Source: a virus
IMG/VR virus record: IMGVR_UViG_3300015262_000027
Coordinates: 1-30,067 of that record
DNA: 30,067 nucleotides
Reading direction: 5' to 3' (one strand)
In this document: positions 1 through 30,067 of the stretch, piece after piece
How the letters are laid out: each line of letters begins with the position of its first letter
Position numbering within the stretch: the first letter of the stretch is position 1
Notes under the pieces: model-generated
The model's input: the letters and a program-made list of their open reading frames with translations, nothing else
Database searches by the model: none
What the model was told of the DNA's origin: nothing
Position numbers and translations under genes: made by a program

Positions 1-222
1 CGACGGCCACTCCATCCAGGCGATTACGCTACTGGCCGACAGACTCAACCCCCCGCAGATCAGCGCTTCGAAGATGATTCGGCGCTTACTGGTTTCTTTT
101 GCGTCGTACAGCACGCGAAGGAGGGAAATGAGGATCGCCATGATTGCGCCCTGTAGGAGCGGATTGCTCATTGCCTCCCAGAACTTGGCCCAGCTCTCAG
201 GTCTGTCTGGCATGGTGAGCAT
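1..222 (-). CDS. Phage holin (3' end off window)
   Basis: Small inner-membrane protein expected to time lysis by letting the endolysin reach the cell wall. The 74 visible codons begin MLTMPDRPESWAKFWEAM, followed by a hydrophobic helix (about residues 26-39, ending near LLRVLY), a charged turn (KETSKRR) and a second hydrophobic helix (EALICGGLSLSASSVIAWM). This layout matches the LydA-like holin family (Phage_holin_3), which I know from Pseudomonas and enterobacterial phages. I chose the ATG at 222 because AGGGAG lies 8 bases upstream; an internal ATG at 213 is possible. The C-terminus is beyond position 1. It lies downstream of the tRNAs in the leftward late direction, as expected for a lysis gene. 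The GH19 endolysin is at the other end of the window rather than next to it. Confidence 0.75.
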   Translation of the reverse strand, partial: MLTMPDRPESWAKFWEAMSNPLLQGAIMAILISLLRVLYDAKETSKRRIIFEALICGGLSLSASSVIAWMEWPS

Positions 223-376
223 CCGGTGATCTCCCTGTTCGGGAGCAGTAATAGGTCCGGCACTCCACGCATATCTCGTCCGCTCGGAGCAAGGACGGTT
301 GCATGGGTGCCGAATGGATTGGACTTGATACGTCCGGGAAAGCATCCACTTGGATAGAGGCTTTCCTCGGAGGTAC

Positions 377-406
377 AAAAAAGCCCGCAGCATGTACGGG
401 CTTTTT
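377..406 (-). terminator. Rho-independent terminator (usable on both strands)
   Basis: A GCCCG/CGGGC stem is flanked by A6 on one side and T5 on the other. It lies just downstream of the exported-protein gene and upstream of the holin, so it probably ends or attenuates the leftward transcript. Confidence 0.75.
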
Positions 407-425
407 CCACCGCGACCAAGCGTAT

Positions 426-719
426 TCAGCAGGGGGCGAAACCTTCGTATTCTTCGACCCCGGGTTTCGCCGAGGTCATCACGAAGTGGTTGCTGGATGC
501 GCGCAGATTGCTTTTAAGGTTTTGGTCATCGGACTGGCTACCCGTTCGCCACATGGCAAGGGTGAGTTCCAGTCGCTTCAGGCCGACACTTGGCAGTTCG
601 GCCAGAGTGACAGCGGCGCGGTAGGCATAAGCGACAGGCTCGGCCAGTGCGCCCATCGAGAAACAGGCCATACAGGCGGCGAATGCCAGCCCCAGATACA
701 TCGATACTCGCTTCATCAT
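426..719 (-). CDS. Small exported hypothetical protein
   Basis: A 97-residue protein of unknown function. It starts with a clear Sec signal peptide: MMKR, a hydrophobic core (YLGLAFAACMACFSMG) and an ALA cleavage site near residue 26. The mature part would be about 70 residues in the periplasm, with no lipobox cysteine at the cleavage site and no later membrane segment. AAGGGGGAT sits 6 bases before the paired ATGs, so translation looks genuine. It lies between the tRNA terminator and another terminator in the lysis region. A host-envelope modifier or spanin-like role could be imagined, but no sequence signature supports either. Confidence 0.6.
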   Translation of the reverse strand: MMKRVSMYLGLAFAACMACFSMGALAEPVAYAYRAAVTLAELPSVGLKRLELTLAMWRTGSQSDDQNLKSNLRASSNHFVMTSAKPGVEEYEGFAPC

Positions 720-757
720 TCAACATCCCCCTTAGGGTTATTTTTGGTAAGGAAACG

Positions 758-782
758 AAAAGCCCCGCACGATGGCGAGGCT
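758..782 (-). terminator. Terminator after the tRNA cluster
   Basis: AGCCTCGC/GCGGGGCT stem followed by TTTT on the minus strand, directly 3' of tRNA-Tyr. It would define the 3' end of the tRNA transcript. Confidence 0.65.
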
Positions 783-789
783 CTGTGTT

Positions 790-873
790 TGGTGCTGCCT
801 GATGGAATCGAACCACATAACCCAGGTAGCGGATTTACAGTCCGCCGTGCGTCCCAGCGCACTTTCAGTCAGC
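790..873 (-). tRNA. tRNA-Tyr (GTA)
   Basis: Read on the minus strand, the gene folds as a class II tRNA with CCA encoded at the 3' end. The anticodon arm is GCGGA-CTGTAAA-TCCGC, giving anticodon GTA. A long variable arm fits bacterial tRNA-Tyr, and the T loop is TTCGATT. The acceptor stem GCTGACT/AGGCAGC has one mismatch (position 5:68), and the T stem is also imperfect, typical of phage-borne tRNAs. It is the last of three tRNAs transcribed leftward. Confidence 0.85.
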
Positions 874-879
874 CTTGCT

Positions 880-965
880 TGGCGGAAGGTGAAAGAGTCG
901 AACTCTTACCGTTTCCGATAGCTCCGGGTTCAAACCGGATTGCCCACCACTGGGCGCCACCTTCC
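880..965 (-). tRNA. tRNA-Ser (TGA)
   Basis: An 86-base class II tRNA on the minus strand with encoded CCA. The acceptor stem GGAAGGT/ACCTTCC is perfect, the anticodon arm is TCCGG-TTTGAAC-CCGGA (anticodon TGA, reading UCA), and there is a long serine-type variable arm (TATCGGAAACGGTA) and a T arm AGAG-TTCGACT-CT. UCA is a rare serine codon in GC-rich pseudomonads, so the phage may carry it to supplement decoding. Confidence 0.9.
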
Positions 966-971
966 TAAATT

Positions 972-1042
972 TGGAGCGGATACAGGGAATCGAACCCTGA
1001 TCGTCAGCTTGGAAAGCTATCTAGCGACCTGCGCTATCCGCT
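972..1042 (-). tRNA. tRNA-Gly (TCC)
   Basis: A short tRNA (71 bases with encoded CCA) on the minus strand. The acceptor stem AGCGGAT/ATCCGCT is perfect, the anticodon loop TTTCCAA gives TCC (reading GGA), and the T arm CAGGG-TTCGATT-CCCTG is perfect. The D arm is small and the base of the anticodon stem has an A-A mismatch. First tRNA of the cluster in transcription order. Confidence 0.85.
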
Positions 1043-1428
1043 TGTGCCGGTTACCTTTATCCGGCGCCGAGCGTTTCCACTTGGCGGTGCATTCCGGCCT
1101 GATCCGCAGCGTTGTGCTGTTTCACTACCGGCGTGGCTGAGTGCAGATGGCAACCCTTTCAGGCCGCTGTCGTGGCGCTTCCCTTCAGTCCCCACGCTGA
1201 CTGCTATCCCTACAAAGTCGTCCGGCTTCCGCTACGGTCCTTCTGGGCTTCATTCATCTGCATTGGGGTGCCAGCTCAATCAACATTCCGCCAGGGGTGA
1301 GAGCTTCCTGTCGATCGAGCTGGCATTCCGATGTAGACGATTTGAACTATGGCAATTTTTGCCAGTGTTCGAACTACCGAGGATTTCTAGGTAGTTGCCC
1401 CGCATCTGCGGGGACTTATCTCGGTGCT
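1043..1428 (-). other. Non-coding, hairpin-rich stretch before the tRNAs
   Basis: I see no convincing gene here on either strand. The stretch is rich in inverted repeats: a 13-bp pair with one mismatch (TGCCAGCTCAATC at 1269-1281 and GATCGAGCTGGCA at 1313-1325), TGGCAA-N3-TTGCCA (1351-1365), AACTACC-N11-GGTAGTT (about 1370-1394) and CCCCGC-ATCT-GCGGGG (1398-1413). On the minus strand these would form consecutive RNA hairpins between the last coding gene and tRNA-Gly. It may be a processed leader of the tRNA transcript, a small RNA, or decayed tRNA genes. Confidence 0.4.
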
Positions 1429-1542
1429 TTATGGTCCCTTGCGAGGGACTGTATTACTACCTGACCCGCAACGACGGCAGGATAGATACACAGTACGACA
1501 TGACGACACGACGCGCAACCAGTATTTCGCTTTCATCGTCAC
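1429..1542 (-). CDS. Small cysteine-containing protein
   Basis: A 37-residue open frame (MTMKAKYWLRVVSSCR...) with a CRRCG motif, recalling half of a zinc ribbon found in short phage proteins. The GTG at 1542 overlaps the TGA of the preceding gene (GTGA), and AAGGA lies 6 bases upstream; the ATG at 1536 is the alternative. Its last codons run through one of the GTCCCT...AGGGAC dyads. Function unknown. The start coupling is the main support, because the length gives little statistical weight. Confidence 0.4.
   Translation of the reverse strand: MTMKAKYWLRVVSSCRTVYLSCRRCGSGSNTVPRKGP
1434..1449. promoter_or_regulatory. Dispersed dyad, copy 1 (GTCCCT-N4-AGGGAC)
   Basis: Perfect 6-bp arms with a 4-base spacer; GTATTA follows directly on the plus strand. 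It lies inside the 3' end of the 37-residue frame. It is one of a family of similarly spaced dyads in this window. Confidence 0.5.
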
Positions 1543-2219
1543 GCGACTTCCTTCTCAAGCGCGCCGACCGCCTCAAGGAGATGCTGAGCCTCTACCAGCG
1601 CCTTATCCACCATCGACTCCAGGCTCTCTTTGATTGCCTTGTTCCAGCGCTGATAGGTTCGCTCGGTCAGCCCCTGGTTGTCCCAGGTAGCCATGTCGTA
1701 ATTGGAGTCAGCGAGAACGATCATATCGCTGGACCGGGATTCAGCCATGGCCGCGAAACTCTGGTTTGCTCTGGCGATTCCAGCCTTTGCCGCATCATTC
1801 CACCAGCCCCACTTGTCCGGGTCGCGCCTGTCCTTGCGAATCTTTGGCGCGACCAGCTTCACCGCCTCTCTGCGCGCACCCTTCACTTGCGGAATAGCCC
1901 ACACGATCACGGCCTGCCTGGTGAACTGCTCGGGGGCAGCGCTCGACACGCACGGAATCAATCGAGCGATCGACTCCAGCTTCCTCTGCTTGTGCGTGCT
2001 GTACTTGGCCATCAGAGCATCCCACTGAATGACTGACAGCTGGGCATGCAGCAACTTGTGGATTATGCAGTCGGCCAGCATTGCCGCTTCCTTTCCGACA
2101 ATCGCCCCCTTCTGCTTGGCGCACTGAACCTTCGGCTCGAAGTCCTGGCCACCGGTGCCGCTCATGGTTTCCGCTGCCAGCGCCCGGACCACTGCTGCAA
2201 TTACGCTTCTGTAGATCAT
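1539..2219 (-). CDS. Conserved phage protein of unknown function
   Basis: A 226-residue soluble protein. The N-terminus (MIYRSVIAAVVRALAAET, then a GGQDFEPK segment and KGAIVGKEAAMLADCIIHKLL) resembles a hypothetical protein I recall from other Pseudomonas prophages, where it sits between nin-type genes and the lysis genes. No catalytic motif or membrane segment is visible. The position of lambda Q (late antiterminator), upstream of lysis genes, makes a late-regulation role worth considering, but nothing in the sequence proves this. The start overlaps the upstream TGA by 4 bases. Confidence 0.7.
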   Translation of the reverse strand: MIYRSVIAAVVRALAAETMSGTGGQDFEPKVQCAKQKGAIVGKEAAMLADCIIHKLLHAQLSVIQWDALMAKYSTHKQRKLESIARLIPCVSSAAPEQFTRQAVIVWAIPQVKGARREAVKLVAPKIRKDRRDPDKWGWWNDAAKAGIARANQSFAAMAESRSSDMIVLADSNYDMATWDNQGLTERTYQRWNKAIKESLESMVDKALVEAQHLLEAVGALEKEVA

Positions 2220-2401
2220 TGCGCGCTCTCCAGGTACTGATTGAGCCAGTCGCGCAGCTTGGTCGCTGAATCCACGTCCAGCTCAACCGACGCGCCGTCG
2301 CCATGAGCGCTCGCGACCGATATCCAGTGCGAACCATGCTTTCTGCTTGCTTCCAGGTGGTCACCCGGCCACATCGCACAATCGATCCTTAAATCTTCCA
2401 T
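2216..2401 (-). CDS. Small acidic hypothetical protein
   Basis: A 61-residue protein with a WISVASAHGDGASVELDVDSATKLRDWL core, suggesting a small beta-alpha fold ending in an amphipathic helix. AGGGGTGAT, an extended Shine-Dalgarno, sits just before the ATG, and the stop overlaps the next start (ATGA). Unknown function. Confidence 0.65.
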   Translation of the reverse strand: MEDLRIDCAMWPGDHLEASRKHGSHWISVASAHGDGASVELDVDSATKLRDWLNQYLESAQ

Positions 2402-2446
2402 CTATCACCCCTGATATTCACTTGTTAGAAAACTCTGCTGCCTGGC

Positions 2447-3994
2447 TCACGCCGAAGCCTCAACCTGATCGTTACGGAAGAACGAGCCCCCGACACAGTG
2501 GATCAGCGTCTGCTTGCCGTTGGCGTAGGTGATGTCGTGCGTCCAGGTCCAGCCTGATGGCGAGTCGGCGTTGTAGCCCATGTTCATCTTGGACGTGGTA
2601 CCGACCGACCGGGCGCCGTCGACGATCTCGGCCCCGTGGCTGTGACCCTTGACGATCTTGGCGCCGATGTTGGCGAATCCTTTGGTTGAACCCCGCGCAC
2701 CGTTCGGCCCCTTGTGGCCATGGAACGAATACTCGATGCCGAAGCGGGAGAACGATTCGGCAGGCTTGAGCCAGCGCAGATTGCCCTGACGCATCAGCTT
2801 GCTCATCCAGTGCTGGAACGGGTCGATGTAGCCGCCGTCGTGGATCGCCTGGAGCATGACGGTCTTTGTTTCGTGGTAGACCAGAGCGTTTTCCAGGTCG
2901 TTGGCGTGCTCGGCCTTCTCCAGCCATTGCTTGAAGTGGTCGTGATGGTTCGAGTTGACCATGACCACTTGATCGGCCAGGCCGCTGATCTCGTCCAGCA
3001 CCTTGGCGGTGGCCTTCAATTCCTTGAGCACGCTGGAAGTCCCGCGCATCTGGCGCTCGAACTTCTCGAAGTATTTGCTGTGATGGCTGGCCGATCCGAA
3101 GTTGAGCACGTCATGCGCAACAATGGTCTTTGGCTTGAGCATGGTCGCCAGCTCGGCGGTAGCCTTCAGCACGCGTCGCTCTGCTACCTCGGCATGGATG
3201 TCGCCCATGGTCAGCGCTTCAGCCCGTGGCGCAGGCTCTACGCCCTTGGTGGTGTACTTGGTCGCCAGGTCGATGAACGATCCGTCCTTGAGCGGGCAGA
3301 TCTGCCGGGTGTGTGCATGGTCACCGCTGACCTCAACCACGCAGGCGCCGAGCGTATGGTGGAACTGGCCCTTGGCGCCGGCGTTGGTGTCGCTGTAGTT
3401 CTCGACGGTGCAGGCGCCCGTGGTCATAACCAGCTTGGCGGGGCTGCCCATCTTGGATGCGACGGACTTCAGCGCGATCTTGGTGTGACCCAGGATCGCC
3501 GAGTCGGTACCGCTCACGGTCAGCCAGCCTTGCAGCGGGCTGATTGCTGTCGGCTGGATCTTGATGTCGGCCAGAACGACCAGGCTCTTGGCAATCCGGG
3601 TGCGCTCATGCGTCAGGTACGGGACAAGGCGGTCATCCCACCATTCGTCCGTGCCGTCTTCGTTGCGACTGGTAGGGTTGCGGTACCGCATCGGGATAAC
3701 GATCAGCTGAGCCCCGCGCAGCGCGCAGTAGAGCTGCAGCGTCTTCATGAACCCGGCGTGCGCCTTTGTGGCGTTTACCGCGGCAGTGATGACGAAGGTC
3801 TTGGAATTGGTGGCGTCGATGGTCTTGGCAGATGCTTGGGCGACTGGGCGTGCCGGCGATGGGGTCAGTCCTTCCAGTCTGGCCTTGTGCGCCCACGCCG
3901 TGCGCTCATGCATGCCGAAGTGGGCGGCGGCCTGCTCCACGGTCATGGTGGCGAGAGCTTCTCGGAATTGCTCGGGGGTCGCCTTCGCCTTCAT
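2447..3994 (-). CDS. Metallophosphoesterase resembling T5 A1, with N-terminal HTH
   Basis: A 515-residue protein. Residues 1-45 form a helix-turn-helix-like segment (TVEQAAAHFGMHERTAWAHKA). The rest carries motifs of a calcineurin/Mre11-type two-metal phosphoesterase: GDIHAE (264-269), HDVLN (294-298), SNHHDH (348-353, in place of GNHD) and GHSHGAE (450-456). This arrangement is like the A1 proteins of T5-like phages, early factors linked to host DNA breakdown. My family assignment rests on motif order and general resemblance. Role inferred: nuclease or phosphoesterase acting on DNA. It is coupled to the small gene upstream by an ATGA overlap. A non-nucleolytic phosphoesterase is the alternative. 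Confidence 0.7.
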   Translation of the reverse strand: MKAKATPEQFREALATMTVEQAAAHFGMHERTAWAHKARLEGLTPSPARPVAQASAKTIDATNSKTFVITAAVNATKAHAGFMKTLQLYCALRGAQLIVIPMRYRNPTSRNEDGTDEWWDDRLVPYLTHERTRIAKSLVVLADIKIQPTAISPLQGWLTVSGTDSAILGHTKIALKSVASKMGSPAKLVMTTGACTVENYSDTNAGAKGQFHHTLGACVVEVSGDHAHTRQICPLKDGSFIDLATKYTTKGVEPAPRAEALTMGDIHAEVAERRVLKATAELATMLKPKTIVAHDVLNFGSASHHSKYFEKFERQMRGTSSVLKELKATAKVLDEISGLADQVVMVNSNHHDHFKQWLEKAEHANDLENALVYHETKTVMLQAIHDGGYIDPFQHWMSKLMRQGNLRWLKPAESFSRFGIEYSFHGHKGPNGARGSTKGFANIGAKIVKGHSHGAEIVDGARSVGTTSKMNMGYNADSPSGWTWTHDITYANGKQTLIHCVGGSFFRNDQVEASA

Positions 3995-4182
3995 TGGTCG
4001 ATCTCCGACTCGGCCTTGGAGGCTTCGATTACAGGCTGCGCCTTGTCCAGCTCGATCATGGCAAACGCCTCATCGATCGTCGGCAGCATGAATGCCGGGA
4101 ATTTCTCGCCTGGCCGGTAGACGTGAAAGCGATTGGTCTCGCCTGCAGTGTTTTTGATTAGGTATCCGGTCACGCGGTCCAC
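3991..4182 (-). CDS. Small hypothetical protein
   Basis: A 63-residue charged protein (MDRVTGYLIKNTAGETNRFHVYRPG...) directly upstream of, and overlapping by 4 bases, the A1-like gene. It starts a transcription sub-unit: a 76-base gap separates it from the phosphatase gene, and that gap holds a GTCCCT dyad and a possible -10 (TATGAT on the minus strand). Function unknown; it may assist the A1-like protein. Confidence 0.6.
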   Translation of the reverse strand: MDRVTGYLIKNTAGETNRFHVYRPGEKFPAFMLPTIDEAFAMIELDKAQPVIEASKAESEIDQ

Positions 4183-4222
4183 TCCCTGATTGTTTGCCTA
4201 CGCGCGCTATCATATCCGATGC

Positions 4223-4240
4223 GGTCCCTCTGTAGGGACC
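4223..4240. promoter_or_regulatory. Dispersed dyad, copy 2 (GGTCCCT-CTGT-AGGGACC)
   Basis: Perfect 7-bp arms, the best copy in the window. It lies in the intergenic gap about 40 bases upstream of the 4182 start. On the minus strand TATGAT, a possible -10 hexamer, follows about 10 bases after it. Confidence 0.65.
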
Positions 4241-4258
4241 GTAATAATCAGAATGCCA

Positions 4259-4954
4259 TCACTTATTTTTGGCCGGATCCAGGGTGTCCAGGTTCAGCAA
4301 CGTGAAGTGTCCACGGCCCGGCACCCACCCGGCGGTGTCGATGTGGTAGACGTTGCCGAGGACAGTGACCTCGCTCAGCGGCGTATGACCGACCACCAGC
4401 GCCCGAATATCCTGCACGCCCGAAACGTCGCCCTGCTCAACCCTGGAGCGCGACCACATGCAGCTGTTCTGCACCAGCTTCAAGCGTTTCGGTGTCGTCG
4501 CGCCTTCCAGCTCGAACTGGAGCTCATGCCAGGACGGGAACGGGCAATCGGCGTGCACCAGGCCGACCAGCCCGCCGGCTGTCTCGACCTCGATGGCGAT
4601 CGGCAGCTCGGCGAACTGGACGCGGAACTCTTCCTGCTCGTCGCGATTCAGCCCGGCAAACCAGGAGCCGCCGTTGTAGATCCAGTTTTCCACGTCGCAA
4701 GTGTCGAAGCGCACGACGTAATCGTCATGGTTGCCGCGCACCGCGTTGAACCACGGCTTATCCAGCCAGGCCAGCACGTCACGGCACTCAGGCCCTCGGT
4801 CGACCAGATCGCCAACACTGAACAGCCGGTCAACGGCAGGATCGAAGCCGATGGCGTCAAGAGCGGCCTGTAGCCGGGTGAAATGCCCGTGGATATCGCC
4901 GACTGCGAAGTCACGCCCGGCGGTGTTTCGTTCGAATCGATTGATCAGGCTCAT
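4259..4954 (-). CDS. PP-type serine/threonine phosphatase (lambda NinI/PrpA-like)
   Basis: A 231-residue metallophosphatase. The signature motifs are in order: GDIHGH (19-24), GDLVDRG (about 48-54), RGNHD (about 77-81), and later metal-ligand histidines in LVHADCPFP and VVGHTPL. This is the lambda protein phosphatase (NinI) / PrpA family, which removes phosphate from Ser/Thr or Tyr residues in the cytoplasm using Mn2+. The start at 4954 places the GDIHGH motif near residue 20 as usual for the family; longer upstream extensions look spurious. It sits downstream of NinG, matching the lambda nin region. Host target unknown. Confidence 0.9.
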   Translation of the reverse strand: MSLINRFERNTAGRDFAVGDIHGHFTRLQAALDAIGFDPAVDRLFSVGDLVDRGPECRDVLAWLDKPWFNAVRGNHDDYVVRFDTCDVENWIYNGGSWFAGLNRDEQEEFRVQFAELPIAIEVETAGGLVGLVHADCPFPSWHELQFELEGATTPKRLKLVQNSCMWSRSRVEQGDVSGVQDIRALVVGHTPLSEVTVLGNVYHIDTAGWVPGRGHFTLLNLDTLDPAKNK

Positions 4955-5109
4955 GCCTTGTTCTCCCCCGCAAACCGCATCTGCCGCGCCCGGCTGCACT
5001 TCGCATGGCTGCCAGTGGCGCGAGACTTGCCGCACTCGGTGCAGTTGGTTTTGTTGACGTACCAGGGCGATGGCGCTGGCTGCTGAAACATGGATGGGCG
5101 GCGGGTCAT
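4951..5109 (-). CDS. Small zinc-ribbon-like protein
   Basis: A 52-residue protein (MTRRPSMFQQPAPSPWYV...) with C-x2-C (CTEC) and later Cys/His residues in SHAKC that could bind one zinc. Both ends overlap neighbours by 4 bases, which fixes the start at 5109. Function unknown. Confidence 0.6.
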   Translation of the reverse strand: MTRRPSMFQQPAPSPWYVNKTNCTECGKSRATGSHAKCSRARQMRFAGENKA

Positions 5110-5378
5110 GGCGTCACCTTCTGCGCCTTGATCCAAGACAACACCTTTCGACGGCTGTACGAAAGGCCGTGAGGGCCACCGGCAACCGCCATGCGCTCAC
5201 GAATGAACCAGCGAGGGAATCCGTCAGCGACCACGTATGGTGGGAGCAATTCGGCTTTGTCGCTCAACACGGCCACGGCGCGGAGCTGGTACACCATTGA
5301 CTGCCCGCCCGGCACATAGGCGGCGTAGTAGATCGTCTGGCCGACCCGCAGACTTTTGACGGTAGGATATTTGCTCAT
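5106..5378 (-). CDS. Hypothetical nin-region protein
   Basis: A 90-residue basic protein whose first half (VKSLRVGQTIYYAAYV...MVYQLRAVAVL) reads like a small beta-barrel. It overlaps both neighbours by 4 bases in the NinG-phosphatase run. I recognise no family. Confidence 0.65.
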   Translation of the reverse strand: MSKYPTVKSLRVGQTIYYAAYVPGGQSMVYQLRAVAVLSDKAELLPPYVVADGFPRWFIRERMAVAGGPHGLSYSRRKVLSWIKAQKVTP

Positions 5379-5968
5379 GCTGTCGCTCTCTTCAGTTCAC
5401 GGGCCAGCGCCCGGTAGTGGGCCTTGATGGCTTTCAGGTCATCGATGGTGTAGCGCTTTGGCTCATGCGGGCCTTCCAGCCAATCGACCTTTTCCTGCCC
5501 GATGCGCTTTATCAGCTCGATCCGGTAAGGACCGAGGTTTCCAGACTTGGCCATGTTGCAGTTGCGATTGCATTGAAGGTGGACATTGAGAGGGTCAAAC
5601 CTAAGCTCTGGGTGCCCTCCTGCAGACCTGAAATGCCCAGCTGCATACTGGATATCCGCCGTTGTTCCGCACGATATGCATGGAAGGCCTGCATCCCTGG
5701 CGCGGACCCAGGCATTGAAAGCGACCTGGGTGTCCTTCATGTGCTCAGCGCGGGTCTTCAGCGCCGCCTTGCGTACCTTGATATCCCGGCGGCCGGCCAG
5801 GGCCAGCGACTTTTTCTCCCTGGCCTTCTGCGCCTCCACGGTGGCCAACGCGCACTTTGGACTGCACACAGCCTGCCCGAGGCGCTGCGGGACGAACGAG
5901 GTTTTGCAGGCTGGGTTTTTGCAGACCTTTGGCTTTGGCGCCTTCTTCTCCATGATGGCCGACCTCAT
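5375..5968 (-). CDS. ninG: NinG/Rap recombination nuclease
   Basis: A 197-residue protein matching lambda NinG (Rap), a structure-specific nuclease that cleaves D-loops and Holliday-type branches during Red-mediated recombination. Residues about 15-40 form a zinc-binding unit (CKNPACKTSF...VCSPKC). The conserved C-terminal part has CISCG, AGHFRSAGGH, NVHLQCN and CNMAKSGN, the HNH-like core. ATG 5968 overlaps the upstream stop; an in-frame ATG five codons later (MEKK) is possible. Partners: NinB upstream here, and Red beta, exonuclease and SSB in the rightward operon. Confidence 0.92.
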   Translation of the reverse strand: MRSAIMEKKAPKPKVCKNPACKTSFVPQRLGQAVCSPKCALATVEAQKAREKKSLALAGRRDIKVRKAALKTRAEHMKDTQVAFNAWVRARDAGLPCISCGTTADIQYAAGHFRSAGGHPELRFDPLNVHLQCNRNCNMAKSGNLGPYRIELIKRIGQEKVDWLEGPHEPKRYTIDDLKAIKAHYRALARELKRATA

Positions 5969-6231
5969 GCGACAACCTCCGCCGCTGGCTTTGGATCAAC
6001 AAGAATCAGGACGGGCGCGCCTGCAAACCACGTCGACCATTGCCCGCATTTCCCGCACTGAAGCTTGTCGTGCATTCCGTCGGGCTCGTTCGGCTGCTCA
6101 CCCTTCCACCCGCCGCAGTTGCCCTGCCAGGTTTCGCAGTGGGGGCACTTCTGGTCCGAGTAGCGTGTTTCTAGCCAGTGCTCGCGCTCTTTCTTCTCTG
6201 CGTACAGCTTGATCTTTGTCCAGATACTCAT
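5965..6231 (-). CDS. Zinc-finger hypothetical protein
   Basis: An 88-residue protein with two paired cysteine motifs, CPHC (about 29-32) and CGKC (about 59-62), which could form a treble-clef or zinc ribbon. It lies between NinB and NinG with ATGA overlaps on both sides. Unknown function; a nucleic-acid-binding accessory to recombination would fit the location. Confidence 0.65.
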   Translation of the reverse strand: MSIWTKIKLYAEKKEREHWLETRYSDQKCPHCETWQGNCGGWKGEQPNEPDGMHDKLQCGKCGQWSTWFAGAPVLILVDPKPAAEVVA

Positions 6232-6698
6232 GCCGCCACCTCGCTCAGCAGATCACCGAAAAACACGCCTTGCGCTGTGAACTCGGCGACGATGCGGTCG
6301 GTGAAGGCAATGCCTTGGGCGCGATTGAACAGACTAGTCACAGGGAAGCCATCAGGCCCGAACAACTTGCAATCGCCCATCATGGAAAGCTTTTCCTCGT
6401 AAGGCAGATGGCGCATGACCCGATACCAGGCCTGCTGGAACTCCTGGTCATCGTTGAGCAGGATCTGTACGCCGAAGTGCAATTTGCAGTAGCGACGGGC
6501 GTCTGCCGGGTCGCCGATCTGCGTCATTTCGGCAATTCGCTTGTAAAAGGCGAACCACAGCGCGTTTTGATCCAGGGTGCGATCCTTGCCCGGGCGCAGC
6601 GACACGACGACGAACTTCTTGTCGCGGAACATTGCGCTAAGTGCGGTGATAGCCTCGGACAGCTTGGCCTGGCAGTTGACGGAGATTTTCTCAGCCAT
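6228..6698 (-). CDS. ninB: NinB-like recombination mediator
   Basis: A 156-residue protein with the NinB signature RTLDQNALWFAFY near residue 40 and a following helical region, as in lambda NinB (Orf), an SSB/ssDNA-binding mediator that helps load the annealing protein. Length is close to lambda NinB (146). It precedes NinG in the same order as in lambda. It ends in a 4-base overlap with the zinc-finger gene. Confidence 0.85.
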   Translation of the reverse strand: MAEKISVNCQAKLSEAITALSAMFRDKKFVVVSLRPGKDRTLDQNALWFAFYKRIAEMTQIGDPADARRYCKLHFGVQILLNDDQEFQQAWYRVMRHLPYEEKLSMMGDCKLFGPDGFPVTSLFNRAQGIAFTDRIVAEFTAQGVFFGDLLSEVAA

Positions 6699-6753
6699 GC
6701 CTTAACGCCTCGTAAAACTTGCGCTTTTGGCGCTGAACCCATCCAATCAACAT
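6691..6753 (-). CDS. Tiny coupled ORF between phaZ and ninB
   Basis: A 20-codon frame, MLIGWVQRQKRKFYEALRHG. GGAG sits 8 bases before its ATG, and its stop overlaps the ninB start. It bridges the only gap in this part of the operon, so it may serve as a translational-coupling leader. Too short to support by composition. Confidence 0.35.
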   Translation of the reverse strand: MLIGWVQRQKRKFYEALRHG

Positions 6754-6758
6754 TTGAC

Positions 6759-7586
6759 TCACTCCTTGAGAAAGGCGGTGATTTGCGGGGTAACGGTTTT
6801 CGCCTGGGTGACCAGGAACAAGTGGCCGTCGTCGATGACACTCAAGCGCGAGTTGGGGATGAGGCTTGCCAGAATGCGCATATTGACCAGCGGAATGATC
6901 GGATCATCACTTCCAGCGAGGATCAGGGTTGGCTGCGTCAACCGGTGCAGCCAGTGAATGCTGGTCCAGTACATTGCCGCGAATAACTGGTAGTAGTACC
7001 CAGTCGTGTTCGGGCTCTTCGGGCGGTCCATGAGCGCCTTGCACAGCTCTGGATTGGTGCGGTACATGCCGCCATAGATCTCTGGCGCGATCCGCGCAGC
7101 GTACTCAGGATCTAGATACCGGCGCGGGCTGGCCATCTTGAGGATCACGCTCGGCGAGGCCGGCACCATGAACATGCCCATGGCAGTGGCCGCCAAAATC
7201 AGTCTCTTGCACCGGTCTGGATAGTCGTGGGCGAACTGCTGAGCAAGGGCGCCACCCCAGGACACGCCGATTACGCTCACCTCGTCGTATCCCAGTACGT
7301 CCAGCATCTTGGCGACGGTGCGAGCCAGCCCATCGAATCGATAGGGAAAGAACGGCGCGGGAGACTCACCAACCCCTGGCGCATCGAAAGCGATGACCTC
7401 AAGATCGGGGTCCAGTGACTCAATGAAAGGCATGACCAGATCGATACTGGCGCCAATGCCATTGAAGACCAGAAGCGGCAAGAGTTTGCTGCTACCCGGG
7501 CGCACCATAGTGCGAATCCGCTGGCCGCCGACGTTTACAGTCTTGTGGATGAAAGAATCTGCGGTAACACGCTCCATGCGGCTCAT
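6759..7586 (-). CDS. phaZ: PhaZ-like intracellular PHA depolymerase (alpha/beta hydrolase)
   Basis: A 275-residue alpha/beta hydrolase. It matches, segment by segment from memory, the medium-chain-length polyhydroxyalkanoate depolymerase PhaZ of Pseudomonas (about 283 residues): TVNVGGQRIRTMVRPG, PLLVFNGIGA, DLEVIAFDAPGVGES, VIGVSWGGALAQQFAHDYP, MASPRRY, WTSIHWLHRLTQPTLILAG and DDGHLF. The catalytic triad is visible: Ser109 (GVSWGG), Asp228 (SDDP) and His255 (DDGH). It would release 3-hydroxyalkanoic acids from host storage granules in the cytoplasm. Its start overlaps the upstream stop (ATGA), so it is part of the phage operon. A different ester substrate is possible. Confidence 0.88.
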   Translation of the reverse strand: MSRMERVTADSFIHKTVNVGGQRIRTMVRPGSSKLLPLLVFNGIGASIDLVMPFIESLDPDLEVIAFDAPGVGESPAPFFPYRFDGLARTVAKMLDVLGYDEVSVIGVSWGGALAQQFAHDYPDRCKRLILAATAMGMFMVPASPSVILKMASPRRYLDPEYAARIAPEIYGGMYRTNPELCKALMDRPKSPNTTGYYYQLFAAMYWTSIHWLHRLTQPTLILAGSDDPIIPLVNMRILASLIPNSRLSVIDDGHLFLVTQAKTVTPQITAFLKE

Positions 7587-8332
7587 TGGTCGCCACCCTT
7601 CGCAGCCTGCTCCCGGTCATAGTCCTGATCGCCGCGCTCAACGCATACGCCGTGGCAGTAGGGCTGATCGCATTCGATGCAGGTCTTGGTCTTGGCAGGC
7701 GCCGGAACAAACTCGAATGCTGGGCAGAGAGTCCGTGCGTGATCGAGCAGAGGCGCCGACCAGTCACGACCCACGCCGTCATCGTAAGCAAACAGCATCC
7801 CTCCGAGGACGCGCTGAAGCTCGGCCAGCCTCTTCTCCAGATCCTGGCTCAAGTCGAAGAACGAGCGGCGCGATTGTTCGGTGTTGGCCAGCTGGGCGCG
7901 TAGGTCGTCTCGTTCTTTCTGCGCAGCCTCATAGGCCAGCTTCGAGACGTAGCCACGATCCGATGGGCGCCCGTAAAGCTTGTCACCGCGACGCAGCGGG
8001 CTTCCGTCTTCGCCATACAGAATCTCGATAAACAGCCCGTCGTCAGATTCGTCTACGATAGCCAAGGCCGGCTCAGACTCACCGTGAGCACGCGACTCAC
8101 CGTCCGCACCGTGAGTACCATTATCACCATCCCACTCCAGCGCACCGGGGATGGTCAGGTGGGCGGCGGGTTGTGGTTGGGCCATCAGATCATTGAAGAA
8201 GTCGAACGCAGCAGCGGACGCCCCGCCATCACCATTCTCACAGAACGAAACCATGGCTCCGCATGGCGTCGTCAACTGATAGCGCGAAGGCGAATCAACC
8301 AGGTCAAGCTTCCATCCCTTTGGAATATTCAT
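7583..8332 (-). CDS. Phage hypothetical protein with coiled coil and C-terminal cysteines
   Basis: A 249-residue protein of unknown function. The N-terminal 60 residues look globular (MNIPKGWKLDLV...). Then comes an acidic, repetitive segment (GESRAHGESEP), a central coiled coil (about 135-175, ERDDLRAQLANTEQSRRSFF...) and a C-terminal C-x2-C...C-x3-C cluster (CIECDQPYCHGVC). The repetitive segment is encoded by a cluster of ACTCAC/GTGAG repeats (8077-8116) that resemble the dyads around parA-parB. It overlaps both neighbours by 4 bases. Confidence 0.65.
   Translation of the reverse strand: MNIPKGWKLDLVDSPSRYQLTTPCGAMVSFCENGDGGASAAAFDFFNDLMAQPQPAAHLTIPGALEWDGDNGTHGADGESRAHGESEPALAIVDESDDGLFIEILYGEDGSPLRRGDKLYGRPSDRGYVSKLAYEAAQKERDDLRAQLANTEQSRRSFFDLSQDLEKRLAELQRVLGGMLFAYDDGVGRDWSAPLLDHARTLCPAFEFVPAPAKTKTCIECDQPYCHGVCVERGDQDYDREQAAKGGDQ
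8077..8116. repeat. ACTCAC/GTGAG half-site cluster inside a coding region
   Basis: ACTCAC at 8077 and 8095 and GTGAG(T) at 8084 and 8111, two inverted pairs within 40 bases. The half-sites match the GTGAGT-N5-ACTCAC dyads flanking the par operon 1.3-2.2 kb away. This could be a centromere or secondary binding site for the ribbon-helix-helix partner. Confidence 0.45.
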
Positions 8333-8538
8333 TTTTTCGACACCCCATATTTAACAAGACACTCCAGCGCGTACTGCGCCGGGTAGGACCACTTGATCTT
8401 GCCGCCGAGCCAGTCGCCGATCGTTCGGTGACCGACGCCCAATGCCGCGGCTGCTTGCTTCTGCGTCATCCCGGACGATGCGATCAGCTGCCTGATGTGT
8501 GCCGGGTCAGTGCTTAACTTGCTTGGATCCAGCTTCAT
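8329..8538 (-). CDS. Cro/CI-type helix-turn-helix protein
   Basis: A 69-residue DNA-binding protein made of one lambda-repressor-like HTH: IRQLIASSGMTQKQAAAALG then VGHRTIGDWLGG as the recognition part, ending WSYPAQYALECLVKYG. It overlaps the methyltransferase-like gene upstream and the 249-residue gene downstream by 4 bases. It could regulate this sub-operon. It is too short and too far from cro to be an obvious prophage repressor, but it is one of the few candidates in the window. Confidence 0.75.
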   Translation of the reverse strand: MKLDPSKLSTDPAHIRQLIASSGMTQKQAAAALGVGHRTIGDWLGGKIKWSYPAQYALECLVKYGVSKK

Positions 8539-9308
8539 GCGGCTTTCACTTTTGCTTTGATGGATTCAGCGATGTACCTGCCCCACTGGTCACCCATGGC
8601 GGCGGCGATGCCGGGATAGGTCTTGGAGCGCTCAAGCCAGCGGTCGTCGGATGGCGTCAGCTTGTTCTGGCCGCCGTCAGTTTGGTTGTCCCAGCGCGGC
8701 AGGAACTTGTGAGTTCCGCACTCAGGGCACTCGGCCTGACCGTGCTTGAAGGTGTGCTCGTTCTCGCAGACAAGGCGCGGCTTAACGTACTGAGCAGGGT
8801 CAATCACCAGCTTCGGCAGACCTTTAGTGAGCCAGAACCCGGTCCCCTTGCTTGCGTCATCACCGAAGTGATGAGGGTGGACCACTTGGTCAGGTTTGCG
8901 GATCGCAGTGTTGATCGCAGACGTGCCCGGGTTCTCGATGGCCACCGGGAACGGCAGATCAAGCAACTTGCGGAAATTGTCCAGCTCGACGGCTTGTGCA
9001 GCTCGGCGCTCGGCGCCATAGAGCTTTTCTGGGTTTGGTTTTTGGTGGTAGCCAACGCCCGGGTACTTTTCAAAGTTGGCATCCATAAGCGCCCAAGCAC
9101 CCGAGCAAGTCAGGTAGGTACACATCGGATGGAGAACTGCGAGATCCCATTGCTTGGCAGTCAGTGCGAACCAGATATCGCCTTGGATGTGGTTTCCACC
9201 TTCGCCGCGAGCAGGCAGAAGGTCACAAGTCCAGACTTCATGGCCGTGCTTCTCGAACGCCTTACGGGTCAGCTCGCAAGCTGAGTACCCAATTAGAATC
9301 TTTCCCAT
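8535..9308 (-). CDS. C5-cytosine methyltransferase-like protein
   Basis: A 257-residue protein related to phage DNA cytosine methylase-like proteins. The SAM-binding start (KILIGYSACELTRKAFEKHGHEVWTCD) is followed by an acidic turn (GDIW), a PxCT motif in HPMCTYL (Cys63, the likely nucleophile) and ENPGTS (125-130). A C-terminal zinc-finger-like unit has C-x11-CPEC spacing (about 193-207). It lacks the full ten-motif order and the long target-recognition domain of classic enzymes, so activity on DNA is uncertain. The start at 9308 has GGAG 4 bases upstream. It is the first gene of the sub-operon leading to phaZ and divergent from parA. Confidence 0.75.
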   Translation of the reverse strand: MGKILIGYSACELTRKAFEKHGHEVWTCDLLPARGEGGNHIQGDIWFALTAKQWDLAVLHPMCTYLTCSGAWALMDANFEKYPGVGYHQKPNPEKLYGAERRAAQAVELDNFRKLLDLPFPVAIENPGTSAINTAIRKPDQVVHPHHFGDDASKGTGFWLTKGLPKLVIDPAQYVKPRLVCENEHTFKHGQAECPECGTHKFLPRWDNQTDGGQNKLTPSDDRWLERSKTYPGIAAAMGDQWGRYIAESIKAKVKAA

Positions 9309-9339
9309 TTCTCCAACCCCTGTTGCTGGTCCCTTTCTG

Positions 9340-9355
9340 GTCCCTCTGAAGAGAC
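9340..9355. promoter_or_regulatory. Dispersed dyad, copy 3 (GTCCCT-CTGA-AGAGAC)
   Basis: In the divergent gap between the methyltransferase-like gene and parA, followed on the plus strand by TATATG. An extra half-site (GGTCCCT) lies 11 bases to the left. Confidence 0.6.
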
Positions 9356-9408
9356 TATATGCGATGCCCGCGAATATGCAAAGCGATTTCCGCACATTCG
9401 TATATTCT

Positions 9409-9425
9409 GTGAGTCAAATACTCAC
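9409..9425. promoter_or_regulatory. par operator dyad, upstream (GTGAGT-N5-ACTCAC)
   Basis: Perfect 6-bp inverted repeat with a 5-base spacer, 17 bases before the parA start and just after TATATT (9401-9406), a possible -10. The same dyad with the same spacing recurs downstream of parB. Likely binding site for the ribbon-helix-helix partner and probably autoregulatory. Confidence 0.6.
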
Positions 9426-9441
9426 GATGGGCGCTGTACTC

Positions 9442-10050
9442 ATGAAAAAGATCGGGCTATGGACGCAGAAGGGCGGGGCTGGCAAGTCAACCAGCGCGGT
9501 CACCCTGGCCGGGGCGCTGGCTCAGAAACACCGCGTTGCCCTGATAGATACCGACCCACAAGGCAGCATCAGCCGGTGGACGGAGATTGCGAACCTGCCG
9601 AACACGCTCGAGATATTCACCGCCGAGCGCCTGTCAGACCTAAGGGGGCTGTCGGGGTTTGACTACGCGGTGATCGACACGAAGGGGGAGTTGTCAGCAG
9701 AGGCGTTGCCATACCTGGACATGGCGCTGCTGCCGTGCGCACCGAGCATGTTCGACATCTGGGCGGCTGCCGACTCAATCGAGCTGATGAAGGCGCACCA
9801 GGCACACCGCCCCGAGTTCATCGCGGCGCTGTACGTCAATCGACTGGACCAGAACACACTATTGGGCCGGGATATCGCCGAGGCGCTGAATGGCTACGGC
9901 CTGCCCGTGCTCAGCGTGCCCCTGCGCGACCGGATCGGATACCCGACAGCCATTGCCAGAGGGAAAACCCCTACGAGAAGCGGCGACAGCGAGATACGCC
10001 TGGAGTCGCTGCGCTTCGCTGAAGCCGTCAAGAAACTATTGGAGGCCTAA
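9442..10050 (+). CDS. parA: ParA-type partition ATPase
   Basis: A 202-residue deviant-Walker ATPase. MKKIGLWTQKGGAGKSTSAV carries the P-loop KGGAGKS (residues 10-16), followed by VALIDTDPQGS (switch/Walker A') and FDYAVIDTKG (Walker B region). The short length, with no N-terminal DNA-binding domain, is that of ParF/type Ib partition ATPases, which form nucleoid-bound gradients to segregate low-copy plasmids. I prefer the ATG at 9442; one at 9427 is in frame but lies in the operator. It is followed 2 bases later by the RHH partner gene. Genes on both sides run leftward, so the pair is a separate inserted module. Confidence 0.92.
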   Translation: MKKIGLWTQKGGAGKSTSAVTLAGALAQKHRVALIDTDPQGSISRWTEIANLPNTLEIFTAERLSDLRGLSGFDYAVIDTKGELSAEALPYLDMALLPCAPSMFDIWAAADSIELMKAHQAHRPEFIAALYVNRLDQNTLLGRDIAEALNGYGLPVLSVPLRDRIGYPTAIARGKTPTRSGDSEIRLESLRFAEAVKKLLEA

Positions 10051-10052
10051 CC

Positions 10053-10271
10053 ATGAAATTACTCACCACAGCACCCAGCAAGGTCGCCGACAGGGCGCCG
10101 AAGATTCTGGCCCAGGCCAGCAAGCCAGTCGCCGAAGAGAAGCGCCTGAACGTGCGCCTCGATGCGGAGAAACACGAACGGTTCCGCCGGGCCTGCATGC
10201 GCAACGAGTCGGACATGACGACGGTGATTCAGGATTTTATCGACCAGTATGTCGCGAAGTACTCACGGTGA
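10053..10271 (+). CDS. parB: Ribbon-helix-helix partition partner (ParB-like)
   Basis: A 72-residue protein with a flexible basic N-terminus (MKLLTTAPSKVADRAPK) and a C-terminal ribbon-helix-helix: a beta strand KRLNVRLDAEKHERF, then two helices through DMTTVIQDFIDQYVAKY. This is the layout of type Ib partner proteins (ParG-like), which bind the centromere and stimulate ParA. GGAGG sits 7 bases before ATG 10053, and only two bases separate it from parA. It presumably binds the GTGAGT-N5-ACTCAC dyads on either side. The symbol is functional, not a homology claim to HTH-type ParB. Confidence 0.82.
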   Translation: MKLLTTAPSKVADRAPKILAQASKPVAEEKRLNVRLDAEKHERFRRACMRNESDMTTVIQDFIDQYVAKYSR

Positions 10272-10277
10272 TGACTT

Positions 10278-10310
10278 GGCGCACGGTGAGTATGTGACTC
10301 ACTGTGCGCC
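10278..10310. repeat. Long inverted repeat after parB containing par dyad
   Basis: 14-bp arms with one mismatch (GGCGCACGGTGAGT and ACTCACTGTGCGCC) around ATGTG. It contains GTGAGT-N5-ACTCAC and is followed by GTACTCAC (10313-10320) and preceded by GTACTCAC (10259-10266). It lies between convergent genes, so it may be both centromere and transcription barrier. Confidence 0.65.
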
Positions 10311-10316
10311 TGGTAC

Positions 10317-10935
10317 TCACTTGGCCATGGCGGCGTCGATTCGAGCCAGGACCTTGCACGGCTCGCTAATCCCATGCTGCTCAGCCTTGCAGTGGTGAAG
10401 GTTGTAGCATTTGGCTGCGCCACGAAGCTCTATGGCAAGCTTTCGTAGCGCATCGTTCTCTGCCTTGAGTTGTTCGGTCATTCCGAACAACTGGTCGCGC
10501 TCGGCCCTGACTTTATCCAGCAGCATCGCAGAGCTGTCGGCCAAGTTCGTCAGCCCCCACTGGACCTTATCGACAAGCTGATCAGCCGTAAGGGTTTCAG
10601 CGTTGTAGCCGCCAGCCCCAAGGGAGCACGCCATGGAGCGCATGCCCTCATCGAACTTCTTGTTCTCAGCCTTGAGCTGGTCCCGCTGCTGGGCGACGTT
10701 TTCCATTCCGGCCTTATAGGTCATGGCATCGCCTTCGGCGGTCCGCAGGCGCTCGATCTCGGCGAGCATCGCTAGAACCGTCGAAGGGTTTGCTGCAGCG
10801 ATGAACTCCTCATCGCCACGCGGGAACGTCAGCGATGGAGTTTCCTCGCGAGGTGCTTACCCAGTTTCCGCTGGACACCCAGGGTCCTGCGGTTGCCGCT
10901 TCAGCCAGTTCCTTCAATTTCGAATAATCACTCAT
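10317..10935 (-). pseudogene. Ea22-like phage protein, frameshifted
   Basis: The gene starts normally at ATG 10935 (MSDYSKLKELAEAATAGPW, behind GGGGTGG), but that frame ends at TGA after IADVPAWR near 10812. The family continuation, GDEEFIAAANPSTVLAMLAEIERLR, is read in the adjacent frame and continues to 10317 as a coiled-coil protein ending RIDAAMAK. The two halves together match the Ea22-like proteins I know from many phages, which have W... then GD-x-EFIAAA-P. A one-base indel between about 10815 and 10885 explains this. The second frame has an upstream TAA near 10854 and no ATG before 10769, so the tail is probably not made alone. It could be a sequencing error. Confidence 0.7.
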
Positions 10936-10961
10936 CCCATCCACCCCTATATCCCGTTAAT

Positions 10962-10986
10962 CCTGCCTGACATCGCGCCAGGCAGG
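10962..10986. repeat. Intergenic hairpin
   Basis: 8-bp arms CCTGCCTG/CAGGCAGG with a 9-base loop between two leftward genes. It lacks a strong U-tract on the minus strand, so it is more likely an attenuator or RNA stabiliser than a clean terminator. Confidence 0.4.
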
Positions 10987-11035
10987 TTCTATTCCGTTTT
11001 GCGAGCAATCCCCGCGATGGCTTATCCACACGGGA

Positions 11036-11203
11036 TTAGGCGCGCTTGTGCTCGGTGTGATTGGCTCGTTTCTGGCTGCCATCAGGGAAAACGATGCGCC
11101 GGTCTGCGCCCTTGGTCACTCGGACGACTTCGACGCTGGCAGTGACGACCTTGAAGCCGTCAGCGACGAGCTGGTTTACGGTGGCTCGCTGGGCGGCGGT
11201 CAT
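11036..11203 (-). CDS. Small hypothetical protein
   Basis: A 55-residue protein (MTAAQRATVNQLVADGFKVVTASVEVVRVTKGADRR...) with a helix then beta strands. The start at 11203 overlaps the previous stop (ATGA), so I prefer it over an in-frame ATG at 11236. Unknown function, typical of small accessory genes after P. Confidence 0.6.
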   Translation of the reverse strand: MTAAQRATVNQLVADGFKVVTASVEVVRVTKGADRRIVFPDGSQKRANHTEHKRA

Positions 11204-11448
11204 GATTTCACCCATCGGCGAATCGAAAGCTCGCATCCGCTAGTCAGTGCGACACCGTTGGCCTTGCCGACATGCGTTTTTGGCGTATCACAGCCGCAGC
11301 TGCATTTCGGTTTTCGCCCGGGCCGCTTGGGCCGCTGTTCCATGTACCGGATATGCTCGGCAAGTCCGCCAACCCGGCCCCAGCCTGCCATGCCGCCGCG
11401 CATTGCCGCCGACCGAGCAGCATTCGACATTTCGTTGAGATCGCTCAT
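11200..11448 (-). CDS. Small basic protein with cysteine cluster
   Basis: An 82-residue protein with a glycine/arginine-rich N-terminus (MRGGMAGWGRVGGLAEHIRYM), a basic linker (KRPGRKPKC) and closely spaced cysteines (KCSCGCD) that may hold a metal. It overlaps the P gene and the next gene by 4 bases. No family recognised. Confidence 0.6.
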   Translation of the reverse strand: MSDLNEMSNAARSAAMRGGMAGWGRVGGLAEHIRYMEQRPKRPGRKPKCSCGCDTPKTHVGKANGVALTSGCELSIRRWVKS

Positions 11449-12173
11449 GGCTTCACATCCCGCTTGATCTTCAGTTTCGCCAACAGCTGCGCCCGTGCAT
11501 CCGCCCCGGTCGCTGGAATGCCCTGAGCCTCTCTAACTCGGGCATGCCGCTGCTCGGCGTAGTCGTTGGCCAGCTCGGTCTCCGACTTCTGGCTGTCGTG
11601 ACCAATGCCGGCCAGGATCTCCCCGTTAAGCGGTTGGCCGGCCTGGGCGCGGCGCAATATAACCTCGTAGTTGCGATCAAATCGCTCGTGCAGACCCTTG
11701 TTGTCCTGCTTGGAGCCGCGAAGGTCGAACAACCCCGTGGCATTGGCGGCCAGTCGAACGGCCTCATGGCTGTAGGTGCCCATTAGCGCCTCAAGCCACG
11801 CATCCGCCGGGGCGGGCATACCGAAGCTCGCCGGCCCGGGCGTACACCAGCCAATGAACTGGCCGATGCTCGGGGCGAAGGGTGAACCGCTTCGGCGGCA
11901 TTCCTCGACCCCGTAGCGCACCTGGTCCAGGTCGTGGATACCGGCATCCATAAACCCTTTGGTCCAGCTCCGCTTTGCAGACGACAGCGCCTTGTCATCG
12001 GGCCAGGCCTGTTTCCATGCCGGGAAGATCGCCTGCAATTGTCGGAAAATCTTCTCAACGATTTCCCCAGTCTGGTCATCAACCACGCCCAGCGGCTGGG
12101 TAGCCACGGGCAACGGCTGCTTGACGCGAAGCTGGCGCGCAGCAGTTGGGATTAGCTGAGTGACGTTTTTCAT
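11445..12173 (-). CDS. P: Phage replication protein P (helicase loader)
   Basis: A 242-residue lambda P-like protein, which recruits the host DnaB helicase to the O-bound origin. The central block IFPAWKQAWPDD...KRSWTKGFMDAGIHDLDQVRYGVEECRRSGSPFAPSIGQFIGWC is the family core I recognise. The N-terminus is a disordered linker (QLIPTAARQLRVKQPLP). It follows O immediately with a 4-base overlap, as in lambda. Confidence 0.88.
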   Translation of the reverse strand: MKNVTQLIPTAARQLRVKQPLPVATQPLGVVDDQTGEIVEKIFRQLQAIFPAWKQAWPDDKALSSAKRSWTKGFMDAGIHDLDQVRYGVEECRRSGSPFAPSIGQFIGWCTPGPASFGMPAPADAWLEALMGTYSHEAVRLAANATGLFDLRGSKQDNKGLHERFDRNYEVILRRAQAGQPLNGEILAGIGHDSQKSETELANDYAEQRHARVREAQGIPATGADARAQLLAKLKIKRDVKP

Positions 12174-12925
12174 AGGTCATCACTCGTATCAGTTCGCCAG
12201 GATTCGTCGTAGAAGTCAGGCCCGGACGACTTCGGCTTCGCAGGCGACTGGTCAGTGGCAGGCGTTACCTCGTCCTCCCAGCGCTTGGCATTCAGCCAGG
12301 TCGCCGGGTGCGGGATGAACTTGCCGCCATCCTTCGTCCAGTCCGCCGACAGCTTCTGCGCCAGAACCGCGGCGATGATCAGTTCGGAAAGAGCGTGGTC
12401 AGGTTTGACCTTCGCCCAGGCCTTCTCAGCATCACCCTTGGCCTTCTTTTTCGGATAAGCAGACCAGAACAAATCGAACGCCCCGGCCGGCTTGTCGGCC
12501 ATAGGTTTTTTAGGTTCCTTGACTGGTTCAGAAGAGTGACTGGTTCTGGGGTTTTCTGCCGCCCCACCCCCTGGGTTTTCTGCCGCCCGAGGTGGGTTTT
12601 TTACCGCCCCACCCCCTGGGTTTTCTGCCGCCCCACTAACTGAAGGTGTTACAGCTCCACCATCCAGCGTCAAATGGAACAAATTCGACTGATTCAGTTC
12701 GCCCTTTCGGCGAAATTCGCGACGTAGAAGGCCGGCCTTTTCAAGCTCGCGGATGTGCACCTTCACAGTCGATCTTGCGATTTCGCACTGATCCGCAATG
12801 TGTTGGTACGACGGCCAGCATTCACCCGTGTCGCTGGCATTATCGGCCAGCTTGAGCAGCACCAGCTTCCGCAACGGGTTGCCAACCTTAACCTTCATGG
12901 CCTTGACCATCAAATCCATACTCAC
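12170..12925 (-). CDS. O: Phage replication initiator O-like
   Basis: A 251-residue initiator. Residues about 8-75 form a winged helix (NPLRKLVLLKLADNASDTGECWPSYQHIADQCEIARSTVKVHIRELEKAGLLRRE split as helices plus wing) that should bind the origin iterons. Next comes a proline/asparagine linker made of repeated GGGAAENP units (about 105-135), and then a C-terminal domain (FDLFWSAYPKKKAKGDAEKAW...) expected to contact P. The linker is encoded by the iterons themselves, as in lambda. GTG 12925 overlaps the HNH stop and has GGAGG 7 bases upstream; the ATG at 12919 is the alternative. Confidence 0.88.
   Translation of the reverse strand: MSMDLMVKAMKVKVGNPLRKLVLLKLADNASDTGECWPSYQHIADQCEIARSTVKVHIRELEKAGLLRREFRRKGELNQSNLFHLTLDGGAVTPSVSGAAENPGGGAVKNPPRAAENPGGGAAENPRTSHSSEPVKEPKKPMADKPAGAFDLFWSAYPKKKAKGDAEKAWAKVKPDHALSELIIAAVLAQKLSADWTKDGGKFIPHPATWLNAKRWEDEVTPATDQSPAKPKSSGPDFYDESWRTDTSDDL
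12549..12635. repeat. Replication origin iterons inside O
   Basis: Four copies of GGGTTTTCTGCCGCCCCA start at 12549, 12573, 12594 and 12618 (24, 21 and 24 bases apart, so in phase with the reading frame). Copy 2 ends GA and copy 3 reads TTTTTTACC. Lambda also has four 18-bp iterons within O, and an O dimer binds each. Confidence 0.75.
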
Positions 12926-13446
12926 GGCATCACCTCCGCAGGAATGGAAACGTGATCCCAGGCTTCTAGCTCGCAAAGGAAGACGACGGTCTTCGGCAAC
13001 CCAAGGTCGATACCCATCGCTTCAAGCGCAAGCGCCTGTTTTGGCAGGATGACGCCAGCAACCTTGCTGCGCCTCACGCGAATCATGTTCCTGACCTCGG
13101 AAATGCTCCGATGGCACTTCCCGGAATTGCACGGAGTGCAGGCGTACATCATGTTCGGCGGGACGTGAGCGCCACCAAGAGCTTGCGGGATGATGTGGTC
13201 AATCTGGGCATTGCCGCCAGGAGCCATATCATCGCCGCAATAGCCGCATCGCCCTCCCTGCACAGACCAAAGCCAGTGCTTAAAGTGGGCAGAGTAAATG
13301 GGCTGACCTTGATTGGAGATCTTGCCGATGCGTCGGGAGTAACCGAAACGAGACACAGCCTCCGGGCTGACAATCTCGCCAGCGTCCTTGTGCGGTGTTT
13401 TCTTTGGACGGCTGGAAATGGTGGCGACTTCATACAGGCCGTTCAT
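12922..13446 (-). CDS. HNH endonuclease
   Basis: A 174-residue nuclease with a zinc-stabilised HNH core: CGYCGDD, then IDHIIPQALGG (catalytic His of the DH pair), N in PPNMMYAC and CTPCNSGK. The flanks (SAHFKHWLWSVQGG before, RVRRSKVAGVI after) are basic, suiting DNA binding. Start 13446 (MNGLYEVATISS) overlaps the preceding 33-residue frame's stop. It sits directly upstream of O in the leftward operon, and may be a free-standing homing-type or restriction-like nuclease rather than a packaging nuclease. Confidence 0.85.
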   Translation of the reverse strand: MNGLYEVATISSRPKKTPHKDAGEIVSPEAVSRFGYSRRIGKISNQGQPIYSAHFKHWLWSVQGGRCGYCGDDMAPGGNAQIDHIIPQALGGAHVPPNMMYACTPCNSGKCHRSISEVRNMIRVRRSKVAGVILPKQALALEAMGIDLGLPKTVVFLCELEAWDHVSIPAEVMP

Positions 13447-13544
13447 GCCTCGCCCCTTGCAATTTCCCGCGCTACGATTTCTTTGATCGGAAAACGTGGC
13501 GCGCACTCCAATCCCTTGTTGCTCACAGCATTTGACGCGTCCAT
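13443..13544 (-). CDS. Small protein upstream of HNH nuclease
   Basis: A 33-residue frame (MDASNAVSNKGLECAPRFPI...) whose stop overlaps the HNH start by the ATGA arrangement, with GAGAGTGG before its ATG. First coding unit after the 13550-13669 control region. Unknown function. Confidence 0.5.
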   Translation of the reverse strand: MDASNAVSNKGLECAPRFPIKEIVAREIARGEA

Positions 13545-13573
13545 AATGACCACTCTCTAGATGTAGATGTATC

Positions 13574-13604
13574 GCCCCGGCCTGATCCGCCGGGGCATTT
13601 TTTT
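13574..13604 (+). terminator. Rho-independent terminator facing right
   Basis: Perfect 8-bp stem GCCCCGGC/GCCGGGGC followed by AT7 on the plus strand. No rightward gene ends nearby. It would stop antisense transcripts or rightward read-through into the operator region. Confidence 0.8.
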
Positions 13605-13613
13605 GTGCGCTCC

Positions 13614-13631
13614 GGTCCCTCTGGAGAGACT
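13614..13631. promoter_or_regulatory. Dispersed dyad, copy 4 (GTCCCT-CTGG-AGAGAC)
   Basis: In the 126-base gap between the KorA-like gene and the HNH sub-operon, about 70 bases upstream of the 13544 start. The palindrome CGGTATACCG lies just beyond it. Confidence 0.6.
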
Positions 13632-13669
13632 AGGCTGCACGGTATACCGCCTTGAAACGAAAATCTAGG

Positions 13670-13873
13670 TTACTGGGTTGCTGTTTTCGCCAACTCCAGC
13701 GCTCTCTTGAATCGACGCATACCGGTCTGAACCGTCTGCACCGGGACGCCTAGAGATTCGGCGGCCTGTTTTGGCTCCATGCCATCAACCAGAACGAGCA
13801 TGGCGCCCTGCTCTGTTACGCCACCCCTGGCGCTGATCAGCTTTGCGATTGCCTTGAACTGTTCGAGCGTCAT
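13670..13873 (-). CDS. KorA/TrfB-like repressor
   Basis: A 67-residue DNA-binding protein: MTLEQFKAIAKLISARGG, then LVLVDGMEPKQAAESLGV and PVQTVQTGMRRFKRALELAK. The LVLVDGM...AA..LG...V motif is that of the KorA/TrfB family of plasmid transcriptional repressors, which also occurs in phages. GAGGTGATTT precedes the ATG. A palindrome (AAGCGC-AAAA-GCGCTT, 13904-13919) lies 31 bases upstream and is a natural autoregulatory operator. It is the second plasmid-like trait in the window after parAB. Confidence 0.75.
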   Translation of the reverse strand: MTLEQFKAIAKLISARGGVTEQGAMLVLVDGMEPKQAAESLGVPVQTVQTGMRRFKRALELAKTATQ

Positions 13874-13903
13874 AAATCACCTCATCGTGCCTTGCTCAAA
13901 TGT

Positions 13904-13919
13904 AAGCGCAAAAGCGCTT
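13904..13919. promoter_or_regulatory. Palindrome upstream of KorA-like gene
   Basis: AAGCGC-AAAA-GCGCTT, perfect 6-bp arms, in the 54-base gap before the KorA-like gene. Candidate operator; it could also act as a hairpin in the leftward transcript. Confidence 0.5.
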
Positions 13920-13927
13920 TACCGCAA

Positions 13928-14359
13928 TCACTCGGGAGATTTATTTTCGACCAGCTCAGCCGGAACGCTCACGACCTCGCCCAGGTGCGCGGCAATGATG
14001 GCCCGGCAGGCGGCGATAAGGTGGGTTTTCCCGAACATCATCCGGTCATCGATATATATACCGTTTTCATCACACAGTGCGGCGCCGATGGTTTCGGGAT
14101 GCTCAACCGTGAAGTCCATAAGGTACTTGCTGATCAGTGGGCCGGCCTGGCTCCAGTCGTTTGACGGCGACCACCTTGTGAGACTTGAAACGTATTGCCC
14201 GGTGCTCCACGAGTCGCCGCAGTGGCCAGGTACGTAGCTGCGCCCGCCATGGGTTTCCAGCTTTTTACCGACTGCCTTGGCCACGGCCCAATCCAGCGCC
14301 AGGCCAGTCAAATCACTGCATTGCACCTCAACCGTCCCGCTTGATATTCCGTTTGTCAT
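13928..14359 (-). CDS. NinX-like protein (DUF2591)
   Basis: A 143-residue protein matching the DUF2591/NinX family of phage proteins of unknown function. The hallmarks are LTGLALDWAVAKAVG near residue 20, YSPS-like WSPSNDWSQAGPLI near 63-76, and a late ALCDENG...ACRAIIAAHLGEVV segment. CAGGGGTGAT precedes the ATG. It lies earlier in the operon than the lambda nin genes. Confidence 0.75.
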   Translation of the reverse strand: MTNGISSGTVEVQCSDLTGLALDWAVAKAVGKKLETHGGRSYVPGHCGDSWSTGQYVSSLTRWSPSNDWSQAGPLISKYLMDFTVEHPETIGAALCDENGIYIDDRMMFGKTHLIAACRAIIAAHLGEVVSVPAELVENKSPE

Positions 14360-14395
14360 CTAATCACCCCTGATTGAAATTGGTCTATATCATCC

Positions 14396-14431
14396 CGCGC
14401 TACGTTCGTGCTCTTCTCAAAACGTAGCGCG
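14396..14431. repeat. Large perfect inverted repeat
   Basis: 11-bp arms CGCGCTACGTT and AACGTAGCGCG around a 14-base loop, 37 bases upstream of the NinX-like start. On the minus strand it is followed by GATATAGA, a possible -10, and it lacks a U-tract. Either an operator or a stable mRNA hairpin. Confidence 0.6.
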
Positions 14432-14451
14432 CAAATGTTCTGTCTGGTAAG

Positions 14452-14841
14452 TTAACAACTACTGTATGGAATAACAGTATCAGGTGACGTGGAAGGGACC
14501 GCCGTAGAATTGGCGTTTGGTGACGTGGAAGGGACTCGGATAGGCATGAGGCTGACGCGATTGGCAAACTGACGGCGTTTTGATGTCGCCTGGGGAGCCC
14601 TCCGGCGATTCCAGGAATCTGCCGCTGCTGAACTGAAGTTGACCTGAATTACATTCCCGCTGACCTGGGCGACCACGTTGCGCGGCTCCCCCGGTTTCCT
14701 GCCTATCTCTGCAAGCTTCTGCACGCTGCAGCCCATCAGGATTTCGACCAGCTCCTGGCCGGTCATATTCCTGGAGGCTGCAGCGGCTTCGATTTCAGCC
14801 CGTTCGGCGCCAGTCCACTGAAAATACTCTTCCTTGGTCAT
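14452..14841 (-). CDS. Hypothetical protein with repeat-derived tail
   Basis: A 129-residue protein. The N-terminal 70 residues are helical (MTKEEYFQWTGAERAEIEAAAASRNM...LVEILMGCSVQKLAEIGRK). The C-terminal 40 contain two VPSTSP motifs encoded by two copies of GGTGACGTGGAAGGGAC (14483 and 14519). That tail looks like intergenic regulatory sequence captured into the frame, so the ancestral stop may lie earlier. AAGGGAG precedes the ATG. Function unknown. Confidence 0.6.
   Translation of the reverse strand: MTKEEYFQWTGAERAEIEAAAASRNMTGQELVEILMGCSVQKLAEIGRKPGEPRNVVAQVSGNVIQVNFSSAAADSWNRRRAPQATSKRRQFANRVSLMPIRVPSTSPNANSTAVPSTSPDTVIPYSSC
14483..14536. repeat. Two tandem GGTGACGTGGAAGGGACC repeats
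   Basis: Copies at 14483-14500 and 14519-14536 (36 bases apart). On the minus strand they read GGTCCCTTCCACGTCACC, which recurs with one change at 16359-16376 upstream of a rightward gene. The left part equals the GGTCCCT arm of the dispersed dyads. Confidence 0.6.
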
Positions 14842-14990
14842 GGATTAACTCCCTTGCTGATCATGCCTGCACGCACTGATGGCATAACCGCCTCAACCTG
14901 TAAAACCCTGGTCAGGCCGCGGATTGCAGTGGCTACTACAACGACGGCGAAGTCATCGCCGGCAAACTCTACAAATTCATCCTTGGTCAA
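14838..14990 (-). CDS. Small protein with non-ATG start
   Basis: A 50-residue frame (TKDEFVEFAGDDFAVVVVATAIRG...) with a short hydrophobic stretch, possibly a membrane or amphipathic helix. It has no ATG near its start. TTG at 14990 is preceded by GGGGTG at a 6-base spacing; a GTG at 14999 is in frame. Its TGA overlaps the next ATG (ATGA). Its opening residues resemble those of the following gene (MTKEE). Unknown function. Confidence 0.5.
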   Translation of the reverse strand: MTKDEFVEFAGDDFAVVVVATAIRGLTRVLQVEAVMPSVRAGMISKGVNP

Positions 14991-15019
14991 AGCGGTCACC
15001 CCAAAAATTTAAGTGATTA

Positions 15020-15223
15020 TTATGCGCGCTGCTTGGCGATGAACTCAGGTAGCTCGCCGGTCCTGCGGTACTCTTCCAGAATGGCACGCATGGCGATTCT
15101 AGCCATTACGCTGTGCAGCTGTCCTTCCTTGTGAGCCATTTCTTTCCATTCGTCATACTCGCTATCAACGAGTCGGACCTTTATCTGTTTTTCGTGCATC
15201 AATTCTTCTGGTACGTATGCCAT
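15020..15223 (-). CDS. Arc-like ribbon-helix-helix regulator
   Basis: A 67-residue protein: KQIKVRLVDSEYDEWKEMAHKEGQLHSVMARIAMRAILEEY. The beta strand (QIKVRLV) and two helices are the pattern of MetJ/Arc repressors. AAGGGG lies 6 bases before ATG 15223; an in-frame ATG nine residues in is possible. It follows cro by 24 bases, where lambda has cII. It could help cro set the lytic-lysogenic decision. Confidence 0.65.
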   Translation of the reverse strand: MAYVPEELMHEKQIKVRLVDSEYDEWKEMAHKEGQLHSVMARIAMRAILEEYRRTGELPEFIAKQRA

Positions 15224-15247
15224 ATCAACCCCTTGGTTTTACCATGA

Positions 15248-15451
15248 TCAGTCTGGTGCTGCTTTCTTCTTTGCTTTCGGGAACTCGCTACGCTCGACCC
15301 CTTTTGCCTTTCCGTCTGACAGCAGAGTAATGAGAATGTCTCTACCCGCATCAACCGCCTTCGTTATCCCTTGATGACTTACACCGAGCATCTTCCCTAC
15401 CTTGGCCGGGCCAAGTTCTGCGACCAACTGTTTTAGCGGAACACCTTGCAT
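15248..15451 (-). CDS. cro: Cro repressor
   Basis: A 67-residue protein resembling lambda Cro (66 residues): MQGVPLKQLVAELGPAKVGK, MLGVSHQGITKAVDAGRDI as the helix-turn-helix, then LITLLSDGKAKGVERSEFP as the beta-hairpin dimer strand and a basic tail KAKKKAAPD. I chose the ATG at 15451 over one at 15508 because GGGGGAG is 6 bases upstream and because the longer start would place the promoter inside the gene. First gene of the leftward operon. No divergent CI gene faces it. Confidence 0.85.
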   Translation of the reverse strand: MQGVPLKQLVAELGPAKVGKMLGVSHQGITKAVDAGRDILITLLSDGKAKGVERSEFPKAKKKAAPD

Positions 15452-15479
15452 GAACAACTCCCCCGCCGATTGATGCGCA

Positions 15480-15508
15480 ATGGTAACTAACGGTTGCGGA
15501 GTCTTCAA
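15480..15508 (-). promoter_or_regulatory. cro promoter (PR-like)
   Basis: TTGAAG (15508-15503), a 17-base spacer, TACCAT (15485-15480), about 29 bases upstream of the cro ATG. AACGGT occurs twice, 18 bases apart, across this promoter (15489 and 15507), and may mark Cro operators. Confidence 0.6.
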
Positions 15509-15527
15509 CGGTATTTCGTGAAGTTTA

Positions 15528-15543
15528 GTCTCTTTAGAGGGGC
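15528..15543. promoter_or_regulatory. Dispersed dyad, copy 5 (GTCTCT-TTAG-AGGGGC)
   Basis: One mismatch from consensus. It lies 20 bases upstream of the cro -35 and at the beginning of the rightward leader, so it sits where both early promoters could be controlled. Confidence 0.5.
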
Positions 15544-15619
15544 TGGCAACCTAAAAAATATTTCACCGAAAGGACTTTACAGGTTCGCAACCGAGAGTTA
15601 CCTTTACATCCATCGAATC

Positions 15620-15637
15620 GGTCCCTTCCAAGAGACC
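15620..15637. promoter_or_regulatory. Dispersed dyad, copy 6 (GGTCCCT-TCCA-AGAGACC)
   Basis: 7-bp arms with one mismatch, directly upstream of the boxA element in the rightward leader. Confidence 0.6.
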
Positions 15638-15647
15638 CGAAACGAAC

Positions 15648-15692
15648 CGCTCTTTACACAACTTGAAGACAGACCCAGGACGAGTTCCTGGG
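15648..15692 (+). promoter_or_regulatory. nut-like antitermination site (boxA + boxB hairpin)
   Basis: CGCTCTTTACA (15648-15658) closely matches the boxA of rrn and lambdoid nut sites (CGCTCTTA / TGCTCTTTAACA). Fifteen bases on is a perfect hairpin CCCAGGA-CGAGT-TCCTGGG (15674-15692) with a 5-base loop, as in boxB. It would recruit NusB/S10 and possibly an N-type protein to let RNA polymerase read through terminators. Confidence 0.65.
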
Positions 15693-16149
15693 AACAGTAC
15701 GCAACACGGCATGCGTCCGTGACCGAGAGATCGGAGCGCAAGGTTTGCCGGCGGCACAGAGTAACGACGGGGATCGCTGCGACAGTTCGTCGTAAAGCTA
15801 CAGGCAGCGTGACAGCCGGAAAGACGGCACCTTTATTCAATAGGTGGCCACTGCCTGCCCAGTGAGCGAGCAATAGGAGATTCCATCATGGACTGACAAC
15901 AGCGAGTCATCTGTGTGGCACAGCAAGCCTGAAGGCTGCGCCCAACACCCATACAGGCAGCGGACAGCGGGCCATCGATCTCACCGCGGATCGGCCGGAA
16001 CACCGGTAGGCCAACCGAACGAGCACGGAAAACTTGACGCAACAAGCCAGGCCGGTCGCCAGCAGCGCGGCCTGGACCCTTTCACCAGTGCCGATTCGAT
16101 GAGTCGGCAGCGGGAAATCAATAACCAACGCAAGCAGGGGTGCAGGCAC

Positions 16150-16344
16150 ATGAACAATGAAACAGGGATGGCCCTAGAGGGCGAGGATTTTGAAATGAGC
16201 GTGATCAGCCTTCGCGGGCTGTTCGTTACCGGAAAGATGGGCGGATCTGCCACCTACCCGAGCGAACGATCTGCACGCCTGGCGCAGCAGCGCATACCAG
16301 GCAACGGACAGGCTCGCACCTTCCGCCATCACAGCCGCCTTTAA
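16150..16344 (+). CDS. Small hypothetical protein, first gene of rightward operon
   Basis: A 64-residue protein (MNNETGMALEGEDFEM...) with an acidic start and an arginine-rich tail (SERSARLAQQR...FRHHSRL). It is the first gene after the nut-like leader, where lambda has N, but the basic part is at the wrong end for an N-type arginine-rich motif. The start at 16150 follows AGGGGTG. Function unknown. Confidence 0.5.
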   Translation: MNNETGMALEGEDFEMSVISLRGLFVTGKMGGSATYPSERSARLAQQRIPGNGQARTFRHHSRL

Positions 16345-16358
16345 AGCACGAAATTAGC

Positions 16359-16376
16359 GGTCTCTTCCACGTCACC
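16359..16376. promoter_or_regulatory. Dispersed dyad variant, copy 7 (GGTCTCTTCCACGTCACC)
   Basis: Left arm matches the dyad family; the right arm is CGTCACC, as in the 14483 and 14519 repeats. It ends 13 bases before the ATG at 16390, just upstream of its Shine-Dalgarno (GAGGGA). Confidence 0.5.
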
Positions 16377-16389
16377 GAGGGAAACTGAA

Positions 16390-16632
16390 ATGTTCAACTC
16401 AACAGCGAGAGCGGTTTTCGATGAACGATTGAAAAAGATCCACGCAATGCCCGCCGGCGACCTGGTAGGCAGCGAGTCGGAACTGAATTACCTGCAGGGC
16501 TTTGTCTCCTACGCACTTTGGAGCGGCGACATCGACCACCAAGAATCAAGCCAGATGAACAGCAACCTCGCGGCAGCCCGAAGCGCTCGCGTCTCCCGCC
16601 TTTGCAGCGCCACCGAGAGGATGCACGCATGA
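16390..16632 (+). CDS. Hypothetical early protein
   Basis: An 80-residue, mostly helical protein (MFNSTARAVFDERLKKIHAM...LNYLQGFVSYALWSGDID...). GAGGGA precedes the ATG. It begins a run of five overlapping small genes ahead of Red beta. No family recognised. Confidence 0.6.
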   Translation: MFNSTARAVFDERLKKIHAMPAGDLVGSESELNYLQGFVSYALWSGDIDHQESSQMNSNLAAARSARVSRLCSATERMHA

Positions 16633-16823
16633 CTACCGCGCCAGTTAAATCGCTGATCGACGAACAGCTCGCAGATATCGAGCGCGGCCTGGCCATCATT
16701 GCCCACGGCATACCGTTCTATCATGTGATCGGCAAGTCGCCGGACTTCAAGGTGTGCGACCTGACCGTCAAGCTCTCAGCCACGCAGAAAGGCAACAGGA
16801 TTGCCGTGAGAGCGCGGCCATGA
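16629..16823 (+). CDS. Small early hypothetical protein
   Basis: A 64-residue protein (MTTAPVKSLIDEQLADIERGLAIIAHG...) with an N-terminal helix and C-terminal strands. ATG 16629 overlaps the previous stop (ATGA); its own TGA overlaps the next start. Function unknown. Confidence 0.6.
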   Translation: MTTAPVKSLIDEQLADIERGLAIIAHGIPFYHVIGKSPDFKVCDLTVKLSATQKGNRIAVRARP

Positions 16824-17194
16824 CGCAGACGACTGATGACAAGTTGCGCGAGCTGGCCAAGGCCTATTCCCGACACAGGGAAGCATGGCGAAAGAACGCT
16901 CAGGCAATCCGCGAGCAGCATGCCGACGCCGAAACATTCGTCGACCTGAAGCCCTACCGCAACCGGTACATGAGCGGCGAGTGGATGGAGCCTGAAGAGG
17001 TTCTGAAGTGGAAGGGATGGCTACACGCAGTCGACACCATCCAAGCCTGGGACGACAAGGAATTAGAAGAGGACGACATCTACCGATCGATGGCGATCCT
17101 GCTCGATGAGCGCAAAGAGATCAACGCCCAAGGCGCCCGCATCCGCAACCGCCTGCGCATCATCGGAGACCAGTTGCTGAGGGCCGACCCATGA
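16820..17194 (+). CDS. Early helical hypothetical protein
   Basis: A 124-residue, highly charged helical protein. The middle holds LKPYRNRYMSGEWMEPEEVLKWKGW; the second half (DIYRSMAILLDERKEINAQGARIRNRLRIIGDQLL) can form a coiled coil. It overlaps both neighbours by 4 bases. No recognised domain. Confidence 0.65.
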   Translation: MTQTTDDKLRELAKAYSRHREAWRKNAQAIREQHADAETFVDLKPYRNRYMSGEWMEPEEVLKWKGWLHAVDTIQAWDDKELEEDDIYRSMAILLDERKEINAQGARIRNRLRIIGDQLLRADP

Positions 17195-17427
17195 GCACCA
17201 GCTACGCAGACAGCGCCCAGGCCCGGGAATGGGATCGGCAGCACGACGCATGGGGCAGGCCCCGGAAAGTGTCGAATGACTTCTTCCACGACTACGAGGC
17301 GAGTGCCGTACGGAGCGCTGAGCGGGAAGCGATCCGGCTGGCCGAACGCAAGGCCGCCCAGGTGCGGATCAATGCGGCGGTCGAGCAGATCGCGGTCTTC
17401 TTCAAGAAAAAGGCGGATAGCCTATGA
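17191..17427 (+). CDS. Early hypothetical protein
   Basis: A 78-residue protein with an acidic, aromatic start (MSTSYADSAQAREWDRQHDAWG) and a long charged helix (AERKAAQVRINAAVEQIAVFFKKKADSL). It overlaps both neighbours. Unknown function. Confidence 0.6.
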   Translation: MSTSYADSAQAREWDRQHDAWGRPRKVSNDFFHDYEASAVRSAEREAIRLAERKAAQVRINAAVEQIAVFFKKKADSL

Positions 17428-17543
17428 CAGCCCGCCAATCAAAGCGCCGCCGGCTGATCTGGACCGGATCGTTCATCGGCGTATCGCCGTGGCTTTTCCT
17501 TCTCACAATCATCGCGCTGGCTGATCTGGTCGCGCCGATTTAA
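17424..17543 (+). CDS. Tiny single-pass membrane protein
   Basis: A 39-residue protein with a basic N-terminus (MTARQSKRRRLIW) and one hydrophobic helix (FIGVSPWLFLLTIIALADLV). Its positive-inside charge suggests a cytoplasmic N-terminus. ATG 17424 overlaps the previous stop. It is the last member of the small-gene run before the Red beta control region. Unknown function. Confidence 0.55.
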   Translation: MTARQSKRRRLIWTGSFIGVSPWLFLLTIIALADLVAPI

Positions 17544-17552
17544 CTAATAACC

Positions 17553-17570
17553 GGTCTCTTCCAAAGGACC
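17553..17570. promoter_or_regulatory. Dispersed dyad, copy 8 (GGTCTCT-TCCA-AAGGACC)
   Basis: Upstream of Red beta, ending 15 bases before its ATG and just before the Shine-Dalgarno AGGGGGG. As RNA it forms a hairpin next to the ribosome site. Confidence 0.6.
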
Positions 17571-17585
17571 AGGGGGGTAACAACC

Positions 17586-18404
17586 ATGAGCGCAGTTATG
17601 AAGCAGGCCGAGCATGTGCCGGCTATGTCCGAGTCAGCCCTTGTTGAAGTGTTAAGCAGCAGCCTTTACCCGGGCGCCGCCCATAACTCAGTGGTCATGG
17701 TTTTGGCCTACTGCAAGGCCGCCCAGCTTGATCCGATGCTGAAGCCGGTCCACATCGTGCCTATCTGGAGCAAGTCCGCGGGCCGTATGGTTGACACCGT
17801 GATGCCTGGTGTTGGCCTGTACCGGATCCAGGCAGCGCGCACCGGCCAGTATGCCGGGATCAGCGAGCCGGTCTATGGGCCTGAGATCACCATGAAGCTT
17901 TCCGGCCTAGAGGTCACCTTCCCAGAGTGGTGCCGGGTGACGGTAAAGCGCCAGATGGGCAACGGCCTGGTCGCCGAGTTCACCGCCAACGAGCGCTGGC
18001 TGGAGAACTACGCCACGGCCAAGAAAGACACCCAGGCGCCGAATGCCATGTGGCTGAAGCGAGCGTATGCACAGCTTGCCAAGTGCGCCGAGGCGCAGGC
18101 CCTGCGCAAGGCATTCCCCGAGGTCGGATCAGCCCCAACGGCTGACGAAATGGAAGGCAAGGCGTTCGAGGAAGTCGCTCGCGATGTCAGCCCGCAACAG
18201 CAGGCCGAGCCAGAGCCCGAAGCGCTTCCGGCCTACTCGGACGACCTGCTCAAAGAAAACCTCGTCAAGTGGCAGCCGCTGATTGACGCCAACCGAACCA
18301 GCCCCGAACACCTGATCGCGACCATCAGCAGCAAGTACACGCTGACCGATGCGCAGAAAGAACAAATCACCAACCTGAAAGCCCTCGACGGAGACGCAGC
18401 ATGA
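17586..18404 (+). CDS. bet: Red beta-type single-strand annealing protein
   Basis: A 272-residue Bet/RecT-superfamily protein. The conserved block GAAHNSVVMVLAYCKAAQLDPMLKPVHIVPIWSK, VMPGVGLYRIQAARTGQYAGISEP and MWLKRAYAQLAKCAEAQALRKAFPE is diagnostic of lambda Bet-like recombinases. These anneal complementary ssDNA produced by the partner exonuclease. The C-terminal part is an acidic, disordered linker plus a small helical domain. AGGGGGG precedes the ATG. Its stop overlaps the exonuclease start, as expected for a recombinase pair. Confidence 0.93.
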   Translation: MSAVMKQAEHVPAMSESALVEVLSSSLYPGAAHNSVVMVLAYCKAAQLDPMLKPVHIVPIWSKSAGRMVDTVMPGVGLYRIQAARTGQYAGISEPVYGPEITMKLSGLEVTFPEWCRVTVKRQMGNGLVAEFTANERWLENYATAKKDTQAPNAMWLKRAYAQLAKCAEAQALRKAFPEVGSAPTADEMEGKAFEEVARDVSPQQQAEPEPEALPAYSDDLLKENLVKWQPLIDANRTSPEHLIATISSKYTLTDAQKEQITNLKALDGDAA

Positions 18405-20056
18405 AAATTCACAACGTAGCTCAAGGTTCCGCCGAGTGGCATGCCCTGCGCGGCCAGCACTTCACCGCCTCCGAAGCTCCAGCCATGATGGGCGCCTCGA
18501 AGTACCAGACCCGCACCGATCTGCTGACCCTGAAAAAGACCGGGATCGCGCCGGACGTCACGCCGTCTCAGCAGTTCATCTTCGACAAGGGCCATGCCAC
18601 TGAGGCGGCGGCCCGACCGCTGGTTGAAGTGATGATCGGCGAAGAGCTGTATCCGGTCGTAGGCACCTCGGGCAACTTGCTCGCCTCGATGGACGGCGCG
18701 ACGATGCTCGGCTAGACGCTGTTCGAGCACAAGCTTTGGAACGAATCGCTGGTCGCCCAGGTGAAGGCTGAAGACCTGGGTCCGCACTACTACTGGCAGC
18801 TTGAGCAGCAGCTACTGGTCAGCGGGGCCGAACGTGTGATTTTCGTTTGCTCCGATGGCACCCCTGACAACTTCGTCAGTATGGAGTACCGCGCGGTCGC
18901 CGGTCGCGCCGAGCAACTGGTCGAAGGCTGGAAGCAGTTCGAGGCAGATCTTGCGGTGCATGAGATCAACAGCGCGCCTTCAATCGTCGTCGGCAAGGCC
19001 CCGGATGAACTGCCAGCGCTGCGCATCGAGCTGACAGGCATGGTTACCGCCAGCAACCTGAAAGTGTTCGAGCAGTCGGCCTTGGCGGTCATTGATACGG
19101 TGAAAACTACGCTGACCACCGACCAGGACTTCGCCGACGCCAAAAAGGCCGTCAAGTGGTGCGGCGATGTTGAGGAAGCAGTCGCGACAGCCAAGAAGCA
19201 GGCGCTGTCGCAAACCCAGTCCATCGAAGAACTGTTTTCGTCGCTGGATCGCGTCTCTGCGCATGCCCGCGAAACCCGGCTGAAGGTCGACAAGTTGGTC
19301 AAGGCTCAGGAATTGGTCGTAAAGACCAGCATCAAGCAGAAGGCCGAGCAGGCGCTGACTGATCACGTCGCAGCGATCAACAAGACCCTGGGCAAAGTGG
19401 TGCTGCCGCCGATCGCAGCAGACTTCGCGGGCGCCATGAAGAACAAGCGCACCATTGCCAGCTTGCAGGACGCTGTTGATACCGAGCTGGCCCGGGCCAA
19501 GATCGACGCTAGCCAGTTGGCCGACGCTATCCGCCTGAACCTTGAAAGCCTGCGCACCCTCGCCATCGACCACGCTTTCCTGTTTGTCGACGCTCAGCAG
19601 CTGGTCACGAAGGCCAATGACGACCTGGTGGCACTGATCAAAGTTCGCATTTCCGAACACAAGAAAGCCGAGGAAGAAAAGGCCGAGGCCCTGCGCGAGA
19701 AGATCCGCAAGGAAGAATTGCAGCGCATCGAGGACGAAGCCAAGGCGAAGCAGGCGGCCGAAGTAGTTCCCGAGCCCGCGCCTGTCGCAACACCAGCGCC
19801 GGTGTCGACTCCTGAGCCGGTGAAAGCTGCCCAAGTCGTTCAGCAGTCCGCCAAGCCTGTAGCAGCACCAACCCATCAAGCGCTGACCTTGCAAGCCAAT
19901 GTTTTCGACCTGGAGGAGCTGGTCAAGGCCGTGGCCGCTGGCGAGGCTCCGCTGTCGGTGTTGGTGGTCAACTGGGAAGCGCTCGACGCACTGGTCGCCT
20001 CCCAAGGCGCCGCATTCAGCATGGCCGGCGTAAGGCTGGACAAAGTAGCGGCATAA
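18401..20056 (+). pseudogene. YqaJ-type recombination exonuclease, amber-interrupted
   Basis: The frame encodes a YqaJ/lambda-exonuclease-like nuclease: AEWHALRGQHFTASEAPAMMG near residue 12, FDKGHATEAAARP near 65, and LFEHKLWN at 107-114, which carries the catalytic E-x-K. Codon 105 is TAG (18713-18715), in DGATMLG-stop-TLFEHK; a tryptophan TGG would fit there. The product would stop just before the metal-binding Glu/Lys. The downstream half stays open for 446 codons: the rest of the nuclease fold, a coiled-coil region and a proline-rich linker. This open tail argues for a recent mutation or a sequencing error. A GTG at 18761 could start only a non-catalytic fragment. Confidence 0.85.
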
Positions 20057-20104
20057 CTATTCAAGCCCCGGCAGCCGCTGGGGCATTCAATCGAGGTAAT
20101 GAGC

Positions 20105-20635
20105 ATGGCCCGCGGTGTAAACAAAGTCATATTGGTGGGGACTTGCGGACAAGATCCTGAAGTTCGGTTTCTACCCAACGGTAACGCGGTAACCAACCTG
20201 AGCCTGGCCACAAGCGAACAGTGGACCGACAAGCAGACCGGCCAGAAGGTCGAGAAAACGGAATGGCACCGCGTGTCACTGTTCGGCAAGGTCGCCGAGA
20301 TCGCCGGTGAGTACCTGCGCAAAGGCAGCCAGGTCTACATTGAGGGCAAGCTGCAGACCCGAGAATGGGAGAAGGACGGCATCAAGCGCTACACGACTGA
20401 AATCGTCGTCGACATGCAGGGCACCATGCAGCTCCTGGGCGGAAAGCCGCAAGACGGCAACCAGCAGCAATCGGCGGCGCGCCAGCAACCTCAGCAGCGC
20501 CAGCAGCCGGCTCGCCAGCAGCAGACAGATCCGGCGCATCGCGCAAATGGTCCGCAGGGCGGGGTTGCGCCTGACTTCGACTCATTCGATGACGACATAC
20601 CTTTTGCGCCGCTCCACAGCCTGATCGGCGCTTGA
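20105..20635 (+). CDS. ssb: Single-stranded DNA-binding protein
   Basis: A 176-residue SSB. The OB fold is clear: [35 protein letters not shown], then [38 protein letters not shown] Gln/Arg-rich disordered linker follows. The acidic tip [11 protein letters not shown] is followed by nine more residues, so the usual C-terminal DDDIPF partner-binding tail is not terminal. ATG 20105 is preferred over 20099 from GAGG spacing. It protects ssDNA and works with Bet and NinB. Confidence 0.93.
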
Positions 20636-20659
20636 CCATAAATCCGACGTAACCGACCA

Positions 20660-20687
20660 AAAGGGCGCCATGAGCGCCCTTTCCTTT
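20660..20687 (+). terminator. Terminator/hairpin after ssb
   Basis: Perfect 9-bp stem AAAGGGCGC/GCGCCCTTT, loop CATGA, followed by CCTTT. Suitable as an intrinsic terminator that the nut-type antitermination would override. Confidence 0.65.
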
Positions 20688-20696
20688 GGGTGCCAA

Positions 20697-21188
20697 ATGA
20701 ACCAATACAACGACCTCCGAATTATTGACCGATCGACACTGGCCTCTGCACAAGAAGCGTTCCTACGCTCGGGCGGAAAGGTCCACGAAATCGAATCGTT
20801 TGAATTCCGACCCCGCCCGGCACGAACAGAGCCTCAGCTGACGCAGGAAGAGATCGAGCTACAACAGATGGCCGATCAGATCCGAACGCTGAGCGAAACG
20901 ATGACCAAAACGGAAATGGCCAAGCACATGGGCATTTCCCAGGACCGGATAACGAAGATCTGCAAGTTGTCAGGAATAAGCCTGCGCAATGGTGCCGGGC
21001 GCAACCCCGGAAGCCGGCATGTAAAGCCGGGCGAGGATAAGGCGCTGGTCGAGCGTATCAATGCACTGGCGCAGATCGGCCTGAGCAAACTCAAGGTGCG
21101 GAATCAGATCGGCATCGGCTGGCACAGGATGGACCGGTTGGTTAACACCTACCGCATCGCCTTCCCAGGACCGTCGCAGTGCGAATGA
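20697..21188 (+). CDS. HTH-containing phage protein
   Basis: A 163-residue protein with a central helix-turn-helix (MTKTEMAKHMGISQDRITKICKLSGI) and a second similar segment (IGLSKLKVRNQIGIGWHRMDRLV). The N-terminal 60 residues are variable. I start it at 20697 because an earlier ATG at 20670 lies in the terminator loop. It could regulate the downstream part of the operon or bind DNA in replication. Confidence 0.65.
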   Translation: MNQYNDLRIIDRSTLASAQEAFLRSGGKVHEIESFEFRPRPARTEPQLTQEEIELQQMADQIRTLSETMTKTEMAKHMGISQDRITKICKLSGISLRNGAGRNPGSRHVKPGEDKALVERINALAQIGLSKLKVRNQIGIGWHRMDRLVNTYRIAFPGPSQCE

Positions 21189-21254
21189 TCCGATCCAAGG
21201 TGCGCCAGCGGGCGCGCCAACATCAACACGACCTACCTGCCAGCGGTATCACCC

Positions 21255-21476
21255 ATGACCATGCCCAATACCAGCCATCAGTTAACGATGATGGACGCGA
21301 TCCTGATCCTGCTGCTCGCCTACCGGATTCACGGGACCGACGCGGCCATCAAGGCTTCAGCCTACTCAGTGCGCGATAAGGTCCGGATCGCCTGCCGCCC
21401 GGTCATCAACCAGGTTATCCGCTGCTCGTCGCCGATCAAGTGGGCCGAGGCCATCTGCCGGGACGATGAATTATGA
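21255..21476 (+). CDS. Small hypothetical protein
   Basis: A 73-residue protein with a hydrophobic stretch (MMDAILILLLAYRI) and a basic second half (SVRDKVRIACRPVINQVIRC). The internal pattern AYRIHGTDAAIKASAYSVRDKV could be an HTH. The start is weakly supported, but the stop overlaps the next gene's ATG. Confidence 0.5.
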   Translation: MTMPNTSHQLTMMDAILILLLAYRIHGTDAAIKASAYSVRDKVRIACRPVINQVIRCSSPIKWAEAICRDDEL

Positions 21477-21676
21477 GCGAGATCGCAAGGGCGCCCAGCG
21501 GCTGCCGGGTCGGCGCATCGCATCAGAAGGCGAAGCTGACCAGCGAGCAGGTTTCCGAAATGCGGGCCATCTACGAAACCGGCGGAAAGGGCTACGGTTT
21601 CTTGGCTGAGATCTACAAGTGCGGAGCCTCGACAGTCCGCGACATCGTGCAATACCGCACGCGCTTTGCAGGATAA
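21473..21676 (+). CDS. Small HTH-like protein
   Basis: A 67-residue protein whose C-terminal part (LTSEQVSEMRAIYETGGKGYGFLAEIYKCGASTVRDIVQYRTR) matches the small resolvase-like or homeodomain-like HTH found next to HNH and regulatory genes in phages. Overlaps the upstream gene by 4 bases. Regulatory role inferred only. Confidence 0.6.
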   Translation: MSEIARAPSGCRVGASHQKAKLTSEQVSEMRAIYETGGKGYGFLAEIYKCGASTVRDIVQYRTRFAG

Positions 21677-21687
21677 GGGATAGGGAT

Positions 21688-22101
21688 ATGGCGAAGAGTA
21701 CGCAGGAGCGGTCAGCGAAGGCCGCGGCGAAACGTGAAAAGGTCGGCGAAAAGGAGTTGCGTCACAAGGTCCGCCCCGGAATTCATCAGATTATTGATCG
21801 TATCAAGGAGCGGTCGGGAGTAACAGAAATCAGCGAGGTATTGCAGACAGCCATTATCAAAATGGATGCCATGACTGACGCCGAATTGATCGAGTTCCTG
21901 ACCCATGAGCGCCACGAAATCACTATCAGCAAAACGTTGCGCGACGACTTCGACAATAAGTCTCGCCGTGAAGCTCTGTATCACGGTGAAGACAGTGATG
22001 ACGGTGATGACAGTGAGTACGAAGTAATCGAACCGAGCCGCCTGCCGCACGGCCCCGACGAATGCGCCAAGGCCCAACTCGACATCCTCAGCCAGGAGTA
22101 A
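21688..22101 (+). CDS. Phage regulatory-type protein with repeat-encoded acidic segment
   Basis: A 137-residue protein with a basic start (MAKSTQERSAKAAAKREK), an RHH-like central part (LRHKVRPGIHQIIDRIKERSGVTEISEVLQ) and a late acidic patch (HGEDSDDGDDSEYE). I recognise the family only as recurring phage proteins of unknown function. The acidic patch is encoded by 9-base repeats (GGTGATGACA type) ending in GTGAGTAC, the same 8-mer (GTACTCAC) that marks the par region. AAGGGATAGGGAT precedes the ATG. Confidence 0.65.
   Translation: MAKSTQERSAKAAAKREKVGEKELRHKVRPGIHQIIDRIKERSGVTEISEVLQTAIIKMDAMTDAELIEFLTHERHEITISKTLRDDFDNKSRREALYHGEDSDDGDDSEYEVIEPSRLPHGPDECAKAQLDILSQE
21983..22020. repeat. 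9-base tandem repeats ending in a par-like half-site
   Basis: Units ACGGTGAAG, ACAGTGATG, ACGGTGATG, ACAGTGAGT, each 9 bases. ACGGTGATGAC (22001-22011) also occurs at 10265-10275 next to parB, and GTGAGTAC is the complement of GTACTCAC there. Confidence 0.5.
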
Positions 22102-22106
22102 CCCGC

Positions 22107-22262
22107 ATGGAAACGATCTACACCCACCGCCCGACCGGGCGAACCTACTCGCTGGCTCGCACTTCTGCCGAGTTCGCGATCCTGCATCACCTGACGGGCG
22201 GGGCGAAGTTTGTTCGCCGCGGTGACCTGGTAGACGGCAGCGTTTGGAGTGTGAAGGCATGA
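22107..22262 (+). CDS. Small hypothetical protein
   Basis: A 51-residue protein (METIYTHRPTGRTYSLARTSAEFAIL...) with a beta-rich start. AGGAGT lies 6 bases before ATG 22107. Its stop overlaps the methyltransferase start, so it is co-translated with it. Unknown function. Confidence 0.6.
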   Translation: METIYTHRPTGRTYSLARTSAEFAILHHLTGGAKFVRRGDLVDGSVWSVKA

Positions 22263-23935
22263 ATGCGCCAGCGAGGACTTTGCACGGAGAGATTGTTGAA
22301 GATGTGAGCGAGTTTTTCGCGCCCATGTCGAGCGATCTGGTTGATAGCCTTGTCGGCGAGTACGATTCCGCCCGCAAGCGCCTGGAGAATATGGCCGCGT
22401 CGGTGTCTGGCGATGCTTGCCGCGGAGTGCTGCACTACTTTGTTGAGGGTAACGTCGGCGAAAGCCGCCACAGCATGCCAACCACCGTCGAGGCGCTGTT
22501 TCGTGTTGAGGGTGCGGTCGGCCAGCTCAATGCGGACTTCTGGAATCGCGCACTGCGTATGACCGACGTAATCGACTACATGCCGCAGAAGCGCCGGCAG
22601 GAGTGGTTCGACCAGATGAAGAACCCGCTGGGCCGAAAGAACAACAAGCACACGCAAGAAGGCGACTTGCCGCCGCTGCCCGACTTCACAGACGAGAGCG
22701 TGCGCGCAACACTGTCCGGCCTGCTATCGAGCCGGGCGCAGTTCCTGGCCGAGCGGGTAGACGGAATCTTTCGCGCCCTGAGTCGCCAGCATGTGACCAA
22801 CGTGCCGCAGGGCTTCGGCAAACGGATGATTATTGCCAACGTTTTCGGCTACGAGACATCAGGCCACATCAACGACCTGCGATGCGTGATCGCCAAGTTC
22901 ATGGGGCGAGATGAGCCGAAGCATGGCGTCACCGATCCAGTGATAAAGGCCGCGCGCCGCCAGAACGGCGAGTGGATGTTTGTAGATGGTGGCTCGCTTC
23001 GCATCCGCGTCTATGGCGGCGTCGGCACTGCTCACCTGGAGGTGCATCCAGAGATGGCCTGGCGCCTTAACGCCACGCTGGCAAACCTTTACCCCGCTGC
23101 AATCCCTGCTGAATTCCGCGAGAAGCCGAAGCGCGCGAAGAAGATCAAGGATTTTGTCCTGTTCGACAAGCCGCTACCGTTCGCCGTTGTGGCCCAGTTG
23201 GCCGACATGAAATCAGGGTGGCGAGGCGTGAAGGATGGCTGGCAGGTTGGCCGCGCAAATATCCCCAATACCCGTGTTTTCGGTTACGGCTGCAACGATA
23301 AGGCCGCACGCCAGCAGGCTGAGAAGGCGCTTGAGGCGATTGGCGGCGTATGGGTGAAGGGCGAAAAAGGCGAACTTGGCTCATGCGACCACTGGGCCTT
23401 TGATTACGAGCCAGGCCCTGTAATTGATCAAGTTGTCTGCTCTGGCTGCATTCCCGATCAAAAGTCGCACCAGTTCTACCCGACGCCGGATGTCGTGGCC
23501 AATGCAGCAATCGAGAACGCCATGGTCGGAGCGGTGGACGGCATGAAGTGGCTTGAGCCGAGCGCCGGCCAAGGTGGTTTGGCTGATTTAATGCCGAAGC
23601 CGGTATGCGTGGAGATCAGCGCCTTGCACTGCGAGATCCTCAAGGCGAAGGGTCATTACGTCGAGCAGGCCGACTTTCTTAAATGGCAGATCACTGGACG
23701 CTATGACCGAATAGTGATGAATCCGCCGTACAGCGAAGGCCGCTGGCAGGCGCATATAGAGCACGCGGCATCGATGCTAAAGGATGGCGGGCGACTAGTC
23801 GCAGTGCTTCCGGCCAGCGCGAAAGGCAAGGACGTTTTGCCGGGCCTCAGTCATGAGTGGTCGGATATTTACTCGAATGAGTTTGCCGGGACCAGCGTTT
23901 CGGTTGTGATCCTTTCCGCCGAGCGTCAAATCTAG
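22259..23935 (+). CDS. DUF4942-type N6-adenine DNA methyltransferase
   Basis: A 558-residue protein. The first about 400 residues resemble the DUF4942 domain found fused to phage methyltransferases. The C-terminal part is a SAM-dependent methyltransferase: FYPTPDVVANAAIENA, WLEPSAGQGGLADLM (SAM pocket), CVEISALHCEIL (acidic residue for the ribose), QADFLKW and the catalytic NPPYSEGRW. NPPY indicates amino-methylation, most likely N6-adenine. It would protect phage DNA from host restriction or affect regulation. It ends in TAG, showing that TAG acts as a stop in this genome. Confidence 0.88.
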   Translation: MNAPARTLHGEIVEDVSEFFAPMSSDLVDSLVGEYDSARKRLENMAASVSGDACRGVLHYFVEGNVGESRHSMPTTVEALFRVEGAVGQLNADFWNRALRMTDVIDYMPQKRRQEWFDQMKNPLGRKNNKHTQEGDLPPLPDFTDESVRATLSGLLSSRAQFLAERVDGIFRALSRQHVTNVPQGFGKRMIIANVFGYETSGHINDLRCVIAKFMGRDEPKHGVTDPVIKAARRQNGEWMFVDGGSLRIRVYGGVGTAHLEVHPEMAWRLNATLANLYPAAIPAEFREKPKRAKKIKDFVLFDKPLPFAVVAQLADMKSGWRGVKDGWQVGRANIPNTRVFGYGCNDKAARQQAEKALEAIGGVWVKGEKGELGSCDHWAFDYEPGPVIDQVVCSGCIPDQKSHQFYPTPDVVANAAIENAMVGAVDGMKWLEPSAGQGGLADLMPKPVCVEISALHCEILKAKGHYVEQADFLKWQITGRYDRIVMNPPYSEGRWQAHIEHAASMLKDGGRLVAVLPASAKGKDVLPGLSHEWSDIYSNEFAGTSVSVVILSAERQI

Positions 23936-24000
23936 TCCGCCACACCCTAACCCCTGCCCCACACAAGAGCCTGCCGGTGTACGGCGGGCGAGGAATCCCC

Positions 24001-24330
24001 ATGACCAAAGATCAGTTGCCAGAACTTGCAGCAGCAGTCGCTCGCGCCATTGAAGCAGGCAAAGCTGCCGCAGAAGCCGCGCAGGATGACGGAGGAAGCG
24101 CCAACCTTGATCGCGTTTACATCAAGGCCGGCCTGCTCCGCGAAAAAACCCTGGATAAGGCCGGGATCACAGGTTGGATGCAGCGCGCCACCACCTACCA
24201 CGCCCGGGCATTTCACCTGAGCGCACCTTTCAGCGGGCAAGGAAATCGGCGATACGCCGGCGTTCAGGCCATGTACAAGTCACTGAAGGCCGACGGCATC
24301 GATTGCGGCGTCTGGTACCAAATGGATTGA
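24001..24330 (+). CDS. Hypothetical protein before integrase
   Basis: A 109-residue protein: an Ala-rich helix (LPELAAAVARAIEAGKAAAEAAQ), then a basic region with ITGWMQRATTYHARAFHLSAPFSG and a C-terminal YAGVQAMYKSLKADGIDCGVWYQMD. GCGAGGAA precedes the ATG, inside a GCCTGCCG/CGGCGGGC hairpin. The function is unknown. An excisionase would be expected in this position, but I see no clear winged-helix. Confidence 0.55.
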   Translation: MTKDQLPELAAAVARAIEAGKAAAEAAQDDGGSANLDRVYIKAGLLREKTLDKAGITGWMQRATTYHARAFHLSAPFSGQGNRRYAGVQAMYKSLKADGIDCGVWYQMD

Positions 24331-24408
24331 CCAACATCCACCGGTGCCGCCCAGCGCGGCACAGGTCTAAACTGTCGGCCAACTAAACGAATTCGTCAGG
24401 GGTGGCGT

Positions 24409-25578
24409 ATGGCTGCGAAGCGCGGGGTGCGTGCGGCATCGAAAAGCAGTATCGAAATCTCGTTCATGGTCGATGGCAAGCAGTGCCGGGAGCGCCTGCC
24501 GCTGGAGCCTACGCCGGCCAACCTGAAGCGGGCGCAGCAGCAGAAGGCGTCGATTGACCTGGCGATTCACCGGGGCGAGTTTGACTATGCTGAGGCGTTT
24601 CCCCGGTCGAAGCGGGCGGCGTCGGCTGTCGGCCAGTCCGGCCAGGTGCCGCTGGGCCAGTACCTGGACGAATGGCTTGAGCGCAAGGCCGGCATTCTGA
24701 AGGCCAGCACGCTGGACGGTTACCGCAAGATTGTTGCGGGGGTGCTGGTCCCGGCGCTGGGCAGCCTGGCACTGGCATCGGTCACGCGCAAAGAGGTCAA
24801 GGCGGCTATGGCCAAGATGTCGGCGACGAACAAGCGGCTGGCCAACGTGCAAAGCTGCCTGCGCTCGGCCCTGAGCGATGCCGTGGACGACGAACTGATC
24901 GAATCGAACCCACTGGCCGGCTGGACGTATTCAGTGAAGGGCAAGCCGCGCACCGAGGACGAGATCGACCCATTCAGCCCGGACGAGCAGCGGGCCATTC
25001 TGGCGGCAGCAACCGGGCAGTATCGAAACCTGTTGCAGTTCGCTTTCTGGACCGGTCTGCGCACGTCGGAGCTTGTCGCGCTGGAGTGGGGCGACATTGA
25101 CTGGCATCGCGGGGAAGTGAGGGTGTCGCGAGGGCTGACGGCGGCAGCCAGCGAGGCAGAGACGCCGAAGACGGCGGCCGGGGTGCGTAGTGTGCGCCTG
25201 CTGCCAATGTCGTTCGAGGCGCTGAAGGCCCAGCGCGAGCACACCTATATAGAAGGGAAGGCCGTTTTCCACGACCCGAGGCACAACCGGGCATTCAACG
25301 GTGACCAGGAGATCAGGAAGTCATTGTGGACGCCGACCATCCGCCGGGCGGGCGTGCGCTACCGGAACCCGTACCAGACCCGGCACACCTACGCATCCAT
25401 GATGCTGAGCGCGGGCGAGCATCCGATGTGGGTGGCCAAGCAGATGGGGCACACGTCGTTCCTGATGATCAGCCGGGTTTATGGCCGATACATCCCGAAC
25501 GAATCTGACACGTCAGGCGATCTGGCGGCGGCCAAGTTCGGGCGATCTGAGCAGGCCGAAACCCTAATGCACGGGTAA
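24409..25578 (+). CDS. int: Tyrosine-family integrase
   Basis: A 389-residue site-specific recombinase. An N-terminal arm-binding region (1-75) is followed by a core-binding SAM-like domain (QYLDEWLERKAGILKASTLDGYRKIV) and the catalytic domain from about 188. Catalytic residues: Arg218 (TGLRTSEL), Lys near 254 (ETPKTAAG), Arg325 (YQTRHTYAS, with Tyr322 where many enzymes have His), His348 (MGHTS) and nucleophile Tyr358 (SRVYGRY). CAGGGGTGG precedes the ATG. It closes the rightward early operon. I cannot identify attP in the window. Confidence 0.95.
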   Translation: MAAKRGVRAASKSSIEISFMVDGKQCRERLPLEPTPANLKRAQQQKASIDLAIHRGEFDYAEAFPRSKRAASAVGQSGQVPLGQYLDEWLERKAGILKASTLDGYRKIVAGVLVPALGSLALASVTRKEVKAAMAKMSATNKRLANVQSCLRSALSDAVDDELIESNPLAGWTYSVKGKPRTEDEIDPFSPDEQRAILAAATGQYRNLLQFAFWTGLRTSELVALEWGDIDWHRGEVRVSRGLTAAASEAETPKTAAGVRSVRLLPMSFEALKAQREHTYIEGKAVFHDPRHNRAFNGDQEIRKSLWTPTIRRAGVRYRNPYQTRHTYASMMLSAGEHPMWVAKQMGHTSFLMISRVYGRYIPNESDTSGDLAAAKFGRSEQAETLMHG

Positions 25579-25592
25579 CCTAATTCTCTTCT

Positions 25593-25620
25593 TGCGTTGG
25601 TGTACCAACTATCCTATAGT
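25593..25620 (+). promoter_or_regulatory. Sigma-70 promoter with operator in spacer
   Basis: TTGCGT (25593-25598), a 16-base spacer and TATAGT (25615-25620). The spacer and -35 overlap the dyad GTTGGT-GT-ACCAAC (25596-25609), a likely repressor site. It would drive the accessory cluster after int independently of the early operon. Confidence 0.65.
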
Positions 25621-25668
25621 TCATTCCATGGGAGGCGCGGCGCTGACCGAGAAGCGGAGCAGGGCGAG

Positions 25669-25794
25669 ATGGGCATGATGACTTTTGCAGATGAATTTGA
25701 AGCCCTGGCTGCTGCCGACTTTGCAGCGCAATGCGGCTGTAAATGCAAGCGCATCAAGCTTGTAGATGGCTGGCTTGTTATCGCTTTCTACTAA
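25669..25794 (+). CDS. Small hypothetical protein
   Basis: A 41-residue frame (MGMMTFADEFEALAAADFAAQ...) with CGCKCK and a hydrophobic C-terminus (WLVIAFY). CAGGGCGAG precedes the ATG, and it is the first frame after the promoter at 25593. Could be a metal-binding regulator; no family recognised. Confidence 0.45.
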   Translation: MGMMTFADEFEALAAADFAAQCGCKCKRIKLVDGWLVIAFY

Positions 25795-25860
25795 CCAACC
25801 CCGCCGACATCAAGCCTGATTATCGATCCCAACTGGAGAGCGGATACGACCAAGGACGAT

Positions 25861-26328
25861 TTGGATAAAGTATTGCGCTACGACGCCAGTACAGGGATTT
25901 TCTACTGGCTTGAGTCTCGCGGAAGGGCTTCGGCTGGCTCGGCAGCTGGCTACGTTAATGACAAAGGCTACATCGCAATACGGATTAACGGCCGCGCTTG
26001 GCTGGCTCATGTACTGGCATGGCTTACGACAACAGGCGATATGCCATGCCAGCAAGTCGACCACCGCGATACCGACCGAGCAAATAACCGATTTGAAAAT
26101 CTGCGCTTATCGACCCAGCTGGAAAACACCTACAACCGCTCGATGATGAGCAACAACAGATCTGGAGTGAAAGGTGTTCACTGGCATAGTTTCAGTCAGA
26201 GCTGGCGAGCAGTTATCGGAGTCAAGGGCAAAAAGATTCAGGTCGGAACATTCAAAACTATCGAGCAGGCAAAAGAAGCGATAGCAGCTGCTCGAGAGAG
26301 CCACCACAAAGAGTTCGCCCGGCATTGA
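25861..26328 (+). CDS. HNH endonuclease with AP2-like DNA-binding domain
   Basis: A 155-residue nuclease. An HNH-type core (AHVLAWLTTTGDMPCQQVDHRDTDRANNRFENLRLST) is followed by NTYNR and an AP2-like domain (SGVKGVHWHSFSQSWRAVIGVKGKKIQVGTFKTIEQAKEAIAAA). This combination is typical of free-standing homing endonucleases in phages. The best start is TTG 25861 with AAGGA upstream; the frame stays open upstream (IIDPNWRADTTKDD) without an ATG, so the true start may be earlier. Its presence in a late-added cluster fits mobile-intron-like spread. Confidence 0.88.
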   Translation: MDKVLRYDASTGIFYWLESRGRASAGSAAGYVNDKGYIAIRINGRAWLAHVLAWLTTTGDMPCQQVDHRDTDRANNRFENLRLSTQLENTYNRSMMSNNRSGVKGVHWHSFSQSWRAVIGVKGKKIQVGTFKTIEQAKEAIAAARESHHKEFARH

Positions 26329-26367
26329 TCGGGCTTTGCCAGTACAGAACGAGTCGGACGACCAAGA

Positions 26368-26592
26368 ATGAAGAATCAAAAACCAAAGACATCGACCAGC
26401 CGCGTCGAGGCGCACGAAAAGAATCTGCTGGCCCGGGGCGGCCGACGGCTGAGCGGGATCAAGTTGCAGCCTGAAGCCGCTGAGTCTCTGGCGGACCTTG
26501 AGGCGAAGGGCGAAAGCGCTACAGCGGCAATCAACCGCCTGCTGGTGCAGGAATCGAAAAGCGTGAAGGCCGGGCAGTCCGGCGACAAATAA
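26368..26592 (+). CDS. Small RHH-like DNA-binding protein
   Basis: A 74-residue protein with a basic N-terminus (MKNQKPKTSTSRVEAHEKNLL) and the segment GGRRLSGIKLQPEAAESLADLEAKGESATAAINRLLV, which reads as a beta strand and two helices of a CopG/RHH fold. It probably regulates the accessory cluster, perhaps by binding the operator at 25596-25609 (inference). Confidence 0.6.
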   Translation: MKNQKPKTSTSRVEAHEKNLLARGGRRLSGIKLQPEAAESLADLEAKGESATAAINRLLVQESKSVKAGQSGDK

Positions 26593-26608
26593 ACGAAGGG
26601 GTAAAGTC

Positions 26609-27169
26609 ATGAGCAAGGAAGAGAGCACGCCGTACAGCTTCAAGGGCGACAACGCCAAACTGGTCAACAGCATCAAGTCGCTGCGGGCCCTCGACAGCAA
26701 AGGCGCACTTGTGCCGAACGGCGTCTGCGGGTTGGCCCGCCAGCTGCTGGAATCGGCAGCCGAGCGGCCGGGTGTCGAGCGGCAAGATGATCCGGTCGGA
26801 TGGTTTACTGACGATCACGTCGATGACAAATCGGCGACCACCTACACGCTAGCAGTTGCGGAGCGATGGCGGTCCAAGGGCTGGCCGGTAACTCCACTCT
26901 TCACCCGATCCGATGCCGGCGAGGTCGCCCGCCTGAACACGGTCGTCGAGCAGCAGACGAACCTGATCGCCTCGCTGCGTGCTGAGCTTCGGGAGTCCTA
27001 CGGAATTGATGCTGCCGTGCAAGAAGAGCATCTGGATTTAGAGGCTGCCGCCAAGAAGCTGGCCGCCTGCATGGATTATCCGTGGGAGCACATGCCGGAG
27101 CAGGGGCGCGCCTCGATGCGTGAGCACGCCAAGGCCGTTATCGACACCGCGCTCGGGAGCAAGCAATGA
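26609..27169 (+). CDS. Accessory phage protein of unknown function
   Basis: A 186-residue protein. N-terminal residues 1-55 are helical and basic. Then comes a DDKSATTYTLAVAERWRSKGWPVTPLFTR segment, common in phage DUF proteins beside Ea22-type genes, and a coiled-coil part (VARLNTVVEQQTNLIASLRAELRE). AAGGGGT precedes the ATG, and the stop overlaps the next start. Confidence 0.6.
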   Translation: MSKEESTPYSFKGDNAKLVNSIKSLRALDSKGALVPNGVCGLARQLLESAAERPGVERQDDPVGWFTDDHVDDKSATTYTLAVAERWRSKGWPVTPLFTRSDAGEVARLNTVVEQQTNLIASLRAELRESYGIDAAVQEEHLDLEAAAKKLAACMDYPWEHMPEQGRASMREHAKAVIDTALGSKQ

Positions 27170-27771
27170 GCAATGAGCATCCAATCCCGAAAGCCCTGCG
27201 CGACCGCTTCGACCAGATCGAAGACGCCATTTGCCGCAACCGTATGGAACGTGACGCCGTGTTCACGCAGATGCGTACGGCGGTGCAGGCTCATTTTATG
27301 AGCGCCGAACAGGTGGGCGCGATACCAGATGGATACTGCGTCATGCCAAGAAGGCTGACCGCTGAGAACGGGGCGAAAGCGCTTCTGATCGGAGAGTTCA
27401 GCGTTAGTGTCACCCAAGACTGTCCCGAGTGTGTAGATCTGGATGAGCCAGACGAGCATTGCGAAATCTGCGACGGCGATGGCGAGTACGAACAGAAACA
27501 CATGATTTCATGGGATCAGATCAAGTTCATTTACAGCAAGGCTGTAGAGGGACTGGCTGCCAGCGCCGAGCCGACCACGATTGCGTATCGTCTACTTGAA
27601 GCCGGGGACACGATCGCAGCGACGGATGAGCACCTGGAAGATGACGCGGCCACTTGGTCACCGGTAGGGCCCGGCGTATTCAACGGGATGAAGTACATCA
27701 GGGGCGCCATGGTGCCTGTGCGCCGCGCCATCACAAGCACCGAGTCGGCCAACAAGGAGATCGCGCAATGA
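27166..27771 (+). CDS. Accessory zinc-binding protein
   Basis: A 201-residue protein. A four-cysteine module CPECVDLDEPDEHCEICDGDG in the middle is the DnaJ-like/zinc-ribbon type that often binds nucleic acid. It is surrounded by acidic residues. Overlaps both neighbours by 4 bases. Function unknown. Confidence 0.6.
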   Translation: MSNEHPIPKALRDRFDQIEDAICRNRMERDAVFTQMRTAVQAHFMSAEQVGAIPDGYCVMPRRLTAENGAKALLIGEFSVSVTQDCPECVDLDEPDEHCEICDGDGEYEQKHMISWDQIKFIYSKAVEGLAASAEPTTIAYRLLEAGDTIAATDEHLEDDAATWSPVGPGVFNGMKYIRGAMVPVRRAITSTESANKEIAQ

Positions 27772-27962
27772 GTCGCCCCCTAAAAGTCCACGCCTTCAGC
27801 GGCGAACCTGAGCGCGGAATGCCGATTGATGTGTCGCGCGACTACTACGCCCAGGGCCTGAGAGGAACCAAGTGCGGATACATGCGTAAGGTTTCATTCG
27901 ACGAAAGCAAGGTGACGTGCCTGAGCTGCCTGCGGGAAATGTCAAAGGAGAGCGCGCAATGA
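27768..27962 (+). CDS. Small cysteine-containing accessory protein
   Basis: A 64-residue protein (MSRPLKVHAFSGEPERGMPIDVSRDYYAQG...) with C...CLSC near the C-terminus, which could share a zinc. Coupled to neighbours by 4-base overlaps. Unknown function. Confidence 0.55.
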   Translation: MSRPLKVHAFSGEPERGMPIDVSRDYYAQGLRGTKCGYMRKVSFDESKVTCLSCLREMSKESAQ

Positions 27963-28603
27963 GCAAGGCAATCGAAATCTCGCGGGATCTGCCACCATGC
28001 GAATGCGGCAGCAAAGACGTCTCTATCGGCTACGAGAGCCCTCAAGGCTATTGGGTTGAATGCGGAGACTGCGGGTATCAGACAGAGAAAAGCCACAGCA
28101 GAGAGCTGATCATTGCTAAGTGGGATAAGCGCACCGCGCCAGCCGATGAGTTCCAAGAGCCAGTAGCCTACGATCTGTCGAAGGCCGAATACTTCGAAGG
28201 CGTCGCCGAGTTACGACAGCAATCGCTGACAAGGGCCTGGGGAAAAATCAGGAAGCTCAGGGATGAGAACGACCAGATAAAGGCGAAGCTGATGCACCAG
28301 GAGGCCGAAGCCGGAACCCTGGCCGAGCGCATGAAGGCGGCCGGAATGATGACCGTCGACGAGCTGCTTGCCGGCGCTCCACTGGATGCCTTCACTCGCC
28401 ACGCGGGCGTCAACAGCCTTGAGGCTTTCGCTCAATGGCTCGAAATGCGCCGCCGTGAATACGTGACCATGCAAGCCAAGCGAACGCTGGACAAACGCGA
28501 AGACGATGATCTCTACGAGTGGGTGCTTGCTCATGCCGGAGTGTTCGGCGAGGTGCACGTCAACTTCAAAGCAGCAATGGCTGCCCATGAAAAAAACGGG
28601 TGA
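27959..28603 (+). CDS. Lar-like restriction alleviation protein with C-terminal helical extension
   Basis: A 214-residue protein. The first 60 residues form the Lar zinc-ribbon: PPCECGSKDVSIGYESPQGYWVECGDCGY, then SRELIIAKWDKR. Lar proteins of lambdoid prophages modulate type I restriction in favour of modification. Residues about 70-214 are an added coiled-coil/helical region (LRDENDQIKAKLMHQEAEAGTLAERMKAAG...), absent from short Lar proteins and of unknown role. ATG 27959 overlaps the previous stop. Confidence 0.7.
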   Translation: MSKAIEISRDLPPCECGSKDVSIGYESPQGYWVECGDCGYQTEKSHSRELIIAKWDKRTAPADEFQEPVAYDLSKAEYFEGVAELRQQSLTRAWGKIRKLRDENDQIKAKLMHQEAEAGTLAERMKAAGMMTVDELLAGAPLDAFTRHAGVNSLEAFAQWLEMRRREYVTMQAKRTLDKREDDDLYEWVLAHAGVFGEVHVNFKAAMAAHEKNG

Positions 28604-28740
28604 CTAGAAAGGGACTATCAGTCACGCCCAAATGCGGTTTCAGCAGCTTTTCAGCTACCACACCGCTACAGGCCACGGAATACAACGACCGACCGGGGGT
28701 TTAAATCCCCCGGATGGAAAATACAGAGAAGGGGAAGGAT
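28604..28740. other. Intergenic region with GC-rich palindrome
   Basis: No gene seen. Contains a single AGGGAC half-site followed by TAT (28608-28618) inside GTGACT...AGTCAC, and a hairpin CCGGGGG-TTTAAAT-CCCCCGG (28693-28713) just before the next gene. The latter has no U-tract, so it is more likely an operator or mRNA structure than a terminator. Confidence 0.45.
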
Positions 28741-29103
28741 ATGAGCATGACGGATCGCGAGTTGCTGGAACTGGCAGCAAAGGCCGCAGGGTACGACGTA
28801 AAACTTAGCCCTTCTGGCTTTCCGTATTTTCAGGCTGGGCTTGATACGAAGATGTGGAACCCATTGAGCGACGACGGTGAGGCGTTGCGCCTGGCGGTGC
28901 TGCTATCGCTTCGAATCGAGCCGTACACTGGCGTGAGGATCCATGAAAAATACGCGGTAGCGAATATCACTGATGTGTATAGCCTGCACAGCTACGATGT
29001 GAAGCTGAGCGAGCTGCACGGCCTTGATCCGGCAGCGGCAACCCGCCGAGCAATCGTCCGCGCAGCCGCCGAGATTGGCAAAGCCATGCAGACAGGGGAT
29101 TGA
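28741..29103 (+). CDS. Conserved phage hypothetical protein
   Basis: A 120-residue protein. MTDRELLELAAKAAGYDVK and MWNPLSDDGEALRLAVLLSLRI form a pattern I recall from many small phage proteins of unknown function. The C-terminal helix AAATRRAIVRAAAEIGKAM is also characteristic. GGGAAGGAT precedes ATG 28741; 28747 is a possible alternative. Confidence 0.65.
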   Translation: MSMTDRELLELAAKAAGYDVKLSPSGFPYFQAGLDTKMWNPLSDDGEALRLAVLLSLRIEPYTGVRIHEKYAVANITDVYSLHSYDVKLSELHGLDPAAATRRAIVRAAAEIGKAMQTGD

Positions 29104-29106
29104 TCG

Positions 29107-29289
29107 ATGGCAACCATCACCGAAATACGCGCCATGCTCGAGCGCGGCGAAACCGTGAGCCTTCAGCGCAAATATGTCGCGGCAGTTCTTGAAGGGCTTG
29201 CAGCAGATCCGCGCGGGACCGAAGTCTACAAAGTGATCCCGCGCCCGGGCCGCATGTCCGATATCGTTATGGAGGGGAGAAGTCGATGA
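29107..29289 (+). CDS. Small hypothetical protein
   Basis: A 60-residue protein (MATITEIRAMLERGETVSLQRKYVAAVLEGLA...) beginning three bases after the previous stop codon, probably reusing a terminating ribosome. Its TGA overlaps the next ATG. Function unknown. Confidence 0.55.
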   Translation: MATITEIRAMLERGETVSLQRKYVAAVLEGLAADPRGTEVYKVIPRPGRMSDIVMEGRSR

Positions 29290-29384
29290 GTACGGATCAA
29301 GCGCCACAAAACGACGAATCGCAAAACGTGGCGCGGATTGAGCGGGGTAGCGATCAGGCCAGAACTTTCAGCGCAGCCTTATAG
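29286..29384 (+). CDS. Short ORF, possibly truncated at the module junction
   Basis: A 32-residue frame (MSTDQAPQNDESQNVARIER...) with a strong GGAGGGGAG before its ATG and ATGA coupling. It runs 31 bases into the 3' end of the convergent endolysin gene, and its last residues look like antisense of that gene. It may be the remnant of a longer protein cut when the endolysin module joined here. Confidence 0.45.
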   Translation: MSTDQAPQNDESQNVARIERGSDQARTFSAAL

Positions 29385-29905
29385 AAGGTCTCGCGCTCTG
29401 CCAGGCCGTTGTACCCGCCATTGATGCGCTTTGTGATCCCTTGGAAGTCACCCTTGTCAGCCAGCGCGTTCAAGTTGCGAGAATTCCAGAACCAGGCCGC
29501 CGACTTGCACGCCCACTCGGCCTGCTCGAGCAACTCGGGCGTGCGCAGCAGGCGGTCATCGCCGAACAGGGCTTTGCTGCATGCGAGGTAGTTGTCGCGG
29601 CCGGTGATCTGGATAAGGCCGCGTCCGCGATATCGTTGGCCGTCGCCGTCAGCCTCAGGCGTATTGCCCAGGCGCGCAGCCAGCGTCCCGGTGTCGTACT
29701 TGCTCAGGTACTGGTCACCGCCCAGCTCGCGCACGTAGCGGAACTGGCCGGACTCATGGCCGACCTGGGCAATGAAGGCGGCCATGCGCAGGCGCGTGTT
29801 GATCTGGTATTTGTCCATGGCCAGCGTGAGTGCGGACGCAAAAACGCCGGCTTGATTGCGGGCGTTCGGGAGGATCTGCAGCAGTTGAGACTCTGTGATA
29901 GACAT
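29354..29905 (-). CDS. GH19 endolysin
   Basis: A 183-residue glycoside hydrolase family 19 (chitinase-type) lysozyme that cleaves peptidoglycan at host lysis. AAFIAQVGHESGQFRYVRELG carries the catalytic Glu (HESG), and DGQRYRGRGLIQITGRDNY is the family's RGRGxxQxTGR motif, followed by WNSRNLNALAD and TKRINGGYNG. There is no signal peptide, so it needs a holin. GGGTAA is 7 bases before ATG 29905. It is divergent from the acyltransferase and convergent with the accessory cluster. Confidence 0.92.
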   Translation of the reverse strand: MSITESQLLQILPNARNQAGVFASALTLAMDKYQINTRLRMAAFIAQVGHESGQFRYVRELGGDQYLSKYDTGTLAARLGNTPEADGDGQRYRGRGLIQITGRDNYLACSKALFGDDRLLRTPELLEQAEWACKSAAWFWNSRNLNALADKGDFQGITKRINGGYNGLAERETFYKAALKVLA

Positions 29906-29945
29906 CGTATTCTTACCCGTTTAAATAATGAGGTGCGTGAAAATA

Positions 29946-30067
29946 ATGCAAGCTCAACGGATTGACTCACTTACATCGCTGAGGTTTATTGCGGCCGCCT
30001 TGGTGGTTATATTCCATTCAAAAGGCATGTTTGGTGGCTTTTCATTCGCGCCACACTTCTCTCTAAC
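29946..30067 (+). CDS. Membrane acyltransferase (3' end off window)
   Basis: Only 40 codons are visible: MQAQRIDSLTSLRFIAAALVVIFHSKGMFG, matching the N-terminus of acyltransferase family 3 (OafA/YrhL), which acetylates O-antigen or exopolysaccharide. The first helix and the conserved LR-IAA..V...H motif with its presumed active His are present. GAGGTG lies 10 bases upstream; an in-frame ATG at 29928 is possible. In temperate phages such genes change host serotype and block superinfection; this is inferred from placement beside the endolysin at the edge of the accessory cluster. Confidence 0.8.
   Translation, partial: MQAQRIDSLTSLRFIAAALVVIFHSKGMFGGFSFAPHFSL

Follow-up and report, generated by a model that had tools for sequence, protein, structure and literature searches.

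We describe a phage lineage of PhaZ, the Pseudomonas-type intracellular depolymerase of medium-chain-length polyhydroxyalkanoate (mcl-PHA), one member of which is encoded in the early module of an uncultivated lambdoid phage. Family membership of this protein, its orthology to chromosomal PhaZ, its intact catalytic residues and its phage context are shown below, as are the purifying selection on phage phaZ genes and their existence as a separate lineage distributed over many phage types. The reading we favour, and consider likely, is that the protein is a phage-adapted intracellular mcl-PHA depolymerase which feeds beta-oxidation by way of host enzymes; here the timing of expression, the activity on PHA and the benefit to the phage are all inferred. 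Both the enzyme family and auxiliary metabolic genes were already known: what appears new is that such a gene would target a storage polymer and has a phage lineage of its own.

Genomic context of phaZ

The window analysed here is the entire 30,067-base metagenomic IMG/VR contig IMGVR_UViG_3300015262_000027. Because it also encodes an integrase, a RecT-like annealing protein, RecE-like ORFs, an SSB and an endolysin, we interpret it as a temperate lambdoid phage. A host from the Pseudomonas group is inferred from the ancestry of its PhaZ and from the relatives of its ninB.

Table 1 Features of the phaZ region of the window.
Feature	Position	Strand	Basis
Phage-type phaZ, intracellular mcl-PHA depolymerase homologue, 275 aa	6759..7586	-	TIGR02240, conserved residues, AlphaFold2 model
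Upstream gene of unknown function, 249 aa, stop overlaps phaZ start	7583..8332	-	sequence reading
Small HTH protein, same co-directional run	8329..8538	-	PF01381 and phrog_3865
ninB (Orf-like recombination mediator)	6228..6698	-	phrog_7283, full length, E 3.3e-79
Small phrog_8828 protein in the ninB-ninG gap; family label HNH endonuclease	5965..6231	-	phrog_8828, E 1.3e-19
ninG (Rap-like junction endonuclease)	5375..5968	-	PF05766, 211 bits; phrog_171
NinI-like serine/threonine phosphatase	4259..5035	-	phrog_246, E 1.8e-71
O-like replication initiator and P-like helicase loader, upstream end of the co-directional early module	11445..12976	-	phrog_270, phrog_109

The phaZ ORF comprises 275 codons and begins with an ATG that shares bases with the TGA stop of the preceding ORF, forming an ATGA overlap; the stretch AAGGGTGG lies upstream of this start. 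PHROG and Pfam searches gave no match for the 249-aa product of the preceding ORF. A homologue of it is found directly upstream of phaZ in two other metagenome contigs (L004 and L006), where the stop/start overlap is identical to that of the window. Further upstream are, in order, the HTH gene and a methyltransferase-family gene, followed at a greater distance by the P-like loader and the O-like initiator. On the other side, ninB is followed by the phrog_8828 gene, ninG, a 90-aa gene and the NinI-like phosphatase gene. Phage genes thus flank phaZ on both sides, and the arrangement meets the definition of a lambdoid nin region, namely ninB, ninG and associated genes downstream of O/P. Predicted promoters and terminators occurred at counts close to those in shuffled sequence and yielded nothing usable.

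The initial annotation, made from sequence alone, had described a gene embedded in a phage nin operon, next to ninB and ninG, with its start coupled through ATGA to a phage gene. The overlap and the adjacency to ninB and ninG held. The embedding held only in part: phaZ is just upstream of ninB, in an accessory stretch which extends from the P-like helicase loader to ninB, and not between nin genes. The nin-operon framing was also too narrow, as most phage copies reside in unrelated contexts. Like the nin region of lambda, the window carries counterparts of ninB/orf, ninG/rap and ninI (the NinI-like phosphatase) downstream of O/P-type genes; unlike in lambda, the stretch between the P-like loader and ninB additionally contains phaZ, the methyltransferase-family gene, the HTH gene and a ParA-like gene on the opposite strand.

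The gap between phaZ and ninB contains a 20-codon ORF (MLIGWVQRQKRKFYEALRHG; 6693-6755, minus strand) which overlaps the ninB start and is possibly a small gene.

Family assignment and orthology

The window protein scores 402.1 bits against the NCBIfam equivalog model TIGR02240 (poly(3-hydroxyalkanoate) depolymerase), for which the cutoff is 250.6 bits, and divergent phage copies also exceed this cutoff (L129, 334 bits; L140, 383 bits; L143, 329 bits). TIGR02240 is the best family for 15/15 aligned phage copies and the sole family which all of them match at E ≤ 1e-60. Matches of this quality are rare: only two of the 369 genomes in a sample of Gammaproteobacteria exceeded the cutoff. In each of four Pseudomonas-group genomes the best match was one gene, with 62-63% identity and 382-390 bits, and the next paralogue reached just 54 bits. 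This gene is located between two class II PHA synthase genes (phaC1-phaZ-phaC2) in the two genomes checked, and because of this placement we identify it as the chromosomal PhaZ of the pha operon. These data strongly support the assignment of the window protein to the Pseudomonas-type intracellular mcl-PHA depolymerases, as the initial annotation had proposed: the identity is upheld by profile score, orthology and residues, with hydrolysis of PHA itself still inferred.

Other families were considered and rejected. The model for scl intracellular PHA depolymerase (NF050089) gave 62.6 bits against a cutoff of 300, and those for PcaD, RutD, BioH and haloalkane dehalogenase all scored far under their own cutoffs. 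The phage esterase/lipase family phrog_789, which the window protein matches at 112 bits, likewise consists of alpha/beta hydrolases, but it is generic and does not capture the PhaZ identity. A sequence search of solved structures returned no close relative, the best being Est1 at 92 bits.

Catalytic residues, lid and predicted fold

In P. putida PhaZ, the catalytic triad is Ser102/Asp221/His248, and the enzyme depends on Asn35, the FNGIG loop (34-38), the YYWQLF segment (190-195) and the hinge residue Ser184 (PMC12504323). The window residues correspond to the P. putida positions at +7 throughout: S109, D228 and H255 as the triad, N42, FNGIG at 41-45 and S191. The triad residues occur in the contexts GVSWGG (S109), AGSDDP (D228) and DDGHLF (H255) and are invariant across the 15 phage relatives first aligned, in agreement with the earlier claim of a Ser109-Asp228-His255 triad in contexts typical of PhaZ. 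In the extended set, 41/41 phage sequences retain S102, D221, H248, N35, G36-G38, Y190 and Q193 (P. putida numbering). The resemblance to PhaZ of P. putida KT2440 extends over the TIGR02240 match, the collinear residues, the Ser-Asp-His triad, the FNGIG loop, the hinge Ser and, less certainly, the predicted lid architecture. The window copy differs from Pseudomonas PhaZ in being only 62-64% identical, in belonging to its own phage lineage, in lying outside a phaC1-phaZ-phaC2 operon, and in lacking the C-terminal tail, as it stops at about P. putida residue 268.

In P. putida PhaZ, the lid controls both the access of substrate and the specificity: deletion of the YYWQLF segment abolished activity, and a point change at the lid hinge, S184F, yielded an esterase that had little activity as a depolymerase (PMC12504323). 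The lid is also where the phage proteins diverge most. In the window, the hinge segment reads YYYQLF (197-202), with the single change W192Y relative to P. putida, and S191 is retained; among the phages this segment varies, and changes include W192 to Y/L and G199 to W/Y (P. putida numbering). Compared with PhaZ of P. aeruginosa PA7, the window protein is 47% identical in the lid and 66% elsewhere. Substitutions specific to the phage clade fall in 15 of the 44 cell-conserved columns within the lid versus 15 of 148 outside it (Fisher p = 5e-4). We regard this enrichment as a pattern and not as proof of adaptation, since the test treats columns as independent, the sequences are related, and the limits of the lid (about residues 143-206) were set by eye from predicted helices. 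Together, the changed lid and shortened tail raise the possibility, which is not shown, of an enzyme freed from host control. The substrate could also have shifted, because the lid substitutions include W192 to Y/L and S184F alone sufficed to make P. putida PhaZ an esterase.

The AlphaFold2 model (pLDDT 82, pTM 0.85) predicts an alpha/beta hydrolase core and a lid made of helices. In a fold search the nearest structures were esterases, among many alpha/beta hydrolases that include the intracellular Bacillus PhaZ 8ynv, a PHB depolymerase (Z 28.8), the AHL-degrading Est816 and a phospholipase. The fold cannot tell the substrate.

Distribution among uncultivated phages

Three scans of IMG/VR returned 59 distinct contigs with a PhaZ relative, two of which (L147 and L149) are so divergent that we do not call them PhaZ and one of which (L018) is partial. 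All phage contigs are metagenomic and many are fragments, and ORF calls outside the window are mechanical. When loci were grouped by at least 2 shared neighbours within 4.5 kb, 57 loci, the window included, resolved into 15 gene contexts; this count depends on the threshold and becomes 16 when at least 3 shared neighbours are required. Five further metagenome contigs show phaZ in the same nin context as the window, four of them at 97-99% (L003-L006) and one at 60% (L013, the same as L129). As this gene order recurs in independent metagenome contigs and the TIGR02240 score is 402 against 250.6 bits, the phaZ locus is not a product of chance.

The carriers comprise siphoviruses, baseplate-bearing myoviruses and jumbo phages in the 200-300 kb class (228-307 kb), and outside the window, too, virion or replication genes share contigs with phaZ. 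The gene is found in the RecE/RecT-type region of other temperate phages (L007-L010), in a myovirus baseplate region (phrog_6; L012), in a phage with a T4-type baseplate hub (phrog_150; L014), and in 49-kb siphovirus-like phages, on the strand opposite to the head and tail genes (L142). Terminase (phrog_2) was detected in 15/23 phage records with phaZ and integrase (phrog_1) in just 3 of these 23. The low number with integrase suggests that phaZ is not confined to temperate phages, though some records are fragments, in which absence is no proof. A survey of related phages, proposed at the outset to look for the same neighbour order, was therefore positive for the gene in many other phages, with an order that mostly differs.

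A NinI-like phosphatase gene (phrog_246; 5849-6517) was observed about 1.5 kb from phaZ in L143, an AT-rich 93-kb phage which is otherwise unlike the window.

Among the phages searched, close copies of the gene were confined to uncultivated ones. A tblastn search of 50,697 INPHARED (GenBank phage) records detected no close copy, only hydrolases of 25-30% identity; because no cultured phage in this collection carries phaZ, isolates give no information on its host, timing or effect. No phage-type phaZ was present in 398 Pseudomonadaceae genomes, which gave one match per genome, at most 64% identical. Relatives of ninB, with up to 85% identity, were found in 28 of these 398 genomes, presumably in prophages, and none of 20 Pseudomonas nin-type loci examined, in which ninG is present, contained phaZ. 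No description of a phage PHA depolymerase turned up in the literature searched, which misses most subscription papers and preprints; tables in viral-gene surveys may list the function without comment.

Lineage and selection

In a tree of phage and Pseudomonas sequences with a distant outgroup, 40 phage sequences fell on one side of a single branch (support 100/98; 100% of bootstrap trees). A broader tree added sequences from Burkholderiaceae, Bradyrhizobium, Phyllobacterium, Pukyongiella and Tsukamurella. Here chromosomal Pseudomonas PhaZ formed one clade (100/98), whose sister group consisted, with moderate support (84/82), of 38 phage rows and one copy from a P. silesiensis megaplasmid. The latter (L193, 6001-6894) is a phage-type phaZ carried by pPL1, a 1.17-Mb plasmid of a Pseudomonas silesiensis that came from a plastics landfill; no prophage was evident in the surroundings of the gene. 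The PhaZ of a 280-kb jumbo phage record (L146, 8001-8780) grouped with Burkholderiaceae PhaZ (98/97). Monophyly of all phage copies is thereby rejected: the expectation that they form their own clade was met for nearly all of them, with the L146 copy outside and the L193 plasmid copy inside. From these two placements we deduce that phages captured the gene at least twice and that one copy was apparently exchanged with a plasmid.

Phage copies are mostly 54-72% identical to sampled Pseudomonas PhaZ, and none exceeds 72%. For this reason, and because none of the 398 genomes has a phage-type copy, we do not consider them recent passengers from hosts. Pairwise dN/dS values for 15 phage pairs range from 0.03 to 0.21, and the GC content of phaZ, from 0.42 to 0.61, tracks that of the phage genome carrying it. 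The outcomes that would have refuted the initial annotation, best matches to non-PHA hydrolases, or absence of the gene from all other phages combined with inactivity on mcl-PHA, failed to materialise as far as can be computed: the best matches are PhaZ, and many uncultured phages, if no cultured one, carry the gene.

Proposed role

PHA is a major reserve of carbon and for stress in Pseudomonas and many other environmental bacteria, and its monomers need ATP-dependent activation and beta-oxidation. We propose that phaZ would be translated by coupling to the 249-aa gene, within a delayed-early nin-type transcript. The nin-type genes of lambda are delayed-early, and by analogy PhaZ would appear as replication starts. 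During lytic growth the enzyme would use its Ser-His-Asp triad and interfacial lid to hydrolyse the ester bonds of host PHA granules, which would push the host cycle of PHA synthesis and degradation toward breakdown and release 3-hydroxyalkanoic acids. Host acyl-CoA synthetase and beta-oxidation would convert these into acetyl-CoA and reducing power for phage synthesis. The most probable benefit would be fuel for virion synthesis when the host is rich in PHA but limited in growth. No phasin and no AMP-binding enzyme of the acyl-CoA synthetase type was detected in 23 phage contigs, the phasin control being positive in Pseudomonas, and for this reason we suppose that the phage supplies only monomer release and the host the later steps. 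Mobilisation of the carbon store during lytic growth, as first suggested, remains an inference, as does its benefit to the phage.

Cyanophage talC, cp12 and zwf are phage auxiliary metabolic genes that redirect host carbon. Phage phaZ resembles genes of this type in that it encodes a metabolic enzyme of host origin which selection has maintained across many lineages of phages; it differs in that they act on a step of flux, and it would act on a stored polymer. A bolder reading, to which we give slightly less than even odds, is that of a dedicated lineage, captured at least twice (from Pseudomonas and from Burkholderiaceae) and passed between phages of temperate, virulent-looking and jumbo types, with a lid and tail free of the control of the host PHA cycle. 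If this were true, infecting phages would liquidate the host carbon store at will. With a phage lineage of PHA-mobilising enzymes, it would commonly be viruses that determine what becomes of the PHA reserve, and the role proposed here, if correct, suggests how phages replicate in growth-limited, storage-rich cells. The designed lid changes made so far have abolished PHA depolymerase activity (PMC12504323); the phage copies would offer naturally occurring PHA depolymerases in which the lid has changed.

Alternative explanations

We considered whether the protein is a PhaZ-derived hydrolase with a new target, its lid retuned to a different acyl ester or lactone of the Pseudomonas cell, in the service of signalling interference or lysis; candidates include acyl-homoserine lactones, the 3-hydroxyalkanoyl lipids that are precursors of rhamnolipids, and membrane lipid. 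The bias of divergence to the lid, including the changes at W192 and G199, and the presence of Est816, esterases and a phospholipase among the fold neighbours speak for it. We nonetheless judge it unlikely: the triad, Asn35, GIG, Tyr190 and Gln193 are kept in 41/41 sequences, TIGR02240 is the only family common to all 15 aligned copies at the E-value given above, and the identity to genuine PhaZ, mostly 54-72%, is far closer than the similarity to any solved esterase (best 92 bits). It also appears improbable that PHA is broken down for a purpose other than fuel, be it clearance of granules to make space for virion assembly, assistance to lysis or weakening of host stress tolerance. No enzyme for downstream assimilation was detected in the 23 phage contigs, and in L012, L017 and L142 phaZ is isolated on the strand opposite to tail genes, outside replication modules; against this, phaZ of the window is in an early replication/recombination module and not beside lysis genes, and hosts already encode the assimilation route.

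Lysogenic conversion, whereby PhaZ expressed from a prophage helps the lysogen use its own PHA store, would draw on the integrases of the window phage and a few others. We hold it very unlikely given the placement of phaZ in an early lytic module, the absence of a phage-type copy from all 398 Pseudomonadaceae genomes even though 28 have close ninB relatives, its absence from all 20 nin loci examined, and the lack of a detected integrase in most phaZ phages, jumbo phages included. Finally, the gene might be a recent passenger without phage function, acquired by chance from a host or created by metagenome misassembly; the window is, after all, a 30-kb metagenomic contig, and no cultured phage in the collection searched carries phaZ. 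This can be all but excluded: the junction is identical in several independent metagenomes, the phage lineage is separate and not nested in the phaZ of any host species, and the gene is under strong purifying selection, matches the composition of each phage and occurs in 15 contexts.

Other features of the window

Several further genes of the window were recorded. The RecE-like exonuclease (phrog_7655; 18401-20056, plus strand) is divided between two ORFs, 18401-18715 (model positions 1-105) and 18761-20056 (model positions 122-549), which could mean that the gene is broken, that it consists of two parts or that the sequence contains an error. On the same strand are a DNA methyltransferase gene (phrog_6263; 22244-23935) and a weak match to Lar-like restriction alleviation (phrog_599; 27917-28603). 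A ParA-like ATPase and a 72-aa Arc-like partner are encoded at 9154-10271 on the plus strand, opposite to the early module within which they lie. L004 and L005 contain a similar pair, and in L133 a ParA-like gene lies close to phaZ; the two genes of the window may form a partition cassette.
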